Shown piece by piece: positions 1 through 64,000 of a stretch of 64,000 bases of DNA. Position 1 is the stretch's first letter. Each line of letters starts with the position of its first letter. Source of the stretch: Haloplanus sp. HW8-1 (GTDB lineage: Archaea > Halobacteriota > Halobacteria > Halobacteriales > Haloferacaceae); the NCBI RefSeq assembly GCF_023703795.1, contig NZ_CP098518.1, positions 1,612,001-1,676,000 of the forward strand, in the 5' to 3' direction. Below the pieces are notes generated by a model. It worked only from the letters and a program-made list of their open reading frames with translations, ran no database searches and had not been told where the DNA came from. A program made the translations under genes and the position numbers.

Positions 1-1
1 G

Positions 2-2107
2 ATGGGGACGCGTGCGGTGGTCGAAGAGGGCGAGGAGCGGGAGCGCTACCGCTTTTTCGACGACCCGGCCAACGACGGCGAACACGCCGTCCTCGGGAAC
101 ACCGAGACCCTGAACGGGTTCGTCGACGACCTCCGGACCATCGCCGCCGACCGCGGCAAAAGCGAGAAGATCATCTGGTTCGACGGGCCGACCGCGACGG
201 GGAAATCGGAGCTCAAGCGGTGTCTGATCAACGGTCTCCGAGAGTACTCCAAGACCGAGGCCGGGCGGCGGTTCACCGTCGAGTGGAACGTCGCCAGCGC
301 CACCGACGAGCGGGGGTTGAGTTACGGCGACGAGCTCGACCGCGAGGACGACTGGTACGAGAGCCCCGTCCAGTCCCACCCGCTGTCGGTGTTTCCGCCG
401 GCCGTCCGCGAGTCGATCCTCGACGACCTCGGCGAGGCGGGACACGTGCCGACGCGGGTGGATGCCGACCTCGATCCGTTCTGCCGTGAGGCCTACGACC
501 ATCTGGAGGAACGATACCGTCGCGCGGGCGGCACCAGCCTGTTCTCCTCGATCACCGACCCTCGCCACCTCCGGGTGAAAAACTACGTCGTCGACGTGGG
601 ACGCGGGATCGGTGTCCTCCACTCCGAGGACGACGGCTCGCCGAAAGAGCGGCTGGTCGGCTCGTGGATGCCAGGGATGCTTCGCGAACTCGACTCGCGG
701 GGACGGAAGAACCCGCAGGCGTTCTCGTACGACGGCGTCCTCTCCCAGGGCAACGGCCTGCTGACGATCGTCGAGGACGCCTCCCAGCACGCCGACCTCC
801 TCCGAAAACTGTTGAACGTCCCCGACGAGGGTCGGGTGAAACTCGACAAGGGGATCGGGATGGACATCGACACGCAGTTGCTCATCATCTCGAACCCCGA
901 CCTCGACGTCGAACTCGACAAGTACGCCGATCGCAACGGGCGCGATCCGCTGAAGGCGCTGAAGCGCCGTCTCGACAAACACGAGTTCGGCTATCTCACC
1001 AACCTCTCGCTGGAAGCGGAGCTGATTCGACGGGAACTGACGAACGAGACGGCCGTCTGGGAGGCCGAGGGGTACGCCGACCTCGACTCGCGGGTACGGG
1101 AAGGGTTGTCGCTGTCGATGCGCGACGGGGCGGGTGGGGTCGTCGAGCGGGAACTCGCCCCCCACGCCGTCGAGGCGGCGGCACTGTACAGCGTGGTCAC
1201 CCGGTTGGATGGCGAGGACGTGCCCGGCAACCGAAGCCTCGTCGAGAAGGCGCTGCTTTTCGATCAGGGCTACCTCCAAGAGGGTGACGAACGGATCGAC
1301 GCCGACGAGTTCGAGTTCGACGGCGACGACGGGAGTCACGGGATCCCGGTCACGTACACGCGTGACGTGATCGCCGACCTGCTCCAGACCGACGCCGACC
1401 GGCACCACGCCGACCTGCCGGTCGAGCGGGTCGTCATGCCGGACGACATCGTGGACGCGATGGCCGACGGGCTGAGCGGCGCCCCCGTCTTCTCGCGGGC
1501 CGAGGCGGCCGAATACGAGAACCGGCTCGCGGTCGTGAAAAGCTACGTCTTCGACCGACAGGAGGCGGACGTCCTCGACGCGCTGCTGGCCGAAACGGGC
1601 GTCGACGAGGGAACCGTCGCGGAGTACGTCGAACACGTCTTCGCGTGGGCGAACGGCGAGCAGGTTGCGACCGACCGAGGGGCGGCCGATCCCGATCCGT
1701 TGCTGATGAAGGTGTTCGAGACCGAGCATCTCGGCCGGTTCGGCCCCGGCGCGTACGACGGCGGGGAACCGGCCGACCGCGTCGAGACGTTCCGCCGCGA
1801 GAAGGTCATCACGGCCATCAACCGTTACGCCTGGGAGAACCGCGACGAGGACTTCGCCATCGAGAACGTCGACGTGACGGACATCCCGGTCATCCGGGCG
1901 GTGCTCGACGCCCACGACTGGAGCGATGTGAAGCGGCTGTTCGACGGGTTCGATCCGGGCCAGTGGACGGACCCGCCGTCCGATACGGAGACCGAGCGGC
2001 TCAAAGAGCAGACGCTCGACCACCTCGAATCGCACGGCTACTCGGCGGCGTCGGCGGAGCTGACCGGGCGCAAAGTGATGCGGGAGGTGAGCTACCGATG
2101 GGACTGA
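2..2107 (+). CDS. prkA: PrkA-family serine kinase / AAA ATPase (5' end possibly outside window)
   Basis: This is a PrkA-type kinase-anchor protein, an AAA+ ATPase domain followed by a kinase-like C-terminal region. A Walker A motif GPTATGKS is visible at residues 62-69 of the visible frame, and the sequence matches the haloarchaeal PrkA pattern. The first in-frame ATG is at base 2, so the true start may lie upstream; the 701 visible residues are slightly short for the family by my recollection. The stop overlaps the next start by 10 nt, so it heads an operon with the DUF444 and SpoVR genes. In bacteria this trio (yeaG-yeaH-ycgB) is linked to stress and stationary phase; substrates in haloarchaea are unknown. 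Confidence 0.88.
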
Positions 2108-3417
2108 GGGAGGACCTCGACCGGTTTCGCGAGGTCGGCGAGCGGCGCCGCGAGGATCTGAAGGAGTTCATCCGCTACGGCGATCTGGGGGGTAGCGGCC
2201 CGGACAGCATCCGCGTGCGCATCAAGGTCGTCGACCTCCCGGAGTTCGCCTACGACCCACGGGACCGCGGCGGTGTCGGGCAGGGACAGGACGGAACACC
2301 CGACGTCGGCCAGCCGGTCGGCCAGCCCCAGCCGGCCGACGACGAGGACGGCGACGAGGACGGCGACCCCGGCGAGGACGGCGCCGACCACGAGTATTAC
2401 GAGATGGACCCCGAGGAGTTCGCCGAGGAACTCGACGAGGAACTCGGGCTCGACCTCGAACCGAAGGGGAAGGAAGTCGTCGAGGAAGTCGAGGGCGACT
2501 TCACGGAGCTGACGCGTGCGGGACCGAACAGTACGCTCGACTTCGAGCGCCTGTTCAAACAGGGGCTCAAACGAAAGCTAGCGATGGACTTCGACGAGGA
2601 GTTCGTCCGCGAGGCCATGCGCGTGGCAGGGGCCACGCCGGGCGAGGTGTTCCGGTGGTGCCGCGAGGAGAACGTCCTCGTCTCCCGGGCGTGGATCGAA
2701 GACCAGTGGGACTCGATCCCCGACGAGGAACGTGGCCGCTGGGAGAGCTTCGAGGCGATGGCTGAGCGTGTCGAGCGGACGACGACGCTCGAACGCATCC
2801 GCCGGGAGGGGCTTCGCGAGGTGCCGTTCCGCCGCGAGGACGAACGCTACCGTCACCCCGAGGTGATCGAGGAGACGGAGAAAAACGTCGTGGTGGTGAA
2901 CATCCGCGACGTGTCCGGCAGCATGCGCGAACAGAAGCGGGAACTCGTCGAGCGGACGTTCACCCCGCTCGACTGGTATCTCACCGGCAAGTACGACCGC
3001 GCGGAGTTCGTCTACATCGCCCACGATGCCGAGGCGTGGGAAGTCGACCGGGAGGACTTCTTCGGCATCCGCTCGGGCGGCGGTACCCGCATCTCCGCGG
3101 CGTACGACCTCGCCGCGGAGATCCTGAACGAACGGTACCCCTGGACGGAGTGGAACCGATACGTCTTCGCCGCCGGCGACTCCGAGAACTCCAGCAACGA
3201 TACCCGCGACAACGTCGTGCCGCTCATGGAGTCGATTCCGGCGAACCTGCACGCGTACGTGGAGACGCAACCGGGTGGGACGGCGATCAACGCTACCCAC
3301 GCCGAGGAGGTGGAACGCGCGTTCGAGGACCGCGGCGGCGTCGTCGTCACCTACGTCTCCGAACCCGCGGACGTGACCGACGCCATCTACGACATCCTGA
3401 GCACGGAGGACCAATGA
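2098..3417 (+). CDS. DUF444 / UPF0229 (YeaH-like) VWA-type protein
   Basis: The 439-aa protein belongs to the DUF444 (YeaH/UPF0229) family, the usual partner of PrkA and SpoVR. The ATG at 2098 overlaps the prkA stop; the same frame runs open far upstream but that stretch only reads prkA out of frame. A very acidic insert (about residues 75-130) precedes a von Willebrand-A-like C-terminal half with a MIDAS-type DVSGS motif at about residues 271-275 and a GGGTRIS-like loop after it. The stop overlaps the spoVR start (ATGA), indicating translational coupling. The biochemical role is unknown; a metal-dependent adhesion or assembly role is inferred from the VWA fold only. Confidence 0.88.
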
Positions 3418-6400
3418 GAGACGATCGCATCGACGCACGGAAGGAAGCGAGCCGACTCACCGAACCGGTCGAGGAGGCGGCGAATCTGGCCCGGAAACTC
3501 GGCCTCGGTCCGTATCCGGTCAACTACTGGATCGTCGACCACGACGAGATGAACGAACTCATCGCCTACGGCGGATTCCAGCGACGCTACCCCCACTGGC
3601 GGTGGGGGATGGCCTACGACCGGCAGCGGAAACAGGACCAGTTCGGCATGGGGAAGGCGTTCGAAATCGTCAACAACGACAACCCCGCACACGCCTTCCT
3701 CCAGGAGTCGAACTCGCCCGCCGACCAGAAGGCGGTCATCACGCACGTCGAGGCCCACGCCGACTTCTTCGCCAACAACGAGTGGTTCGGCCTCTTCGGC
3801 GACGGCCAGGGCGACGATCAGTCGGAACTCGACGCCGCGGCCATGCTCGAACGTCACGCCGAGACGATCAAAGGCTACGTCGAGGACCCCGAAATCGACC
3901 GCGACGACGTCGAGCGATTCATCGACGCCGTGCTCTGTCTGGAAGACACTATCGACCAGCACCGCGCGTTCGCCCGCGCCGGCGAACGGCGGGAACGGGA
4001 CGCTCCGGCCGACCTCCGGGAGCGACTGGACGAACTCGACGTCTCGGAGGACGTGCGCCGACAGGCGTTCGACGACGAGTGGCTGGACGACCTCGCCGAG
4101 TCGGAGCAAGCACGGGCGCGTCTGGAAAACCCCCACGCCGACGTACTCGCCTTCCTCCTCGAACACGGCCGGCAGTACGACGAGGAGTCGGGCAAAGCCG
4201 TGGAGTTCGAGCCGTGGCAGAAGGACGTCCTCGACATCCTTCGGACTGAAGCGTACTACTTCGCGGGGCAGAAGATGACGAAGGTGATGAACGAGGGGTG
4301 GGCCTGTGTGGATCCCGAGACGCCGATCTTCACGGAAGCGGGATTGATACCGATGCGCGAGGTCGTCGAGGACCGGACTGCGGTGTCGGACGGCAGCGAC
4401 CGGCGATCGGTGTACGATACGAACGTCATCCCGGATCACGACACCGTCACGATCGAAACCCGCCGGGGGTTCGAGTTGACTGGCTCCGACAACCATCGGA
4501 TTCGGTGCCCCGATGGTTCGTGGGTCGAACTCGGTGACTTAGCGCCCGGTGATGAGATCGAAATCAGCGGCGGTAGCGGCGTCTGGCCGAACCAGTACGC
4601 CGATATCGACTGGGACTCTCCCGAGTGCGTGACCCTCGACGACGTGGCGGATGCGGCCGGCGTCTCGGTGTGGACGGTGATGCGCTACCGGCGCCTCGGT
4701 CGTGCGGAGCAGAGTGACGCCATCGAGCGGGCGCTGGAACGATACGATGGCGCGCCACGGAGCGAAGCAGCGAGCGATCCGATCCGCGTACCCGACGAAG
4801 TGACCGAGGACATCGGACGGTTCCTCGGCTTACTCGTCGGAGATGGGCACGTTTCGACCGCATCGAACCAAGTGGGATTCACCGCGGACACGAAGCCGAA
4901 AGTCGACGAATTCGCCGGACTGGCCGAAGAACTGTTCGGCGTCTCCACGACGGTCAGCGAGGACGGTTCACGGTGGCGCTGTTACGTTTACTCGGCGAAC
5001 CTCGTCCGCCTGCTCACCGACGCGTTCGACGCGACGGCGGGCGCGGCGGACAAAGCGGTTCCCACGAAGATCCGTCGGTCGCCGAAGTCGGTGGTCGCCG
5101 CGTTTCTGCAGGGGTTATTCGACGCCGACGGCTACGCGGGAGATCACGGTGTGATCCTGAGTAGGAAAAGCGAGTCCGTCAGTGAGACGGTCCAGTTACT
5201 GCTGACGAACTTCGGCATCCTCTCCCGGCGACGCGAGCAGACCGACGGCTGCTATCACGTCCACCTGACCGGGGCGTCCGCGAAGCGGTTCGACGAGGAA
5301 ATCGGCTACAGCTACCCGTCGAAAGACGTAGCGCTGAGGACGTATCTGGACGATCTAGAGTGGTTCGAAACGGAACGGTGGACGGACGAAATCGTCGACG
5401 TGTCCACGAGTACGGGCGACGTGTTCGACATCTCGGTCGAGGAGACCCATCGATACGCCGGCGCCGGGTTCGTGAACCACAACTCGTACTGGGAGTCGAC
5501 GATGATGAGCGACGAGGGCTTCGCCGAGGACGACGAGTTCGTCACCTACGCCGACCACATGGCCCGCGTCCTCGGGTCGCCCGGGCTCAACCCCTACAAA
5601 CTCGGGATGGAACTCTGGCAGTACGTCGAGAACGTGACCAACCGCCGCGAAGTGGTCGATCACCTCCTCCGGGTCGAGGGAGTCACTTGGCGGAACTTCC
5701 ACGACGTGATCGACTTCGAGGCCGTCGCCGACCTGCTGGCGCCCGATCCCACCATCGCGACGATCACCCCCGAGACGCTCGACGCCCTCGATCCGGCCGA
5801 TCCGCGGGTGGACGCCGCGGCGCTGGATCGGGCGCTGGACGGCGAAATCGACGTGACGCGCTACCCGTGGAAGGTGCTCACGACCGCGGGACTGGCCGAG
5901 CGACACTTCTCGCTGTGCAAACCCCAGAACCGGGGGTTCCTGCGGCGCATCCGGCGCTCGGAAGTCGAACGGCTGTCGCGGTACATGTTCGACGACGCGA
6001 AGTACGACTCGGTGGCCGACGCGCTCGCCGACGTGGACTACACGGCTGGCTGGACGCGAATGCGCGAACTCCGGGAGAGTCACAACGACGTGACCTTCAT
6101 CGACGCGTTCCTCTCCGAGGAGTTCGTGACCGAGAACGACTACTTCACCTACGAGTTCTCACAGGCGACCGGCGACTTCCGTGTCGCCTCGGAGGATCCC
6201 GAGGACATAAAGAAGAAACTCCTCCTGCAGTTCACCAACTTCGGGAAGCCGACCGTCGCCGTCTACGACGGCAACTTCGACAACCGGAACGAACTACTCC
6301 TGGGTCACCAGTACAACGGCATCGACCTCGATGTCGAACAGGCAAAGCGCGTACTCGAACGCACCTACGACCTCTGGGGGCGGCCGGTCAATCTCATGAC

Positions 6401-6599
6401 CATCGTCAAGGAGTACGACGAGCACGAACTGGAGATCGCACGGCGACGAAACCGGGAGCCGACGCCCAGCGAAGTCGGCAAGCGCATCCGGTACGACGGC
6501 GAGCAGTTCGGGATCCACGACCTTGATCCGGATCTCGAAGAGCGGATCGCCGCCGCCGACATCGACTACGACACGAAGCCTGCGGACTGGCTGAACTAA
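3414..6599 (+). CDS. spoVR: SpoVR family protein, interrupted by an intein
   Basis: This gene encodes a SpoVR/YcgB-family protein. The ATG at 3414 overlaps the DUF444 stop; the frame is open further upstream but that part reads the neighbour. The 1061-residue precursor splits into an N-extein (residues 1-297), a 393-residue intein (298-690) and a C-extein from Ser691. Removing the intein leaves about 668 residues, a normal SpoVR length, and restores the conserved family stretch MNEGWA-SYWES. The insertion therefore sits in the most conserved motif of the protein. Function of SpoVR is not well defined; in bacteria it is linked to spore cortex or stress responses together with PrkA and DUF444. 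The stop overlaps the stop of the convergent neighbour. Confidence 0.93.
4305..5483 (+). mobile_element. Intein with LAGLIDADG homing endonuclease inside SpoVR
   Basis: The intein runs from Cys1 (CVDPETPIF, typical N-terminal splicing block) to the C-terminal VNHN, followed by Ser as +1 extein residue, so all splice-junction residues are present. A block-B-like motif GSDNH lies at intein residues 60-64 and a block-F-like segment at about 362-393. Two LAGLIDADG helices are intact: [14 protein letters not shown] at about 170-183 and [17 protein letters not shown] at about 263-279. Between splicing block B and the first helix, residues about 108-132 look like a helix-turn-helix. With 393 residues it is full-sized, not a mini-intein, and appears competent for splicing and homing. 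Confidence 0.93.
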
Positions 6600-7180
6600 T
6601 CCGCGTCGCCGAGGACATCGATGGACGTCCCGCCCCCGATCCGGCCACGGCGCACGAGATACGAGTTGACGACGGCGACGACGGCAAAGAGCACGACGAT
6701 CACGCCGGCGACGGCCAGATCCGGCAGCGAAGAGAAGGGAAACACGTCCAGCCACGTCGCCACGAGAAAGAGCAGGGCCGTCGCCGAGAGGCCGAGATAG
6801 AGATCGGGCCACGGAACGCCGCGGTCGCCGACATCCGCCAGATACACGTCGAGTTCGGACGCCCGATCGGCCAGGGTGATCGTTCCCCGATCCCGGTCGT
6901 ATTCGACGATCCCGGCCTCGTCGAGTTTCGGCAGGTGCGTCTGGTGAAGCGACGTGTACACCCGCTTGCGCTGTTTGTAATCGAGGTCGGCCACCGTCAC
7001 GTCGTTCTCCCAGGCGGCGATCCGCTCGGCGAGGTCGCGGAGTTCCACCGTCTCGGAGTTCCGGTGAAGAACGGAGAGCACGTACCGCCGACGCTGATTG
7101 CTCAGTATCGAGAAGACGGTGTCTTTGGACAGCCGCTCGGGCTGTGAGCGTTCACGTTCCGGGTGTTCTTGTGCGGCCAT
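6596..7180 (-). CDS. HTH transcriptional regulator with two C-terminal membrane helices (DUF7344-like)
   Basis: A 194-aa haloarchaeal protein with an N-terminal winged-helix domain (SKDTVFSILSNQRRRYVLSV and following, ending in a wing around EAGIVEYDRDRGTITL) followed by two hydrophobic helices near the C-terminus. This layout is that of the DUF7344-type membrane-tethered regulators frequent in Halobacteria. I chose the ATG at 7180 (MAAQEHPERER) because the 29 residues upstream are arginine/serine-rich without family likeness. Its stop overlaps that of spoVR convergently. Targets are unknown. Confidence 0.8.
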   Translation of the reverse strand: MAAQEHPERERSQPERLSKDTVFSILSNQRRRYVLSVLHRNSETVELRDLAERIAAWENDVTVADLDYKQRKRVYTSLHQTHLPKLDEAGIVEYDRDRGTITLADRASELDVYLADVGDRGVPWPDLYLGLSATALLFLVATWLDVFPFSSLPDLAVAGVIVVLFAVVAVVNSYLVRRGRIGGGTSIDVLGDAD

Positions 7181-7425
7181 GTTGGGATTCGAGAGACGAT
7201 CGAGCGAACGTCGGCAGTCGGACGACCTTGCGGACGCACGCAAGGACACGGTCGGTCCCGACCGCAATCACGTACGCCCTACCGTTCGTTCCGTAGATAA
7301 AGCCACCCCTTGACTATCAGCAGTGACAATCGACGCGACCACCCGCTCGGAGACGTCTCGGGACGGACGGAATCCGGAGTTTCGTCCCGGTTGCCGACCC
7401 TTGCGAGGCCCGCTCGGCTCACGTG
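7181..7425. other. Intergenic, no gene seen
   Basis: No coding frame with haloarchaeal codon use is seen here. A weak TATA-like stretch (GTAGATAAAG near 7302) could serve either side. The stretch leads into the tRNA-derived repeats described next. Confidence 0.5.
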
Positions 7426-7595
7426 GTTCAAACCTACTCCCGTGCGTCTCGCTCGTCGACGCGCGCGATGATGCTCGGTCAGGGATTCGAACCACGCGAA
7501 ACGCTCGCTGGCGCTCGCGTTTCTCTAGTTCAAATCCTTCCCTGCGCGTCTCGCTCGCTGACGCTCGCTGCGATGCTCGGTCAGGGATTCGAACC
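7426..7595. repeat. Duplicated 68-bp unit containing the 3' end of tRNA-Glu
   Basis: Two related units, 7426-7493 and 7528-7595, lie 102 bp apart. Each begins GTTCAAA, has a GCGTCTCGCTCG core and ends in the tRNA-Glu 3' end (discriminator, acceptor strand and T arm). The last 22 bp, 7472-7493 and 7574-7595, are identical. The right copy is the 3' end of the functional tRNA gene; the left is an orphan piece. Such 3'-end duplications are typical scars of integrase-mediated integration into tRNA genes, but no integrase gene is present nearby. Confidence 0.75.
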
Positions 7596-7648
7596 CTGGT
7601 CGTCGGCTCGAAAGGCCAACATGATTGGCCGGACTACACCAACCGAGC
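7574..7648 (-). tRNA. tRNA-Glu (anticodon TTC)
   Basis: Read on the minus strand the sequence folds as a cloverleaf: acceptor GCTCGGT pairs with ACCGAGC followed by discriminator A; the anticodon loop is CTTTCGA with TTC as anticodon; the T arm is GGTTCGAATCC. CCA is not encoded. The D arm begins with a normal GTAG-like run. The 3' end is duplicated downstream (orphan copy at 7472-7493). No intron is seen. Confidence 0.93.
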
Positions 7649-7671
7649 GCGTTCGGGAGGACGTGGCGGCT

Positions 7672-7680
7672 ATTGATAAA
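7672..7680 (-). promoter_or_regulatory. TATA box of tRNA-Glu
   Basis: Minus-strand TTTATCAAT lies 24-32 bp upstream of the tRNA-Glu 5' end, the normal archaeal TATA spacing. Confidence 0.55.
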
Positions 7681-7730
7681 TCCGTCTTTTTCGGTCGGCC
7701 GCGACGCCGCGCCGGGGTGGCGACGTCGGC

Positions 7731-8288
7731 TCAGGCCGGAACGACCTCGAACGTCGTCGTCACGGGGTCGGAGGTGCGGTGTAACTGGAGTTCGCCGACG
7801 GCCACCCACGCCGTCAGTTCCCCCGCCGGCCACGTGGCCGTCTCGAAAGTCATCGCGGTCTCCCAGGTGTGAAGTCCGGCCGCGTCGACGGAACGATCGA
7901 CGTCCCGGTACCGCCTGGCGACACGGTCCTCGCCGCGGGTCACGTCGACGCCTTCCTTGAGGTTGATCGTCCCCTCGGGAACGCGAACGCGATAACGGAA
8001 GGCGACGACGGCGGGCTGGCCCCGCTGTAGCCGGTCGATCCGGTTGGCCGACAGGTCGCCGGACTCGGCCCAGGTCGAGACGAGCGTCGCGTCGAGCAAC
8101 TGGGGCCGGTATCGCCGCTCCGGCGGCGTCCGCGCCGGCGTCGCACTCGGCGCGACCGTCGGCGTCGCCGTGGCCCGTCCGGTCGCCGATCGCGTCGCCG
8201 TCGCGTCCCCCCCATCCGGCGTCGACCCGGTCGATCCACAGCCGGCCAAACCCGCACTCACGGTGGCCAGAAATGCGCGCCGATCCAT
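7731..8288 (-). CDS. Tat-type lipoprotein, unknown function
   Basis: The 185-aa protein starts MDRRAFLATVSAGLAGCGS: a twin-arginine signal followed by a lipobox (AGLAGC), so it is probably exported folded and lipid-anchored at Cys17. A Thr/Ala/Pro-rich linker follows (about residues 25-55), then a beta-rich domain of about 125 residues ending FEVVPA. I do not recognise the domain. The gene stands alone: tRNA-Glu lies downstream and the RidA gene is divergent. Confidence 0.8.
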   Translation of the reverse strand: MDRRAFLATVSAGLAGCGSTGSTPDGGDATATRSATGRATATPTVAPSATPARTPPERRYRPQLLDATLVSTWAESGDLSANRIDRLQRGQPAVVAFRYRVRVPEGTINLKEGVDVTRGEDRVARRYRDVDRSVDAAGLHTWETAMTFETATWPAGELTAWVAVGELQLHRTSDPVTTTFEVVPA

Positions 8289-8509
8289 GCTCCCCCTGTG
8301 GGAGTGAGCGGGATAAGCGTCACTACCCCGGCGCGGACTCGATCACGCCGAACGCACGACGTTGCCCTTGGTGAAGCCCAGTCCCTGATCGATCCGCGAC
8401 GGCACGGGAGCCGGGGTGGATCGCGTCGTCGAGCGCTTCGGTCGACCTCGGGTGTCGTCCCACCATCCGGAGGGTGGTGATTTTTGAGGCCGTGAGCGAA
8501 GGTGAGGCC

Positions 8510-8953
8510 GTGACCCGATACGCGATCAATCCACCCGGGCTCAAGGACGCCCGCGACATCGGCTACAATCACGCGATCATCGACGGGGGAACGTTCTACA
8601 TGGCCGGGCAGGTCGCGATGAACGCCGACGCCGAGGTCGTCGGCGACGACATCGAGACCCAAGCACGGAAAGCATACGAGAACGTCGGGATCTTGCTCGA
8701 CGCCATCGGCAAGACGTTCGACGACGTCGCGAAGGTCACGACACACATCGTCGACCCCGCCGATCGGTATTACGACGGCTACAAATCGGTCTACTGGGAG
8801 ACGTTCACGGAGCCGTATCCGTGTCACACCGTCCTCGGACACGAGGGATTGGCCAACGAGGACTACCTGGTTGAGATCGAGGTCGACGTGCCGATCACCG
8901 ACGCCGACGTCGAGGCCCTCGACCCCGACGGGGAGAGCGTCCGCGTGGTGTGA
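8510..8953 (+). CDS. RidA family protein (reactive imine deaminase-like)
   Basis: A RidA/YjgF-family protein; the family hydrolyses reactive enamine/imine intermediates or acts in related deaminations. Family features are the N-terminal AINPPG segment, GTFYMAGQVAMN, a long ARKAYENVGILLDAIG helix and the C-terminal VEIEVDVPI strand. The start is uncertain: GTG 8510 puts the initiator just before the conserved TRYAINPPG, giving 147 aa; in-frame GTGs at 8492 and 8474 would add 6 or 12 residues. The canonical RidA arginine (V-R-C/V-E) is not evident in TVLGHEGLANEDYLVEIE, so catalytic activity is uncertain. It lies next to the hut regulator but is convergent to it. Confidence 0.82.
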   Translation: MTRYAINPPGLKDARDIGYNHAIIDGGTFYMAGQVAMNADAEVVGDDIETQARKAYENVGILLDAIGKTFDDVAKVTTHIVDPADRYYDGYKSVYWETFTEPYPCHTVLGHEGLANEDYLVEIEVDVPITDADVEALDPDGESVRVV

Positions 8954-8989
8954 GCACGCCGCGGCCGCCGCGTGGTGGATCACGCGACG

Positions 8990-9640
8990 CTACGCGATCA
9001 AATACTCGAGCAGGTTCTTGACGATCTTGTTCTCCGCACGCCGGAGATGTTCCTCGAAAGTCCGCCGCGAGACGCCCATCGCCTGGGCGACCTCGCCGGT
9101 CGTCGTCTCCCGTGGGATCTCGTAGTAGCCCGACTCGACGGCCAGGGCCAGCGCCCGTTGTTGTCCCTCGGAGAGCGAGGGGAGCGCCGAGTCCAGCATC
9201 AGAATGGGGACGTCGGGAACCACCGAGCGGATCTCGCGTTTGGCCTTGACCGTCACGTGGTGGTCCTCGCTGATGTCGTGATACACGTCGGTGAGTCGTT
9301 CCTCCTCGAGTGCGAGGACGCGGGCCAGGAGCGTTCCGTCGGCGTACGTCAGCGGGGGGAGCGATAGACACCGGTGCGGACGGAGATAGCCCTCCAACAG
9401 GTCGTCGCCCGAGTCGAGGAGACAGGAGTCCGTGATGAGGATCGCCTCTCCGTCACGGCGGACGAGGTCCTGAACGCCGATCGTGTCCCGGACGGTCTCG
9501 ACCGGCGTCTCGACGTCCGTTCCGCTCACGTAGACGAGATCGCAGTACTGGTTGCACCACATCTCGACGTGGGCGTCACACCGGTCTGTGGCGTCCGCGT
9601 ACGGACTGGTATGATCTATCTGAAATGTGGCTTCGTACAT
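8990..9640 (-). CDS. Bat-type HTH transcriptional regulator, probable hut regulator
   Basis: A 216-aa regulator with a C-terminal bacterio-opsin-activator HTH (HTH_10): [23 protein letters not shown] followed by [24 protein letters not shown], the usual bat signature. The N-terminal half has an unusual [24 protein letters not shown] segment with several His/Cys residues that could bind a ligand or metal. I chose the ATG at 9640 because upstream residues are not family-like and a TATA box lies just upstream. It is divergent from hutU across a 156-bp region with two inverted repeats, so regulation of histidine use is inferred from position. Confidence 0.85.
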
Positions 9641-9666
9641 CGCGGGCTGGTCGTCCCACACTTCCG

Positions 9667-9691
9667 GGAGGTGGTGTTTATAACTACCTCC
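9667..9691 (-). promoter_or_regulatory. Inverted repeat over the TATA box of the hut regulator gene
   Basis: GGAGGTGGTG and AACTACCTCC form 10-bp arms (8 of 10 matching) around the minus-strand TATA sequence GTTATAAAC, about 36-46 bp upstream of the regulator start. The position suggests an operator, possibly for autoregulation. This is inferred from sequence only. Confidence 0.45.
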
Positions 9692-9738
9692 TTGTGGGAA
9701 CTCGACCGCGTCCGATCGTCCGGTTGCCATATAAACAA

Positions 9739-9768
9739 CCCGCCACATGCGGGGCTTCGATACTTTAC
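9739..9768 (+). promoter_or_regulatory. hutU promoter: short palindrome plus TATA box
   Basis: CCCGC-CACAT-GCGGG (9739-9753) is a perfect 5-bp-arm palindrome just upstream of TACTTTAC (9761-9768), which lies 29-36 bp before the hutU ATG. The spacing fits a short leader. The palindrome is in the usual place for an archaeal activator site (BRE/TATA upstream). Confidence 0.45.
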
Positions 9769-9796
9769 CACGAGCGCTCTTCGTTTCGATCGAGAG

Positions 9797-11551
9797 ATGT
9801 TCGACCATCCACGCGACGAACCGCCGAGCGAACGGTGGCGCGCCCTCGATGGCGCCCCCGAAGGGACCGAACTGAACGCCAAGGGATGGCGCCAGGAGGC
9901 CGCCTACCGGTTGCTGAACAACAACCTCGATCCGGAGGTGGGCGAGGCCCCGGAGGATCTCGTGGTGTACGGGGGGTCCGGTCGGGCGGCCCGGAGCTGG
10001 GACGCCTACGACGCCATCTGCGAGGAACTACTCGACCTGGAGGACGACGAGACGCTCCTCGTCCAGAGCGGAAAGCCGGTGGGACGGTTCCGGACACACG
10101 AGCGCGCTCCCCGCGTCCTCATCGCCAACTCGAATCTCGTCGGGAACTGGGACGACTGGGACCACTTCCACGAACTCGAAGCGGAGGGGCTCATGATGTA
10201 CGGACAGATGACCGCCGGGTCGTGGGCGTACATCGGAACCCAGGGGATCATCCAGGGGACGTACGAGACGCTGGCCGAGTGTGCCAACCAGCAGTTCGAC
10301 GGATCGCTCGAAGGCACGATCACCGTCACCGCGGGCCTCGGCGGGATGGGTGGCGCACAGCCCCTCGCCGTGACGATGAACGGCGGCGTGTGCATCGCGG
10401 CCGACGTCGACGCCGAGCGGATCGACCGCCGCATCGAGACGGGGTACTGTCAGGAGAAAGCCGACGACGTCGCGGACGCCATCCGGCGGGCCGAGGCGGC
10501 CGCGGAGGCCGGGGAGCCCTACAGCGTGGGCGTCCACCTGAACGCGGCGGAGCTGTTCGAGGAACTGCTCGACCGCGGCCTCGTGCCCGACGTCGTAACC
10601 GATCAGACCTCCGCACACGATCCCATCGAGGGATACTACCCCAGCGGCTACACGCTCGACGAAGCCGAACGACTCCGGGAGGAGGACAGGGAGCGGTATC
10701 GCGAGGAGAGCCTGCGGACGATGGAGCGACACGTCGACGGCATCCTCGAGATGCAAGAGCGGGGTGCCGTCGCCTTCGAGTACGGAAACAACATCCGTGG
10801 GGAGGTCGCCGACTACCGCGACGGCGACGAACCGTGGCCGCTCACCGGCACGCCGGGCGACGAACGGGAGCCGTTCGACTTCCCGGGGTTCGTCCCCGCG
10901 TACGTCCGACCGATGTTCTGTCGTGGACGGGGACCGTTCCGGTGGCTCGCGCTGTCGGGCGCGGAGGCCGACATCCACCGGACCGACGAGGCGATCCTGA
11001 ACCTGTTTCCCGAGAAGAAGCGCCTCCGGCGGTGGATCGAACTGGCACGGGAGCAAGTCGGGTTCCAGGGGCTGCCAGCCCGGGTCTGCTGGCTCGGGTA
11101 CGAAACGAACGACGACGGCCTCACCGAGCGTGCGCAGTTTGCCCTCCGGATCAACGAACTCGTCCGAGAGGGCGAGATCTCCGCGCCGATCGTCGTGACC
11201 CGTGACCACCTCGATGCGGGGTCGGTCGCGTCGCCGAATCGGGAGACCGAAGCGATGCGCGACGGCACGGACGCGGTCGCCGACTGGCCGATCCTGAACG
11301 CGTTGGTGAACTGTGCCGCGGGCGCCGACATCGTCAGCGTCCACGACGGCGGCGGCGTGGGGATCGGAAACTCGCTCCACACCAACAATCACGTCGTCCT
11401 CGATGGCAGCGCCGCGGCCGCGGAGACGGCACGGCGGGTGTTCACGACCGATCCCGGGATGGGCGTCGTCCGGCACGCCGACGCCGGCTACGAGGACGCA
11501 CTCGACGAGGCCGACCGATCGAACGTCCACGTCCCGATGCGGGAGGACTGA
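9797..11551 (+). CDS. hutU: Urocanate hydratase
   Basis: Urocanase converts urocanate to 4-imidazolone-5-propionate with tightly bound NAD+, the second step of histidine breakdown. The 584 residues align over the whole family length: [18 protein letters not shown] near the N-terminus, the [16 protein letters not shown] dinucleotide-binding region, and the C-terminal [16 protein letters not shown] segment. The ATG at 9797 follows a promoter; frame upstream is open but not family-like. It is the first gene of hutU-hutI-hutH; its stop overlaps a short ORF that occupies the place where hutG would be expected. Confidence 0.96.
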
Positions 11552-11634
11552 TGCAGGTCTCGATCGCCGGGGGCGATAGGCACGGGCGGGGGACGATCTG
11601 GACCGGACACGGAGCCGGAGGACCGCGTCGATGA
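11551..11634 (+). pseudogene. 27-codon ORF between hutU and hutI, possible hutG remnant
   Basis: This ORF overlaps the hutU stop (TGATG) and ends overlapping the hutI start. Haloarchaeal hut operons often have hutG (formimidoylglutamase) at this place. With one frame change the end reads WTG...EPEDRVDD, resembling the start of hutG products as I remember them. It could equally be a leader ORF that couples translation of hutI to hutU. The hutG reading is weak inference. Confidence 0.3.
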
Positions 11635-12848
11635 CCGACATCACGCTCGTCCACGGCGCGCGCCAGGTCGTCCGAGTCGACGAGGACGGCCTCGATACGA
11701 TCGCGGACGGAAGCGTCGCCGTCGCCGATGGGACCGTCGCCGCCGTCGGGGCGACTGCCGACGTGACCGATCGGTACCCGATCGGCGCGGCCGAGACGGT
11801 CGTCGACGCCAGCGGCAAGACCGTCCTGCCGGGGTACGTCGATCCACACACACACGCCGTCTTCGCGGGCGAGCGCGTCGACGAGTTCGCCGCGAAGCTC
11901 GGCGGGAAGAGCTATCAGGAGATCCAGGCCGAGGGCGGCGGTATCCTCGCGACGGTCCGGGCGGTTCGCGACGCGACGCTCGAGACGCTCACGGAGAACC
12001 TCCTCGACCACCTCGACGTGATGCTCGCCCACGGCACCACGACCGCGGAGGTGAAATCCGGCTACGGTCTCGCGACGGACGCCGAACTGAAACTCCTGGA
12101 AGCGATCGACCGGGCCGACGACCGCCACCCGATCGACGTGATTCCGACGTTCCTCGGCGCACACGCCGTGCCCGAGGGGGAAGACGAGGCGGCGTACGTC
12201 GACTACGTGATCGACGAACAACTGCCGGCGGTTGCCGACGACGACCTCGCGGTCTTCTGTGACGTGTTCTGCGACGAAGGGGCGTTCTCGCGCGAGCAGT
12301 CGCGCCGGGTCCTCGAAGCCGGGATCGATCACGGGGTGACGCCGAAGATCCACGCCGAGGAGTTCGCCAGACTCGGCGGGGTACGACTGGCCAGCGACCT
12401 CGGGGCGGTGAGCGCCGATCACCTCCTCCGGGCGACCGAAGCGGACGCCGCGGCGCTGGCCGAGGCGGGCGTCACGCCGGTGTTGCTGCCCGGGACCGCG
12501 TTCGCGCTCGGAGCGGCGTACGCCGATCCGACGCTGTTTCAGGACGCCGGCGCCCCGGTTGCGCTCGCAACCGATTTCAATCCGAACTGCTACACACAGA
12601 GCATGGAGTTCGCCGTCTCGCTCGCCTGCAACGGGATGCGGATGACGCCGGCGGCCGCGCTCCGCGGTGCGACACGGCACGCCGCCGAAGCGCTCGCGCT
12701 CGCCGACGGCCGGGGGACGCTGCGGGAGGGAGCGCCGGGCGACCTACTCGTCGCCGACGTCCCCCGCTTCGAGTACGTCCCGTACAACCCCGGCGTCCGG
12801 ACCACGGACACCGTGATCAAAGGGGGAGAGGTGGTCCACCGTGAGTGA
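11631..12848 (+). CDS. hutI: Imidazolonepropionase
   Basis: HutI hydrolyses imidazolone-5-propionate to N-formimino-L-glutamate, third step of the hut pathway. It is a 405-aa amidohydrolase: the metal motif PHTH appears at about residues 68-71 in YVDPHTHAVFAG, with VKSGYG, HAEEFARLGG and ATDFNPN (catalytic Asp region) further on. The ATG at 11631 gives a full-length start. Its stop overlaps the GTG of hutH by 8 nt, showing coupling. Without hutG in the operon the product would need another enzyme for the last step. Confidence 0.96.
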   Translation: MTDITLVHGARQVVRVDEDGLDTIADGSVAVADGTVAAVGATADVTDRYPIGAAETVVDASGKTVLPGYVDPHTHAVFAGERVDEFAAKLGGKSYQEIQAEGGGILATVRAVRDATLETLTENLLDHLDVMLAHGTTTAEVKSGYGLATDAELKLLEAIDRADDRHPIDVIPTFLGAHAVPEGEDEAAYVDYVIDEQLPAVADDDLAVFCDVFCDEGAFSREQSRRVLEAGIDHGVTPKIHAEEFARLGGVRLASDLGAVSADHLLRATEADAAALAEAGVTPVLLPGTAFALGAAYADPTLFQDAGAPVALATDFNPNCYTQSMEFAVSLACNGMRMTPAAALRGATRHAAEALALADGRGTLREGAPGDLLVADVPRFEYVPYNPGVRTTDTVIKGGEVVHRE

Positions 12849-14415
12849 GGCCGTCGCCGTCGACGGCGAGTCGCTCACGCCGGCCGACGTCGAGGCCGTG
12901 GCCCGCGAGGGTGCCGAAGTCTCGATCCCGGAGTCCGTGCGCGAGCGAGTGCGCGACTCCCGCGAACGGATCGAGGAGATCCTGGAGACCGGCGATCCGG
13001 TCTACGGCGTCAACACTGGCTTCGGCGAACTCGTCGACGAACGGATCGCCGCCGAAGACATCGAGGCGATTCAGCGAAACCTCGTGCGGAGCCACGCGGC
13101 CGGCGCCGGCGACGAACTGCCGACCGAGGTCGTCCGTGGGATGCTGGTGACGCGGCTCAACACGCTCGTCAAGGGATTTTCAGGTATTCGAGAACGGGTC
13201 GTCGACCTGCTCGCCGGGCTGCTCAACAAGGGCGTCCACCCCGTCGTCCGGTCGAAGGGGAGCCTCGGTGCGAGCGGCGACCTCGCCCCCCTGGCACACA
13301 TGACGCTCGTGCTTCTCGGCGAGGGGACGGCCACGGTCGACGGCGAGCGACTGGACGGCGACGCGGCGCTCGAACGCGCCGGCCTCGAACCGGTCGAACT
13401 CCGGGCGAAGGAGGGGTTGGCGCTCATCAACGGCACGCAGCTCACCGTCAGTCTCGGCGCCCTGACGGTCCTAGACGCGGAGCGGGCGGTTCGGGCGGCG
13501 GACATCGCAGGCGCGATGACGACCGAAGTGACGACCAGTACGACGGCGTCGGCGGATCCCCGGATCAACGACGTCAGACCCCACCGAGGCCACCGCGAGT
13601 CCGCCGACAACGTCCGCTCGATCACCACCGACTCAGAGATCGTGGCGTCCCACCGGAACTGCGACCGCGTACAGGACGCGTACTCGATCCGCTGTCTACC
13701 CCAGGTCCACGGCGCCGTTCGCGACGCCGTCAGCCACCTCAGAGAGGTCGTCACGATCGAACTGAACAGCGCGACCGACAACCCGCTGGTTTTCGACGCC
13801 GACAACGTCGACGGCCACGCGAGCGGTACCGACGACACGGCGGTACTCTCCGGGGGAAACTTCCACGGCGAGCCCCTCGCGCTCCCCCTCGATTACGTTA
13901 CGAGCGCGCTCTCGGAACTCGCGGCGATCAGCGAACGGCGCCTCGACCGCCTTCTCAACCCGAACGTCCAGGAGGACCACCTCCCGCCCTTTCTCGCCGA
14001 GGACGCAGGGCTTCGATCCGGCTACATGATCGCGCAGTACGCGGCCGCGGATCTAGTGAGCACGAACCAAGCCGAGGGCCGGCCGTCGATGACCAACGTC
14101 CCGGTGAGCGGCAACCAGGAGGACCACGTGAGCATGAGCGCACAGAGTGCGCTTCGCGCTGACGAGGCGGTCGACCGGACGCGCCGTGTCGTCGCCTCCG
14201 AACTCGTCTGTGCGACGCAGGCCCTCGAGTACGTCGACCCGGATCTCGATCCGGGGGACGGGACTGCGGCGGCGCGGGCGTGCGTGCGCGAGCGCGTCCC
14301 GAGACTCGACGAGGATCGACCGATCCACACCGACATCGACGCGGCCACCGAACTCGTCGCCTCGGGCACCCTCGAAGGGCAGGTCGAGGACGCGATCGAC
14401 GGATCCCTCCGATAG
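12841..14415 (+). CDS. hutH: Histidine ammonia-lyase
   Basis: HutH removes ammonia from histidine to give urocanate, the first step of the pathway. The 524-aa protein carries the Ala144-Ser145-Gly146 triad in GSLGASGDLAPLAH that cyclises into the MIO prosthetic group, and the family segments YGVNTGFG (about residues 58-65) and NQEDHVSMS near the C-terminus. GTG 12841 is the start because it overlaps the hutI stop and fits the family N-terminus. It is last in the operon, so the order hutU-I-H is the reverse of reaction order. Confidence 0.96.
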   Translation: MSEAVAVDGESLTPADVEAVAREGAEVSIPESVRERVRDSRERIEEILETGDPVYGVNTGFGELVDERIAAEDIEAIQRNLVRSHAAGAGDELPTEVVRGMLVTRLNTLVKGFSGIRERVVDLLAGLLNKGVHPVVRSKGSLGASGDLAPLAHMTLVLLGEGTATVDGERLDGDAALERAGLEPVELRAKEGLALINGTQLTVSLGALTVLDAERAVRAADIAGAMTTEVTTSTTASADPRINDVRPHRGHRESADNVRSITTDSEIVASHRNCDRVQDAYSIRCLPQVHGAVRDAVSHLREVVTIELNSATDNPLVFDADNVDGHASGTDDTAVLSGGNFHGEPLALPLDYVTSALSELAAISERRLDRLLNPNVQEDHLPPFLAEDAGLRSGYMIAQYAAADLVSTNQAEGRPSMTNVPVSGNQEDHVSMSAQSALRADEAVDRTRRVVASELVCATQALEYVDPDLDPGDGTAAARACVRERVPRLDEDRPIHTDIDAATELVASGTLEGQVEDAIDGSLR

Positions 14416-14672
14416 TCCCGGATGGAGACGCCCCGATCAACGTCGACGGCCGACGAAGCCTTTCCGGGCGATCCGTCGCTGGCCCGAGACACGGGGGATG
14501 AAAACGCCGGCACGGTGTTTCCGAGTCAGAGTCAGAAAGTAACACTAAACGAACCCCGGGACCAAGGGGAGCGTATGAGTCGCGTTCGGACCCTCTTTGG
14601 TCGCCGGTATCCCCACCGGCCACCGGGATCGATGGGTTTCCGACACGGTCACGGGGGGACCACGGAGGACCG

Positions 14673-15677
14673 ATGACCGAGGAGCGTGGTACGGCGATCC
14701 CGGTGGACGAGTTTCCGGATCCCGTTCTCGTCTACGCCGTGGAGGGTCGCGACGCCTACGTAACGACGGCGAACGAGGCCTTCGAGCGCCGTTTCGACGA
14801 CGCCCCGCCGGACACGCCGCTCTCGGCGATATTCGAACGATTTGGCGTCGTCGATACGACCGGGGACGAGGAGCCACTCACCCACCTCGTTCGAGGCAAT
14901 CGCGTCGGACTCTATCTCGATGGAGACGGCGATCGAGGGCCGTTCTTCGTACGAGTGGTCCCCTCGGAGGCCGATACCGGCTATCTCGTGTTTTGTGATC
15001 TGCGGGAGTGTCCCGATATCCAAGAACCGCCCGCCGTCGATCAGGTCGGTAGTGTGATCAGCCACGACCTCCGTAATCCGCTTGACGTCGCCAAGGCCCA
15101 TCTCCAAGCGGCACGTGAGACGGGCGACCCGGAACACTTCGAGTCGGTCGCCGACGCACACGATCGGATGGAACGGATCATCCGCGACGTCCTCACGCTC
15201 ACGCGGGAGGACGTCGTCGTGGAGCCGTCGGACCGAGTCTCGATCGAAGCCGCCGCGACGGACGCGTGGCGATCGGTCGATACCGACCGGTCGACGCTCG
15301 ATTTGACGGGAGTGCTCCCGACCGTCACCGCCGATCCCGGCCGTGTTCGGCGACTGTTCGAGAATCTGTTTCGGAACAGCGTCGAACAGGGGACTGAGGA
15401 CGGGGATAGATCCTCCGATCGAGGCGACGAGGCTGCGTCCGAGAGTGGGGTGACGGTTACCGTCGGCACGCTAGAGAACGGCTTCTACGTGAGCGACGAC
15501 GGCCCGGGCATTCCGCCGGAGAGACGTGAGGTGGTCTTCGAACCGGGATACTCCACCCAGGACGGAGGGACTGGGCTCGGCCTCGCGATCGTCGAACGGA
15601 TCGTCGCCGCACACGGCTGGACGCTGACGCTCACGACGGCCGAATGCGGTGGCGTGCGGTTCGAGGTGCGGTTCTGA
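14673..15677 (+). CDS. PAS-like sensor histidine kinase (soluble)
   Basis: The 334-aa kinase has an N-terminal PAS-like domain (FPDPVLVYAVEGRDAYVTTANEAFERRF) up to about residue 110, a HisKA-like H-box VISHDLRNPL (phospho-His near 127), an N-box LFENLFRNSVEQG, and G-boxes DDGPGIPPER and GGTGLGLAI. No membrane segment is seen, so it should sense an intracellular signal. A GGAGG sequence at 14664-14668 precedes the ATG. No response regulator is directly beside it; the HalX regulator at 17.4-18.0 kb is the nearest candidate partner. Confidence 0.87.
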   Translation: MTEERGTAIPVDEFPDPVLVYAVEGRDAYVTTANEAFERRFDDAPPDTPLSAIFERFGVVDTTGDEEPLTHLVRGNRVGLYLDGDGDRGPFFVRVVPSEADTGYLVFCDLRECPDIQEPPAVDQVGSVISHDLRNPLDVAKAHLQAARETGDPEHFESVADAHDRMERIIRDVLTLTREDVVVEPSDRVSIEAAATDAWRSVDTDRSTLDLTGVLPTVTADPGRVRRLFENLFRNSVEQGTEDGDRSSDRGDEAASESGVTVTVGTLENGFYVSDDGPGIPPERREVVFEPGYSTQDGGTGLGLAIVERIVAAHGWTLTLTTAECGGVRFEVRF

Positions 15678-15707
15678 AGTCGATGTCGGAACGCGTCGCG
15701 ACGACAA

Positions 15708-15716
15708 CAAAATAAG
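15708..15716 (+). promoter_or_regulatory. TATA box for the 15743 regulator gene
   Basis: CAAAATAAG lies 27-35 bp before the ATG at 15743, the spacing expected for a leaderless archaeal transcript. Confidence 0.5.
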
Positions 15717-15742
15717 AGCGGACGACGACAGTAGTATCAGCC

Positions 15743-17290
15743 ATGGATGACCGGCTTCGGCAGTCACCCCTCGGTGTTCTCGACGTCTCGGCCGACGGGA
15801 CCGTCACGGACAGCAACGAGACTGGCCGGGCACTGATCGGCATCACGACCGACCCGACGGGGGGCTCGCTCGCCGACGTGTTCCCGCAGTCCGTCGACAA
15901 TACACTGTTCACGGCATTCGAGGGCGAGGGCGTCACCGAGACGGAGTTCGAGGAGTATTATCCCGATCTCGAACGGTGGCTCGGCGTCTCCGTCGTCGCT
16001 CTTGACGAGGGGGGGGCGGTGTATATGCGGGACGTGACGGAGCGACGGCGTGCGAAACAGTCGCTCGAACGACTACGGCAAGAGCGCAAACGAACGGCCC
16101 TCATCGACGACGTGCGTTCGGACGTCCTCGCAGCACTCGTCGGTGCCACGTCCCGTGCGGAGATCGCCGAAACGATCTGTCGAGGGCTCGGTGAAACCGA
16201 CCTGTGCGAATTTGCCTGGGTCGGGGAGCGCGATATCGGACGCGACGATCTCGCCGTCCGCGCCGTCGCGGGTGAATCCGGCGAGACGCTCCGGGCCGTC
16301 CGTGACGCACTCGACGACGGGACCGTGACGACACCCGAGGAGCGCGCAGTCGAGAGCGGCCGACTGCGGACCGTACAGCCACTCACCGCCAGCTCTGCAG
16401 TCCCCGAGTCGGTGCGGACGGCGGGATTCGCGGACGGTATCCAATCGACATTGGCCATTCCGCTCGTCTACGGGTCGAACGTCCACGGGGTAGTCGGCGT
16501 CTACGCGGACGGCACCGAGACGTTCTCCGAACGGGAGCGGGCCAGTTTCGAGACGCTGGGCGAGGTCGCAGGATTCGCGATCACTGCGGTCCGGAATCGG
16601 AATCTCCTGCTCTCGGATAGCGTCGCGGAGGTCACCTTCGAACTCGGCGGTGGTTCGGTACTGGCGAGGCTGAGTCGGGCGCTCGACTCGACGGTGAAAC
16701 TGGAAGGGACTGTGCCACAGAGTGACGATGCGTTGCTCTGTTTCGTCTCGATTGACGGCGACGACGTGGATCGAATCGGCCACACGGCCGCCGGGATCGA
16801 GGCCGTCGAGGACGCCCGGGTCGTCAGCGAGTCCGATTCGGGTGGCTCCGTCGAACTCACCGTCCGTGGCGGGACACCCTTGCTCGCGATATCCTCGCTC
16901 GGAGGCACCGTACGACAGGCGGCCTTCGAGAGGGGGACCGGACGGCTGGTCGTCGAACTACCCCCGGACGGTGACGTCCGGCGTATCGTAGAGACGATCA
17001 GTCGCGAGTACGACGCGGAGTTCGTCGCGAAGGAGGAACGTGAACGGGCGGCGACGACTACGCGTGAGTTCCGTGACGAATTGGGCGACCGACTGACGAA
17101 GCGACAGGAGACGGTGCTTCGAACCGCGTACCTCGCCGACTATTTCGAGTCCCCGCGGGGAAGCACGGCCGAAGAAGTCGCCTCCTCGCTCGATATTACC
17201 GGATCGACGCTCCTGTACCATCTACGCGCCGGACAGCGAAAACTTCTGGATGCGTATTTCGGTGATCTGACGCGACAACCCGAGGGGTAA
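15743..17290 (+). CDS. PAS-GAF bat-type transcriptional regulator
   Basis: A 515-aa bacterio-opsin-activator-like protein. A PAS domain (about residues 1-100) with a YMRDVTERRRA end leads through a coiled linker (KQSLERLRQERKRT) to a GAF domain (about 125-285, ending LGEVAGFAITAVRNR). A bat-specific domain follows and the C-terminal HTH_10 reads LTKRQETVLRTAYLADYFESPRG...AEEVASSLDITGSTLLYHLRAGQ. Such proteins combine sensing and DNA binding in one chain. Targets are unknown; it sits among two-component genes and could act with them. Confidence 0.88.
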   Translation: MDDRLRQSPLGVLDVSADGTVTDSNETGRALIGITTDPTGGSLADVFPQSVDNTLFTAFEGEGVTETEFEEYYPDLERWLGVSVVALDEGGAVYMRDVTERRRAKQSLERLRQERKRTALIDDVRSDVLAALVGATSRAEIAETICRGLGETDLCEFAWVGERDIGRDDLAVRAVAGESGETLRAVRDALDDGTVTTPEERAVESGRLRTVQPLTASSAVPESVRTAGFADGIQSTLAIPLVYGSNVHGVVGVYADGTETFSERERASFETLGEVAGFAITAVRNRNLLLSDSVAEVTFELGGGSVLARLSRALDSTVKLEGTVPQSDDALLCFVSIDGDDVDRIGHTAAGIEAVEDARVVSESDSGGSVELTVRGGTPLLAISSLGGTVRQAAFERGTGRLVVELPPDGDVRRIVETISREYDAEFVAKEERERAATTTREFRDELGDRLTKRQETVLRTAYLADYFESPRGSTAEEVASSLDITGSTLLYHLRAGQRKLLDAYFGDLTRQPEG

Positions 17291-17414
17291 CGATACCGTC
17301 GCGGAGGAGTCGGATCCCGAATGTCACGGGCGTTCGTCCACGGCGACGTCGGACTCGCCGAGTTTCGACGGGGACGATCGTTCATCGCCTCTCCAGTCGC
17401 ACAACCGTCCGGAG

Positions 17415-17990
17415 TCATATCTCCTCGCGGTCGACCGCGTCGAACCGATCGAGAACGTCGTCGTCGGTCAGCAGTCGTCTCGCCCGGCGTTCGAGTCGTT
17501 CCGCTCGCTCGGCCACGGCCGTATATTCCTCGTGTTCGCGGCGTTTCTCGGAGCCCAGTTCGGCTTCGAGCACCGCTCGTTTGGCCTCGGCGCTGAAGTA
17601 CTCCCCGAGCAGTTCGTACGCGAGGATCCGTCGCTGCTGATCGATGACTGCGCGAATGTCCTCGCGTTCGACCGGCTTGCACAGATAATCGTCGAACGGC
17701 ATTCCGAGAACGTCGAGGCCGGGATCGACGGCGGTCACCATGACGACTCGCCCGTCGTATCCCCGTTCGACGAGTTCGGACAACACGTCGTCACCCGACA
17801 TGCCCGGCATGTGCCGGTCCAGAAGGACGACATCGATCGGCGACTCGTCGACGATCGAAAGCGCCGTCTCGCCGCTGTAGGCCGTCTCGACGTCACAGTA
17901 GCTTCGTAGCCGCAGTGCATACGCGTCCGCCACTTCCTGCTCGTCGTCGACGACGAGCGTACGAACGTCCGCGCTATCGGTTCCGGACAT
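17415..17990 (-). CDS. HalX-type response regulator
   Basis: The 191-aa protein has a receiver domain: acidic pocket VVDDEQEVADAY, phospho-acceptor Asp in VVLLDRHMPG, conserved Lys in DYLCKPVE. After it comes a HalX domain, a helical region (about residues 130-190) with a coiled heptad stretch ERAERLERRARRLL, typical of haloarchaeal response regulators lacking a DNA-binding domain. ATG 17990 (MSGTDSADVRTLVVDD) was preferred to an upstream ATG because it places the start just before the first beta strand. It is divergent from the winged-helix gene at 18138. Confidence 0.88.
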   Translation of the reverse strand: MSGTDSADVRTLVVDDEQEVADAYALRLRSYCDVETAYSGETALSIVDESPIDVVLLDRHMPGMSGDDVLSELVERGYDGRVVMVTAVDPGLDVLGMPFDDYLCKPVEREDIRAVIDQQRRILAYELLGEYFSAEAKRAVLEAELGSEKRREHEEYTAVAERAERLERRARRLLTDDDVLDRFDAVDREEI

Positions 17991-18060
17991 CTGTTGAGGG
18001 TGGTCGCCTTGGTATCGACACTGAACCCACATAACTACTGATCTTTGCCGAGCGCAGTCA

Positions 18061-18105
18061 TCTGCATTCCTAGAGTCACAGGCGTCGTATAGTCTGCATA
18101 CCTAG
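18061..18105. promoter_or_regulatory. Direct repeat TCTGCATNCCTAG in divergent promoter region
   Basis: TCTGCATTCCTAG (18061-18073) and TCTGCATACCTAG (18093-18105) match at 12 of 13 positions and start 32 bp apart, three helical turns. They lie between the divergent response-regulator and winged-helix genes, so they may be an operator used by one of them. Confidence 0.45.
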
Positions 18106-18137
18106 CATTCCCATCCAGTAGGAACGGGGTACTCTCC

Positions 18138-18491
18138 ATGAGTATGTCCGCCCACTCGACTCCGAGGTCGAAGCGCTCCACCGGCCGAACGGCGAACGAC
18201 GATCTCTCGGCGACCGAACTGTTCGATCTCTTCGGCGACGAATACACGCGTCGTGTGTTCGGAGCGATCACGGATCAGCCACGAAGCGGCCGTGCCGTCG
18301 CCGAAACAGCGGACGTCTCGCGAGCGACGGCGTATCGCCGACTCAACGAACTTCGTGACGCGGGGCTCGTCCGTACCGAGATGATGATCTGTGACGACGG
18401 CCACCACAAGGAACGGTTCGAGGCCGTCGCCACGTCGCTGTCCGTCTCTCTCGACGGCGGACTCGAGGCGACGGTCGACGTCGCCGAGTGA
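18138..18491 (+). CDS. Small winged-helix (ArsR-like) transcriptional regulator
   Basis: A 117-aa DNA-binding protein: after about 25 disordered Ser/Arg-rich residues, a winged helix runs through LFDLFGDEYTRRVFGAI, AVAETADVSRATAYRRLNEL (recognition helix) and a wing DAGLVRTEMMICDDGHHKERFEA. This is the ArsR/HTH_20-like form common in Halobacteria. No metal-binding Cys pair is evident, so it is probably not a metalloregulator. The direct repeats upstream make autoregulation plausible. Confidence 0.82.
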   Translation: MSMSAHSTPRSKRSTGRTANDDLSATELFDLFGDEYTRRVFGAITDQPRSGRAVAETADVSRATAYRRLNELRDAGLVRTEMMICDDGHHKERFEAVATSLSVSLDGGLEATVDVAE

Positions 18492-18895
18492 TCGTTCAGT
18501 TCACTGCTCGAGCGCGACTATCGCGGCTGCCCGACTCGTACGGATGACGAATCCCCGCGCGCTACATCCGCCCCATCCCCCACTTCGTGATTGTGGCCGG
18601 GGGCCGACGACGTCGATAGCGTCTCGAGGAAGTCCTTTCGAGGGACTAGTTGCTGGTGGCGAGACGGTGGGTCCCCTTCTATTATCCGTGGGACGAACCG
18701 TTCTCGTGCCCGCTCGCTCCCCTGGCGGGCGATCAACTCACCTCCCCGAACACGCCCCCATCGACCGTGCCTCCCCGTGTATCGGCCCTCCAGCCTCGGG
18801 GGTCGAACCGATCCCCACGTTCGAATCCGCGTGCAAGGAGCCACTACCATGTGCAATCGACACGAACTCCCGAGAGTGGTCCGAGGTAGTGCGTA
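18492..18895. other. 404-bp intergenic region without a supported gene
   Basis: No coding frame with a recognisable product is seen; the open frames that cross it are out-of-frame readings of neighbours. A TATTAT-like sequence near 18679 and a GAGGTAG motif at 18882-18888, just before ATG 18896, are possible promoter and ribosome-binding elements of the following kinase. Confidence 0.45.
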
Positions 18896-20548
18896 ATGGT
18901 CCCCGTAGCGACGCTGAGCGAACTGGCCCTCAACGCGCTCGCAGCCACGGGGCTGGGGTGGACGACCTGGACGGCCTACCAGTCTCGGGAACAGCCCAGT
19001 GCGACCCCGTTCATCGCGCTGCTCGCTACCCTGACGCTGTGGGCGGTCTTCTCACTCGGGTCGGCGCTGCCCGGCGTCTCGGCCGTGAGTCTGCTCTCGT
19101 CGATCTTCGATCTGGCCCAGTTCGGCACCGCACTGGCGGTTCCTGGCGTCTGGACGGTGTACACACTCAGTTATACCGGCCGTGGAACCGGGCTGACGTG
19201 GAAACGAATCGTTCTACTGGCCGGTATCGTGCTTCCGGTGGTCCTCGGCGCTATCGTCATCGCGGTCGGTACCTCGGACACCGCCGTCGAACGCGCCATC
19301 GCGCCGTTGATCGGCTGGGAACTCCTGTATCTGTTCGCGCTGTTCCTGTACGCGACGTATCTTCTGGTCGATCTCGGCGGAAGCCATGCCCGCGTCTCGA
19401 ACACACAGGTGATCGTTCTGACGACGGGCGTCGCTGCCCCGTACCTCGTGAGCCTCGTCGGCAACGATACCTCTCTCGTCGGCAGTACGACGATCGGGTT
19501 GCTCGTATCGGGGGGACTGCTGGCAACTGCCGTGCGACGGTATCCAGTGATGACTGGCTTCCCGAAGGCCGATTACGTCGCCCGAACGCGCGTGGTCGAA
19601 ACGCTACAGGAGGCGCTCGTCGTCCTCGACTGGGACGACCACGTCCTCGACGTCAACGAGGCAACGGCCGAACTGTTCGATACGTCCGGGAAGGCGCTGA
19701 TCGGCGAACCGATCCGGTCGGTCATCGACGGTCTCGAAGGAACGGACCTGCCGACGGGAGCGACGGGAACGGTCGCGCTTCGGACGTCGAAGGGACGCCG
19801 ACAGTTCCAGTTCAGCGTCTCCGCAGTCGACGAAGCCGCGGCTGACGATACGGACGACCCCGTCGCCAGGACCGTCCTCTTCCGGGACGTTACCGACCGA
19901 CGAACCAGGGAACAGCGACTCACAGTTCTCAACCGCATCCTCCGTCACAACGTTCGGAACGGTCTGGACGTCGTACTCGCGTACGCCGATCGGATCGACG
20001 ACGAGGAACTTCGGGCCGGGATTCGGGAGGGTACGTCCGACCTCCTCGAACTGAGTAAAAAAGTCAGGGACGCGGAGGAGGTCATGACCGAGAGCACCGA
20101 TCCCCCGGAGCCGATCGATCTGACCGAGGTGGCGAGCACCGTCGTCGAGCGGTTTCGAACCGACGGCGAGTCGGCCGATATCTCGCTTGTCTGCCCGGAG
20201 GAAGTGTCGATCTTTTCTCATCCGACCGTGATTCGAGAAGTGCTCTCCGAACTGGTCGAGAACTCCCTCGCACACACGGCCGCGGATTCGCCACACGTCG
20301 AAATCCGGCTTCGGGAGGTGTCGGACGGGACGGTCGAACTATCCGTCGCGGACGATGGACCTGGGCTCCCCGAACGGGAACGGGAGATCCTCGCGACCGG
20401 AACGGAGACACAACTCAAACACGGCCAGGGTATCGGGCTCTGGTTCGTCAACTGGGCGATCACCCAGTTGGGAGGCGACCTTCGGTTCCGGGAGAACGAT
20501 CCCGACGGCAGTATCGTCACGATTCGGCTCTACGACGCGGTGACCTGA
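18896..20548 (+). CDS. Membrane histidine kinase with 7TM N-terminal sensor and PAS
   Basis: A 550-aa sensor kinase. The first 215 or so residues hold about seven hydrophobic helices, the 7TM N-terminal histidine-kinase module of Halobacteria. A PAS domain follows (about 225-335; VVLDWDDHVLDVNEATAELF, ending FRDVTDRRTREQ), then an H-box LNRILRHNVRNGLDVVLAY and an ATPase domain with N-box ELVENSLAH and G-boxes ADDGPGLPERE and GQGIGLWFVNW. The H-box ILRHNxRN is the haloarchaeal subtype also present in the kinase at 24.1 kb. The input signal is unknown. Confidence 0.88.
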   Translation: MVPVATLSELALNALAATGLGWTTWTAYQSREQPSATPFIALLATLTLWAVFSLGSALPGVSAVSLLSSIFDLAQFGTALAVPGVWTVYTLSYTGRGTGLTWKRIVLLAGIVLPVVLGAIVIAVGTSDTAVERAIAPLIGWELLYLFALFLYATYLLVDLGGSHARVSNTQVIVLTTGVAAPYLVSLVGNDTSLVGSTTIGLLVSGGLLATAVRRYPVMTGFPKADYVARTRVVETLQEALVVLDWDDHVLDVNEATAELFDTSGKALIGEPIRSVIDGLEGTDLPTGATGTVALRTSKGRRQFQFSVSAVDEAAADDTDDPVARTVLFRDVTDRRTREQRLTVLNRILRHNVRNGLDVVLAYADRIDDEELRAGIREGTSDLLELSKKVRDAEEVMTESTDPPEPIDLTEVASTVVERFRTDGESADISLVCPEEVSIFSHPTVIREVLSELVENSLAHTAADSPHVEIRLREVSDGTVELSVADDGPGLPEREREILATGTETQLKHGQGIGLWFVNWAITQLGGDLRFRENDPDGSIVTIRLYDAVT

Positions 20549-20705
20549 CCAGCCGGTGTGCGGCCTCGACGCGACCACCCCGCCCGAGAAGGATCTCTCC
20601 TCTCTCGATATCCCACCTGCCGGGATGATCCGCGTTCGGGCGTGGCTGTATTGGGACGAGCAACACTGTGGCGGAGTTTTTAGGGGGAGCGACGGAGGGT
20701 CTGAT

Positions 20706-21139
20706 ATGGTTCGAATTGGTCCCCCCGATCGTCCGAGACGTGGAAGTACGCCCTCGTCGGGGGGTTACTCGCGCTCCCATTTACCGCGCTCGAAGCGTGG
20801 CGCTCCCCCGAGAGAATCACGCTCGGAGCGGTCGTCGTCGGGAGCGTACTCGCCGGCTATCTGATCAAGCGACGACGCGGCAACAGCACCGCGACTGGAC
20901 TTCGTGCCGCACTCATCGGTGGGTTCCCGGCGCTCTGGGCGCTGAACGAACTGCTTTGGGCAGTCCCGACGATCCCGAACCCACCGTGGTTCCGGCTGAT
21001 CGGCGTCGCGATGACACTGGCCGTCGGCGTCCTCGTTCTGATCGTGGTGGCCGTCTTCGGCGCACTCGCCGGCCGCTTCGGTGGCTGGTTGGCCGAACTC
21101 CGTGGACACGGCGGCGTGGCCGACGCTCACCGCCCGTAA
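20706..21139 (+). pseudogene. DUF5518-like membrane protein, frameshifted near the start
   Basis: From about 20744 the frame reads KYALVGGLLALPFTALEAW and later [17 protein letters not shown], the pattern of small DUF5518-type membrane proteins (about 130 aa, four helices). This frame has no ATG, GTG or TTG before the homology starts and is closed by TGA at 20702-20704. The likely start ATG at 20706 is in another frame. One extra base in the C run at 20721-20726 would join them, so this is a recent frameshift or a sequencing error. The end (TAA 21137-21139) overlaps the next gene. Confidence 0.6.
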
Positions 21140-21524
21140 CCCCGTGCCGAGTTCGTGGTGGTACGGCGTCGCCCCCTTCCCCGCCGTCGCCGTGACGACC
21201 CTCCTCGCGCGCTTCGGATCCCGGACGTTCGTCGCCGTCTCCTCGTCCAGCGGAGAGCCGAACGTCGCGGCTGGCATCGCGTCGTTCGTCCTCGCCGTCG
21301 CCTCGTTTTGGAGCGGTATCTTCCTGGCGCTCGTCGTCCTCGGGTGCCTGCTCGCGGACGTACGGGCACTCGGGGACGGGGAAGAGTGGTCGCCGAGTGT
21401 CGCGTGGGTGTTCGCCGGCGTCACTCACCTCGGCGGTGCCGTCTTCGCGCCGCTGTTGCTCGTCTCCGTCCCGGCGCTGTCGTACTACCTGTACCGACGC
21501 CACGACCGTCTCGGAAGCGGCTGA
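21102..21524 (+). CDS. Hypothetical membrane protein
   Basis: A 140-aa protein (GTG start at 21102, alternative GTG at 21081) with about four hydrophobic helices: near WYGVAPFPAVAVTTLLA, AAGIASFVLAVASF, IFLALVVLGCLLADV and the C-terminal VFAGVTHLGGAVFAPLLLV...SYYLYRRHD. I recognise no family. It overlaps the end of the frameshifted DUF5518-like gene, so the two were probably co-transcribed. Confidence 0.6.
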   Translation: MDTAAWPTLTARNPVPSSWWYGVAPFPAVAVTTLLARFGSRTFVAVSSSSGEPNVAAGIASFVLAVASFWSGIFLALVVLGCLLADVRALGDGEEWSPSVAWVFAGVTHLGGAVFAPLLLVSVPALSYYLYRRHDRLGSG

Positions 21525-21631
21525 TGCCGCGGCCGGCGAGCGTACCGTCGACGGCGTCACACGTCGACTCGGACGTTCCTCCGACACCACCGGGTCGAGA
21601 GTCATCGACGCCGCCGGACGGTGAGGTGGAG

Positions 21632-22368
21632 TCAGGACAGGGACGTCATGGGGGACGTTGCCTCACGCAGTTGCACGAACGAATCGGCGAGAATGCCGTA
21701 CATCAGGACGACGAGCACCGAATTGATGGCGAGAGAAGCGAGCTGACCGGCCGACGGCGAGACGAAGGCGAACACCGAGCCGACGGCACCACCGATGCCG
21801 CCGAGAACGGCAAACAGAACGACAGTGCGAGCAATCGCCAGCGGTTCCCGCTCGCCAGTTCCCAACTTCGCCGGAGCGCGTCGACGGGACCGGTATCCTC
21901 GACTGCGACGGCGAACACCGCGAACTGGAGACTCACCGTGAGAAAGAGGCCGGGGAAAAACAGGAGCACGAACCCCAGCGGAATCACCACCGCGAGGACG
22001 ACACTGACGACGAGCGTGGACAGGAACGCACGGCCGAGGCGACGGGTGAACAGGTCGCCCGGCAGCGACGAGAGGGCAGGGAGGTCGCGCGTCAGCAGTC
22101 TGGCAGCGACGACGACGACGACGATGCCGAGCAGGAAGGCGACGAGGCCAAGCGCGGCGGCGACTTCGGTCGGGAGCGGGAGGGTGAAGCCGATCGTGTC
22201 GATATCACCGGACTCGACACTCGACGGGAGTCGATTCACGATGACGGTGTTCAGCGAGCCGACGAGGAGGACCTGATAGCAGATCGTGAGCACCAGAGCG
22301 ACGATACCACTGACCGAAAACGCACGTCGAGCACCGCGCCCGAGTGCTTGGCCTAATCGGAGTGCCAT
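21632..22368 (-). pseudogene. Membrane protein (DUF7847-like, glycerophosphodiesterase membrane domain type), frameshifted
   Basis: Starting at ATG 22368 (MALRLGQALGRGARRAF) the frame encodes several hydrophobic helices and the motif DALRRSWELASGNRWRLLA typical of the glycerophosphoryl-diester-phosphodiesterase membrane-domain/DUF7847 group. At about 21815-21830 the family-like sequence jumps frame and goes on as VVLFAVLGGIGGAVGSVFAF to the TGA at 21632-21634. A single indel therefore splits an otherwise intact gene of about 245 codons. It may be inactivated, or the assembly may carry an error. No slippery site is seen at the shift. Confidence 0.6.
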
Positions 22369-22618
22369 GCGACGTCCTTCGAGGATCCGCCGCGTGAAAA
22401 CCGAGCCAGCGTTTCTCGCTCGGAAAATCAGCGGACAGTTGGATGCGGGGGGACGATCCGCTCCGGTCTCTCCCCAAGCGGGGGATAACCGACCTCGCCG
22501 AGGGCCGACGATATCCCCATCGTGCACTACCGAGTGGTTCGTCCGCGGGAGTTACCCACGAGTTGCTATCGGGGAAACATCGAGACACGTTGAACTGCGT
22601 CCGAGACCACCGGCCACC

Positions 22619-23809
22619 ATGTCTGGACGTCGAGACGGTCGACAGCACGACGACGAAGTATCGACTCGACGCCGGCGAAGCCCGGACACGACGCCGCCGG
22701 GAGAACCCGACGGCCCACCGGACGCCGGACCCGGACGAACCGATTCTCGGCGGCCGATTTCCCGCAGACGGACCCTCCGGTCTCTCGGTGTCCTCCTCGC
22801 CGGCTTCGGAACCGGTTGCATCGGCGGGTCCGGTCCGTCTTCCGACCGAATCCGCTGGAAGAGGGGTATCCGCGGCAGACCCCTCCTCGACGATGGGACG
22901 CTCTACGTCATGGGGCGACTGACGCTCCACGCACTGTCGCCGACCGACGGGAGCACACGGTGGACGACCGAATACAGCGAAGGCGACTTCGATCAGCGGC
23001 TCTGTCTCGGTAGCGACATCGCAGTCGACGACCGTCGACTCTACGTTCCCGGGTGCGACGGGCTTCGCTCCCTCCGGCGATCCGACGGCGAGCGGACCTG
23101 GTTCGTCGGATCGCCACTCAGACAGGGTGTCGGGGTCGGCGACGGACGGGTGTACGCGAACGCCGACGATCTGCTCGCGGTCGATGCCGACAGTGGTGAC
23201 GTCGTCTGGCGCGCGAACACCGGCGGTGATCGTCTCACCAGACCGGCAGCGACCGCCGACGGGGTCGTCCACACCAACCGCGTCGACGGGGTGGTCACCG
23301 CGTTCGACCGCGACGGCGAGCGACGATGGCACCATCGCACCGACACCGAGACCCGAAGTCCAACGATTGCCGGCGAAACCGTCTACGTAGCCACATCGAC
23401 CGAACCGGGACGGAGGGGTCGACTGCTCGCGCTGAACCGTGCGGACGGCTCCATCCGGTGGGCGGTCGACACGCCGTCGCCGAAACGCGGGACGCGTCCG
23501 GTCGTCGACCGTGACACGGTGTATCTCGGCTGTAGTGGCCGGGATCACGGAACGCTCGTCGCACTCGATCGCTCGGACGGCGCCGAACGGTGGTCGTTCA
23601 CGGACGAGAACAGCACCGTCTACGAACCGGCGGTGACCGACGAGACGGTGTACGCCGGGTCGAACGACGATCACGTCTACGCGTTCTCGCGGACCGGTGA
23701 CCCCGAGTGGCAGACCGAGACGAACGGCGTCGTCGGGTCGGTCGTCGCCGGCGAGGAGTTGCTCTACGCGGCGACCAACGAACGGCTTTTGGCCATCGAA
23801 CGGTCGTGA
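22619..23809 (+). CDS. PQQ-type beta-propeller lipoprotein
   Basis: The 396-aa protein has a long charged N-terminus, then a twin-arginine signal (SRRRTLRSLGVLLAGFGTGC) with lipobox Cys at about residue 68. The rest is a beta-propeller of about seven blades of the PQQ/BamB kind, each with an AxDRxDGxxRW or xxVYAGS pattern (for example ALNRADGSIRWAV, ALDRSDGAERWSF, HVYAFSRTGDPEW). It should lie on the outer face of the cell membrane. Ligands are unknown; PQQ itself is not implied by the fold. ATG 22619 was chosen because upstream codons overlap the promoter side of the divergent gene. Confidence 0.83.
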   Translation: MSGRRDGRQHDDEVSTRRRRSPDTTPPGEPDGPPDAGPGRTDSRRPISRRRTLRSLGVLLAGFGTGCIGGSGPSSDRIRWKRGIRGRPLLDDGTLYVMGRLTLHALSPTDGSTRWTTEYSEGDFDQRLCLGSDIAVDDRRLYVPGCDGLRSLRRSDGERTWFVGSPLRQGVGVGDGRVYANADDLLAVDADSGDVVWRANTGGDRLTRPAATADGVVHTNRVDGVVTAFDRDGERRWHHRTDTETRSPTIAGETVYVATSTEPGRRGRLLALNRADGSIRWAVDTPSPKRGTRPVVDRDTVYLGCSGRDHGTLVALDRSDGAERWSFTDENSTVYEPAVTDETVYAGSNDDHVYAFSRTGDPEWQTETNGVVGSVVAGEELLYAATNERLLAIERS

Positions 23810-24093
23810 TCGCCTCCGTATCGCACAACTCGGGTGGGGTGCTGATGGGCTTCGATCGTGACGGCGGTTCTCGGCCGTCGCGACTGGAGTCCCCGACGAC
23901 GACGTCCGAACGATCGGGCGTGCAGACGCGGCATTCGGCGGGACGGGAGATCGGACGCCGGTCGTGAGGCGACGGAGTCGATCCGACGCCGACGGATGGC
24001 GATACCACGACCGGACCACCGGTGAAATTAAGCCGCTCCTCCGGTAGCGTCCAACATGATCGGGGTCGGCAACGAAACGCCCCGAATTCCGGG
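23810..24093 (+). promoter_or_regulatory. Intergenic with TATA box for the next kinase
   Basis: No gene is seen. GAAATTAA at 24024-24031 is the best TATA candidate, about 65 bp before ATG 24094, predicting a leader of about 40 nt. Confidence 0.4.
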
Positions 24094-25971
24094 ATGAGTC
24101 TCGACTCCTACCTTCCCGAGTCCGTCCGCTCGCGGTACGCACTGAGACTCTTCGGCGTCTCGCTCGTCATCGTCCTCCTGATTACGGCGCTCACGACTGT
24201 GACCGTCTTCCAAGTCTCCGACCGCGTCCGTGACAACCAACTCCGGTCGGTCGAGACGAACGCCGAACTCGAGGCTCGTGCGCTCGGCCAGTGGATCGAC
24301 GGCAAGCAGCAGGTGGTGCGAACGCTCTCGAACCACGAGGGGCTGACGCCGGTCTCCGGGAACCGAACGCAGGCCACCCTCGACGCCGAACTCGGGTCGC
24401 TCTCGCCGGAGACGGCGTCGCTCTCGATCGTCGAACGGCGCCCTCACACCCACTCCAACGGGACGACCGAGACCATCGTCGCCAGCACCAACAGGCGATC
24501 GATCGGTCGGTCGCTGTCGGTGACCGACATCGACTGGAAACCGACGGTCGGGTTCAACTTCGAGGGTACCGACGACGTGATCCTTTCGCTGGTGTACACG
24601 GACGGCAACGAAACCCTCGTCGCGCTGGCGTCGCCGATGCCGGACGGGGAGCACGTTCTCGTCGCCGAGTACCGAACGAGCGTCCGGGCCGAACGGTTCA
24701 CCAGCGCGATCTCAGGGACGGACACGCTCGTACTCGGTGGATTCACCGCCTACGTCCTGTTCGACGAGAACGAATCCGACGGGATCACTCCCTACGAGGG
24801 TGACCGGGCGAACACGACCATCGGGCGAACGATCCTCCGGTCCGAGCCGACCACCGACATCCACGGGGCAGTACTCACCGATACCGAAGTGAAGGGATAC
24901 CACAGCGTTCCCGGGGAGAAGGTCGACTGGGTGGTCGTCAAGGAGGTTCCGCGATCGAAGGCCCTCGCGGTGACCGACCGGGTACAGCGTGACCTCTGGT
25001 TGCTGGTCGCCATCGTGATGGCCGGCTTTCTACTCATCGGCGGCGTCATCCAACTGGGTCCGATCCGGTCGATCAAACGGCTGGCGAAGCAGGCCAACGC
25101 GATTGCAGAGGGCGATCTCAGCGTCGACGTGGACCGCGACGGCCGGATCGACGAGGTCGGAGAGGTTCAGTCGGCGTTCGACAACATCAAAGGCTACATC
25201 GAGACGATCACCGAACAGGCCGAGGCGCTCTCCAGAAAAGCGTTCGACGACGACGTGTTGCAGGCCGAAGTCCCCGGTCGCGTCGGCGAGTCGGTGGCGA
25301 CGATGCACCACGACCTGCAACAGTTCATCACCCGACTCGAAGTCCTGAATCGCATCCTCCGTCACAACCTCCGGAACCAACTCGACGTCATCAACAGCCA
25401 CGCCGAGGCCCTCGAAGACACCGAGCATCGCGAGGCGATCCTCGCGGCGACTGGGACGTTGGCTGCCCTGGGTGCTCGCGCCCGCCACATCGACTACATC
25501 CTCTCTAAGGATCCCAGACCGACGACGATCGATCTCGCCGACCGGATCGAGGCAGTGCTGAGCGACGTCGAGACCGACGACGTTACCGTCGGAACCTCGC
25601 TTTCCGACGACGCGACGGTGGTCACCGACGCCGAGATCTGCACCACCGTGCTCCGGAGCCCCCTGGAAAACGCAGTCGAGTACGCCGACGCCAGCGTCAC
25701 CGTCTCGGTCGAACCCTCCGAGACGGGCTGTATCGTCGAAATCGGCGACGACGGGCCGGGGATTCCCGCGTCCGAACTGGAGCCGTTGTCTACCGAACGG
25801 GAGACGTCGTTACAGCACGGCCGCGGGCTGGGGCTCTGGGAACTGAAGTGGGGGGTCGACACACTCGACGGCGACCTCTCGTTCGTAACCGACGACGGCA
25901 CGACGGTGGTGATCCGGCTGCCGGATCTCGACGCGACCGGGGACAGCCAACCTCGCGACGCGTCCCGCTGA
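24094..25971 (+). CDS. Membrane sensor histidine kinase with extracellular Cache-like domain and HAMP
   Basis: A 625-aa kinase. A first membrane helix (about residues 18-42, LFGVSLVIVLLITALTTVTVF) precedes an outside domain of about 260 residues with Cache-like strands. The second helix (LLVAIVMAGFLLIGGVIQL) leads to a HAMP region (IKRLAKQANAIAEGDLSVDV). The cytoplasmic kinase has H-box LNRILRHNLRNQLDVI and an ATPase domain with IGDDGPGIPASE and GRGLGLWELKWG. The start ATG 24094 fits the membrane topology. An extracellular ligand is implied. It shares its kinase core type with the 18896 gene. Confidence 0.87.
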   Translation: MSLDSYLPESVRSRYALRLFGVSLVIVLLITALTTVTVFQVSDRVRDNQLRSVETNAELEARALGQWIDGKQQVVRTLSNHEGLTPVSGNRTQATLDAELGSLSPETASLSIVERRPHTHSNGTTETIVASTNRRSIGRSLSVTDIDWKPTVGFNFEGTDDVILSLVYTDGNETLVALASPMPDGEHVLVAEYRTSVRAERFTSAISGTDTLVLGGFTAYVLFDENESDGITPYEGDRANTTIGRTILRSEPTTDIHGAVLTDTEVKGYHSVPGEKVDWVVVKEVPRSKALAVTDRVQRDLWLLVAIVMAGFLLIGGVIQLGPIRSIKRLAKQANAIAEGDLSVDVDRDGRIDEVGEVQSAFDNIKGYIETITEQAEALSRKAFDDDVLQAEVPGRVGESVATMHHDLQQFITRLEVLNRILRHNLRNQLDVINSHAEALEDTEHREAILAATGTLAALGARARHIDYILSKDPRPTTIDLADRIEAVLSDVETDDVTVGTSLSDDATVVTDAEICTTVLRSPLENAVEYADASVTVSVEPSETGCIVEIGDDGPGIPASELEPLSTERETSLQHGRGLGLWELKWGVDTLDGDLSFVTDDGTTVVIRLPDLDATGDSQPRDASR

Positions 25972-26034
25972 CTCGCGGCTCCGGGTCGGCATCCCGAGAC
26001 ACACTCCGTTCGCGTCCCGCCCCGATCGCTCCCC

Positions 26035-26160
26035 GATTCGAACCACAGGATCGGTTTCGGGGGTTGCACGACTCGCGTCGCTCGCGCCACTCCCTGATTC
26101 AAATCCGCAGAAGACGGCTTTCAGGACCGCTCGCTTCGCTCGTGGTCGTTGGAATCCTGA
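26035..26160. repeat. tRNA T-arm-like fragments downstream of tRNA-Gly
   Basis: Short T-arm-like pieces occur here: GATTCGAACCA near 26036 and GATTCAAATCC near 26096, followed by an imperfect palindromic CGCTCGCTTCGCTCG stretch. They resemble the orphan pieces next to tRNA-Glu at 7.4-7.6 kb and may be worn integration scars. Confidence 0.35.
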
Positions 26161-26163
26161 AAA

Positions 26164-26234
26164 TGCGCTGGCCGGGATTTGAACCCGGGTTGTGACCATG
26201 GCAAGGTCACGTGATACCACTACACTACCAGCGC
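26164..26234 (-). tRNA. tRNA-Gly (anticodon GCC)
   Basis: The minus strand folds as a cloverleaf: acceptor GCGCTGG with CCAGCGC and discriminator A; anticodon arm GACCT-TGCCA-T region with GCC in a seven-base loop; T arm GGGTTCAAATCCC. CCA is not encoded and no intron is seen. CTTAATTG at 26264-26271 is a TATA box 30-37 bp upstream. Confidence 0.93.
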
Positions 26235-26390
26235 ACTTCGCATTCACATCAAACCGGGAAGGACAATTAAGCGTTCCGAAATCCGCGCCAACTCGACGCC
26301 GGCGTGGGGACGACTGTCGTGGAAGAACTCCCCACGAATCGACGTCTCGGAGCGTGTGACGCCCTCACAGCCCGATCGGTCTTTCGCTAC

Positions 26391-26398
26391 CCTTTTAC
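26391..26398 (+). promoter_or_regulatory. Likely TATA box of the SPOUT/ribosomal operon
   Basis: CCTTTTAC lies about 56-63 bp before ATG 26454, predicting a transcript start near 26422. It is the last AT-rich stretch before the long gene run from the methyltransferase to secY. Confidence 0.45.
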
Positions 26399-26453
26399 CG
26401 GAGGATGCGGTACGGAGCCTACAGTCTAGTGACGTGACGCGGAAAGGCCCGGC

Positions 26454-27326
26454 ATGACGTTCGACGTACTCGTGCCGTCTTCCCTCGTCCGGGAAGCCGA
26501 GGACAAACGCGAGGCGACTCGCAAACTCGGTTACGTCGCCCGTGCGGCGACGGTGTTCCGGGCGGATCGGCTCGTCGTCTTCCCTGACAGGGAGGGCGAA
26601 CGACGCTGGGGAGGCGGGTTCGTCGAGGTCGTGCTTCGGTACGCCGCCACGCCCCCCTACCTCCGAAAGGATGCGTGGGGACGGCGGGACGAACTGGAGT
26701 ACGTCGGCGTGTTGCCGCCCCTCCGCGTCTCGTCACGGACCGGCTTCGGACCTGACCGTCCGGGGTCGTTGCAAGAAGGAATCGTGACCGAGGTCGGACC
26801 TGACGGCCGCGTTCGGGTCAATTGCGCACTGCAACACCCGATCTCCCTCCTCCTCCCGGACGGGATGGAGGTGAGCGAAGGAGAGCGCGTCGCCATCAGG
26901 ATCTCTTCGAGAGAGCCGGTCCGCGCCCGAATCGTCGACGAACCCCCACCGGGGTTCGCGGTTCGGCGCGCGGGCCTGTCGGAAGCGCTGGCCCGCCCCG
27001 ACGCGGGGCTACGGATCGCCACGTCCCGCCACGGGACGGAGCTGTCGGTCGATCGACTGGCCGACGTCGTGGGGCGCTCCGGGGGCGACATGACCGTCGC
27101 CTTCGGGGCGCCGGGCCGTGGGCTTCCGGCGATCCTCGACATGCTTGTCGAGGACGTCGCCACGGACGAAGCCGACGCGGACGACTTCGCCGTCGGCGAC
27201 CCGGACGTCGAACCCGGACCGGGGTTCGACCTCTGGCTGAATACGATTCCGCGACAGGGAAGCGAGACGGTGCGAACGGAGGAGGCGATGTTCGCGTCGC
27301 TCGCGCCCCTGACACTCACGGAGTAA
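26454..27326 (+). CDS. Putative SPOUT-family RNA methyltransferase (DUF171/SPOUT1-like)
   Basis: The 290-aa protein resembles the archaeal SPOUT1/C9orf114 family of knotted RNA methyltransferases that often precede rpl3. Visible features are an N-terminal VLVPSSLVREAEDKREATRKLG, PYLRKDAW, an OB-like insert (GIVTEVGPDGRVRVNCALQ), and a C-terminal knot region FGAPGRGLPAIL and WLNTIPRQGSETVRTEEA. RNA target is not known; ribosomal RNA is inferred from the operon. It is 4 nt from rpl3. Confidence 0.82.
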   Translation: MTFDVLVPSSLVREAEDKREATRKLGYVARAATVFRADRLVVFPDREGERRWGGGFVEVVLRYAATPPYLRKDAWGRRDELEYVGVLPPLRVSSRTGFGPDRPGSLQEGIVTEVGPDGRVRVNCALQHPISLLLPDGMEVSEGERVAIRISSREPVRARIVDEPPPGFAVRRAGLSEALARPDAGLRIATSRHGTELSVDRLADVVGRSGGDMTVAFGAPGRGLPAILDMLVEDVATDEADADDFAVGDPDVEPGPGFDLWLNTIPRQGSETVRTEEAMFASLAPLTLTE

Positions 27327-27330
27327 ATCC

Positions 27331-28347
27331 ATGCCACAACCAAGCAGACCACGAAAAGGCTCGATGGGATTCGGTCCGCGCAAACGCGCGACCAGTGAAG
27401 TCCCGCGTATTCGCTCGTGGCCCGACGACGACGGCGCCCCCGCGCTGCAGGGCTTTGCCGGCTACAAGGCCGGCATGACCCACGTCGTCATGGTCAATGA
27501 CGAGGCCAACTCTCCCCGCGAAGGAATGGAGGAGTCGGTCCCGGTGACCGTCGTCGAGACGCCGCCGATGCGGGCAGTCGCCCTGCGAGCCTACGAAGAG
27601 ACGTCGTACGGACTGAAGCCGGCAACCGAAGTGTGGACCGACGAGTTCCACCCGGAACTCGACCGCACGCTCGACCTGCCGGCCGAAGACAGCTTCGAGG
27701 ACGACGCCGAGTCCCTCCGCGAGGCCGTCGAGCGCGGTGCGGTCGACGACCTGCGGATGATCACCCACACGACCCCGAGCGACCTGGCGAACGTCCCGAA
27801 GAAGAAACCGGACGTGATGGAGACGCGCGTCGGCGGCGGGAGCCTCGACGAGCGCGTCGACTTCGGACTCGACCTCGTCGCCGACGGCGGCGAACACGAC
27901 ATGTCGGACGTGTTCCGCGCCGGCGAGTTCATGGACGCAAGCGGCATCACGAAGGGAAAGGGCACCCAGGGTCCGGTCAAGCGCTGGGGCGTCCAGAAGC
28001 GGAAGGGCAAACACGCCCGCCAAGGGTGGCGCCGACGCATCGGCAACCTCGGCCCGTGGAACCCCTCCCGCGTGCGCTCGACCGTCCCCCAGCAGGGACA
28101 GACGGGCTACCACCAGCGGACGGAGCTCAACAAACGCCTGATCGACATGGGTGACGGCGACGAGGCGTCGGTCGACGGCGGCTTCGTCAACTACGGCGAG
28201 GTCGATGGGCCCTACGCGCTCGTCAAGGGCTCGCTACCGGGGCCGGATCAGCGCCTCCTGCGTTTCCGCCCGGCCGTCCGACCGAACGACCAACCGCGCC
28301 TCGACCCCGAGGTGCGCTACGTTTCGACCGCATCCAACCAGGGATAA
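27331..28347 (+). CDS. rpl3: 50S ribosomal protein L3 (uL3)
   Basis: Large-subunit protein near the peptidyl-transferase centre. The 338 residues show the archaeal/eukaryal form: N-terminal RPRKGSMGFGPRKRA, LQGFAGYKAGMTHV, and GVTKGKGTQG-like SGITKGKGTQGPVKRWGVQKRKGKHARQGWRRRIGNLGPWNPSRV (loop reaching the active centre). First ribosomal gene of the S10-like cluster; 3 nt separate it from rpl4. Confidence 0.97.
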   Translation: MPQPSRPRKGSMGFGPRKRATSEVPRIRSWPDDDGAPALQGFAGYKAGMTHVVMVNDEANSPREGMEESVPVTVVETPPMRAVALRAYEETSYGLKPATEVWTDEFHPELDRTLDLPAEDSFEDDAESLREAVERGAVDDLRMITHTTPSDLANVPKKKPDVMETRVGGGSLDERVDFGLDLVADGGEHDMSDVFRAGEFMDASGITKGKGTQGPVKRWGVQKRKGKHARQGWRRRIGNLGPWNPSRVRSTVPQQGQTGYHQRTELNKRLIDMGDGDEASVDGGFVNYGEVDGPYALVKGSLPGPDQRLLRFRPAVRPNDQPRLDPEVRYVSTASNQG

Positions 28348-28350
28348 CCA

Positions 28351-29097
28351 ATGCAAGCAACAGTACGCGATCTGAACGGCGAGGATGCGGGCACGGTGGA
28401 CCTCCCCGAGGTCTTCGAGACGGCCTACCGGCCGGACCTCATCAAACGTGCCGTCCTGGCCGCACAGGCGAACCGAAAGCAGGCGTACGGAGCCGACCCC
28501 TACGCCGGGCTGCGAACCCCGGCGGAGTCCTTCGGCAGCGGCCGCGGGATGGCCCACGTGCCCCGGGAGAACGGGCAGGGCGCCCGCGTGCCCCAGACGG
28601 TCGGCGGGCGCAAGGCGCACCCGCCGAAGGCGGAGAAGGACCAGGGCAAGGGAATCAACGACAAGGAACGCAAGCTCGCGGTCCGTTCGGCCGTCGCGGC
28701 GACGGCCGACGTCGAGCGCGTGGCCGCGCGCGGACACGAATTCGATACGGACCTCGACCTGCCGCTCGTCGTCAGCGACGACTTCGAGGAGCTCGTCAAG
28801 ACCCGCGAGGTCGTCGACCTCCTCGAATCGCTCGGCCTCCACGCCGACGTCGAACGCGCTGACGACGGCCGGTCGGTCAGGGCGGGACGCGGCAAGACCC
28901 GCGGCCGGAAATACCGCGAGCCGAAGTCGATCCTGTTCGTGACGAGCGAGGAGCCGTCGAAGGCGGCGCGCAACCTCGCCGGCGCGGACGTGACGACCGC
29001 CCGGGAGGTCAACGCGGAGGACCTCGCGCCGGGCACGGACGCCGGTCGACTGACGCTCTGGACCGAAAGTGCCATCGCGGAGGTGGCGGAGCGATGA
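28351..29097 (+). CDS. rpl4: 50S ribosomal protein L4 (uL4)
   Basis: 248-aa archaeal L4, which lines the peptide exit tunnel through its central basic loop, visible as YAGLRTPAESFGSGRGMAHVPREN and GRKAHPPKAEKDQGKGIN. The C-terminal globular part ends AGADVTTAREVNAEDLAPG and fits the family length. The stop overlaps the rpl23 ATG (ATGA), so translation is coupled. Confidence 0.97.
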   Translation: MQATVRDLNGEDAGTVDLPEVFETAYRPDLIKRAVLAAQANRKQAYGADPYAGLRTPAESFGSGRGMAHVPRENGQGARVPQTVGGRKAHPPKAEKDQGKGINDKERKLAVRSAVAATADVERVAARGHEFDTDLDLPLVVSDDFEELVKTREVVDLLESLGLHADVERADDGRSVRAGRGKTRGRKYREPKSILFVTSEEPSKAARNLAGADVTTAREVNAEDLAPGTDAGRLTLWTESAIAEVAER

Positions 29098-29345
29098 CGG
29101 TGATCCAGCACCCGCTGGTGACCGAGAAGGCGATGGACGAGATGGACTTCGACAACAAACTCCAGTTCGTCGTCGATATCGACGCGAACAAGGCGGAGAT
29201 CACCGACGCCATCGAGTCCCGCTACGACGTGCGGATCACGAAGGTGAACACACAGATCACCGCACAAGGCGAGAAGAAGGCGGTCGTCTCCCTCTCCGAG
29301 GACGACGACGCACAGGAAATCGCCTCGCGAATCGGGGTGTTCTAA
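29094..29345 (+). CDS. rpl23: 50S ribosomal protein L23 (uL23)
   Basis: The short archaeal L23 (83 aa) starts [17 protein letters not shown] and has [28 protein letters not shown]. It forms the platform at the tunnel exit where SRP and the translocon dock. Its ATG overlaps the L4 stop and 1 nt separates it from rpl2. Confidence 0.97.
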
Positions 29346-29346
29346 G

Positions 29347-30069
29347 ATGGGACGACGCATTCAAGGCCAGCGGCGTGGTCGCGGTGGGCCAACCTTCCGT
29401 GCCCCCAGCCACCGCTACAAGGCCGATCTCGAACACAAGAAGGACGAAGAGCGCGACACGATCTCGGGAGAGATCGTCGACATCGAACACGATCCCGCCC
29501 GCTCGGCACCGATCGCGGCCGTCGAGTTCGAGGATGGGGACCGACGCCTCGTCCTCGCGCCCGAGGGTGTGACGGTCGGCGAGACGATTCAGGTCGGCGT
29601 CTCCGCGGAGATCAAGCCCGGGAACACGCTCCCGCTGGCGGAGATCCCGGAGGGCGTCCCGGTCTGTAACGTCGAGAGCAGCCCCGGCGACGGCGGCAAG
29701 TTCGCCCGGGCCTCCGGGACGAGCGCACAGCTCATGACCCACGACAAGCGCGTCGCGGTCGTGAAGCTGCCGAGTGGCCAGGTCAAACGGCTCAACCCGC
29801 AGTGTCGCGCCACGGTCGGCGTGGTCGCGGGTGGCGGCCGGACCGAAAAGCCGTTCGTCAAGGCCGGCAACAAGCACCACAAGATGAAATCCCGCGGCAC
29901 GAAGTGGCCGCGGGTCCGCGGTGTGGCGATGAACGCCGTCGACCACCCCTTCGGTGGCGGCGGCCGCCAGCACCCCGGCAAGCCCAAGTCCGTCTCGCGG
30001 AACGCCCCGCCGGGACGGAAGGTGGGCGACATCGCCTCGAAACGCACCGGACGCGGAGGTAACAAATAA
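29347..30069 (+). CDS. rpl2: 50S ribosomal protein L2 (uL2)
   Basis: 240-aa archaeal L2, needed for subunit joining and peptidyl transfer. Visible are the N-terminal [33 protein letters not shown]-like [18 protein letters not shown], and the conserved [14 protein letters not shown] loop carrying the key His. Stop and rps19 start share one base (TAATG). Confidence 0.97.
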
Positions 30070-30491
30070 TGAGTTCCGAATACCGAACCGGCCGCGAGGG
30101 TGAGTTCACCTACCGCGGTCACACGCTCGACGAGCTGCAGTCCATGTCGCTCGACGAGGTCGCGGAACTGCTTCCCGCTCGCATGCGGCGAACCATCACC
30201 CGAGGCCTGTCGGTCGAACACGAGAAACTGCTTGACCGTGCCCGCGAGGCCGGGGAAGAGGAGACGGCCAACGACCCGATCCGAACCCACCGACGGGACA
30301 TGCCGATCGTCCCCGAGATGGTCGGGCTGACCTTCTCGGTCTACAACGGGCAGGAGTTCCAGCGCGTCGCGGTCGAACCCGAGATGATCGGGCACTACCT
30401 CGGCGAGTTCCAGCTCACGCGGACGTCGGTCGAACACGGCCAGGCCGGCATCGGCGCGACCAGGTCCTCGAAGTTCGTGCCACTCAAGTAA
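30069..30491 (+). CDS. rps19: 30S ribosomal protein S19 (uS19)
   Basis: 140-aa archaeal S19 (S15e type) of the small-subunit head. Family segments are [31 protein letters not shown] near the start, [15 protein letters not shown] in the middle and IGHYLGEF near the end. The C-terminal KFVPLK is the usual end. It overlaps rpl2 by one base and is 3 nt from rpl22. Confidence 0.97.
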
Positions 30492-30494
30492 CAC

Positions 30495-30959
30495 ATGGGA
30501 ATCAACTACAGCGTCGAGGCCGACCCGGAGACGACCGCCAAGGCGATGCTCCGAGAGCGGCCCATCAGCATCAAGCACAGCAAGGCCATCGCCCGCCAGA
30601 TCAAGGGGATGACCGTCGCCGATGCCGAGGCGTACCTGAACGCCGTGATCGACGAAGAGCAGTCGGTCCCGTTCAAACAGCACAACACCGGTGTCGGTCA
30701 CCGGAGCGACATCGACGGCTGGGACGCCGGTCGCTACCCCGAGAAGGCCAGCAAGGACTTCAAGAAACTGCTCACGAACGCGAGCAACAACGCCGACGAG
30801 CAGGGATTCGACGGCGAGGCGATGACCATCAAACACGTCGCCGCCCACAAGGTCGGCGAACGACAGGGGCGCAAGCCCCGCGCGTTCGGTCGCGCGGACC
30901 CGTGGAACACCACGCTCTGTGACGTGGAACTGATCATCGAGGAGGAGGACACCGAATAA
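30495..30959 (+). CDS. rpl22: 50S ribosomal protein L22 (uL22)
   Basis: 154-aa archaeal L22, whose long beta hairpin lines the exit tunnel. Seen: MGINYSVEADPETTAKAMLRERPISIKHSKAIARQIKGM, then the hairpin region AAHKVGERQGRKPRAFGRADPWNTTLCDVELIIEE. Length and ends fit the family. Its stop shares a base with the rps3 ATG. Confidence 0.97.
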   Translation: MGINYSVEADPETTAKAMLRERPISIKHSKAIARQIKGMTVADAEAYLNAVIDEEQSVPFKQHNTGVGHRSDIDGWDAGRYPEKASKDFKKLLTNASNNADEQGFDGEAMTIKHVAAHKVGERQGRKPRAFGRADPWNTTLCDVELIIEEEDTE

Positions 30960-31888
30960 TGGCCGACGAACACCAGTTCATCGAGAACGGTCTGCAGCGC
31001 TCCCAGATCGACGAGTTCTTCGCGGACGAACTCGGCCGCGCGGGCTACGGCGGCATGGACGTCGCCAAGACCCCGATGGGGACCCAGATCGTCCTCAAGG
31101 CCGAGAAGCCCGGCATGGTCATCGGCAAGGGTGGGAAGAACATCCGCAAGGTGACCACGGAACTCGAGGAGCGGTTCGACCTCGACGACCCCCAGATCGA
31201 CGTTCAGGAGGTCGACGAACCGGACCTGAACGCCCGCATCGTCGCGGACCGACTGGCCAACGCCCTCGAACGCGGCTGGTACTTCCGCAAGGCGGGTCAC
31301 ACGACGATCGACCGGATCATGGAGGCCGGCGCGCTGGGCGCCGAGATCGTCCTCTCCGGGAAGGTCACCGGTGCGCGGAGCCGCGTCGAGAAGTTCAACC
31401 GCGGCTACATCAAGCACAACGGCGAACCCGCCGAGTCCATCGTGGACGAGGGCCAGGGCGTCGCCGTGATGAAACTCGGCACCATCGGCGTGACGGTGAA
31501 GATCATCCCGCCGGGCGCCGAACTCCCCGACGACTTCGAGATCGCCGAGGACGCCGACGTCGAACCGGTCGAACAGGCCGCGGAGACCGGCGGCGGCGTC
31601 GAGGAACTCCTCGAAGAGGAACCGGAAGAGGTCCCGGACGCCGGCGAGGGCGAGGACGTCGACGTGCCGACTGAGACGCCCGAGGACCTCGACGAGGAGA
31701 TCGTCGAGGAGGTCGTCGAGGAGGAACTGCCCGACGAGGGCGCCGAGACCGACGAAGACGAGGACACCGACGACCTCGACGAGGCGGACACGGTCGACGA
31801 GGAGGTCGACGAGGAGACGATGGACGAGGCGGCCGATCTCGTCGAAGAGATGGAAGCGACTGACGAAGACGAGGAGGAGGACGCATAA
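30959..31888 (+). CDS. rps3: 30S ribosomal protein S3 (uS3) with long acidic tail
   Basis: S3 binds the mRNA entry site. The KH domain is evident in [21 protein letters not shown] (about residues 46-66) and the C-domain in [23 protein letters not shown]. The conserved part ends near residue 190; the remaining 110 or so residues are almost entirely Glu, Asp, Val and Pro. Acidic tails on S3 are known in haloarchaea. Stop and rpl29 ATG overlap by one base. Confidence 0.96.
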
Positions 31889-32094
31889 TGGCGATCCTGC
31901 ACGTCGAAGAGATCCGCGACATGACGCCCGCCGAACGCGAGGCGGAACTCGAGGACCTCGAAACGGAACTGCTGAACGCGAAGGCGGTCCAGGCGGCCGG
32001 CGGGATGCCGGAGGACCCTTCGCGGATCGGCGAACTGAAGAAGACGATCGCGCGGATCAAGACGATCCAGCGCGAAGAAGGCGATTTCGAATAA
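31888..32094 (+). CDS. rpl29: 50S ribosomal protein L29 (uL29)
   Basis: 68-aa two-helix L29 at the tunnel exit. Typical sequence is [30 protein letters not shown] with [20 protein letters not shown]. It overlaps rps3 and the RNase P gene by one base each, so translation of all three should be coupled. Confidence 0.96.
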
Positions 32095-32480
32095 TGCCAC
32101 TCACCCCCGAGACCCTGTGCCGACACGAACTCAACGGCCTGCGCGTGCGGGTCGTCGAGTCGACGAACCCCGACAGCGTCGGGATCGGCGGCCGCGTCGT
32201 CTCTGAGACGATGCGGACGCTCGTCGTGTCGGACGGCTCTCGGGAGTGGCGTGTCCCCAAGCGGGGGACCACCTTCGAGTTCGCCCTGCCGCGCACAGAT
32301 GAAGCCGCCGACGCCGAGAAGGCGTCGGGGACCGCGCCCGAACTTCCGTCGGAAACTGCCGGCCGAACCGGTCAGTCGGACGGTTGCGAGGACGTGGCCT
32401 ACGTTACGGTGGATGGCGCACGACTGCTCTCACGACCCGCCTTGCGAACCGAGAAGGCAGGTGTATCCACATGGCGATAG
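32094..32480 (+). CDS. rnp1: Ribonuclease P protein component 1 (Rpp29/Pop4-like)
   Basis: 128-aa protein subunit of archaeal RNase P, which matures the 5' end of tRNA. The Sm-like barrel is seen in [35 protein letters not shown] and [13 protein letters not shown]. After about residue 75 the sequence is a poorly conserved tail with likely low structure. Its position between rpl29 and rps17 is standard in Archaea; it overlaps rps17 by 10 nt. Confidence 0.94.
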
Positions 32481-32797
32481 GACTGAACGTAACTGAACCG
32501 GAGGAGGCCTGTGCCGACCAGCACTGCCCGTTCCACGGCTCGCTTGCCGTGCGCGGACAGACGCTGGAGGGCACGGTCGCCTCCACAGCGATGGAAAAGA
32601 CGGTCGTCGTCGAACGCGAGTACGACGTTCGCGTTCCCAAGTACGACCGATACATGAAACGCCGGAGTCGCATTCCGGCCCACGCACCCCCGTGTCTGGG
32701 CCTCGAGGAAGGCGACCGGGTCCGCATCGCGGAGACGCGACCCCTCTCGAAGACCAAATCACACGTGGTCGTCGAGATTCTGGGAGGTGACGAGTGA
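32471..32797 (+). CDS. rps17: 30S ribosomal protein S17 (uS17)
   Basis: 108-aa archaeal S17. The start ATG 32471 lies inside the end of rnp1; the frame is open further upstream but that part reads rnp1. Family features are [29 protein letters not shown] and the OB-fold end [33 protein letters not shown]. The stop TGA overlaps the rpl14 ATG. Confidence 0.96.
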
Positions 32798-33195
32798 TGG
32801 AGGCGCTGAAAGCCGACGTCACCCGTGGCCTCGCCAAGGGGTCGCTCGTCACCTGTGCGGACAACACCGGGGCGCGCGAACTGAAGATCATCAGCGTCGC
32901 GGGCTACTCCGGAGCGAAGAATCGACACCCCAAAGCGGGCATCGGCGACAAGGTGACCGTCTCGGTCACCAAGGGCACACCGGAGATGCGCCGACAGGTG
33001 CTGGAGGCGGTCGTCGTTCGCCAGCGCAAGCCCATTCGTCGCCCAAGCGGCACGCGCGTAAAATTCGAGGACAATGCCGCCGTCGTCATCGACGACATGG
33101 AGGAGCCTCGCGGGACCGAGATCAAGGGTCCCGTCGCGCGTGAAGTCGCCGAACGCTTCGGGAGCATCGCATCGACTGCGACGATGATCGTATGA
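32797..33195 (+). CDS. rpl14: 50S ribosomal protein L14 (uL14)
   Basis: 132-aa L14 with [37 protein letters not shown] and the basic [32 protein letters not shown] one codon upstream is possible, but the ATG overlapping the rps17 stop is the usual coupled start. L14 contributes to an intersubunit bridge. It overlaps rpl24 by 4 nt (ATGA). Confidence 0.96.
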
Positions 33196-33548
33196 CTCGA
33201 CAGCCACACAAAGAGCGGACACGAAAGCGGACGGCACCCCTGCACGAGCGTCACGACCAGGTTCGCTCCACGCTGGCCGAGGACCTCCGCGAGGAGTACG
33301 GCCAGCGCTCGGTCCGGGTCAACGCGGGCGACACCGTCGAGGTGCTCCGTGGTGACCACGCCGGCGAGGAGGCGGAAGTGCTCACCGTGGACCTGACCGA
33401 CGAGGTCGTCCACGTCGAGGACGTGACCGTCGAGAAGGCCGACGGCGAGGAAGTGCCCCGGCCCCTCGACGCGAGTAACCTTCGCGTGACGGAACTGAAC
33501 CTGGAAGACGAGCGCCGGCAGGCGCGCCTGGAGGCGGATACCGAATGA
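33192..33548 (+). CDS. rpl24: 50S ribosomal protein L24 (uL24)
   Basis: 118-aa archaeal L24, an assembly initiator near the tunnel exit. The KOW motif is seen in [27 protein letters not shown], preceded by the basic N-terminus [20 protein letters not shown]. Overlaps its neighbours at both ends by ATGA. Confidence 0.96.
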
Positions 33549-34258
33549 CTCGACACCAGAAACGACTCTCGGTCCCGAAGTCCTGGCCGGTCGAACGGAA
33601 GACCGCGACCTGGACGGTCAAGGCCGGCGCCGGCCCGCACGGCGAGGCGGGGGTTCCCCTGCTGATCGTCCTGCGGGACGTGCTCGGCTACGTCGACTCG
33701 CGCAAGGAAGCGAACTACGCACTCAACCAGGGAAGCGTCCTCGTCAACGGGGACGCCGTCTCGGACGTCGAGCGTCCCATCGGGATGTTCGACATCCTGG
33801 CCTTTACCGAACGCGAGGAGTTCTACCGCGTGTTCCCGGACGAGGGCGGTCGGCTGGCGCTGACCCCCATCGACGCCGACGCGGCCGACAGCCGCCTCGG
33901 AAAGATCGTCCGGAAGACCCAGGTGACCGGCGGTGACTTCCAGTTCACCCTCCACGACGGCACGAACGTGCGCGTCGACGAGGACGAGGCCGGCGAGTAC
34001 GCCACCGGCGACTCCCTGGTCGTCGACAACGAGAGCAAGGAGATCGTCGCCCACTTCGTCTACGAGGAGGGCGCCCTGGTGACGGCCGTCGCCGGCAGTC
34101 ACGCCGGCGAGATCGGCGAGATCGACACGATCACCGTTACGCCCGGAAGCGGCGACAACGTCGTCACCGTCACCCAGGATGACGACGGCTTCGAGACGAT
34201 CGAGGACTACGTCGTCGTGATCGACGAGAACTTCACCGACGGGGAGGGTGACGAATGA
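33545..34258 (+). CDS. rps4e: 30S ribosomal protein S4e (eS4)
   Basis: 237-aa archaeal/eukaryal S4e with an S4 RNA-binding domain ([27 protein letters not shown] at about residues 42-68) followed by a central beta domain and a KOW motif ([15 protein letters not shown]) near the C-terminus. Typical start [20 protein letters not shown]. Overlaps rpl5 by 4 nt. Confidence 0.96.
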
Positions 34259-34779
34259 GCGAAGCCGAAGCGGACTTCCACGAGATGCGCGAACCGCATA
34301 TCGAGAAGGTCGTCGTCCACATGGGCGTCGGCGAGGGCGGCCGCGAACTCGCGGACGCCGAGGACATCCTCGAGGACGTCACCGGACAGCAGAGTGTCCG
34401 GACGACGGCCCGCGGGACGGTCCAGGACTTCAACATCCGCGAGGGCGATCCGATCGGCGCGAAGGTCACCCTTCGTGGCGACACCGCAGTCGAGTTCCTC
34501 GAGACGGCGCTCGGCCTGGTCGACCTCTCGGCCTCGCAGTTCGACGATACGGGGAACTTTAGCTTCGGGGTCGAGGAACACACGGAGTTCCCGAGCCAGG
34601 AGTACGACCCGAACATCGGCATCTACGGGCTGGACGTGACCGTCAACATGGTCCGGCCGGGATACCGCGTCGCGAAGCGAGACAAGATGTCGCGGTCGAT
34701 CCCGTCGGGGCACCGCCTCGACGCGTCGGACGCGGTCGCCTTCGTCGAGGCAACCTTCGACGTGGAGGTAACGCAATGA
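34255..34779 (+). CDS. rpl5: 50S ribosomal protein L5 (uL5)
   Basis: 174-aa L5 of the central protuberance, which binds 5S rRNA. Seen: [49 protein letters not shown] and the C-terminal [26 protein letters not shown]. Overlaps rps4e and rps14 by 4 nt each. Confidence 0.96.
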
Positions 34780-34970
34780 GTGAAAGTGAATCAGGAACCC
34801 AGGACGGACGCGACGTGACCGGAGAGCACGCCACGCCCCGCACGGACGACCGCCATCAGTGTCGTCGATGCGGCCGCAAGCAGGGGCTCGTCGGCAAGTA
34901 CGACATCTTCCTCTGTCGGCAGTGCTTCCGCGAGGTCGCCCGTGACATGGGATTCAAGAAGTATCGATAA
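34776..34970 (+). CDS. rps14: 30S ribosomal protein S14 (uS14), zinc-ribbon type
   Basis: 64-aa S14 with two intact CxxC pairs (CRRCGRKQG and [14 protein letters not shown]) that bind zinc. The first 25 residues form an acidic Ser/Thr-rich extension not present in the shorter bacterial forms. Two nucleotides separate it from rps8. Confidence 0.95.
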
Positions 34971-34972
34971 CA

Positions 34973-35365
34973 ATGGCAGGGAACGACCCCCTCTCGAACG
35001 CACTCTCGGGGCTCGACAACGCCGAGAGCGTGGGACACCTGTCCCACACGGTACAGCCCGCCTCGAACGTGATCGGCTCCGTACTCGAGGTCTTCTACGA
35101 CCGCGGGTACATCGACGGATTCGAGTTCGTCGACGACGGCAAGTCCGGTCGCTTCGAGATCGAACTGAAAGGCGCGATCAACCAGTGTGGCGTCGTCAAG
35201 CCCCGCTACTCCGCGGGGGCGGACGAGTTCGAAAAGTGGGAGAAGCGGTATCTCCCCGCCCGCGACTACGGGGCGCTCGTCGTCACGACCAGCCACGGCG
35301 TCATGAGCCACTACGAGGCCCGCGAACAGGGCATCGGTGGCCAGGTGATCGCATACGTCTACTAA
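34973..35365 (+). CDS. rps8: 30S ribosomal protein S8 (uS8)
   Basis: 130-aa archaeal S8 beginning [21 protein letters not shown], with [19 protein letters not shown]-like [15 protein letters not shown] and the C-terminal [26 protein letters not shown] that holds the 16S rRNA helix-21 contacts. Two nucleotides from rpl6. Confidence 0.96.
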
Positions 35366-35367
35366 CA

Positions 35368-35904
35368 ATGAACCGAACAGAAATCGAGATTCCGGACGAT
35401 GTGTCCGCCGAGGTCGACCACCTCGATCTGACCGTCGAGGGACCGAACGGGAGCGTCACACGACGCCTCTGGTATCCCGACGTGTCGGTCGCGGTCGAGG
35501 ACGACCACGTGGTCATCGAGAGCGAGGCCGACGACGCCAACACGCGTGCGACGCTCGGCACCTTCGAGAGCCACGTCGAGAACATGGTCCACGGCGTGAC
35601 GGACGGCTGGGAGTATCAGATGGAGATCTTCTACGCCCACTTCCCGATGCAGGTGAACGTGGAGGGTGACGAAGTCGTCATCGAGAACTTCCTCGGCGAA
35701 CGCGCGCCACGGACGGTCCAGATCCGTGGCGACACGGAGGTACAGGTCGACGGCGAAGAGATCACGCTCTCCGGCCCCGACAAGGAGGCCGTCGGGCAGA
35801 CCGCCGCCGACATCGAACAGTTGACGCGGGTCAACGACAAGGACACCCGTGTCTTCCAAGACGGCGTCTACATCACGCAGAAACCGCAGGCAGGTGGGGC
35901 GTAG
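35368..35904 (+). CDS. rpl6: 50S ribosomal protein L6 (uL6)
   Basis: 178-aa L6 near the factor-binding site. ATG 35368 fits the family start MNRTEIEIPDDVSAEVDHLDLTVEGPNG; the frame is open upstream but only antisense-like sequence lies there. The second domain shows VEGDEVVIENFLGERAPRTVQIRGDTEV and NDKDTRVFQDGVYITQKP. It abuts rpl32e directly. Confidence 0.96.
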   Translation: MNRTEIEIPDDVSAEVDHLDLTVEGPNGSVTRRLWYPDVSVAVEDDHVVIESEADDANTRATLGTFESHVENMVHGVTDGWEYQMEIFYAHFPMQVNVEGDEVVIENFLGERAPRTVQIRGDTEVQVDGEEITLSGPDKEAVGQTAADIEQLTRVNDKDTRVFQDGVYITQKPQAGGA

Positions 35905-36624
35905 ATGAGCGATACCGACGACGACATTCAGGAGATCGAAGACATCGGTGGCGTCGGACCGTCGAAGGCCGAGGCACTTGTCGAGGCCGGCTACGAGTCC
36001 ATCGAGGACCTCAAGGCCGCGAGCCAGTCGGAACTGGCCGATATCGAGGGGGTCGGCAACGCGCTGGCCGCCCGGATCAAAGCCGACGTCGGTGGCCTCG
36101 AAGTCTCGGAGGAGACCGACGCGGAGGTCGAAGAAGAGACCGAAGAAGTGACCGAGGAAGCCGAGGAGACGGAGACGGAACTCCGTCCCCGCGGTCACGC
36201 CGACAAGACGCCGGACTTGGACGCGGACGCCGCCCGCGCGCTGGTTCAGAAGCGCCGGGAGGGCAATCCGCAGTTCAACCGCCAGGACTACCACAAGAAA
36301 AAGCGCGTCGACCCCTCGTGGCGCAAGCCCCGGGGCAACCTCTCGAAGCAGCGCCGAGGGATCAAGGGCAAGGGTGCTACGGTCGAGGCGGGCTACCGCT
36401 CGCCGACGGCCGCCCGCGGCCTGCACCCCAGCGGCTTCGAGGAGGTCCGCGTCCACAACGCGGACGACCTGGAGGGGGTCGACCCCGATAGCGAGGCCGT
36501 CCGCATCGCGAGCAGCGTGGGCGCACGCAAGCGCGAACACATCGAAGACGTCTGTGAGGACCGCGAGATCCGCGTTCTCAACCCGACGTACATCGAAGTC
36601 GAAATCGAGGGGGAAGCCGAATGA
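35905..36624 (+). CDS. rpl32e: 50S ribosomal protein L32e (eL32) with N-terminal HhH extension
   Basis: 239-aa L32e. The conserved domain (about residues 112-239) has [22 protein letters not shown]-like sequence and [14 protein letters not shown]-like [17 protein letters not shown]. The first 70 residues form a helix-hairpin-helix domain ([27 protein letters not shown] and [18 protein letters not shown]) joined by an acidic linker. The extension is common in haloarchaeal L32e but absent from most others. Confidence 0.95.
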
Positions 36625-37079
36625 CGGATCTGAGCGCACAGAAACGGCTCGCCGCCGACGTCCTCGACGTGGGCAAGGACCGCGTCTGGTTCGATCCGGA
36701 GGCCCAGAGCGAGATCGCGGAGGCGATCACCCGCGACGACATCCGTGACCTGGTCGATCAGGGCACGATCCAGCAGAAGGGCACCTCGAACAACTCGCGT
36801 GGCCGCGCCCGCGAACGGGCGGACAAGCGAGCCTACGGCCACCAGACGGGGGCCGGCTCCCGGAAGGGGACCGCCGGCGCCCGGAAGGACAGCAAGGAGG
36901 ATTGGACGAGTCGCATCCGCGCCCAGCGGCGTCGCCTGCGCGAGTTGCGCGACGACGGCCCGCTGGATCGCTCCCAGTACCGCGAGCTCTACAACAAGGC
37001 TGGCGGTGGGGAGTTCGACAGCGTGGCACGACTCGAAGCGTACATCGAGAACAACTACGACGTGGAGGTGAACGACTAA
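36621..37079 (+). CDS. rpl19e: 50S ribosomal protein L19e (eL19)
   Basis: 152-aa eL19 starting [26 protein letters not shown], with the arginine/glycine-rich middle [30 protein letters not shown] and the helical end [17 protein letters not shown]. Archaeal/eukaryal specific; forms intersubunit bridges. ATGA overlap with rpl32e and one-base overlap with rpl18. Confidence 0.95.
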
Positions 37080-37639
37080 TGGCAACAGGCCCACGATACA
37101 AGGTCCCCATGCGGCGTCGCCGCGAGGACCGAACCGACTACCACCAGAGGTTGCGCCTGCTGAAATCCGGCAAGCCGCGCCTGGTCGCTCGCGTGAGCAA
37201 CAGGCACGTCAGGGCGCAGCTGATCACCCCCGGTCCGGACGGCGACGAGACCCACGTGGCCGCCTCCTCCGAGGACCTCGCGGAGTACGGCTGGGAAGCC
37301 CCCACGGGCAACCTCCCCAGTGCGTACCTCACGGGACTCCTCGCGGGGACGCGCGCCGTCGAGGCCGGCCTCACGGAGGCCGTCCTCGACATCGGGCTCA
37401 ACACCGCGACGCCGGGCAACAAGGTGTTCGCAGTACAGGAAGGCGCTATCGACGCGGGACTCGATATCCCGCACAGCGAGGACGTCCTCGCGGACTGGTC
37501 GCGAAACCGCGGCGAGCACATCGCCGATTACGCTGCACAGCTGGACGAACCGCTGTACAGCGGCGACTTCGACGCGACGGACCTCCCCGAGCACTTCGAC
37601 GAAGTGCGCGAAACACTGATCGAGGACAATGAGCAGTAA
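37079..37639 (+). CDS. rpl18: 50S ribosomal protein L18 (uL18)
   Basis: 186-aa archaeal L18 (eukaryal L5 type), 5S rRNA binding. ATG 37079 starts [40 protein letters not shown]; then [10 protein letters not shown]-like [17 protein letters not shown] and [20 protein letters not shown]. The C-terminus overlaps rps5 by 11 nt. Confidence 0.96.
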
Positions 37640-38285
37640 CGATTACGGCGACGGCTGGGAACCGCGCACGCGGCTCGGCCGCAAGGTACAGGACGGCGAC
37701 GTAACGTCGATGAAGGAGGCCCTCGAATCGGGGCTCCCGCTGAAGGAAGCCGAAATCGTCGATCAGCTCCTACCGGGACTGGACGACGAGGTGCTCGACA
37801 TCAACATGGTCCAGCGGATGACCGACTCCGGGCGCCGGGTGAAGTTCCGGTGTGTCGTCGCGGTGGGCAACCGCGACGGCTACCTCGGCTACGCCGAGGG
37901 ACGCGACGACCAGGTCGGCTCCGCGATCCAGAAGGCCATCGACGTGGCGAAGCTGAACATCATCGAGGTCGACCGCGGCTCCGGGTCCTGGGAGGACCGC
38001 GCAGGCGGCGTCAACTCCCTGACGCGGAAGGCGACGGGCAAGGCCGGCTCCGTGACCGTCGAGATCATCCCCGCCCCGCAGGGGCTGGGACTGGCGGCCG
38101 CACCCACCGTGCGGAACATCCTCGAACTCGCGGGCATCCAGGACGCCTGGACGAAGTCGACGGGCAACACCCGGACGACGGTCAACCTCGCGAAGGCGAC
38201 GTACAACGCCCTGCAGAACGCCTCACAGTCGCGGACGCCCCGGCGTGCCCGCCGCAAGCAGCGCGAAACCGAGGTGAGCGAGTGA
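37629..38285 (+). CDS. rps5: 30S ribosomal protein S5 (uS5)
   Basis: 218-aa S5 involved in decoding accuracy. Family segments are [59 protein letters not shown] and the C-domain [23 protein letters not shown]. The basic tail [14 protein letters not shown] is normal. Its stop shares one base with rpl30. Confidence 0.96.
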
Positions 38286-38749
38286 TGGAGGCGCTCGTCC
38301 AGATCCGCGGCGAGGTGAACATCTCCGGAGACATCCAAGACACGCTGGAGATGCTCAACCTCCACGGCGTCAACCAGTGTACGCTGGTCCCCGAGACGGA
38401 TACCTACCGCGGTATGATCACGAAGGTCAACGACTACGTCGCCCACGGCGAACCGTCGGCGGACGTGGTCGCGACGCTCATCCGGCGCCGTGCCGAACCC
38501 GAGCAGGGCTCGGCCGACGTCACCGACGAGTGGATCGCCGAGCACACCGACTACGACGACGTGGACGCGCTGGCGGCCGCGCTGGTCGACGAGGAGACGA
38601 CGCTGCGCGAGCAGGGTCTGGCTCCGTCGATCCGGCTCCACCCGCCGCGTGGCGGCCACGACGGCCTGAAACACCCGACCGTCGAGAGCGGACAGATCGG
38701 CAAGCACACCACCGAGGAGATCGACCGACTGCTGGAGGCCATGCGATGA
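38285..38749 (+). CDS. rpl30: 50S ribosomal protein L30 (uL30)
   Basis: 154-aa long archaeal L30: VQIRGEVNISGDIQDTLEMLNLHGVNQCTLVPETDTYRGMITKVNDYVAHGE, then a C-terminal extension with RLHPPRGGHDGLKHP. Start ATG 38285 overlaps the rps5 stop; open frame upstream reads rps5 out of frame. ATGA overlap with rpl15. Confidence 0.95.
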   Translation: MEALVQIRGEVNISGDIQDTLEMLNLHGVNQCTLVPETDTYRGMITKVNDYVAHGEPSADVVATLIRRRAEPEQGSADVTDEWIAEHTDYDDVDALAAALVDEETTLREQGLAPSIRLHPPRGGHDGLKHPTVESGQIGKHTTEEIDRLLEAMR

Positions 38750-39246
38750 GCGACAAGAAAAAGCGCCAGCGTGGATCGCGAACCCACGGCGGCGGCACCC
38801 ACAAGAACCGGCGCGGCGCCGGCCACCGTGGCGGCCGCGGCCGCGCGGGGCGTGACAAACACGAGTTCCACAACTACGAACCGCTCGGCAAGCACGGCTT
38901 TACCCGTCCCGAGACCGTTCAGGACGAGGTGCGTGAGGTGACCGTCCAGGAACTCGACGAGAACGCCGCCCTCTACGCGGTGGAGGGGCTCGCCGAGGAG
39001 ACCGAGGACGGGTACCGCCTCGACGCCCGCGACATCGCCGACGACGGCTACGACGCGGACGTGGTGAAGGTCCTCGGCGATGGACAGGTCAGAAACGAAC
39101 TGTCCGTCGTCGCCGACGCGTTCAGCGCGAGCGCGGTCGAAAAAATCGAGTCCGCCGGCGGGAGCGCCGACCTCTCGGAGCGCGCCGAGGAGGCCGACGC
39201 CGACGCCGAGGACGCGGACGACACCGAGGAGTCGGACGAGGAGTAA
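38746..39246 (+). CDS. rpl15: 50S ribosomal protein L15 (uL15)
   Basis: 166-aa archaeal L15 with the glycine/arginine-rich start KKKRQRGSRTHGGGTHKNRRGAGHRGGRGRAGRDKH and the globular VKVLGDGQVRNELSVVADAFSASAVEKIESAGG. The last 25 residues are acidic. Overlaps rpl30; 4 nt before secY. Confidence 0.95.
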   Translation: MSDKKKRQRGSRTHGGGTHKNRRGAGHRGGRGRAGRDKHEFHNYEPLGKHGFTRPETVQDEVREVTVQELDENAALYAVEGLAEETEDGYRLDARDIADDGYDADVVKVLGDGQVRNELSVVADAFSASAVEKIESAGGSADLSERAEEADADAEDADDTEESDEE

Positions 39247-39250
39247 ACCC

Positions 39251-40720
39251 ATGGGATGGAAGGAGACCGCCGAACCGGTGCTGACGCGGATGCCGTCAGT
39301 CGCGCGGCCGGAGGGGCACGTCCCCTTCCGGCGCAAGCTCGGCTGGACCGCGGGCATCCTCGTGTTGTATTTCTTCCTGACGAACATCCAACTGTTCGGG
39401 CTGGACGCCGGCACGCAGAGCGACCTGTTCGGCCGCTTCCGGTCGATCCTCGCCGGGTCGCAGGGGTCGATCCTCCAGTTGGGGATCGGTCCCATCGTCA
39501 CGGCGAGCATCGTGCTGCAGTTGCTCGGCGGCGCGGACCTGCTCGGTCTCGACACGGACGACCCCCGCGATCAGGTGCTGTATCAGGGCCTCCAGAAGCT
39601 GCTGGTGGTCCTGATGATCGTCCTGACCGGCGCACCGATGGTCTTCGCCGGCAACTTCCTGCCGGCCGATCCGGCGGTCGGCGAGGCGCTGGGGATCGGG
39701 CTCAGGGGCGTTCAGTCCCTGCTCTTCTTCCAGATCGCCGTCGGCGGGATCCTCATCCTGTTCATGGACGAGATCGTCAGCAAGTGGGGCGTCGGCTCCG
39801 GGGTCGGGCTCTTCATCATCGCCGGCGTGAGCCAGCAGCTCGTCGGTGGGCTGTTCGCCTGGGAGGGCCTCGGCGGCACGCCCGGGTTCTTCCCGACCTG
39901 GTTCGCCATCCTGACCGGCGCCCAGGAGATCGCCTCGCCGCTCACGGCCGAGGGGCTCCAGGCGCTCCTACTCGGCCAGGGACAGTTGCTCGCGCTGGTG
40001 ACGACGGTGCTCATCTTCGCCATCGTCGTCTACGCCGAGAGCGTCCGGGTCGAGATCCCCCTCTCACACGCTCGCGTCAAGGGCGCCCGTGGGCGCTTCC
40101 CGGTGAAGCTCATCTACGCGAGCGTCCTGCCGATGATCCTCGTCCGCGCCCTGCAGGCGAACATCCAGTTCGCGGGGCGCATCCTCAACAGCACGTGGAA
40201 CCAGATGCCGGCCTGGCTCGGGGCCTACAGCAACGGGCAACCCGTCTCCGGGTTGTTCTACTATCTGGCGCCGATCCAGACCCGAACCGACTGGATGTGG
40301 TGGCTGGCCGGCACCGCCGCCGAACCCTGGCAGATCATGATTCGGGTGGGGCTGGACCTCACCATCATGGTGATCGGCGGCGCCATCTTCGCCATCTTCT
40401 GGGTCGAAACCACCGGGATGGGTCCGGAATCTACCGCCCAGCAGATCCAGAACTCGGGGATGCAGATTCCCGGATTCCGGCGGAATCCACAGGTCATCGA
40501 GAAGGTCATGGAGCGGTACATCCCGCAGGTGACCGTCATCGGCGGCGCGTTGGTCGGTCTGCTGGCCGTCGGCGCCAACATGCTCGGCACCATCGGTCAG
40601 GTCTCCGGTACCGGCCTCCTGCTCACCGTGAGCATCACGTACAAGCTGTACGAGGAGATCGCCGAAGAGCAGTTGATGGAGATGCATCCGATGATGCGCC
40701 AGATGTTCGGCTCCGAGTAA
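39251..40720 (+). CDS. secY: Preprotein translocase subunit SecY
   Basis: The 489-aa protein is the pore subunit of the archaeal Sec translocon, with about ten membrane helices. The start MGWKETAEPVLTRMPSVARPEGHVPF is typical of archaea; the frame is open upstream but reads rpl15 there. Conserved parts include the plug region FGLDAGTQSDLFGRF, GSGVGLFIIAG and the cytosolic loop YAESVRVEIPLSHARVKGARGRFPVKLIY that contacts the ribosome. It is the last gene of the ribosomal run. The usual following gene (adk) is absent here; mobile elements begin about 85 bp downstream. Confidence 0.97.
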   Translation: MGWKETAEPVLTRMPSVARPEGHVPFRRKLGWTAGILVLYFFLTNIQLFGLDAGTQSDLFGRFRSILAGSQGSILQLGIGPIVTASIVLQLLGGADLLGLDTDDPRDQVLYQGLQKLLVVLMIVLTGAPMVFAGNFLPADPAVGEALGIGLRGVQSLLFFQIAVGGILILFMDEIVSKWGVGSGVGLFIIAGVSQQLVGGLFAWEGLGGTPGFFPTWFAILTGAQEIASPLTAEGLQALLLGQGQLLALVTTVLIFAIVVYAESVRVEIPLSHARVKGARGRFPVKLIYASVLPMILVRALQANIQFAGRILNSTWNQMPAWLGAYSNGQPVSGLFYYLAPIQTRTDWMWWLAGTAAEPWQIMIRVGLDLTIMVIGGAIFAIFWVETTGMGPESTAQQIQNSGMQIPGFRRNPQVIEKVMERYIPQVTVIGGALVGLLAVGANMLGTIGQVSGTGLLLTVSITYKLYEEIAEEQLMEMHPMMRQMFGSE

Positions 40721-40736
40721 CGAACATCTGTGCTTC

Positions 40737-40744
40737 TTTAAATT
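40737..40744 (+). promoter_or_regulatory. TATA box upstream of the DUF7845-like gene
   Basis: TTTAAATT lies about 60-68 bp before the likely GTG start at 40805, which in turn follows a GGAGGTGG ribosome-binding sequence (40792-40799). It marks a new transcript right after secY. Confidence 0.45.
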
Positions 40745-40804
40745 ATCCACTACTGGTGAGCGACTGCGTCACTCTCCGTCTTCTCCCGATGGGAGGTGGT
40801 CGGC

Positions 40805-41838
40805 GTGACGGTCTACGTCAAGACCGCACCCCACGAGTTCACGGCGAACTACTTGTTCAACGAACGTGGGTTATTCCCGTTCTTCGCTACCGACAGGCGC
40901 GTGAAGCGCGGTGACGGATCGGCGATGGGAACGTTCACTCACGACGGCGAGGAGTGGCAAGCGCGTCTCTCGTATCAAGAGAGTGGTCTCCAGCATCCAG
41001 GCGACACGACGCCGCAGGGAACACGATTCGAAATCGAGACCCTCCGAGAGTATCGGCTTAATGTATCGAGTCTCGATGATTCGGTCGGCCAGCGGAAGTT
41101 CAATCTCCATCTCGCTCCGCGCTGGCCGGGGATGGAGTCGAAAAATGGGAAGGAAATCCGGATCCCCGAAGGATTCGGCGAGGGAATTAATCTCCGCGTG
41201 AGCGGTGCAAACATCGAATTCGACGAGTACCTCCTGCTGATTCGACGTGCCTTCGGTGCCGTCGACATTCAGCCCGAATACTTCACCGACCCGCATCCGT
41301 ACAGTAACGTCCAAGATGCCGAGCGATACGTCCGACTCGATCAGGAGGTGAGTGGACCAGTTCACGCACGCGATGGGCCGATCGCGCGTCTCGGTCATCT
41401 CCTTGAAGACGACCGGAGCGGATACAGAAAGGTCGTCCAGAATGAGCAAAATGGACGGGGAGAGACGTTTCCTGGCTACTACCACACGGTCACCCTCGGA
41501 CAGGATCGTATCCAGGAGGCGCTACCGTCACACGAACTCCCGAAGGAGATCAAACACTACTACGCGCGGGAAGCCAAATCGTTCTCGCAGGAGGACTTAC
41601 TTAGTCACCCAAAATTGGGCGCATCGTATCAGGTCAACCGATGGGACGGGAAACTCGGTGTGTCTCCCGAGGAACTCGAACAGCTCTCTCACGAGTTGGA
41701 CGAGACGGTCCTGTCTACGCTGGCGAACAGCAACCTCGATCTCCGCCCGGGGGGGAGATACGTACGTCTCCGATGCGTACTTCTCGGCTTCGGAGAGCGA
41801 TCGAGAACGAGAAATAATCGAGTTCAACACGGCCCAGG
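40805..41838 (+). pseudogene. DUF7845-like haloarchaeal protein, frameshifted and cut by a tnpB element
   Basis: The product resembles a haloarchaeal protein family (DUF7845 as I recall it) often found in integrated elements: TAPHEFTANYLFNERGLFPFFATDR, RLSYQESGL...PGDTTPQGTRFEIETLREYRLNV, LAPRWPGMESKNG and DAERYVRLDQEVSGPVHARDGPIARL. GTG 40805 has a good ribosome-binding site. At a run of seven G (41749-41755) the family-like reading changes frame and continues GDTYVSDAYFSASESDREREII before the element end at about 41839. The 3' end of the gene was not recognised beyond the insertion. So it is broken twice. Function unknown. Confidence 0.6.
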
Positions 41839-41847
41839 TGACATCCT

Positions 41848-41867
41848 CCTCGCCGTAAACGGCGAGG
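41848..41867 (-). ncRNA. Right-end hairpin / likely omega-RNA scaffold end of tnpB element
   Basis: Eight-base-pair perfect stem with TAAA/TTTA loop at the end of the tnpB element. By analogy with known TnpB systems the transcript from tnpB through this hairpin would carry the guide; sequence just past 41838 (target DNA) would act as guide. The RNA itself is inferred. Confidence 0.45.
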
Positions 41868-42772
41868 CTTCCCGTGCCGCAGGTGGGATATTTGCTGGTC
41901 TACGACACGACCTGTTCTCTCGTGTGAAACGTCCCGCTCTCGCGGTCGAACAGGTATGTCGATGGCTGTGCCACACAGCCGTTACTCCTATCCTCACCGT
42001 GAGGACTCGGAGTTATCTTCTGACGCATATTCTCCGCCCCGTTACAATCCGCGTTGGCTACCAACTCACACGACGAGCAGACGTACAAGCCACGCTCGAC
42101 ACGGTTCGATTTCGTGTCGTCTCCACAGCGTGAACACGTTTTCGAGGTGTTCCACTCGTTCTCTTTCAGTACCTCAACACCCCGCATCTCGCCTTTGTAT
42201 TCGAGGTACTGGTAGATGCGGTCGAATGCCCACGAGTGTAACTTCTTGTTGCCGGTTTTACCCCAGTCTGACGCTCGCACGTCTTCAGGCCAACTCACCG
42301 CGAGCGTACCGACACCGCGTTCGACACACTCCGTGATGATGGCGTCCGTCAGCGTGTGGTAGAAGTGTGTCTCAAGTTCGGAGAGTTTCCGACGCGCCCA
42401 CATCGACTTCTCTGACGGGCCGTTCTCTCCCTCGGTGTCGTACTCAGCTCTGGTGAAGTAGTGTTTGTCTTCTTTGAGCGAGTTGCCGGGGTACAGGACG
42501 TATTCGTCCGGGAACGCGACCGTGGAAATATTTGTAATTCCGAGGTCGATCCCCGCAACACCGTCGTCTGCTGTGTCAGCAGATTCGAGCTCGACGTTAC
42601 AGACGAAGTGGATTTCCCATTCGTCACCGTTCCAGACGGTACGAACATTCTGGACGCTGTTGACTTCCGAGAGATCAACATCAGGTCGAGTCTGGTACTC
42701 ACAGAGCAGGAAATCCGAGAAGTGTTCTTTCAGATTCGAGCCCTTCGAGAGCCGGACCCGGTTGTTCTCATA

Positions 42773-43890
42773 GTGTCTAGGGAAATGTTTTACCTACAGA
42801 GACACTGAAGTTGGTAATGGGTCGGCTCGACGACATCACCCTCGAAGAACTCTATGAGCTAAAGGATCAAATCGACGAAGGGAAGCCGCGAGAACGTGTT
42901 CTCGCGGCGATCGGGCGCAAGCAGGGCGATCAACTGGATGCACTTGCTGACCGCCACGGTGTTGTCGAGAAGACGATTCGCAACTGGCTCGATCGGTTCG
43001 AGGAAGAACCGATCGAGCAGGCACCTTACGATGCTCCTCGGCCGGGAGGGCCAGCAAAAATCGAGGGCGAAGACCGTGAGCAACTGTTTGAACAGTTGCA
43101 ACAGCCGCCGACCGAACTTGGCTACGACCAGCAAGCGTGGTCAGCGAAACTCTTGCTTCATCACGCCAAAGAGGAATACGGCGTCGAATACCACGAAACC
43201 TACGCGTACGACTTATTGAAAGAGGCCGGGCTGTCCCTGCGGACAGCACGGCCTCAACATCACGAAGCCGACCCTGAAGAGAAAGCTGAGTTTCAAGAGA
43301 CAGTCGAAAAAAACGACCCGAACTGACCGAGAAAACCGTCGTTGTTGTCGATCAATTCACCAAGCACGTTGGAACCGTTCAACGACGTGGCTTCTACCCG
43401 ATTGGCTCAAATCCGACAATAGAGGTTGCAACGTCGTGGAAGTCGGTGACAGTGCTGGGCGCTGTCACCGACGACGGTGACAGCTTCTTCTGCTGGACCG
43501 AAGAGAACCTCACGCGGCACCACGGGATTCGGCTGTTAGAGGCGTTGACAGAGCAGTTCGGTGAAAAGTTAGTGGTGTTTTTGGACCGAGCGGGCTACTT
43601 CTGGGCACGGGATCTCTGGGAGCACGTGAGTGGTGAGCGCGAGACCGAAACTGTCGGAGACAGTTCGGTCTCGTGCGTACGCGGGGAGGATCTCGAAGTG
43701 TGGTACTTCCCGTCAAAAATCCCCGAACTGAACGCCGTCGAAGGCTGTTGGGACCAGTTGCAGGAGTGGTTCAAGTACCGACTCGTTCCTGATCTCTCGA
43801 CGCTGAAAGACTACATCTCACGAGGAGTGAACGCAATCAGCGAACCCAGCATTTGGCCGTATCTTACAGGTAAAGATTCGAACTAATCAC
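42773..43890 (+). mobile_element. IS630-family insertion sequence inside tnpB
   Basis: A 1118-bp element flanked by TA on both sides (42771-42772 and 43891-43892), the IS630/Tc1 target-duplication signature. Imperfect terminal inverted repeats: left GTGTCTAGGGAAATGTTTTA, right (complement) GTGATTAGTTCGAATCTTTA, both followed by CC and a weaker match. It holds one transposase gene in two frames. Its insertion splits tnpB. Confidence 0.75.
42817..43886 (+). CDS. IS630-family transposase made by -1 frameshift
   Basis: The first frame (ATG 42817 to TGA 43324-43326) has the HTH part: LDDITLEELYELKDQIDEGK, DALADRHGVVEKTIRNWLDRF and HHAKEEYGVEYHETYAYDLLKEAGLSLR. The second frame starts after a slippery A-AAA-AAC at 43308-43314 in correct zero-frame phase; a -1 shift there reads RPELTEKTVVVVDQFTKH and runs to 43886. 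The second part holds the DDE residues: Asp in VVVVDQ, Asp in VFLDRAGYF, Glu in PELNAVEGCWDQL. Total length about 356 aa. The canonical slippery site and otherwise intact frames favour programmed frameshifting over decay. Confidence 0.72.
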
Positions 43891-44295
43891 TATCAGGGTC
43901 GTGTTTGAACCCGTCTTCTTTGAACGTCACCGTACTCTTGGGTCGGTTGTCGCCGTGTTTGCGGTAGCCGGGGGGATTCGCCTCTTTGGAGTTGTGTCGC
44001 AGATCGAACCATGACTGGAAAGCGTCAGAAAGTTCTTCGATGACTTTCTGACTGGATTGTGCGTTCAAATCTTTCCAGCACGACTGGTTTTTCATATACG
44101 ATTTCAGCACACTCCCGTTTGGGATCTCGCCGGTTGCGTCCCAGATACGGTCGGCTGTCCATCGTGCGACGTTCCAGATTTTCGAGGCGGAGTCTCCGAG
44201 CGAATCAAGACCATCACAGACCTGTTGGTGGTTCTGGATGGACCCAACGTAGGTACGTGTGGCCTTAATCGCCATACATAGACTATGTAGACAAA

Positions 44296-44699
44296 CTAAC
44301 TTAATGGTGTGGATGTGCGTGGAATATCCAACCTGCCGTCCGTGATGGATTGGGTCAGCGTTGTCGGATTCACTCCCGGCGTAAACGCCGGGATTCTCTC
44401 CTCGTAGAAAGATAGGTTATCCGAGCGCGGGACCGGGACCGGCACCGGGACCGCCATCTCCACTCGATGTCCGAGTCCCAGGTATGTGGCGGTGGCAGCA
44501 CTGGAACGGGCTCGCGGCGTGAGACGGATCGGCTCCGAGGACACACTATGAGTACTCTCACTGTTTCCCGCCGAGCGCCGCCCCCGTTGACAGTGCTCGG
44601 CGGGACGAGACGAGAGTAATCATTACCAGAGCACCACAACGCTATTGTCCTGACAGTCACATACTGTGGTCGAACAAATCATAAACGGAGTGAGCACTG
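44296..44699. other. Intergenic with a solitary tnpB-type end hairpin
   Basis: No gene is supported in this 404-bp stretch. A hairpin TCCCGGCG-TAAA-CGCCGGGA occupies 44374-44393, of the same form as the right end of the tnpB element at 41.8 kb (minus-strand orientation). It is probably the stub of a second, lost element. A GGGACC tandem-like run follows near 44430. ATAAACGG near 44684 may be the promoter of the next gene. Confidence 0.5.
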
Positions 44700-45761
44700 A
44701 TGGGCGAGACACTCACAGCGAGCGACTACGAGCCCTGGTTCTCGCCTCTGTTCCCGTCACACGATCTCGGCAGGATCGTACTGGTTGCGGCCGGGATAAG
44801 TATCGGCCTGTTCGTGGTGGGGTACGCCGTCGCCACGATCGGGACCCTCCCCTACCTCACCCTCTCCGAGGCGTATCTGGGCGCCTTCGGCGTCTTCTGG
44901 ATGCTCGTCTGTCTCGGCGTGGCCGACACGGTGTACGTCGACATCTGGGAGGATGTCCGGTCGGCGTTCGCCGTCGACGATGAGACGTATCACGCCGTCG
45001 TGGAACCCCACTTGGCGAATATCCACGACACGCGCCGCATCCTCGGTTACACGGCCGCACTCCTCGTGCCCTACCTCGTGGTCGTGAGCGTGGTTTACCT
45101 GCCCGGGTCGACACTCAGGGAGCCGGCCGTCGATATGTTTCTCGGCGGGACGACTGAATACCCGCCCAGTGTCGCCGGCACCCTCGTGTTCGTCCTGTTC
45201 GGCGGCGCGAACACGTTGCTGTTCGCCACGATCTGTAACGGGTTCGTGAACCACCTCGAACTTGTCCGGGATGTCTTGGAGCTCCCCTTCGAGGACGTGT
45301 ACGTCAGCGCGTCGGATCTGGAACCCGTCGCCCGCTTCACGATCGCGAGTGCGACTGTCTGGTTCGCCGGCGTCTCGTTGGTCGTGCTTTGGATCCACGC
45401 GGGCATCAGCGGCACCGTGGGAATCTCGTTCATCACCGTGCTCGTGTTCACGGGGGCCGTGCTGTTCCTGGCACCACAGCTGATCCTCCACGACGCGTTG
45501 GTGGACGCGAAGCGAACGGAACTCGCCACCATCCGGGTGGAGTACAGAGAGATGTACCAACAGGTGACCGATGAAGATGTCGACGAGGATGTCGCGCAAC
45601 AACTCCGGCTGATCGACCGTCGGCTGGAGAGCGCGAAGGCGATCCGAACGTGGGTGTACAACATCTCTTCGATCGGGAAGCTCGCCACGGCGGCCATCCT
45701 CCCCTGGATCACGCTCGTCCAGGAACTCGTCTCGACGGCGGACCTCCTGCTCGGGTCTTGA
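44700..45761 (+). CDS. Hypothetical multi-pass membrane protein
   Basis: A 353-aa protein with about seven hydrophobic helices (for example IVLVAAGISIGLFVVGYAVA, AFGVFWMLVCLGVA, LGYTAALLVPYLVVVSVVYL, AGTLVFVLFGGANTLLFA, GVSLVVLWIHAGISGTVGIS, ITVLVFTGAVLFLAP) and a cytoplasmic-looking charged region (DAKRTELATIRVEYREMYQQVTDEDVDEDV...RLIDRRLESAKAIR) with coiled-coil character before the last helix. No family recognised. It lies in the island after the tnpB remnants with nothing obvious in operon with it. Confidence 0.72.
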   Translation: MGETLTASDYEPWFSPLFPSHDLGRIVLVAAGISIGLFVVGYAVATIGTLPYLTLSEAYLGAFGVFWMLVCLGVADTVYVDIWEDVRSAFAVDDETYHAVVEPHLANIHDTRRILGYTAALLVPYLVVVSVVYLPGSTLREPAVDMFLGGTTEYPPSVAGTLVFVLFGGANTLLFATICNGFVNHLELVRDVLELPFEDVYVSASDLEPVARFTIASATVWFAGVSLVVLWIHAGISGTVGISFITVLVFTGAVLFLAPQLILHDALVDAKRTELATIRVEYREMYQQVTDEDVDEDVAQQLRLIDRRLESAKAIRTWVYNISSIGKLATAAILPWITLVQELVSTADLLLGS

Positions 45762-45849
45762 CTGAACCCTCACCACCGTGTGGACAGACGGTCGGTCGAG
45801 TGCCCAGCGACCGCCGCGACGACGCGGTCGACCGTGCACTCCAGTTCTG

Positions 45850-45931
45850 ATACGGATTATTGTAGTCAATTGCCGGTCATCGCCGACCCCGTCTCTGGCG
45901 ATGACCGGTAATTAGTTACAATAATCCGTAT
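45850..45931. repeat. 82-bp near-perfect palindrome (MITE or REP-like)
   Basis: Two 35-bp arms (45850-45884 and 45897-45931) match at 31 of 35 positions around a 12-bp loop. The tips are ATACGGATTATTGTA and the inner parts CCGGTCATCGCC. There is no coding capacity. The size and AT-rich ends point to a palindromic MITE or a REP-like element; a transcription terminator for the gene before it is an alternative. Confidence 0.7.
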
Positions 45932-46106
45932 GCGAGGTGGTCCGTCACGACGTCGAGGTTGTTGGCCAGGTCGCACCCCTGTCCGGTGGGGAAGACGCGC
46001 GAGCACCCGTTACTCGGGGGGTCCCGCGTGTGCGGGTCCGTTCGAGGCACCGGCCGCCACCACGGCACCCCCAAACCATTACTAGCGTTGCTATGGTATC
46101 ACGGCT
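45932..46106. other. Intergenic, promoter side of the 46107 gene
   Basis: No gene is seen. CCATTACTAG near 46075 could be a weak TATA box about 30 bp before ATG 46107. Confidence 0.35.
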
Positions 46107-46529
46107 ATGGACGTTCGCCGCTGGACGCCGTTGACGTTCGTGGCGCCCGCCCGGTACGTCGACCGTGACGACTTTTGGCGATCCTTCGACCTCGAGTCGT
46201 GGTCCCAGTCGGAGTACGTCTGGACGCAGGACGAGTGGAACGGCTTCCTTGATCTGGCCAGATATCCACGCGACTGCGTCGAGAGCGGGCGCGGTGACTG
46301 CGAGGATTACGCGCTCGTTGCGCTCTCCTGGGCCGTTGCACACGACCGTAACGGAATCGGAATCGGGTTCTGCTGGAGACCACCGTACCCCTGGCCACGG
46401 CACGTGATCGCGTACGACGAGGAGCGCGTGTACTCGTCGGGCACGATCCGCGAGGCGAGCGTCGACGAGTGGAAGGCCGATTCGGAATATCGGTTCGTTC
46501 TCAGGCGACGCGTGACCGTCTCGCCGTGA
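46107..46529 (+). CDS. Small transglutaminase/cysteine-protease-like (BTLCP-type) protein
   Basis: A 140-aa protein with CVESGRGDCEDYALVALSWAVAHDRN, the Cys motif of bacterial transglutaminase-like cysteine proteinases (GDCEDYA), and RHVIAYDEERVY, which offers the His; an Asp/Glu further on may complete the triad. There is no signal peptide or membrane helix. Substrate unknown. It stands alone between the palindrome and a small membrane protein. The family assignment rests on the motif and His order, not on a search. Confidence 0.55.
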   Translation: MDVRRWTPLTFVAPARYVDRDDFWRSFDLESWSQSEYVWTQDEWNGFLDLARYPRDCVESGRGDCEDYALVALSWAVAHDRNGIGIGFCWRPPYPWPRHVIAYDEERVYSSGTIREASVDEWKADSEYRFVLRRRVTVSP

Positions 46530-46831
46530 CGAACTACCGGTGCCCCGACGACAACTAAGGCGGAGGGACTCAACGACCGATGCGAGGCCGTCCTTTCCCC
46601 AACTTCACCAGCGCACTCCGGTGTTGACCAACCGGCCCCGCAGCAGCCGAATCCCAACATGTCGGTGCGCATACGACGTTTTCACCCGAAATCGATCGGT
46701 CGGCCAATGTTCGAGGCGGTTTCGTCTCTCGGACCTCTCGGAAGAACGACTGGTGAGTACCATTATATGGGTCCGAAATGTTACTTTACCCATGTTTCCG
46801 GGAGCGGGGTATCCGTTCCGGTCCGAGAGCT
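46530..46831 (+). promoter_or_regulatory. 302-bp intergenic with promoter of the 46832 gene
   Basis: No gene is seen. CATTATATGG (about 46761-46770) and GTTACTTTAC (about 46780-46789) are two TATA-like sequences 43-70 bp before ATG 46832. An in-frame ATG at 46778 exists but lies in this promoter region. Confidence 0.4.
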
Positions 46832-47332
46832 ATGAGCCAATCAGCGACTGACGACACGGCTGTGACCGAATCGTCCGTCAGCGGGAGCGTTCGGCAAAAC
46901 TGGTCGCTGATCCTGCTGTTCACCGTCCTGTCCACCGTCGGTATCGCCCTCTCGACGGGTCACTTGAACCTTGGAGTCGTCGACACCAAGGACACAGCAG
47001 CCGGGGCTGTCGCCGTTCCGACGTACGTCTACCTGTACTCGTCGCTGGGTGCGCTTGGCTACATCTTCACGAAGCTCATGTCCCACTTGGAGTACTACGA
47101 CGAGGCCTCCGAACTCGACCGCCTCATTCAACTGGCACTCCGCATTCCCGTCGCGTGGGTTCTCGGCTCCGGGACGTATCTGCTCTCGACCGTTATGCTC
47201 CCAGCGTCGGCCCCCAGTTCGGCCCGGTTCACGGCTGGCGTCGCGTTTCTTGTCGGGCTCTACGTGAACGTCACGATGAAATCCCTCGGCAGCCTCGCCG
47301 ACCGGCTCCTGGGTCGGGGGAAGACATCCTGA
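46832..47332 (+). CDS. Hypothetical membrane protein
   Basis: A 166-aa protein: Ser/Thr-rich start, a helix LILLFTVLSTVGIALSTGHL, a short outside loop, a helix region VPTYVYLYSSLGALGYIFTKLM, a helix ALRIPVAWVLGSGTYLLSTVML and a last helix FTAGVAFLVGLYVNVTMKSLG ending near a basic tail. ATG 46832 was chosen over one 54 nt upstream because that stretch lacks family-like sequence and overlaps the promoter. No family recognised. Confidence 0.68.
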   Translation: MSQSATDDTAVTESSVSGSVRQNWSLILLFTVLSTVGIALSTGHLNLGVVDTKDTAAGAVAVPTYVYLYSSLGALGYIFTKLMSHLEYYDEASELDRLIQLALRIPVAWVLGSGTYLLSTVMLPASAPSSARFTAGVAFLVGLYVNVTMKSLGSLADRLLGRGKTS

Positions 47333-47514
47333 CGGCGACCTCAGGTCGTGCCATCGGGGCAGAACCTGGCACCTGGCATACAGAATTAAATAGGTTGGTA
47401 ACAACTAACAAGTGACAAATATGGACGCTCCACCCCCGACTGTCCAGAAGACCGAACCAACCTCGTCGGCCCGTCTCGTTCAAGACCGCCTCGGCCCAGA
47501 CCGAAACCCCTGAT

Positions 47515-48000
47515 ATGAGTTCGATAAACCTCTGGGATTTCATTCACATCCCGTTCGACGCCGTCCGATACGGCTACCGGCAGTTCCGGAAGGCACTGTT
47601 CACGGCACCACGGCCGTCTGGAGAGTACCTCGTCGTGGATCAGTCCGTCTCGGAGATCGAAGCGGAGCTGGGTGGGTACAGTTTCGCGCCCAACTGGGAG
47701 TTCTCCTACTACGAGCGCGGCGAGGTCCTGAACCTCGCCCGGGTCATCTACGAACGTAATACGGTCGACGGGACGAGGTACGACTGGTGGCAGACGCACC
47801 TTCGTGGCTGGCGCAACGACTCGGGGCGGATCGAACTCCACGCCCACTGGGAACTCGAACCCACCGAGAACGGCAACGCCCACATCGACGGCACCGGATT
47901 CGACTTCGACCGTGGCATGACCACATTACAGTCGTTCCTCGAGGAAGCCGGAATCGAGTACGAGCGAACGACCATCGAAACTGGGGAGTCCCACGAGTGA
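47515..48000 (+). CDS. Hypothetical protein
   Basis: A 161-aa acidic soluble protein: an N-terminal helix (INLWDFIHIPFDAVRYGYRQFRKALF) and then a beta-rich part with many aromatic residues (FAPNWEFSYYERGEVLNLARVIYERN, DWWQTHLRGWRNDSGRIELHAHWELEPTE). No family recognised. Codon use is like the chromosome. It stands between a membrane protein and the small ORF/GMC pair, on the same strand. Confidence 0.62.
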   Translation: MSSINLWDFIHIPFDAVRYGYRQFRKALFTAPRPSGEYLVVDQSVSEIEAELGGYSFAPNWEFSYYERGEVLNLARVIYERNTVDGTRYDWWQTHLRGWRNDSGRIELHAHWELEPTENGNAHIDGTGFDFDRGMTTLQSFLEEAGIEYERTTIETGESHE

Positions 48001-48132
48001 CGGTCCCGGCCACACCTTCGACGTTGCCAACCCTTCGGTCGCCTGTACCGGTTCCGGGTAGCGAAGGGACGCATCGCCGAGGGAGACCGTCCACACTGTC
48101 TCCAGTCAGCATAGAGACGTGAGGTGATCGAG

Positions 48133-48231
48133 ATGGACAGAACATCCTCGAAAACGGGAGGGAAACGAACAGGGCGACCAAGAGACGGTCGGCCGGTATG
48201 GGGCCAAATCGGGGATCACGATGGTCGCTGA
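48133..48231 (+). CDS. Possible 32-aa leader ORF overlapping the GMC gene start
   Basis: The frame begins ATG 48133 behind GAGGTGAT (48121-48128), an eight-base match to the 16S rRNA 3' end, which is the best ribosome-binding site in this part of the window. It encodes a basic peptide (MDRTSSKTGGKRTGRPRDGR and more) and ends TGA 48229-48231, overlapping the GMC start (48221) by 11 nt. The GMC ATG itself has no such site, so the ORF may couple translation. No homology is claimed. Confidence 0.45.
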   Translation: MDRTSSKTGGKRTGRPRDGRPVWGQIGDHDGR

Positions 48232-49930
48232 CAGCTACGATGCCGTGGTGGTTGGCGCGGGGGGTGATGGCCCGGTGGCGGCCTGGAAGTTGGCCGAGGT
48301 GGGATTGTCGGTACTGATCCTGGAGGCAGGCCCCTTCCACGGCAACGAGAAGTGGCCAAACCCCCACGAGGAGCCCGGCGGTGAGGCCTCCGCCAGCGTC
48401 GAGGATCTGAGCGGCGACCTCCTCGACGAACAGTTCACCACCCGCGAGTTCGAGATGCTGAACGAACTGCTGTTCGGGCCGGCCGACCACGAGCGGGGGT
48501 TCTGGTTCCGGAAATTTCCGGGTGACGGGGCGATCCTCCAGTGTGCCGGTGTCGGCGGCACCACGCTGCACTACCTCGGCAACCACCCCCGTGCGTACCC
48601 GGCGTCGATCGACGAGCAGGGCCACTGGCCCATCGACTACGCCGACCTCATCCCCTACTACAAAGAGGTCGAAGCGATGTGCGATGTCGCTCCCGCGCCC
48701 CAGACCGCCAAAGAGGAACTGTTCGTCCGCGGGGCCGAGGCGGCGGGGTGGGACCTGCTCGACGACAGGAACGTAACCGAACCCGGCTACCGTCCCCAGC
48801 CCAACGCGATCAAGCAACCCGACGAGCGCCTCCACGTCGACGCCGACTACGACGGCGACTTCACCTCCCCCGACATCAAGGGCGACACCCTCGCACTCGG
48901 CAACATCACGGGTAACCCCCACCCGCGGGGCGCACCGTTCGAGGAGAAGGCCAAACGCGCGAGCAACGTCAGCTTCGTTCCGCCAGCTCTCGAGACGGGT
49001 AATGTGACCGTTCGGCCCAACGCTTTCGTGACCGATGTCACGACCGAGACTGCCCTCGGCGACTCCCCGACCGTGACCGGCGTCGAGTTCCGCGACACGT
49101 GGTCGGGGGCCGAGGAGTCGGTGTCGGCCGATGTGGTCGTCCTCGCGGCAGGGGCGGTCGAGACGCCGCGGCTCTGGCTCAACTCCGACCTCCCGGCGAA
49201 CGACTGGGTCGGCCGCGGGATGACAATCCACCTCCCGGACAGCGTGATGGGTCTGTGGGACGACGACGACCTAGAGGAGTCCATCGGCAAGCCGACCGTC
49301 GACCAGCATCACGGACAGGACAGCGCTGTCCGGTTCGACTATCCCGGCGTCGGCATGTTCCAGCCGATAACCGCAGGCCCGGGCATCGGGGCGTTTCTGG
49401 GTTTCGGCGCCAGCGCCTCGGGGTTCGCCTTCCAGAACGATCCCGCCGAGGCCCCCTGGGACACGATGGGGCGCCTGGCCGGGCGGGAACTCAAAGAAAT
49501 CCTCGCCGACTATCGACGGATGCTCCCGCTGTTCATCCTGACGGACGATCGGCCCCACAAGCGCAACGGCATCTCAGTCGCACCCGGGATCGCGGACGAA
49601 CACGGACCGGTCGCCCAGGTCAACTTCGAGCCGAGCGAGGGCGACCGGCTGCGGCGGGACGACCTCGCCGAGATTGCCGCCGAGATCCTCCGGGAGGCAG
49701 GCGCCTCCTACGTCCACCGCTCGGACTCCCCCCCGACGGCGATCCACATCCAGAGCACGATGGCGATGGGGAAGGTCGTCGACGAGGCCTGCGAGGCCTA
49801 CGACGTCGACCGGCTGTTCGTCGCCGACCATTCGGCGCTCGCCAACGGGATCGGCGGGCCGAACCCGACGAACACGGGCCAAGCGCTCGCCGCCCGGACG
49901 GGGGAGAGGATCGTGGAACGATACTTCTGA
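48221..49930 (+). CDS. GMC-family oxidoreductase, copy 1 (altered active-site motif)
   Basis: A 569-aa FAD-dependent GMC oxidoreductase. The dinucleotide-binding motif is GAGGDGP at residues 12-18 followed by ILEAGP. The GGTTLHY segment and the C-terminal FVADHSALANGIGGPNPTNTGQALAAR fit the family. In the C-terminal domain the motif reads HIQSTMAMG, where copy 2 has HVHSTMRMG; a His and an Arg are lost, so its activity may differ. It has no adjacent small subunit. It shares long stretches of near-identical DNA with copy 2 at 54444. Substrate unknown; family members oxidise alcohols, sugars or sterols. Confidence 0.88.
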   Translation: MVADSYDAVVVGAGGDGPVAAWKLAEVGLSVLILEAGPFHGNEKWPNPHEEPGGEASASVEDLSGDLLDEQFTTREFEMLNELLFGPADHERGFWFRKFPGDGAILQCAGVGGTTLHYLGNHPRAYPASIDEQGHWPIDYADLIPYYKEVEAMCDVAPAPQTAKEELFVRGAEAAGWDLLDDRNVTEPGYRPQPNAIKQPDERLHVDADYDGDFTSPDIKGDTLALGNITGNPHPRGAPFEEKAKRASNVSFVPPALETGNVTVRPNAFVTDVTTETALGDSPTVTGVEFRDTWSGAEESVSADVVVLAAGAVETPRLWLNSDLPANDWVGRGMTIHLPDSVMGLWDDDDLEESIGKPTVDQHHGQDSAVRFDYPGVGMFQPITAGPGIGAFLGFGASASGFAFQNDPAEAPWDTMGRLAGRELKEILADYRRMLPLFILTDDRPHKRNGISVAPGIADEHGPVAQVNFEPSEGDRLRRDDLAEIAAEILREAGASYVHRSDSPPTAIHIQSTMAMGKVVDEACEAYDVDRLFVADHSALANGIGGPNPTNTGQALAARTGERIVERYF

Positions 49931-49931
49931 C

Positions 49932-50435
49932 CTATCGCCGTCGCGTGAGCAGTCCCCACGCGAGTCGCGGCAGGTAGGGAACCACGGTGAGGGAGGTGAA
50001 CCCGAGTTGCTTCGCGATCTTCAGTATGGGCGGATAGACCCGGTGTTCTTCGATCATACCGTCAGCGACCTCGATCTGTCCCATATACCGAACCTCGACC
50101 CGCCGTCCGGTCGGCGGGACTCCGAAGAACGTCCCCTCGTGAGTCATCCTCAATCGCCCGTCGTACATCACCGCGTCGTCCTCGGAGAGCATCCTGTGGA
50201 CCGTCACCTGAAAGTCGGGGAAGCCCGCCACGACGCCCCGGATGAACGTCTCTAAGCCGTCGCGGCCGTGGATTTCGTCCCAGGTCCCGGAGACGTCCGC
50301 CGCGAGTGCTGCCGGATCGTACATCACGAACGACTCAGAGACCAGAGACCGGATCTCGTCGTATCCGCGCTCGTTCCAGACGGACTCCAGGTAGTCGCGT
50401 GCGACACGTTCGGATTCGGATGGCGCGTGTTCCAT
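49932..50435 (-). CDS. SnoaL-like ester cyclase / NTF2-fold protein
   Basis: A 167-aa protein of the SnoaL polyketide-cyclase-like NTF2 group: ARDYLESVWNERGYDEIRSLVSESFVMYDP, IHGRDGLETFIRGVVAGFPDFQVTVHRML and a C-terminal MGQIEVADGMIEEHRVYPP. ATG 50435 (MEHAPSESER) is used because residues upstream are not family-like. Such proteins catalyse small ring or isomerisation reactions or only bind hydrophobic ligands. It ends 1 bp from the GMC copy 1 stop, convergent. TTTTTATCAC near 50491 may be its TATA box. Confidence 0.8.
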   Translation of the reverse strand: MEHAPSESERVARDYLESVWNERGYDEIRSLVSESFVMYDPAALAADVSGTWDEIHGRDGLETFIRGVVAGFPDFQVTVHRMLSEDDAVMYDGRLRMTHEGTFFGVPPTGRRVEVRYMGQIEVADGMIEEHRVYPPILKIAKQLGFTSLTVVPYLPRLAWGLLTRRR

Positions 50436-50521
50436 GCCTCGTCCCGATCGACGACGGCCGGTCAGATAGCTGTACATGTGGTCTGTCGGACCTATTTTTA
50501 TCACGTCACCGTAGCCCGCGT

Positions 50522-50900
50522 ATAGAGTACTTCGTCACGGGCGCGACGGGGTTCATCAGGACTCACCTCGTCGAGCAACTGGTGTCCGAGGGCCACGACA
50601 TCGTGGCGTTGACGCGTCCCGATCGAACGCGGCTCACCTCCCGGAGACCGTGACGGTCGTCGAGGGTGACCTCACGGACAAGGAGAGCATGCGCGGGGCG
50701 ATGGAGGGCGTCGACGGCGTGTTCCACGCCGGCGCCTGGTTCTACGTTGGCCCGGGTGCGGAGCAAGCCGAGGTAGCTCGGCGCGTGAACGTCGAGGGGA
50801 GCCGCAACGTCTTCGAGCTGATGGACGAACTCGACGTTCCGAAGGGTGTCTACACCAGCACGGTCGGCGTTCACCCGGGCACGAGCGGGGCGCGCTCGCC
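50522..50900 (+). pseudogene. Decayed SDR-family (epimerase-like) gene
   Basis: The reading EYFVTGATGFIRTHLVEQLVSEGHDIVALTRPDR, then in another frame HLPETVTVVEGDLTDKESM...DGVFHAGAWFYVGPG...ARRVNVEGSRNVFELMDEL, is an extended SDR/NAD-dependent epimerase. The start codon position reads ATA instead of ATG, the second glycine position of the GxxGxxG motif reads Arg (GFIR), a frameshift lies near 50630, and the sequence ends after YTSTVGVHPGTSG near residue 125. It is clearly inactive. Confidence 0.75.
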
Positions 50901-50942
50901 CCGTCCGGGCGACGACCGTCCGTTCTCGCCGACACCGGCGGC

Positions 50943-50950
50943 AGCTTTAC
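50943..50950 (+). promoter_or_regulatory. TATA box of the 50975 gene
   Basis: AGCTTTAC is centred about 28 bp before ATG 50975, fitting a leaderless transcript. It lies just past the end of the SDR remnant. Confidence 0.5.
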
Positions 50951-50974
50951 CTCCCGCCCCGTCGTCGTGCCGAC

Positions 50975-51373
50975 ATGGTCACAGGGGGGACCACGCGATA
51001 CACGCCCCACGCACTCGTGTCGGCGGTCGTGTTCGAGTACATGCACATCGCGGACGAACTGGCCGGGAACTGGGCCCCCTTCGAGCCGTTCAACGACCCG
51101 CTGGTGGCCACGGTCGGCGTGGGGGTCTTCACGCTCGTCGCGCTCGCGGGGCTGTGGGGCGTCGCCGCCGACCGTCGTGTTGGGTACGCCCTCGCCGCCG
51201 GATTCGGCCTCTTCTTCCTGGTCGTGGAGTGTTGGCACTACGTCGATCCGGCGAACATGACCGCTCTCCGGTGGATCGTCCTGTGGCTCGCGCAGGGCTC
51301 GGGCGCGGGCGTCGGCATCCTCGGTGTGATCCACCTCCGGGGCGGGGATACCGAGGCGTCTCACTCGGGGTAG
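50975..51373 (+). CDS. Hypothetical small membrane protein
   Basis: A 132-aa protein with about four helices: ALVSAVVFEYMHIADEL, VATVGVGVFTLVALAGLWGV, GYALAAGFGLFFLVVECWHYV and RWIVLWLAQGSGAGVGILGVI. His and Glu residues lie in helix 1 (FEYMHIADE) and helix 3 (VECWHY), so metal or heme binding is conceivable. No family recognised. Its end overlaps the convergent VOC gene by 13 nt. Confidence 0.62.
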   Translation: MVTGGTTRYTPHALVSAVVFEYMHIADELAGNWAPFEPFNDPLVATVGVGVFTLVALAGLWGVAADRRVGYALAAGFGLFFLVVECWHYVDPANMTALRWIVLWLAQGSGAGVGILGVIHLRGGDTEASHSG

Positions 51374-52020
51374 ACCCCGTCGGGCGACGGGACCGCCCAG
51401 AGGTTCGCCGCGATCTCGAGGAGTACGCCGTCGAGTTCCTCACGCATATCGAGGTACCAGAACTTGAGCCCCTCGAAGCGCCCGCTCTGGACGACTTGGA
51501 TGCCCGCGTCCTCGTAGCGCTCGACGGCGGCGCGCGGGTCGTCGAAGGCGAAGCAGCCGATGTGGTGGATGCCCGTGCCGCCGGCGTCGAGGTGTTCCGT
51601 GTACGTACTCGGCCCGTCGAGCGGTTCGATCAACTCGACGTTCAGCCCTGGGACCCCCGGGTTCGGGAACGACGACAGCACCTCGCCGCCGTCCGATCCG
51701 GGTCGCAGTCCGAGCCGGTCGCGCAACGCCGTGAGCCAGCCAACGACCCGCTGTAGCGTCCCCCCGGAGACGACCGTCGTCGTCAGGTCGACCGGTCCGC
51801 CGACGTCCGTCACCGCCACCCGCATCGAGTACTCCGCCGGCTCCCCGCGGTAGGTCGCGTCGGTCAGGCGCGGTGGCTCGTAGCGGTACGTAACCCACGG
51901 CTCCATCCCGAAGAGGGCCCCGAACCGGCGCATGCTCTCTTCAAGGTCATCGACGACGAACGCGACGTGGGAGACCTCCGGGAGCGCCACATCCACCTGC
52001 GGAATCGCGCTGTCGGTCAT
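51361..52020 (-). CDS. VOC-family (glyoxalase/dioxygenase fold) protein
   Basis: A 219-aa protein with two beta-alpha-beta units of the vicinal-oxygen-chelate fold: VSHVAFVVDDLEESMRRFGALFGMEPW at the start and GIHHIGCFAFDDPRAAVERYEDAGIQVVQSGRF in the second half, with ELIEPLDGPSTYTEHLD between. His residues in SHVAFVV and HHIGCF with GLNVELIE and LLEIA supply candidate metal ligands. Likely an enzyme of small-molecule breakdown, substrate unknown. Neighbouring genes (GMC, SnoaL-like) suggest one catabolic theme. Confidence 0.82.
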   Translation of the reverse strand: MTDSAIPQVDVALPEVSHVAFVVDDLEESMRRFGALFGMEPWVTYRYEPPRLTDATYRGEPAEYSMRVAVTDVGGPVDLTTTVVSGGTLQRVVGWLTALRDRLGLRPGSDGGEVLSSFPNPGVPGLNVELIEPLDGPSTYTEHLDAGGTGIHHIGCFAFDDPRAAVERYEDAGIQVVQSGRFEGLKFWYLDMREELDGVLLEIAANLWAVPSPDGVYPE

Positions 52021-52059
52021 GGGAGTAGCTTCGGCGGAGCCGAAAAATAACTCGGGGGG

Positions 52060-53004
52060 TCACGCCTCGCTGATCGGTTCGTCGCGGGCGTTCATGACGT
52101 AGTAGAGACACAGCCGCTCGTCGCCGGCCTCCGTCTCGGCGTGGAGGTGGCCCAGCGAGCCCTCTTCGGGGGACGGGAGGAGCTGAGTCTCGGTCTGGCA
52201 GTACTTCCCGATCATAAACTCCGTCTCGATCTGGCGGATCTCGTCGTGCCAGTTCGAGAAGTCGAACATCTCCATGCGGTCCTCGTCGAAGTCGAGGCGG
52301 ACATCGCCGCCCGCCGTGTCGAGCACCTCGTACTTCCCGTCGACGCCGTGCTCGGTCCGCTCGAACTGGAACTCGAAGAGCGGGTCCGACAGCCCGGCGT
52401 TCGAGACGAGCTGTACGTCCCACGCCCCGTCGAGCGCTTCGGGATCGGGGACCGAGCCCTGATTCCAGAGCACGGCGTGGTCGGCCGGGGCGAGAAAGTC
52501 GAAGCCGTACCGGCGCGTCAGCCCGAACGTCAGCGTCTCGATCCCGTACGGGAACCGGCCGAGGTAGGCCTTGCCGACGACCAGGTCGTCGGTCACCGGG
52601 AGCAGGAGGTCGTAGAACGGGCGATACACGAGGTCTGTGTACGTGAGCAGGGCGTACGGCCGGCCGTTATGCTCGACTTCGCGGAGCCGGTTGTGTCCCA
52701 CGACCACCTCGTCCGCGTCGGTGGTCTCGCCGACCAGCGAGCCGTTCTCCCACCAGAAGCGCTTGTGGAACCCCGCGGGGAGCGGGGCGAACTGGTTCAG
52801 GTACGTGAAGGTGTGGTCGGTCGGGAAGAACCCCCGCCAGTGTTCGTCGTTCGCCACCTCCCGTTCGTCGACGGCGACCTCCCTCCCCCCCTCGTTGACC
52901 AGCGTCTTCATCGGGCCGGGATCGGCGTCGTGGAAGAGCTCGTCGAGTTCCGCGCGGGTGCTGTTCCTCGGATCGGTCTCGAACGTGTCGATGGATGCAC
53001 TCAT
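52060..53004 (-). CDS. Hypothetical protein, probable ligand-binding beta fold
   Basis: A 314-aa acidic protein without signal peptide or membrane helix. Two similar aromatic-rich beta halves are suggested (FPTDHTFTYLNQFAPLPAGFHKRFWWENGSLVGE and GVDGKYEVLDTAGGDVRLDFDEDRMEMFDFSNW), ending HAETEAGDERLCLYYVMNARDE. I do not recognise the family. ATG 53004 was chosen because upstream residues look like noncoding translation. Its neighbours are the VOC gene (same strand, 39 bp) and a small membrane protein, so it may share a transcript with the VOC gene. Confidence 0.68.
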   Translation of the reverse strand: MSASIDTFETDPRNSTRAELDELFHDADPGPMKTLVNEGGREVAVDEREVANDEHWRGFFPTDHTFTYLNQFAPLPAGFHKRFWWENGSLVGETTDADEVVVGHNRLREVEHNGRPYALLTYTDLVYRPFYDLLLPVTDDLVVGKAYLGRFPYGIETLTFGLTRRYGFDFLAPADHAVLWNQGSVPDPEALDGAWDVQLVSNAGLSDPLFEFQFERTEHGVDGKYEVLDTAGGDVRLDFDEDRMEMFDFSNWHDEIRQIETEFMIGKYCQTETQLLPSPEEGSLGHLHAETEAGDERLCLYYVMNARDEPISEA

Positions 53005-53081
53005 GCCGTGACACCGCCCCGCACAGGCCGCTTCCGACGGCTCCCCCACCGGCGACCGCGGAGGATCGTGCCCCTCTACGG

Positions 53082-53399
53082 TCACCGGTACCGCTCCCCG
53101 ATGTTGAGCCCCAACCGCATCCAGAGCGGATAGGACGCGAACAACACTACGGCGAGGACATCGGTTCCCGGTTGCCGGGACAGTTCCGTGTCGAGCCCCG
53201 AGTTCAACATCCAGTCCGAGCCGCTCATCCACCCTCCCAACCACCACGGGAGGACATCGAGGTACAGCAGCGTGCTCACGACGACGAACACGGCGACGAC
53301 GCCCGCCGCGAGTCGATTGCGACGCGACCGAGCGTCAATGTACCGGTCGATGGTAACGCCGATGAGCACGAGCGCGGGAGGATCCAACAGGAAGCTCAT
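53082..53399 (-). CDS. Hypothetical small membrane protein
   Basis: A 105-aa protein with three hydrophobic stretches: FLLDPPALVLIGVTID, LAAGVVAVFVVVSTLLYLDVLPWWLGGW and DVLAVVLFASYPLWMRLGLNIG. The second is followed by a loop rich in Trp and Ser. No family recognised. It lies on the same strand as the 314-aa protein with a 77-bp gap. Confidence 0.55.
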   Translation of the reverse strand: MSFLLDPPALVLIGVTIDRYIDARSRRNRLAAGVVAVFVVVSTLLYLDVLPWWLGGWMSGSDWMLNSGLDTELSRQPGTDVLAVVLFASYPLWMRLGLNIGERYR

Positions 53400-53507
53400 A
53401 GCCTATGCGCAGTGTTCACAATACACGCAGCATTGAAATAGGTTCCCCACCCTCGATAGCCGCCCGCTACCGGCCGTATCGTGATCGATCCTCGTATCGC
53501 AGTAACA

Positions 53508-53518
53508 TTTTTTAAACA
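53508..53518 (+). promoter_or_regulatory. TATA box of the subunit-3/GMC operon
   Basis: TTTTTTAAACA lies about 19-29 bp before ATG 53537, so the transcript should be leaderless. It is the strongest TATA in this region and drives the two-gene operon that follows. Confidence 0.55.
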
Positions 53519-53536
53519 TTAGTGTAACTCGGTCAT

Positions 53537-54442
53537 ATGGTAACCGATGGCGTGATACGGCGGCCCATACAATGGCTGGCGTTCGCGTGGCGGGGCCTGC
53601 AGTCCGTCGGCGGGTGGGTTCTCGAGGCGTTGGGGATCGGCCCGGATGTCGACCCGCACACGAGGGTGACGTTCCGGGCCATTGTGGACGCGGTGGTCCC
53701 CGAGACCCCCGAGCTGGCCGATGAGTTGGGGCCCGAGTACGCTCCCGGGGGACTGGCCATCGGTCTCGACGAGTTCGCCATCACCTACATCGACGACGGC
53801 TTCCAGTTCGGACTCCCCGATCTCGGCCCCCAGGGGAACATCGAACTGGCCGATCCGATCGCGCACACGCTCGACGCGGCGGCGTTGAAGCTACTGGAGC
53901 AGGGAGACAACGAGGCTGACCCCAGCACGGACCGGGCGCTGTCGCTGCTCGGCCCGGACGACCCGCCGCCGGATGAGGCAAGAAGCGCCGTGGGACCGTT
54001 CGCGGAGCTATCCCGGGAGGACCGGCTCCGCGCCATCGCCATCCTCGACGAGTTCGAGATCAAGGTGACGCCGACGGACCACGACCTGTTCGAGATGGAC
54101 GCCGGTCTCGTCGGCCAACTCGTTATCGGGTTCGTGGAGATGATCTACTACAGCGAGTGGGAGGGGTACGACGACTTCACCGAGCCGCCCAGTGAGCGGG
54201 TCCACCCGAACGATCCGAGGGCGGTCCAGAGCTGGCGACAGACCGGCTTCCCGGGGTTCGCGAACGGGTACGCGGCGCTGCGTGGCTACGTCGGCGCGGA
54301 CGATAGCCCCCTCGGCGAGGGCGAGGAGTGGACGACCGTCGACGAGGGGTCGGGGGTTCGGATCGTCCACGGGTCGGGTTCGTTCCGGGAGAACGACTAC
54401 GACACGAGCGACTACGAGGAACCCTTGCCCGTGGAGGACTGA
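53537..54442 (+). CDS. Gluconate 2-dehydrogenase subunit 3-like protein
   Basis: A 301-aa member of the gluconate-2-dehydrogenase subunit-3 family, small partners of membrane-linked GMC flavoproteins. Typical parts are TFRAIVDAVVPETPEL near residue 46, LSREDRLRAIAILDEFE, GLVGQLVIGFVEMIYYSEWEGYDDF and WRQTGFPGFANGYAALRGY. No clear Tat signal is seen; the N-terminus has one amphipathic stretch (IQWLAFAWRGLQSVGGWVLEAL). It ends 1 bp before the GMC copy 2 gene, so the two products likely form a complex. Confidence 0.83.
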   Translation: MVTDGVIRRPIQWLAFAWRGLQSVGGWVLEALGIGPDVDPHTRVTFRAIVDAVVPETPELADELGPEYAPGGLAIGLDEFAITYIDDGFQFGLPDLGPQGNIELADPIAHTLDAAALKLLEQGDNEADPSTDRALSLLGPDDPPPDEARSAVGPFAELSREDRLRAIAILDEFEIKVTPTDHDLFEMDAGLVGQLVIGFVEMIYYSEWEGYDDFTEPPSERVHPNDPRAVQSWRQTGFPGFANGYAALRGYVGADDSPLGEGEEWTTVDEGSGVRIVHGSGSFRENDYDTSDYEEPLPVED

Positions 54443-54443
54443 G

Positions 54444-56156
54444 ATGGTCGCTGACAGCTACGACGCCGTGGTGGTTGGCGCGGGGGGTGATGGCCCGGTG
54501 GCGGCTTGGAAGTTGGCCGAGGTGGGATTGTCGGTACTGATCCTGGAGGCAGGCCCCTTCCACGGCAACGAGAAGTGGCCAAATCCCCACGAGGAGCCCG
54601 GCGGCGAGGCCTCCTCCAGCGTCGAGGATCTGAGCGGCGACCTCCTCGACGAACAGTTCACCACCCGCGAGTTCGAGATGATCAACAACCTCGTCTTCGG
54701 GCCGGCCGACCACGAGCGGGGGTTCTGGTTCCGGAAGTTCCCGGGAGACGGGGCGATCCTCCAGTGTGCCGGTGTCGGCGGCACCACGCTGCACTACACC
54801 GGCTGTCATCCTCGTGCGTACCCGGCGTCGATCGACGAGCAGGGCCACTGGCCCATCGACTACGCCGACCTCATCCCCTACTACAAAGAGGTCGAAGCGA
54901 TGTGCGAGGTGACCCCCGCGCCCGTCACGGCGAAAGAGCAACTGTTCTTCCGGGGTGCCGAGGCCGCGGGGTGGGAGCTGATCGAGGACCTGAACGTCAC
55001 CGAGGCGGGCTACCGACCCCAGCCGAACGCGATCAGACAGCCGGACCCGAAACTCCACGTTGACGAGGGATACGCCGGCGACTTCACCTATCCCGATGTC
55101 GAGGGCGACACGCTCGCGCTCGGCAACATCGCCGGCAACCCTCACCCGCGGGGCGCACCGTTCGAGGAGAAGGCCAAACGCGCGAGCAACGTCAGCTTCG
55201 TTCCGCCAGCTCTCGAGACGGGTAATGTGACCGTTCGGCCCAACGCTTTCGTGACCGATGTCACGACCGAGACTGCCCTCGGCGACTCCCCGACCGTGAC
55301 CGGCGTCGAGTTCCGCGACACGTGGTCCGGAACCACCGAAACCGTCGACGCCGAAGTCGTGATTCTTGCGGCGGGCGCGATCGAGACGCCGCGGCTCTGG
55401 CTCAACTCCGACCTCCCGGCGAACGACTGGGTCGGCCGCGGCCTGACCATCCACTTCGGGGACAACATCATGGGCCTGTGGGACGCCGACGACCTCACGG
55501 AGCCGCTGGGAAAGGAGACAATCGACCAGCACGAAGGCCAGGACATCGCGGCACGCTTCGATTATCCAGGTGTGGGTATGCTCCAGACCATCGGGACCGC
55601 GCCGGGGATTGGAGCGATTTTGGGCTTCGGCGCCAGCGCCTCGGGGTTCGCCTTCCAGAACGATCCCGCCGAGGCCCCCTGGGACACGATGGGGCGGCTC
55701 AGGGGTGCCGAACTGAAGCGTCTCCTCTCGGACTACCGTCGGATGCTCCAGGTGCTCGTCGTGACCGACGACCGCCCCCACAAGCGCAACGGCATCTCGG
55801 TCGCGCCCGGAATCGCGGACGAACACGGACCGATCCCGATCGTGAACTACGAGCCGAGCGAGGGCGACCGGCGCCGCCGGGACGAACTCGCCGAGATCGC
55901 CGCCGAGATTCTCCGAGAGGCCGGCGCTTCCCACGTCCACCGCTCGGACTCCCCGCCGACCGCTCTCCACGTCCACAGCACGATGCGGATGGGACAAGTC
56001 GTCGACGAGGCCTGCGAGGCCTACGACGTCGACCGGCTGTTCGTCGCCGACCATTCTGCGCTCGCCAACGGCGTCGGGGGCGCAAACCCGACCAACACGG
56101 GGCAGGCCCTCGCTGCCCGGACGGCCGACGAGATCAACAAACGGTACTTTCAGTGA
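54444..56156 (+). CDS. GMC-family oxidoreductase, copy 2
   Basis: A 570-aa FAD-dependent GMC oxidoreductase, catalytic partner of the subunit-3 protein encoded just upstream. FAD motif GAGGDGP at residues 12-18, GGTTLHY, and the C-terminal HVHSTMRMG with GGANPTNTGQALAAR are all present, so the active-site His region is intact, unlike copy 1. Electrons would go to a membrane acceptor, as in gluconate dehydrogenase, but no cytochrome subunit gene is next to it. Parts of the gene are identical in DNA to copy 1 over long stretches. Confidence 0.88.
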   Translation: MVADSYDAVVVGAGGDGPVAAWKLAEVGLSVLILEAGPFHGNEKWPNPHEEPGGEASSSVEDLSGDLLDEQFTTREFEMINNLVFGPADHERGFWFRKFPGDGAILQCAGVGGTTLHYTGCHPRAYPASIDEQGHWPIDYADLIPYYKEVEAMCEVTPAPVTAKEQLFFRGAEAAGWELIEDLNVTEAGYRPQPNAIRQPDPKLHVDEGYAGDFTYPDVEGDTLALGNIAGNPHPRGAPFEEKAKRASNVSFVPPALETGNVTVRPNAFVTDVTTETALGDSPTVTGVEFRDTWSGTTETVDAEVVILAAGAIETPRLWLNSDLPANDWVGRGLTIHFGDNIMGLWDADDLTEPLGKETIDQHEGQDIAARFDYPGVGMLQTIGTAPGIGAILGFGASASGFAFQNDPAEAPWDTMGRLRGAELKRLLSDYRRMLQVLVVTDDRPHKRNGISVAPGIADEHGPIPIVNYEPSEGDRRRRDELAEIAAEILREAGASHVHRSDSPPTALHVHSTMRMGQVVDEACEAYDVDRLFVADHSALANGVGGANPTNTGQALAARTADEINKRYFQ

Positions 56157-56460
56157 CTTCTCCCACGACTAAAGTCGTGGGGTCCCTCACTGAGGGTTAG
56201 GCCCACGTCGTCTGGAGAGTTCGCAGGTTCCATCTCACGGTTGGATCCCTGGAGTACGACCTGCGTTTCGGGCTGAGCCACACCAGCCCCCGCCATCGAT
56301 AGCGGGCTCTGAATGTGCTTACCGACGGCTCGTTTGCCGATGTTCGACGCCCCGTTCTTGTCTGCGTTGTCGTCCAGTCCACAGTCGTGACACTCCAGAC
56401 GCCCCTGCACCTCACGACTCGTGTTCTGCGACCCCCACCGCCAGCACGTCACGGACGTGT
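56150..56460 (-). pseudogene. tnpB: C-terminal fragment of a tnpB gene with its end hairpin
   Basis: Minus-strand reading TSREVQGRLECHDCGLDDNADKNGASNIGKRAVGK is the zinc-ribbon second half and the last RuvC Asp (DNADKNGA) of a TnpB. The first CxxC reads CWRW, with the second Cys lost. The frame ends TAG just past the hairpin CCCACGAC-TAAA-GTCGTGGG (56162-56181). Everything upstream of the zinc ribbon is missing. It belongs to a different TnpB subgroup from the 42-44 kb gene. Confidence 0.75.
56162..56181 (-). ncRNA. Right-end hairpin of the tnpB fragment
   Basis: Perfect 8-bp stem around TAAA/TTTA at the end of the tnpB remnant, directly after the GMC copy 2 stop. In living elements this is the 3' part of the guide RNA scaffold. 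Here it may also serve as a terminator for the GMC operon. Confidence 0.4.
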
Positions 56461-56464
56461 CGTA

Positions 56465-57244
56465 CCCGGCTACTACAGCGCCCTCAACCACCACGGGCTG
56501 ACCGAACAGGTCCCCCGGACGGTGTACGTCGTTACGCCGACCCGAGCGCAAAGCCGGGAGATCCACGGCGTCCCGTACCGCGTCACGACAGTCACCGAGC
56601 GGAAATTCTTCGGCGTTGAGCCGACATCGATCGAGGGCACGACCGTTCAGGTCAGCGACCTGGAGAAGACGCTGGTCGACTGTGCGGACCACCCCGAGTT
56701 CTGTGGTGGTCTTCGGGAACTCGCGACTGCGATGCGTACCGCCGCCGACCGTAATTGCGACTGGGACACCGTCGGCGAATACCTCGAGCGACTCGGCAAC
56801 GGCGCTGCGACCAAACGAATCGCCTACCTCGCCGACCAACTCGGCATCGACCTCCTTCGCTTTGCGAGCGGGCCGACGCCGGACGGCCTCGCCATATACG
56901 AACTCGACGCCGACGGTACCGGTTCCGCACCCGACACGCCGGCCGACGATCCGACGGGCGGCGAGGCGGTGATCCTCGAACACACGGGCAGCGGGGAGCT
57001 GCCGATCGACGGCTACGAAGTCGCCTACGACGGACGGGCGGAGACGATCACGAGCGGGGGCCGGGAGCCGCTGTCGGCCCTGGCTCCCGGCGATCACCTC
57101 GTCGTCTACACCGGCGACGGCCTCCGCTCCGACCCGGGCGTCCGAACGGTCGCGTTCGGCCTCGACGTGGCGCTCATCCACGACGACGGGACGGTCACCG
57201 TCCGGACTCCGACCGGCGAGGTGAGCGCGTTCGCGGAACGCTGA
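56465..57244 (+). pseudogene. AbiEi-type antitoxin remnant running on into a lamin-tail-like domain
   Basis: From about 56470 the frame reads GYYSALNHHGLTEQVPRTVYVVTP, TTVTERKFFGVEPTSIEGTTVQVSDLEKTLVDCADHPEFCGGLRELATAMRTAA and KRIAYLADQLGID, the C-terminal part of an AbiEi-like (viral-defence type IV antitoxin) protein. Its N-terminal HTH is gone, replaced by the antisense of the tnpB fragment. After about residue 137 of this segment the sequence becomes EAVILEHTGSGELPIDGYEVAYDG...LAPGDHLVVYTGDGLRSD...IHDDGTVTVRTPTGEV, which resembles a lamin-tail domain. The frame has an ATG at 56315 inside antisense tnpB. Probably two gene ends joined by deletion. Confidence 0.6.
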
Positions 57245-57286
57245 GCGGGGACAAAGTCCTTGAGTGGGCGGGGACGATAGCCGCCG

Positions 57287-58222
57287 ATGGCCGACGGGGA
57301 GGACCGAAACCGGCGCCGGGAAGGGGATGACTCCGCCGTCACGTGGACGGCGCTGCCGGACCGCGACGCCGACCGACTCCGACTCGCGGTGTTGCACCTC
57401 GGTGCGGGCGTCGCCGGCCTCTTCGGTCTCGCCTTGCTCTCGGCGCTCCTCTTCGTCCTCGTCGACGGACTTGCCGGGGAGAACGTCGACGTTGCCGTCC
57501 TCGTCGGTGTACTCGCGTTCGTCGGCGGCCCGGCGTCGCTGTGGTATCTCCTGCTGTCGGTCGAACACGGGACCGACCGCGAGCGCGAGACGCTCGTGCC
57601 GTCGGCCGGGTGGCTGCGACTCCGCTACCTGCCGCCCGCCATGCTCGGCGCCGTGGTCCTGTTCCTGCCGCTGGCCGTCGAGCCGGGACTGTTGCTCGCG
57701 TACCCCGTTGCCGCCGTGGTCTGTCGGGCGGCGGTCGACAGCCGGTACACGGTTGGACACCTCGACCCGGAGACGGGCACGCTCCGGCAGGTGACCGGGG
57801 CGGCCGCCGCGGAGTACGCGGCGGATGCGACGCCGGGTCCGGACGACCGAGCGGTCCGGACGTGGGACCTCTCGTCGCTCCGGGCCGTCCACCGGCGGCG
57901 GATCGGCGGGTACACCGTCTTCCTCCCGCGGTATCGGCGCCGTGGACGGTGGGGACGTGCCTACCTGCTCGTCGTCCCGAACGACGCCGCCGACCGGGTC
58001 GCGACCGCCCTCGATACCGTCGTCCGGACGAGCGACTGGGAACCGGGGCCGGGGCTCGATCGAGCGGTCAGAGTCGCCCTCGGCGGTCTCGGACTCTGCT
58101 TTCTGGGCGCGGCGGGCGCGTTCGTCGTCGTCGCCGGGGAGCGGGCGTCGATCGTCGCGTACGCGCTGGGGACGCTCGGCCTGTTCGGCGCGGCGCTACT
58201 CCTCGCGGCGATCCGGGGATGA
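57287..58222 (+). CDS. Hypothetical membrane protein
   Basis: A 311-aa protein: charged N-terminus, paired helices (LGAGVAGLFGLALLSALLFVLVDGL; VAVLVGVLAFVGGPASLWYLLLSV), a second pair (LPPAMLGAVVLFLPLAV; GLLLAYPVAAVVCRAAV), a cytoplasmic domain of about 100 residues with PH-like strands (RTWDLSSLRAVHRRRIGGYTVFLPRY), and a terminal pair of helices. No family recognised. It is followed by the peroxiredoxin gene after 47 bp. Confidence 0.72.
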   Translation: MADGEDRNRRREGDDSAVTWTALPDRDADRLRLAVLHLGAGVAGLFGLALLSALLFVLVDGLAGENVDVAVLVGVLAFVGGPASLWYLLLSVEHGTDRERETLVPSAGWLRLRYLPPAMLGAVVLFLPLAVEPGLLLAYPVAAVVCRAAVDSRYTVGHLDPETGTLRQVTGAAAAEYAADATPGPDDRAVRTWDLSSLRAVHRRRIGGYTVFLPRYRRRGRWGRAYLLVVPNDAADRVATALDTVVRTSDWEPGPGLDRAVRVALGGLGLCFLGAAGAFVVVAGERASIVAYALGTLGLFGAALLLAAIRG

Positions 58223-58269
58223 TCGCCGGCTGCGAACCCGTTATGGGCCTCGGGGTCGAAGGCCGGCCG

Positions 58270-58710
58270 ATGCTCGAACCCGGCGATCCGGCCCCCGACG
58301 TCTCGGCACCCAACCAGCACGGCGAGTCGGTCACCCCCGACTTCGCGGAGCCGACGGTCGTCTTCTTCTACCCCGAGGATTTCACCAAGGGCTGTACGGT
58401 CGAGGCCGGCGAGTTCCAGGAGGCGTTGCCCGAGTTCGTGGAACTCGGGGTGACGGTCTACGGCGTCTCGATGGACGACGCCGAGCGCCACGCCGAGTTC
58501 GCGGCGGCCGAGAACCTGCAGTTCGACCTGCTGGCCGACCCCGAGGGCGAGGTCGCCGAGGCGTTCGGCGTCTCGACCGATCTGGGCTACGCCGACCGCC
58601 GCACCTTCCTCGTCGCGGACGGCGAGGTCATCGCGACTTACGCTCCCGACCCCGGCGGCCACGCTCACGAGGTACTCGACGACGCCCGGGCGGAGTTCGG
58701 CGACGGATAG
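58270..58710 (+). CDS. bcp: Peroxiredoxin (BCP/PrxQ type), apparently 1-Cys
   Basis: A 146-aa thiol peroxidase of the BCP/PrxQ group: LEPGDPAPDVSAPNQHGESV, VVFFYPEDFTKGCTVEAGEF with the peroxidatic Cys in FTKGCT, VYGVSMDDAERHAEFA, and LGYADRRTFLVADGEVIATY. The usual resolving Cys five residues after the first is Gly here (GCTVEAGEF) and no other Cys is seen, so an outside thiol must complete the cycle. ATG 58270 places the start at the conserved LEPGD; the upstream frame is not family-like. Confidence 0.9.
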   Translation: MLEPGDPAPDVSAPNQHGESVTPDFAEPTVVFFYPEDFTKGCTVEAGEFQEALPEFVELGVTVYGVSMDDAERHAEFAAAENLQFDLLADPEGEVAEAFGVSTDLGYADRRTFLVADGEVIATYAPDPGGHAHEVLDDARAEFGDG

Positions 58711-58756
58711 GGACGGAATCGGCGGCGACAGGCCCTCCCCGGCGACGACGCTCCGA

Positions 58757-59974
58757 TCACCACGCTTCTTCGAGAACCGTCAGGATCTCCGCCGGCGTCG
58801 GGTCGATGCCCGAGGGCGCGGCGTCCATGAGTCCGTCGTCGTGAATCTCGTCCGCGACGTCGGGCAGGTGGTCTCGGTCGAGACCGTCGACGGCCCGGAG
58901 GCGGGCGGGGAGGTCGAGGTCGGCGGCGACGTCGGCGACGGCGTCGACCACCGCCGCGGCGGGATCGGTCGCGTCGGCTACGCCGAGCGCCGCGGCCAGC
59001 AGGTCGCGCCGGGCGTGGGTCCGGGCAAAGACGTATCGGAGGACGTGCGGCGCGAGGATGCCGTGGACGACGCCTTGGTGGGCCTCGTAGTCGTGGGAGA
59101 AGCCGTGACCGAAGGCGTGGACGATCGACGCACGGTAGGTGCCGGGCGTGGAGATACCGTACTGCGCGAGGACGACCCCGGCGACGGCGTCGTAGAGGTC
59201 GCCCTCGTCCATGGACTCGGCGGACAGGGTCCCAAAGCCCGATGACATCAGCGAGAGCGCACGCATCGCGGTGGCGTCGGTCACGGGCGTGGCGTACGGC
59301 GAGTAGAGACATTCGACCGCCTTGTCGAAGCCGTTCATCGCGGAGGCGGTGCGGACGGATTTCGGCGTCGTCTCGAAGAGCGCGAGGTCGTAACACAGCG
59401 CCGTCGGCATGAGGCGTGCGTCGCTCACAGAGCCGTTGGGAATCTCGTGATCGGGCGTCCCCGCGGGGTCGAGCGAGAGGCTCACGCCCGCGATGACCGA
59501 GAGGTCGGCCCCGGCGAGCGTCGTCGGTACCGCGACGATCGGTAGCGGATCGTCGGCAACCGGGACGCTCCCCGACGCGACGGCGTGTTCGGCGGCCGCC
59601 TCGGGATCGTCGTGGCTCTCCAGTGCAGCGATCACCTTCGCTACGTCGAGGCTGCTGCCGCTTCCGACGGCAACGAGGGCGTCGGCGTCCGCCTCGTGTA
59701 CGCGACGGACGCCAGCCAGCCCCGTCCGCAGGTACTTCGCTGGCGTGGTCTCGTCGAAGACGTCGGCGAGTCGGTCCCCCAGACCGGCTTCGACGGGATC
59801 CATCACCGCGCGGTTCGCGCCGACGTTCGACCCGGTGACGACGAGGGCGCGGTCGCGGTTGCGGGCCGCCAGGAGGTCGACGAGGTCGGCGACGCGGCCG
59901 CGCCCACACCGGAGTTCGCCGGGGTCGTAGTCGAAGGTGAACTGCCGATCGGGCGCGGCGTCCGTCGGTACCAT
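58757..59974 (-). CDS. Iron-type alcohol dehydrogenase family protein
   Basis: A 405-aa protein of the group III (iron-type) alcohol dehydrogenase family. NAD-binding GSGSSLDVAKV is at about residues 103-113, and IVAVPTTLAGADLS follows. Metal-ligand region 1 reads MNGFDKAVECLYSPYATPVTD: the Asp is kept but the His four residues later is Glu. Region 2, HAFGHGFSHDYEAHQGVVHGI, keeps both His. So the metal site is D-E-H-H, not D-H-H-H; the metal or activity may differ. Convergent with the peroxiredoxin gene. Substrate unknown; maleylacetate reductase or glycerol-1-phosphate-type relatives exist. Confidence 0.85.
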   Translation of the reverse strand: MVPTDAAPDRQFTFDYDPGELRCGRGRVADLVDLLAARNRDRALVVTGSNVGANRAVMDPVEAGLGDRLADVFDETTPAKYLRTGLAGVRRVHEADADALVAVGSGSSLDVAKVIAALESHDDPEAAAEHAVASGSVPVADDPLPIVAVPTTLAGADLSVIAGVSLSLDPAGTPDHEIPNGSVSDARLMPTALCYDLALFETTPKSVRTASAMNGFDKAVECLYSPYATPVTDATAMRALSLMSSGFGTLSAESMDEGDLYDAVAGVVLAQYGISTPGTYRASIVHAFGHGFSHDYEAHQGVVHGILAPHVLRYVFARTHARRDLLAAALGVADATDPAAAVVDAVADVAADLDLPARLRAVDGLDRDHLPDVADEIHDDGLMDAAPSGIDPTPAEILTVLEEAW

Positions 59975-60167
59975 ACCCCGACCACGGACGGCGCGGTGTT
60001 AAGCCCGGGGCCCGCCGGTCGATCGGACTCGGGGTATCCACCACGACGATCGACCGTGTCCGCCCGCTAGGGGGCGGTCGAGACGGCGGTCGCGTACCGC
60101 CGTTCCGTCGCGCGGTGAGACGTTCCACCAGGCTATATGTGTCGGTGGGGGAGACGTCACGTACTGC

Positions 60168-60710
60168 ATGCCCTCCAGACGGCGTCGGCTCCTCTTGGGA
60201 GCCATCGGCACAGCGATCAGCGGCGCAGCCGGCTGTCTCGGCGGATCGTCGTCCGAAACGGACGGGACGGCCGACGACGACGGGGCACTCGCCCTCCCCT
60301 CGGTCGTCACGCGTGGCGACCTTCCGGACGGCGAGGTGCGACTCCTCGCGTCGGGGACGGCCACCCTGTTGAACTTCTTCACGACCTGGTGTAAGCCGTG
60401 TCAGCGGGAGATGCCCGAGTTCCGGACGCTCCGGGCGGCGTACGACGCTGACGCGCTGCACATGGTGTCGATCACTCCCGAGGTCGACAAGACGCTCGTC
60501 CGGGAGTTCTGGACGGAGTACGAGGGGACGTGGCCGGTCGTGGCCGATCCCGCACTCGAGGCCACCGAGCGGTGGAACGCGAACAGCTATCCGACGAACC
60601 TGCTGTTCGACGCGAACGGGGAACCGGCGGATGGCGACGGTCCCGAAGTCCGGGCGCGCACGTTCAAGGAGTTCGACGCCCTCGTCTCCCCGCTGGTGGA
60701 GGAATCTTGA
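60168..60710 (+). CDS. TlpA/ResA-like thioredoxin-fold lipoprotein
   Basis: A 180-aa protein with a Tat-like signal (SRRRRLLLGAIGTAISGAAGC, lipobox Cys at about 23), a short Asp/Thr linker and a thioredoxin fold with active site WCKPC at about residues 74-78 in FFTTWCKPCQREMPEF, and a cis-Pro region in SYPTNLLF. It should act outside the membrane as a thiol reductase or oxidase. It is directly followed by the CcdA-like gene (stop and start adjacent), which can feed it electrons from inside. Confidence 0.88.
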   Translation: MPSRRRRLLLGAIGTAISGAAGCLGGSSSETDGTADDDGALALPSVVTRGDLPDGEVRLLASGTATLLNFFTTWCKPCQREMPEFRTLRAAYDADALHMVSITPEVDKTLVREFWTEYEGTWPVVADPALEATERWNANSYPTNLLFDANGEPADGDGPEVRARTFKEFDALVSPLVEES

Positions 60711-61439
60711 ATGGCCGGACTGGCGCTGCCGCCCCTGTTCGGGCTGGCGTTCTCGGCGGGGGCGGTGACGTTTTTCGCCCCCTGTGCCTTTCCGCTGCTC
60801 CCCGGCTACCTGTCGTACTTCTTGGGCGACACCGCGGCGCGGGCGGACGACGAGACGACGGACGCGATCACCGGCCGCGTGCGCCGCCCCCTCGCTCGGG
60901 CGGCGCTGATCAGCCTCGCCGCGAGCCTCGGCATCACGCTCGTCTACGTCGGTCTGGCCGGAACGACGGCCGCGCTCGGCGCGCGGGCGCTGGCCGACAT
61001 CGCCGTTCTCGAAGTCGTCGTCGGGGCCGTGTTCCTCCTCGCCGGCGCCGCGATGGCCGCCGGTTGGCGGGGCGGAACGCTCGGCCACGTCCGGTTGCCG
61101 GAGCGGCGGCGGTCGGTCGTCGGGTTCTTCCTCTTCGGCGTCCTGTACGCGGGGGCTGCCGCGGGCTGTACGGCGCCGCTGTTCCTCGCCGTCGTCGCGA
61201 AGGGATTGGCGTCGACGCCCGCCGTCGGCGTCGGCATCGCCGTCGCCTACGCCCTCGGTATGAGCGTCGTGTTGACGGTGCTGACGGGCGTCTCGGCGCT
61301 CGGCGGGTCGTCGGCTGTCTCGGTCCTGCGTGACCACACCGAGCGGATCTATCGTGCGTCGGGCGGCCTGCTCGCCGCGTCGGGGGTCGCGGAAATCTAC
61401 TACTTCTTCTACGGGTTCCCGGAGGTGATCCCCCGATGA
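60711..61439 (+). CDS. ccdA: CcdA-like cytochrome c biogenesis / thiol-electron transporter
   Basis: A 242-aa membrane protein of the CcdA/DsbD transmembrane group with about six helices. The first Cys lies in FFAPCAFPLLPGYLSY and the second in GAAAGCTAPLFLAV, giving the Cys pair that carries reducing power across the membrane. Pro residues next to each Cys are typical. It overlaps the next gene by 4 nt and follows the thioredoxin gene directly, so the three act as one operon for extracellular disulfide reduction or heme delivery. Confidence 0.88.
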   Translation: MAGLALPPLFGLAFSAGAVTFFAPCAFPLLPGYLSYFLGDTAARADDETTDAITGRVRRPLARAALISLAASLGITLVYVGLAGTTAALGARALADIAVLEVVVGAVFLLAGAAMAAGWRGGTLGHVRLPERRRSVVGFFLFGVLYAGAAAGCTAPLFLAVVAKGLASTPAVGVGIAVAYALGMSVVLTVLTGVSALGGSSAVSVLRDHTERIYRASGGLLAASGVAEIYYFFYGFPEVIPR

Positions 61440-62197
61440 GAGCGCGGATCGCCCTGCTTTGTCTGCTGGTCGTCGCCGCCGGGTGTGCCGCGCCGACGAG
61501 TCAGTCGGCGCCGCCGCCGGGGCTCTCGACCGACGGCGTGACCGACGCGAACGCACTGGTCCGGGCGCACACGGACGCCCTCCAATCCCAGTCGTTCACC
61601 GTCCGGTCGTCCACGACGATGCGACCGCAGAACGGGTCGTATCGGGTCGTCAGCAACCGGACGTGGCGGGTCGATCCGGATGAACCGATCCGCGGGCGGG
61701 TCGTGAGTAGCCGGCACACCGTCGGCGACACACCGGCGCGCTACGCGGCCGGTCCGACGCGGACCGCCGCCTGGCGCAACGGGACGACGACCTACCAGCG
61801 CGTCCGTCGGAACGGCACGGCCTCCTACCGTCGGGTCCCGCTGTTCGACTCGCCGGTGAAACTGAACGCCGCGCTCCAGCGAAATACGATCTACCGGCTG
61901 AGCACGCGCCGGAACGCGACGGTCGAACCGGTCGACCGGGACGGACAGCGACTGTACCGCGTCACCGCCGCACTGAACGCAACCGCCGTGGCCTCGAACG
62001 CGTCGATGACGCTGCTCGTCGACTCGAACGGCGTGGTACGCACCATCGAGACCGAACAGACGGTGCGGTACCGCTCGGGCAAACGCGAGATCTCGTCGAC
62101 CGTTCGTATCGACACACTCGGGGCCACGACCGTCGAGCGCCCCGACTGGTACGGAACGGCGGTCACAACGACCGGGAACCGGACCGCCGAGGGGTGA
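61436..62197 (+). CDS. Lipoprotein of the DUF7537 type
   Basis: A 253-aa lipoprotein: signal MRARIALLCLLVVAAGCAAP with lipobox Cys17, then a beta-rich outside domain full of Thr, Arg and N-x-T/S sites (NGS, NRT, NGT, NAT), resembling the haloarchaeal DUF7537 lipoproteins with a LolA-like fold. Its start overlaps the ccdA stop. Role unknown; it may bind lipophilic or heme-like ligands near the redox pair, which is inference from context. Confidence 0.75.
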   Translation: MRARIALLCLLVVAAGCAAPTSQSAPPPGLSTDGVTDANALVRAHTDALQSQSFTVRSSTTMRPQNGSYRVVSNRTWRVDPDEPIRGRVVSSRHTVGDTPARYAAGPTRTAAWRNGTTTYQRVRRNGTASYRRVPLFDSPVKLNAALQRNTIYRLSTRRNATVEPVDRDGQRLYRVTAALNATAVASNASMTLLVDSNGVVRTIETEQTVRYRSGKREISSTVRIDTLGATTVERPDWYGTAVTTTGNRTAEG

Positions 62198-62210
62198 TCG
62201 ACGCCGGCCG

Positions 62211-62720
62211 TCACTCCTCCGATCGCAGACGGTCGACGACGGCGTCGGTACGGTCCCGTGAGCCGAGGTCGGTCACGGTATCGCCGACTGCGACGGGACC
62301 GCCCTCGACCACGTCGGCACAGATCCCACCCCGGCCGTCGCCGAGGGCGCGGGCGACGCCCGCCTCGTCGGCGAGGTCCTCGACGTGTGCACAGGGTGGC
62401 CGAGGACGGGTACCGACGAGCGTCGCCCCGCCGACCCGGACGCGGTGATCGAGCAACTCGTGGACGTCGATCCCCTCGACGACCACGTTGCGCCGGTGTC
62501 GGCCGTCGGTCAGGTCGATTCCCGTCTCGCGTTCGATCTCGGCGATCGCCTCGGCGGCGACGAGGGTGACCTGACAGGTGTCGTAGGGTGCGTAATGTCC
62601 CTCCCCGGTACAGTAGCGATCGCCACGCAGTCCGCCGTCGGCGATCGCTTCGACCCGATCGACCGACTCCATGGGGGCCGACCCGTCGGGCGCGACGAAG
62701 ACGTCCGTGACACGGGCCAT
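62211..62720 (-). CDS. MOSC-domain protein
   Basis: A 169-aa stand-alone MOSC (molybdenum cofactor sulfurase C-terminal) domain: VTDVFVAPDGSAPMESVDRVEAIADGGLRGDRYCTGEG, VTLVAAEAIAEIERETGIDL, RRNVVVEGIDVHELL and the conserved Cys in RPRPPCAHVEDL. MOSC proteins handle sulfur or bind Mo cofactor; single-domain ones are often amidoxime- or 6-N-hydroxylaminopurine-detoxifying. ATG 62720 (MARVTDV) is just before the first strand; GGTTATGCG about 27 bp upstream may be its TATA box. Confidence 0.85.
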   Translation of the reverse strand: MARVTDVFVAPDGSAPMESVDRVEAIADGGLRGDRYCTGEGHYAPYDTCQVTLVAAEAIAEIERETGIDLTDGRHRRNVVVEGIDVHELLDHRVRVGGATLVGTRPRPPCAHVEDLADEAGVARALGDGRGGICADVVEGGPVAVGDTVTDLGSRDRTDAVVDRLRSEE

Positions 62721-62999
62721 ACGGACCCTGGACGGGGACGGCGCATAACCGTTTGGCCCGGACGCGCCGACACCGAAAAAGTATATTAATTCTGGTAGGT
62801 ACTGTGTCTTGGGTCGAACTATCACGAATGCGTGGAACGAATGCGGAAGTCGTGTTCCGGCGCTATAACTCCTATAGAACCTACGTATCTCACAATAGTG
62901 GTTCGTTGACGTCCGACGTCGACCGAATCATCCCGATCGATAACGACATATCATAATCCAGAAACATTTATACACCTGTAGGCGGACGAACTAGTCGAG
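62721..62999. other. AT-rich divergent promoter region
   Basis: No gene is supported in these 279 bp. Several TATA-like stretches occur: AAGTATATTAATT (62779-62791), a CGCTATAACTCCTATAG stretch near 62870 and ATTTATACAC (62966-62975). The last is 25-34 bp before ATG 63000 and fits a leaderless transcript. Confidence 0.5.
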
Positions 63000-63239
63000 A
63001 TGAGCACCACCCACCTCGAGACCCCCGACCCCGACCGCCCCGCCATCGACGTCCCCGACACGATTCGGTCGGCCGAATCCAAACTCGTCTACGTGTTCCT
63101 CGCCGCTACCGACGGCGCGACGGTCGACGAGTTACACGACGCCCTCGACCTCCGGAAGATCACGCTGTTCCCGGTGCTCGAGACGCTGATCGAACACGAC
63201 GCGATCGATCACGAGGGCGCGCGATACGTCCCCGCGTGA
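63000..63239 (+). CDS. Small winged-helix protein (TrmB/MarR-like)
   Basis: A 79-aa protein: 25 acidic/Pro-rich residues, then a compact winged helix SAESKLVYVFLAATDGATVDELHDALDLRKITLFPVLETLIEHDAIDHEGARYVPA with recognition helix at RKITLFPVLETLIE. Small single-domain wHTH proteins of this kind are common in Halobacteria. It has a good leaderless promoter. Target unknown. Confidence 0.78.
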   Translation: MSTTHLETPDPDRPAIDVPDTIRSAESKLVYVFLAATDGATVDELHDALDLRKITLFPVLETLIEHDAIDHEGARYVPA

Positions 63240-63673
63240 CCTGAGAGGGGATCGACCGCCCGCAGTCCGTATCTCGACGGATGCGGGTCGACCGACTCGG
63301 CCGACGCTGTCGGCCTCGCCGACGCCGCGTTACCCGTTGTCGACGGCTAATACGATATCTTACTGTGGTATGTCGCGAAAACAGGGTGGACGTCCCCTCG
63401 GGAGCAAACGGGGACGTCGGCCATGAACGAATACGGGTAGCGTTCCCAGTCGAACCACCCCGGAGACTGACAGTCTCGTGTGGCGTTGACGACGCAGTGG
63501 ATCGGACCGGAGATCGGTTACGGATCGGACTTCTTCGTTCGTATCTTCGATCACCTCGTCTAAATTATCACACGGGTTTGGAATATAAATGCGTTTGCTT
63601 GCATGTCCTTACACACATTTAGCTGTTTAATGACTGTATGCTGCGTAAATCGCGAAGCGACGGGACGCCCCGA
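63240..63673. other. 434-bp region without a recognised gene
   Basis: Short open frames here do not have haloarchaeal codon use or likeness to known proteins. The right half (63555-63645) is strongly AT-rich for this genome, with GGAATATAAATGCG and ACATTTAGCTGTTTAATG. It might hold a promoter of an unannotated RNA or be a remnant of transferred DNA. Confidence 0.4.
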
Positions 63674-64000
63674 TCAGGAGGACGCGATGGCGGCGGCCAG
63701 GGCGTCGAGTTCGTCGTCGTCGACGTCCGGCCGTTCGTCGATCAGCGCGTGGATCGGGCGGCCACCGTCGCCCTCGAACCGTGGAACGATGTGGACGTGA
63801 ACGTGTGGCACCTCCTGACCGGCGAGTTCGCCGTTGTTGACGGCGACGGTCGTCGCGCTGGCGTCGACAGCCGACTCGACGCGCTCCGTCAGATCGCGGA
63901 CCGCGGCGAAGAGGTCCGTCGCGAGGTCGGCGGGCAGGTCGTTGATCCGTTCGTGGTGGCTTTTGGGGATGACAAGCGTGTGTCCGCGGGCGAGCGGATT
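63674..64000 (-). CDS. HIT-family (histidine triad) hydrolase, 5' end outside window
   Basis: The visible 108 residues read NPLARGHTLVIPKSHHERINDLPADLATDLF, then VAVNNGELAGQEVPHVHVHIVPRFEGDGG, with the triad HVHVH in which the second His is the nucleophile toward nucleoside phosphates. This fits the archaeal Hint/HIT group. About 30 N-terminal residues lie past the window end. The TGA is at 63674-63676. Confidence 0.9.
   Translation of the reverse strand, partial: NPLARGHTLVIPKSHHERINDLPADLATDLFAAVRDLTERVESAVDASATTVAVNNGELAGQEVPHVHVHIVPRFEGDGGRPIHALIDERPDVDDDELDALAAAIASS

Follow-up and report, generated by a model that had tools for sequence, protein, structure and literature searches.

Gene content of the locus

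The window, a 64,000-nucleotide stretch of the Haloplanus sp. HW8-1 genome (G000:C1:1612001-1676000), carries an island bounded by two paralogous genes for FAD-dependent GMC oxidoreductases. GMC1 (48221..49930, + strand; 569 aa; PF00732/PF05199) stands at one end and GMC2 (54444..56156, +; 570 aa) at the other, and the PF00732/PF05199 matches of both, which pass the cut-off, have E values of 1e-10 to 1e-13. GMC2 lies directly 3′ of SU3 (53537..54442, +), its putative small partner subunit. Between GMC1 and SU3 we find a SnoaL-like protein of the NTF2/ketosteroid-isomerase fold (49932..50435, −; PF07366, E 2e-24), the start of which was moved from 50504 to the ATG that agrees with the homologue in L094 (hence the end coordinate 50435), an SDR pseudogene (50522..50892, +; PF01073/PF01370 on the remnant), the small hydrophobic membrane protein MP (50975..51373, +; 132 aa; a weak DUF2127-like match below cut-off), a VOC-superfamily protein (51361..52020, −; PF13669, E 3e-18), the 314-aa protein U314 (52060..53004, −) and TM105 (53082..53399, −), a 105-aa membrane protein with an MSFxxDPP motif. 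A preliminary description made from the sequence had named two GMC oxidoreductases, a SnoaL-like protein and a VOC protein, all borne out by Pfam matches, as well as an SDR remnant, of which an N-terminal piece is confirmed (PF01073, E 2e-10). TM105 and MP had been overlooked and belong to the set.

The SDR gene is doubly broken in this strain, by a frameshift near 50645 and by a deletion of ~0.6 kb at ~50892-50924 relative to the Halorubrum contig L087 (blastn boundary). Its initiator codon is ATA and the C-terminal two thirds are missing; an intact counterpart of 334 aa is found at L087:4105-5109.

The surroundings bear marks of rearrangement and of mobile elements. A TnpB-type C-terminal remnant (PF07282; 56153-56500, −) lies directly past GMC2, a transposase-type HTH lies at 42817-43326, and a low-GC stretch is found upstream. 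TG140 (46107-46529, with a DCEDYAL stretch) and U161 (47515-48000) are both on one side of the island here and on opposite sides of the SU3-GMC locus in several genomes, which indicates a local rearrangement in this strain.

Conservation and distribution of the island

The cluster is real and inherited. The order GMC1-MP-VOC-U314-TM105-SU3-GMC2 is kept whole in G009, which represents a different genus of the same family; SnoaL and SDR are absent there. Contig L087 of Halorubrum sp. CBA1125, which seems to be one and the same as G279:C124, carries SDR-MP-VOC-U314-TM105-SU3-GMC2. One Haloarculaceae MAG has U314-TM105-SU3 on two contigs; next comes a GMC fragment of 149 codons in L088, and GMC1 and SnoaL in L089. 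G271 keeps the order, with SnoaL present and SDR absent, and its SU3 gene has a frameshift while U314 and VOC are cut short. MP is conserved in G009, L087 and G271, and SnoaL homologues are present in L094 and L089. Since the SDR gene is broken in this strain and missing from G009 and G271, and G009 lacks SnoaL as well, neither can be a core step; an SDR step would have been lost in this strain.

Purifying selection is evident from dN/dS estimates of 0.14-0.39 (window against L087) and 0.09-0.56 (window against G009), well below 1 in each intact gene tested. U314 is rare: 4 of the 170 genomes of the family have it, and wider sampling found it in 2 of 194 genomes at the level of the class and in 2 of 392 at that of the order. 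All four U314-bearing genomes of the family fall within the 22 of 170 that have SU3 (hypergeometric P = 2e-4). The preliminary description had left room for chance neighbours, to be recognized by a lack of co-occurrence outside this strain; U314 is found with GMC/SU3 genes in G009, L087 and other loci, in an order conserved across genera. It had also proposed an oxidative catabolic cluster with no obvious known pathway. The oxidative part stands, on the two GMC oxidoreductases and the conserved cluster, the catabolic part is plausible and unproven, and no description of such a cluster was found in the literature searched.

The SU3-GMC pair

Every haloarchaeal locus inspected has SU3 immediately upstream of a GMC gene. 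Among plasmids, five records have SU3, and these five, and no others, carry the GMC group of the cluster. SU3 and GMC2 are shown to be an old haloarchaeal two-gene unit, of which we found no account in a literature search. Because of this position directly upstream of the GMC gene in the loci checked, SU3 probably acts like a hitchhiker subunit of the GMC enzyme.

In an alignment of 21 GMC sequences the glycines of the FAD-binding motif (G12/G14/G17), H509 and N548 are invariant. H509 and N548 align with His476 and Asn519 of the Burkholderia FAD glucose dehydrogenase, and the nearly invariant H117 aligns with His105; in that enzyme His476 and Asn519 are catalytic and His105 links the FAD (PMC6719666). 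The gamma-alpha complex of Burkholderia cepacia (PMC6719666) resembles the pair further in joining a GMC catalytic subunit to a small partner, and its Tat-type export has a parallel in the apparent Tat signals of SU3 relatives. It differs in having 3Fe-4S cysteines, a multihaem cytochrome subunit and a Tat motif that window SU3 lacks, and its small subunit is unrelated to SU3 or very remote from it. The 21 GMC sequences have no invariant Cys and no Cys cluster at the loop that corresponds to the 3Fe-4S site.

SU3 had been described as a gluconate-dehydrogenase-type subunit 3, an assignment that we do not uphold. SU3 has no PF13618 match, alone or through its homologues, and when its profile was set against genuine PF13618 proteins of haloarchaea with hhalign the probability was 2%, a value compatible with remote homology. 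SU3 and its homologues match no other Pfam family and no NCBIfam family, and the SU3 profile has no match in the PDB. An AlphaFold model of SU3 built from a 4-row alignment (mean pLDDT 31.2) was too poor for a fold search. Two genuine PF13618 genes exist elsewhere in the same genome, each near a GMC match. Such haloarchaeal PF13618-GMC pairs (e.g., G000:C1 at 573.4 kb) also combine a GMC oxidoreductase with a small Tat-type subunit, but these small subunits are not detectably related to SU3 by profile comparison, and the GMC match consists of short segments. The label gluconate dehydrogenase subunit 3, given by analogy, therefore fails for this haloarchaeal GMC group, the small subunit of which is a separate family.

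As read by eye, SU3 relatives from other families and from plasmids have a twin-arginine N-terminus that is absent in the clade of the window, an apparent change from an exported to a cytoplasmic enzyme. The Tat signal is seen on the homologues in L067, L069, L070-L077 and L083-L086, and a non-Tat N-terminus within the family of the window.

Distant SU3-GMC pairs have an IclR regulator and an adenylate-forming enzyme of the acyl-CoA-ligase type as neighbors, in plasmids of Halorientalis, Haladaptatus and Halomarina and in three further genomes. This context, which lies outside the present cluster, hints at degradation from alcohol to acid to CoA ester and is the sole pathway clue for the SU3-GMC pair itself.

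GMC1 and GMC2 paralogues and the VOC protein

GMC1 copies from four loci (the window and three others) form one clade with 100/100 support. The GMC2 side of the tree is less resolved, and GMC2 of the window does not group with the other GMC2 copies. There are 22 fixed differences between GMC1 and GMC2, several of them close to the catalytic motif, and at these sites six single-copy relatives mostly have the GMC2 residue. Between GMC1 and GMC2 of one genome dS is 0.29-0.37, which is below the values of 0.73-0.80 obtained for orthologues. Low within-genome dS together with fixed differences is as expected of gene conversion with selection keeping the differing residues, and the two enzymes look like specificity variants for two related substrates.

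The VOC protein has an insertion at approximately residues 76-127 that is absent from most haloarchaeal relatives. Its nearest relatives lie in E1/E2 2-oxoacid-dehydrogenase operons (four of five loci inspected), and in L078, L079, L081 and L082 the PF13669 protein is conserved with E1 alpha/beta, an ATP-NAD-kinase-like protein and E2 (acetoin-type). Overall identity to these proteins is ~40-45%, and they have the PF13669 domain in common with the VOC protein of the island, although they lack the ~50-residue insertion and belong to another operon context. That context, again outside this cluster, is a hint of catabolism of alcohols and ketones.

The U314 and TM105 families

Neither U314 nor TM105 belongs to a catalogued family. 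Members of the U314 alignment gave no convincing match in Pfam or NCBIfam, as the preliminary description had anticipated in calling the 314-aa protein unrecognised, and U314 of the island has no match in PHROGs; TM105 has no convincing Pfam family, and the copy in the window has no NCBIfam match. The U314 domain is ~290 aa long, with N37, W56-x-G58-F59, G78-F79-x-K81, W195 and I256-R257 invariant in an alignment of 13 sequences. The best PDB profile match of U314, an S-layer protein (E 0.0045 over ~95 residues), was judged due to chance, and the AlphaFold model of U314 (mean pLDDT 37.5, from a 3-row alignment) was too poor for a fold search. Neither U314 nor the methanogen U314 domain was found in plasmids, and U314 was not found in viral contigs.

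In a phylum-wide search U314 appeared in G442 as the C-terminal portion of a GMC oxidoreductase of 839 aa, and a second U314-GMC fusion, of 845 aa, was found in G633. U314 is present in 9 of 238 genomes of the class of G442, and mcrA (methyl-coenzyme M reductase alpha) is present in all seven of these nine that were tested. The G442 fusion has as its neighbor a protein of 740 aa with a TM105 homologue at its start and DUF362 coming next, and at other loci of mcrA-bearing genomes U314 lies beside TM105-DUF362 proteins. L135 and L136 have the order TM105, DUF362, U314, DUF362, with ~50% (U314) and ~60% (TM105) identity to the proteins of the window; in L135, from an mcrA-bearing genome, the two DUF362 genes that flank U314 and the adjoining TM105 span 4339-7390. 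TM105 is adjacent to U314, or one gene away, in all inspected loci but L137, the locus of the G633 fusion, where no TM105 was found in the stretch.

The fusions in L124 and L137 share with the window the U314 domain and the GMC catalytic motifs, and in L124 also the adjoining TM105 homologue. They differ in being a single polypeptide and in a GMC part of another, remote subfamily (162 residues aligned at 26% identity) with a Cys-rich motif, CGLCHLGC. U314 and TM105 make up a module found in archaea in the company of GMC oxidoreductases or DUF362 proteins. The fusion and the repeated adjacency are good evidence of U314 and TM105 working together with GMC-type enzymes. For the orphan U314 a known class of enzymes thereby becomes a partner open to testing, the fusion in distant archaea indicating what it works with.

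Besides the distance between the GMC subfamilies, two observations qualify this partnership. Most GMC/SU3 loci are without U314, so it is not needed for the GMC/SU3 enzyme. Stand-alone U314 in mcrA-bearing archaea usually lies with DUF362 and has no adjacent GMC gene, so that its partner may be something other than GMC; DUF362 may be an alternative partner. A literature search found no function for DUF362 in methanogens.

A putative membrane-associated alcohol-oxidising system

We give roughly even odds to the island being a membrane-associated flavin alcohol-oxidising system in which U314-TM105 is the partner module and GMC1 and GMC2 act on related alcohols, a reading, the best of those considered, based on gene content and sequence comparison. 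SU3-GMC would be a flavin alcohol dehydrogenase with SU3 as assembly or escort subunit of the GMC protein. U314 would bind the substrate or the GMC surface, as in substrate presentation, and TM105 would serve to dock the complex on the membrane, the place of electron transfer to a quinone or a small redox protein. GMC1 and GMC2 would oxidise related alcohols with differing specificity, and the VOC protein, plus SnoaL and SDR where present, would act on the ketones or aldehydes produced. More tentatively, U314-TM105 could be an undescribed module of archaeal redox complexes that lets flavin alcohol oxidases and, independently of them, DUF362 proteins use a membrane-borne or hydrophobic substrate, common to haloarchaea and methane-metabolising archaea through gene transfer. 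We consider this possible and rather less probable than not; if the module does serve such substrates, it would represent new archaeal redox biochemistry common to aerobes and strict anaerobes.

The membrane partners found in both groups could also point away from catabolism, to the biosynthesis or repair of a membrane isoprenoid, quinone or lipid, in which case the association with DUF362 and with polytopic domains in archaea would reflect lipid modification. DUF362 is in the same Pfam clan as the LarA racemase family (PMC11770544), and some mcrA-bearing archaea fuse TM105 and DUF362 to a further hydrophobic domain. The patchy distribution of U314 (4/170, 2/392 and 9/238 genomes) is not what an essential lipid or quinone would suggest, however, and the acyl-CoA-ligase/IclR context of relatives suggests catabolism; we regard this explanation as rather unlikely. 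Unlikely, too, is the remnant of a steroid or terpenoid-ring pathway, in which a cholesterol-oxidase-like GMC and a 3beta-HSD-like SDR would oxidise a ring alcohol, SnoaL would shift the double bond and VOC would act downstream. The SDR does match PF01073 3Beta_HSD and the HpnA/SdmB models, SnoaL a ketosteroid-isomerase-related model, and the fused GMC scores below cut-off against a cholesterol-oxidase model, but all NCBIfam matches are far under the curated cut-offs and the folds are generic. Moreover, G009 does without SDR and SnoaL, the cluster shows no gene for steroid-ring cleavage, and a literature search on this pathway found nothing.

Quite improbable, in our judgment, is a canonical direct-electron-transfer sugar dehydrogenase complex (gluconate, fructose or glucose dehydrogenase). 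FAD glucose dehydrogenase and the fructose dehydrogenase large subunit are the best sequence matches among solved structures, the small subunit gene is directly upstream, and relatives have a Tat signal. Yet the GMC proteins are without 3Fe-4S cysteines, SU3 is not PF13618, no cytochrome c gene is among the scanned cluster genes, and the true PF13618-GMC pairs sit elsewhere in this genome. That mobile elements brought chance neighbors together, as might be read from the TnpB remnant, the transposase-type HTH, the low-GC stretch and the flanking U161 and TG140, rearranged relative to other genomes, is very improbable for the island as a whole. Different genera share the order of the genes, which are under purifying selection; GMC1 is inherited together with U314; and archaea that are only distantly related show the links of U314 to TM105 and to GMC again. 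For GMC1-VOC-U314-TM105-SU3-GMC2 a chance origin is already refuted; for SnoaL and SDR it may hold.

Finally, two further features of the window lie outside the island. A match to the sRNA family sot0042 is located at 41847-42018, and the ORF at 56315-57244 (+) matches the C-terminal domain of the AbiEi antitoxin, with a weak match to a lamin-tail domain at its C-terminal end.
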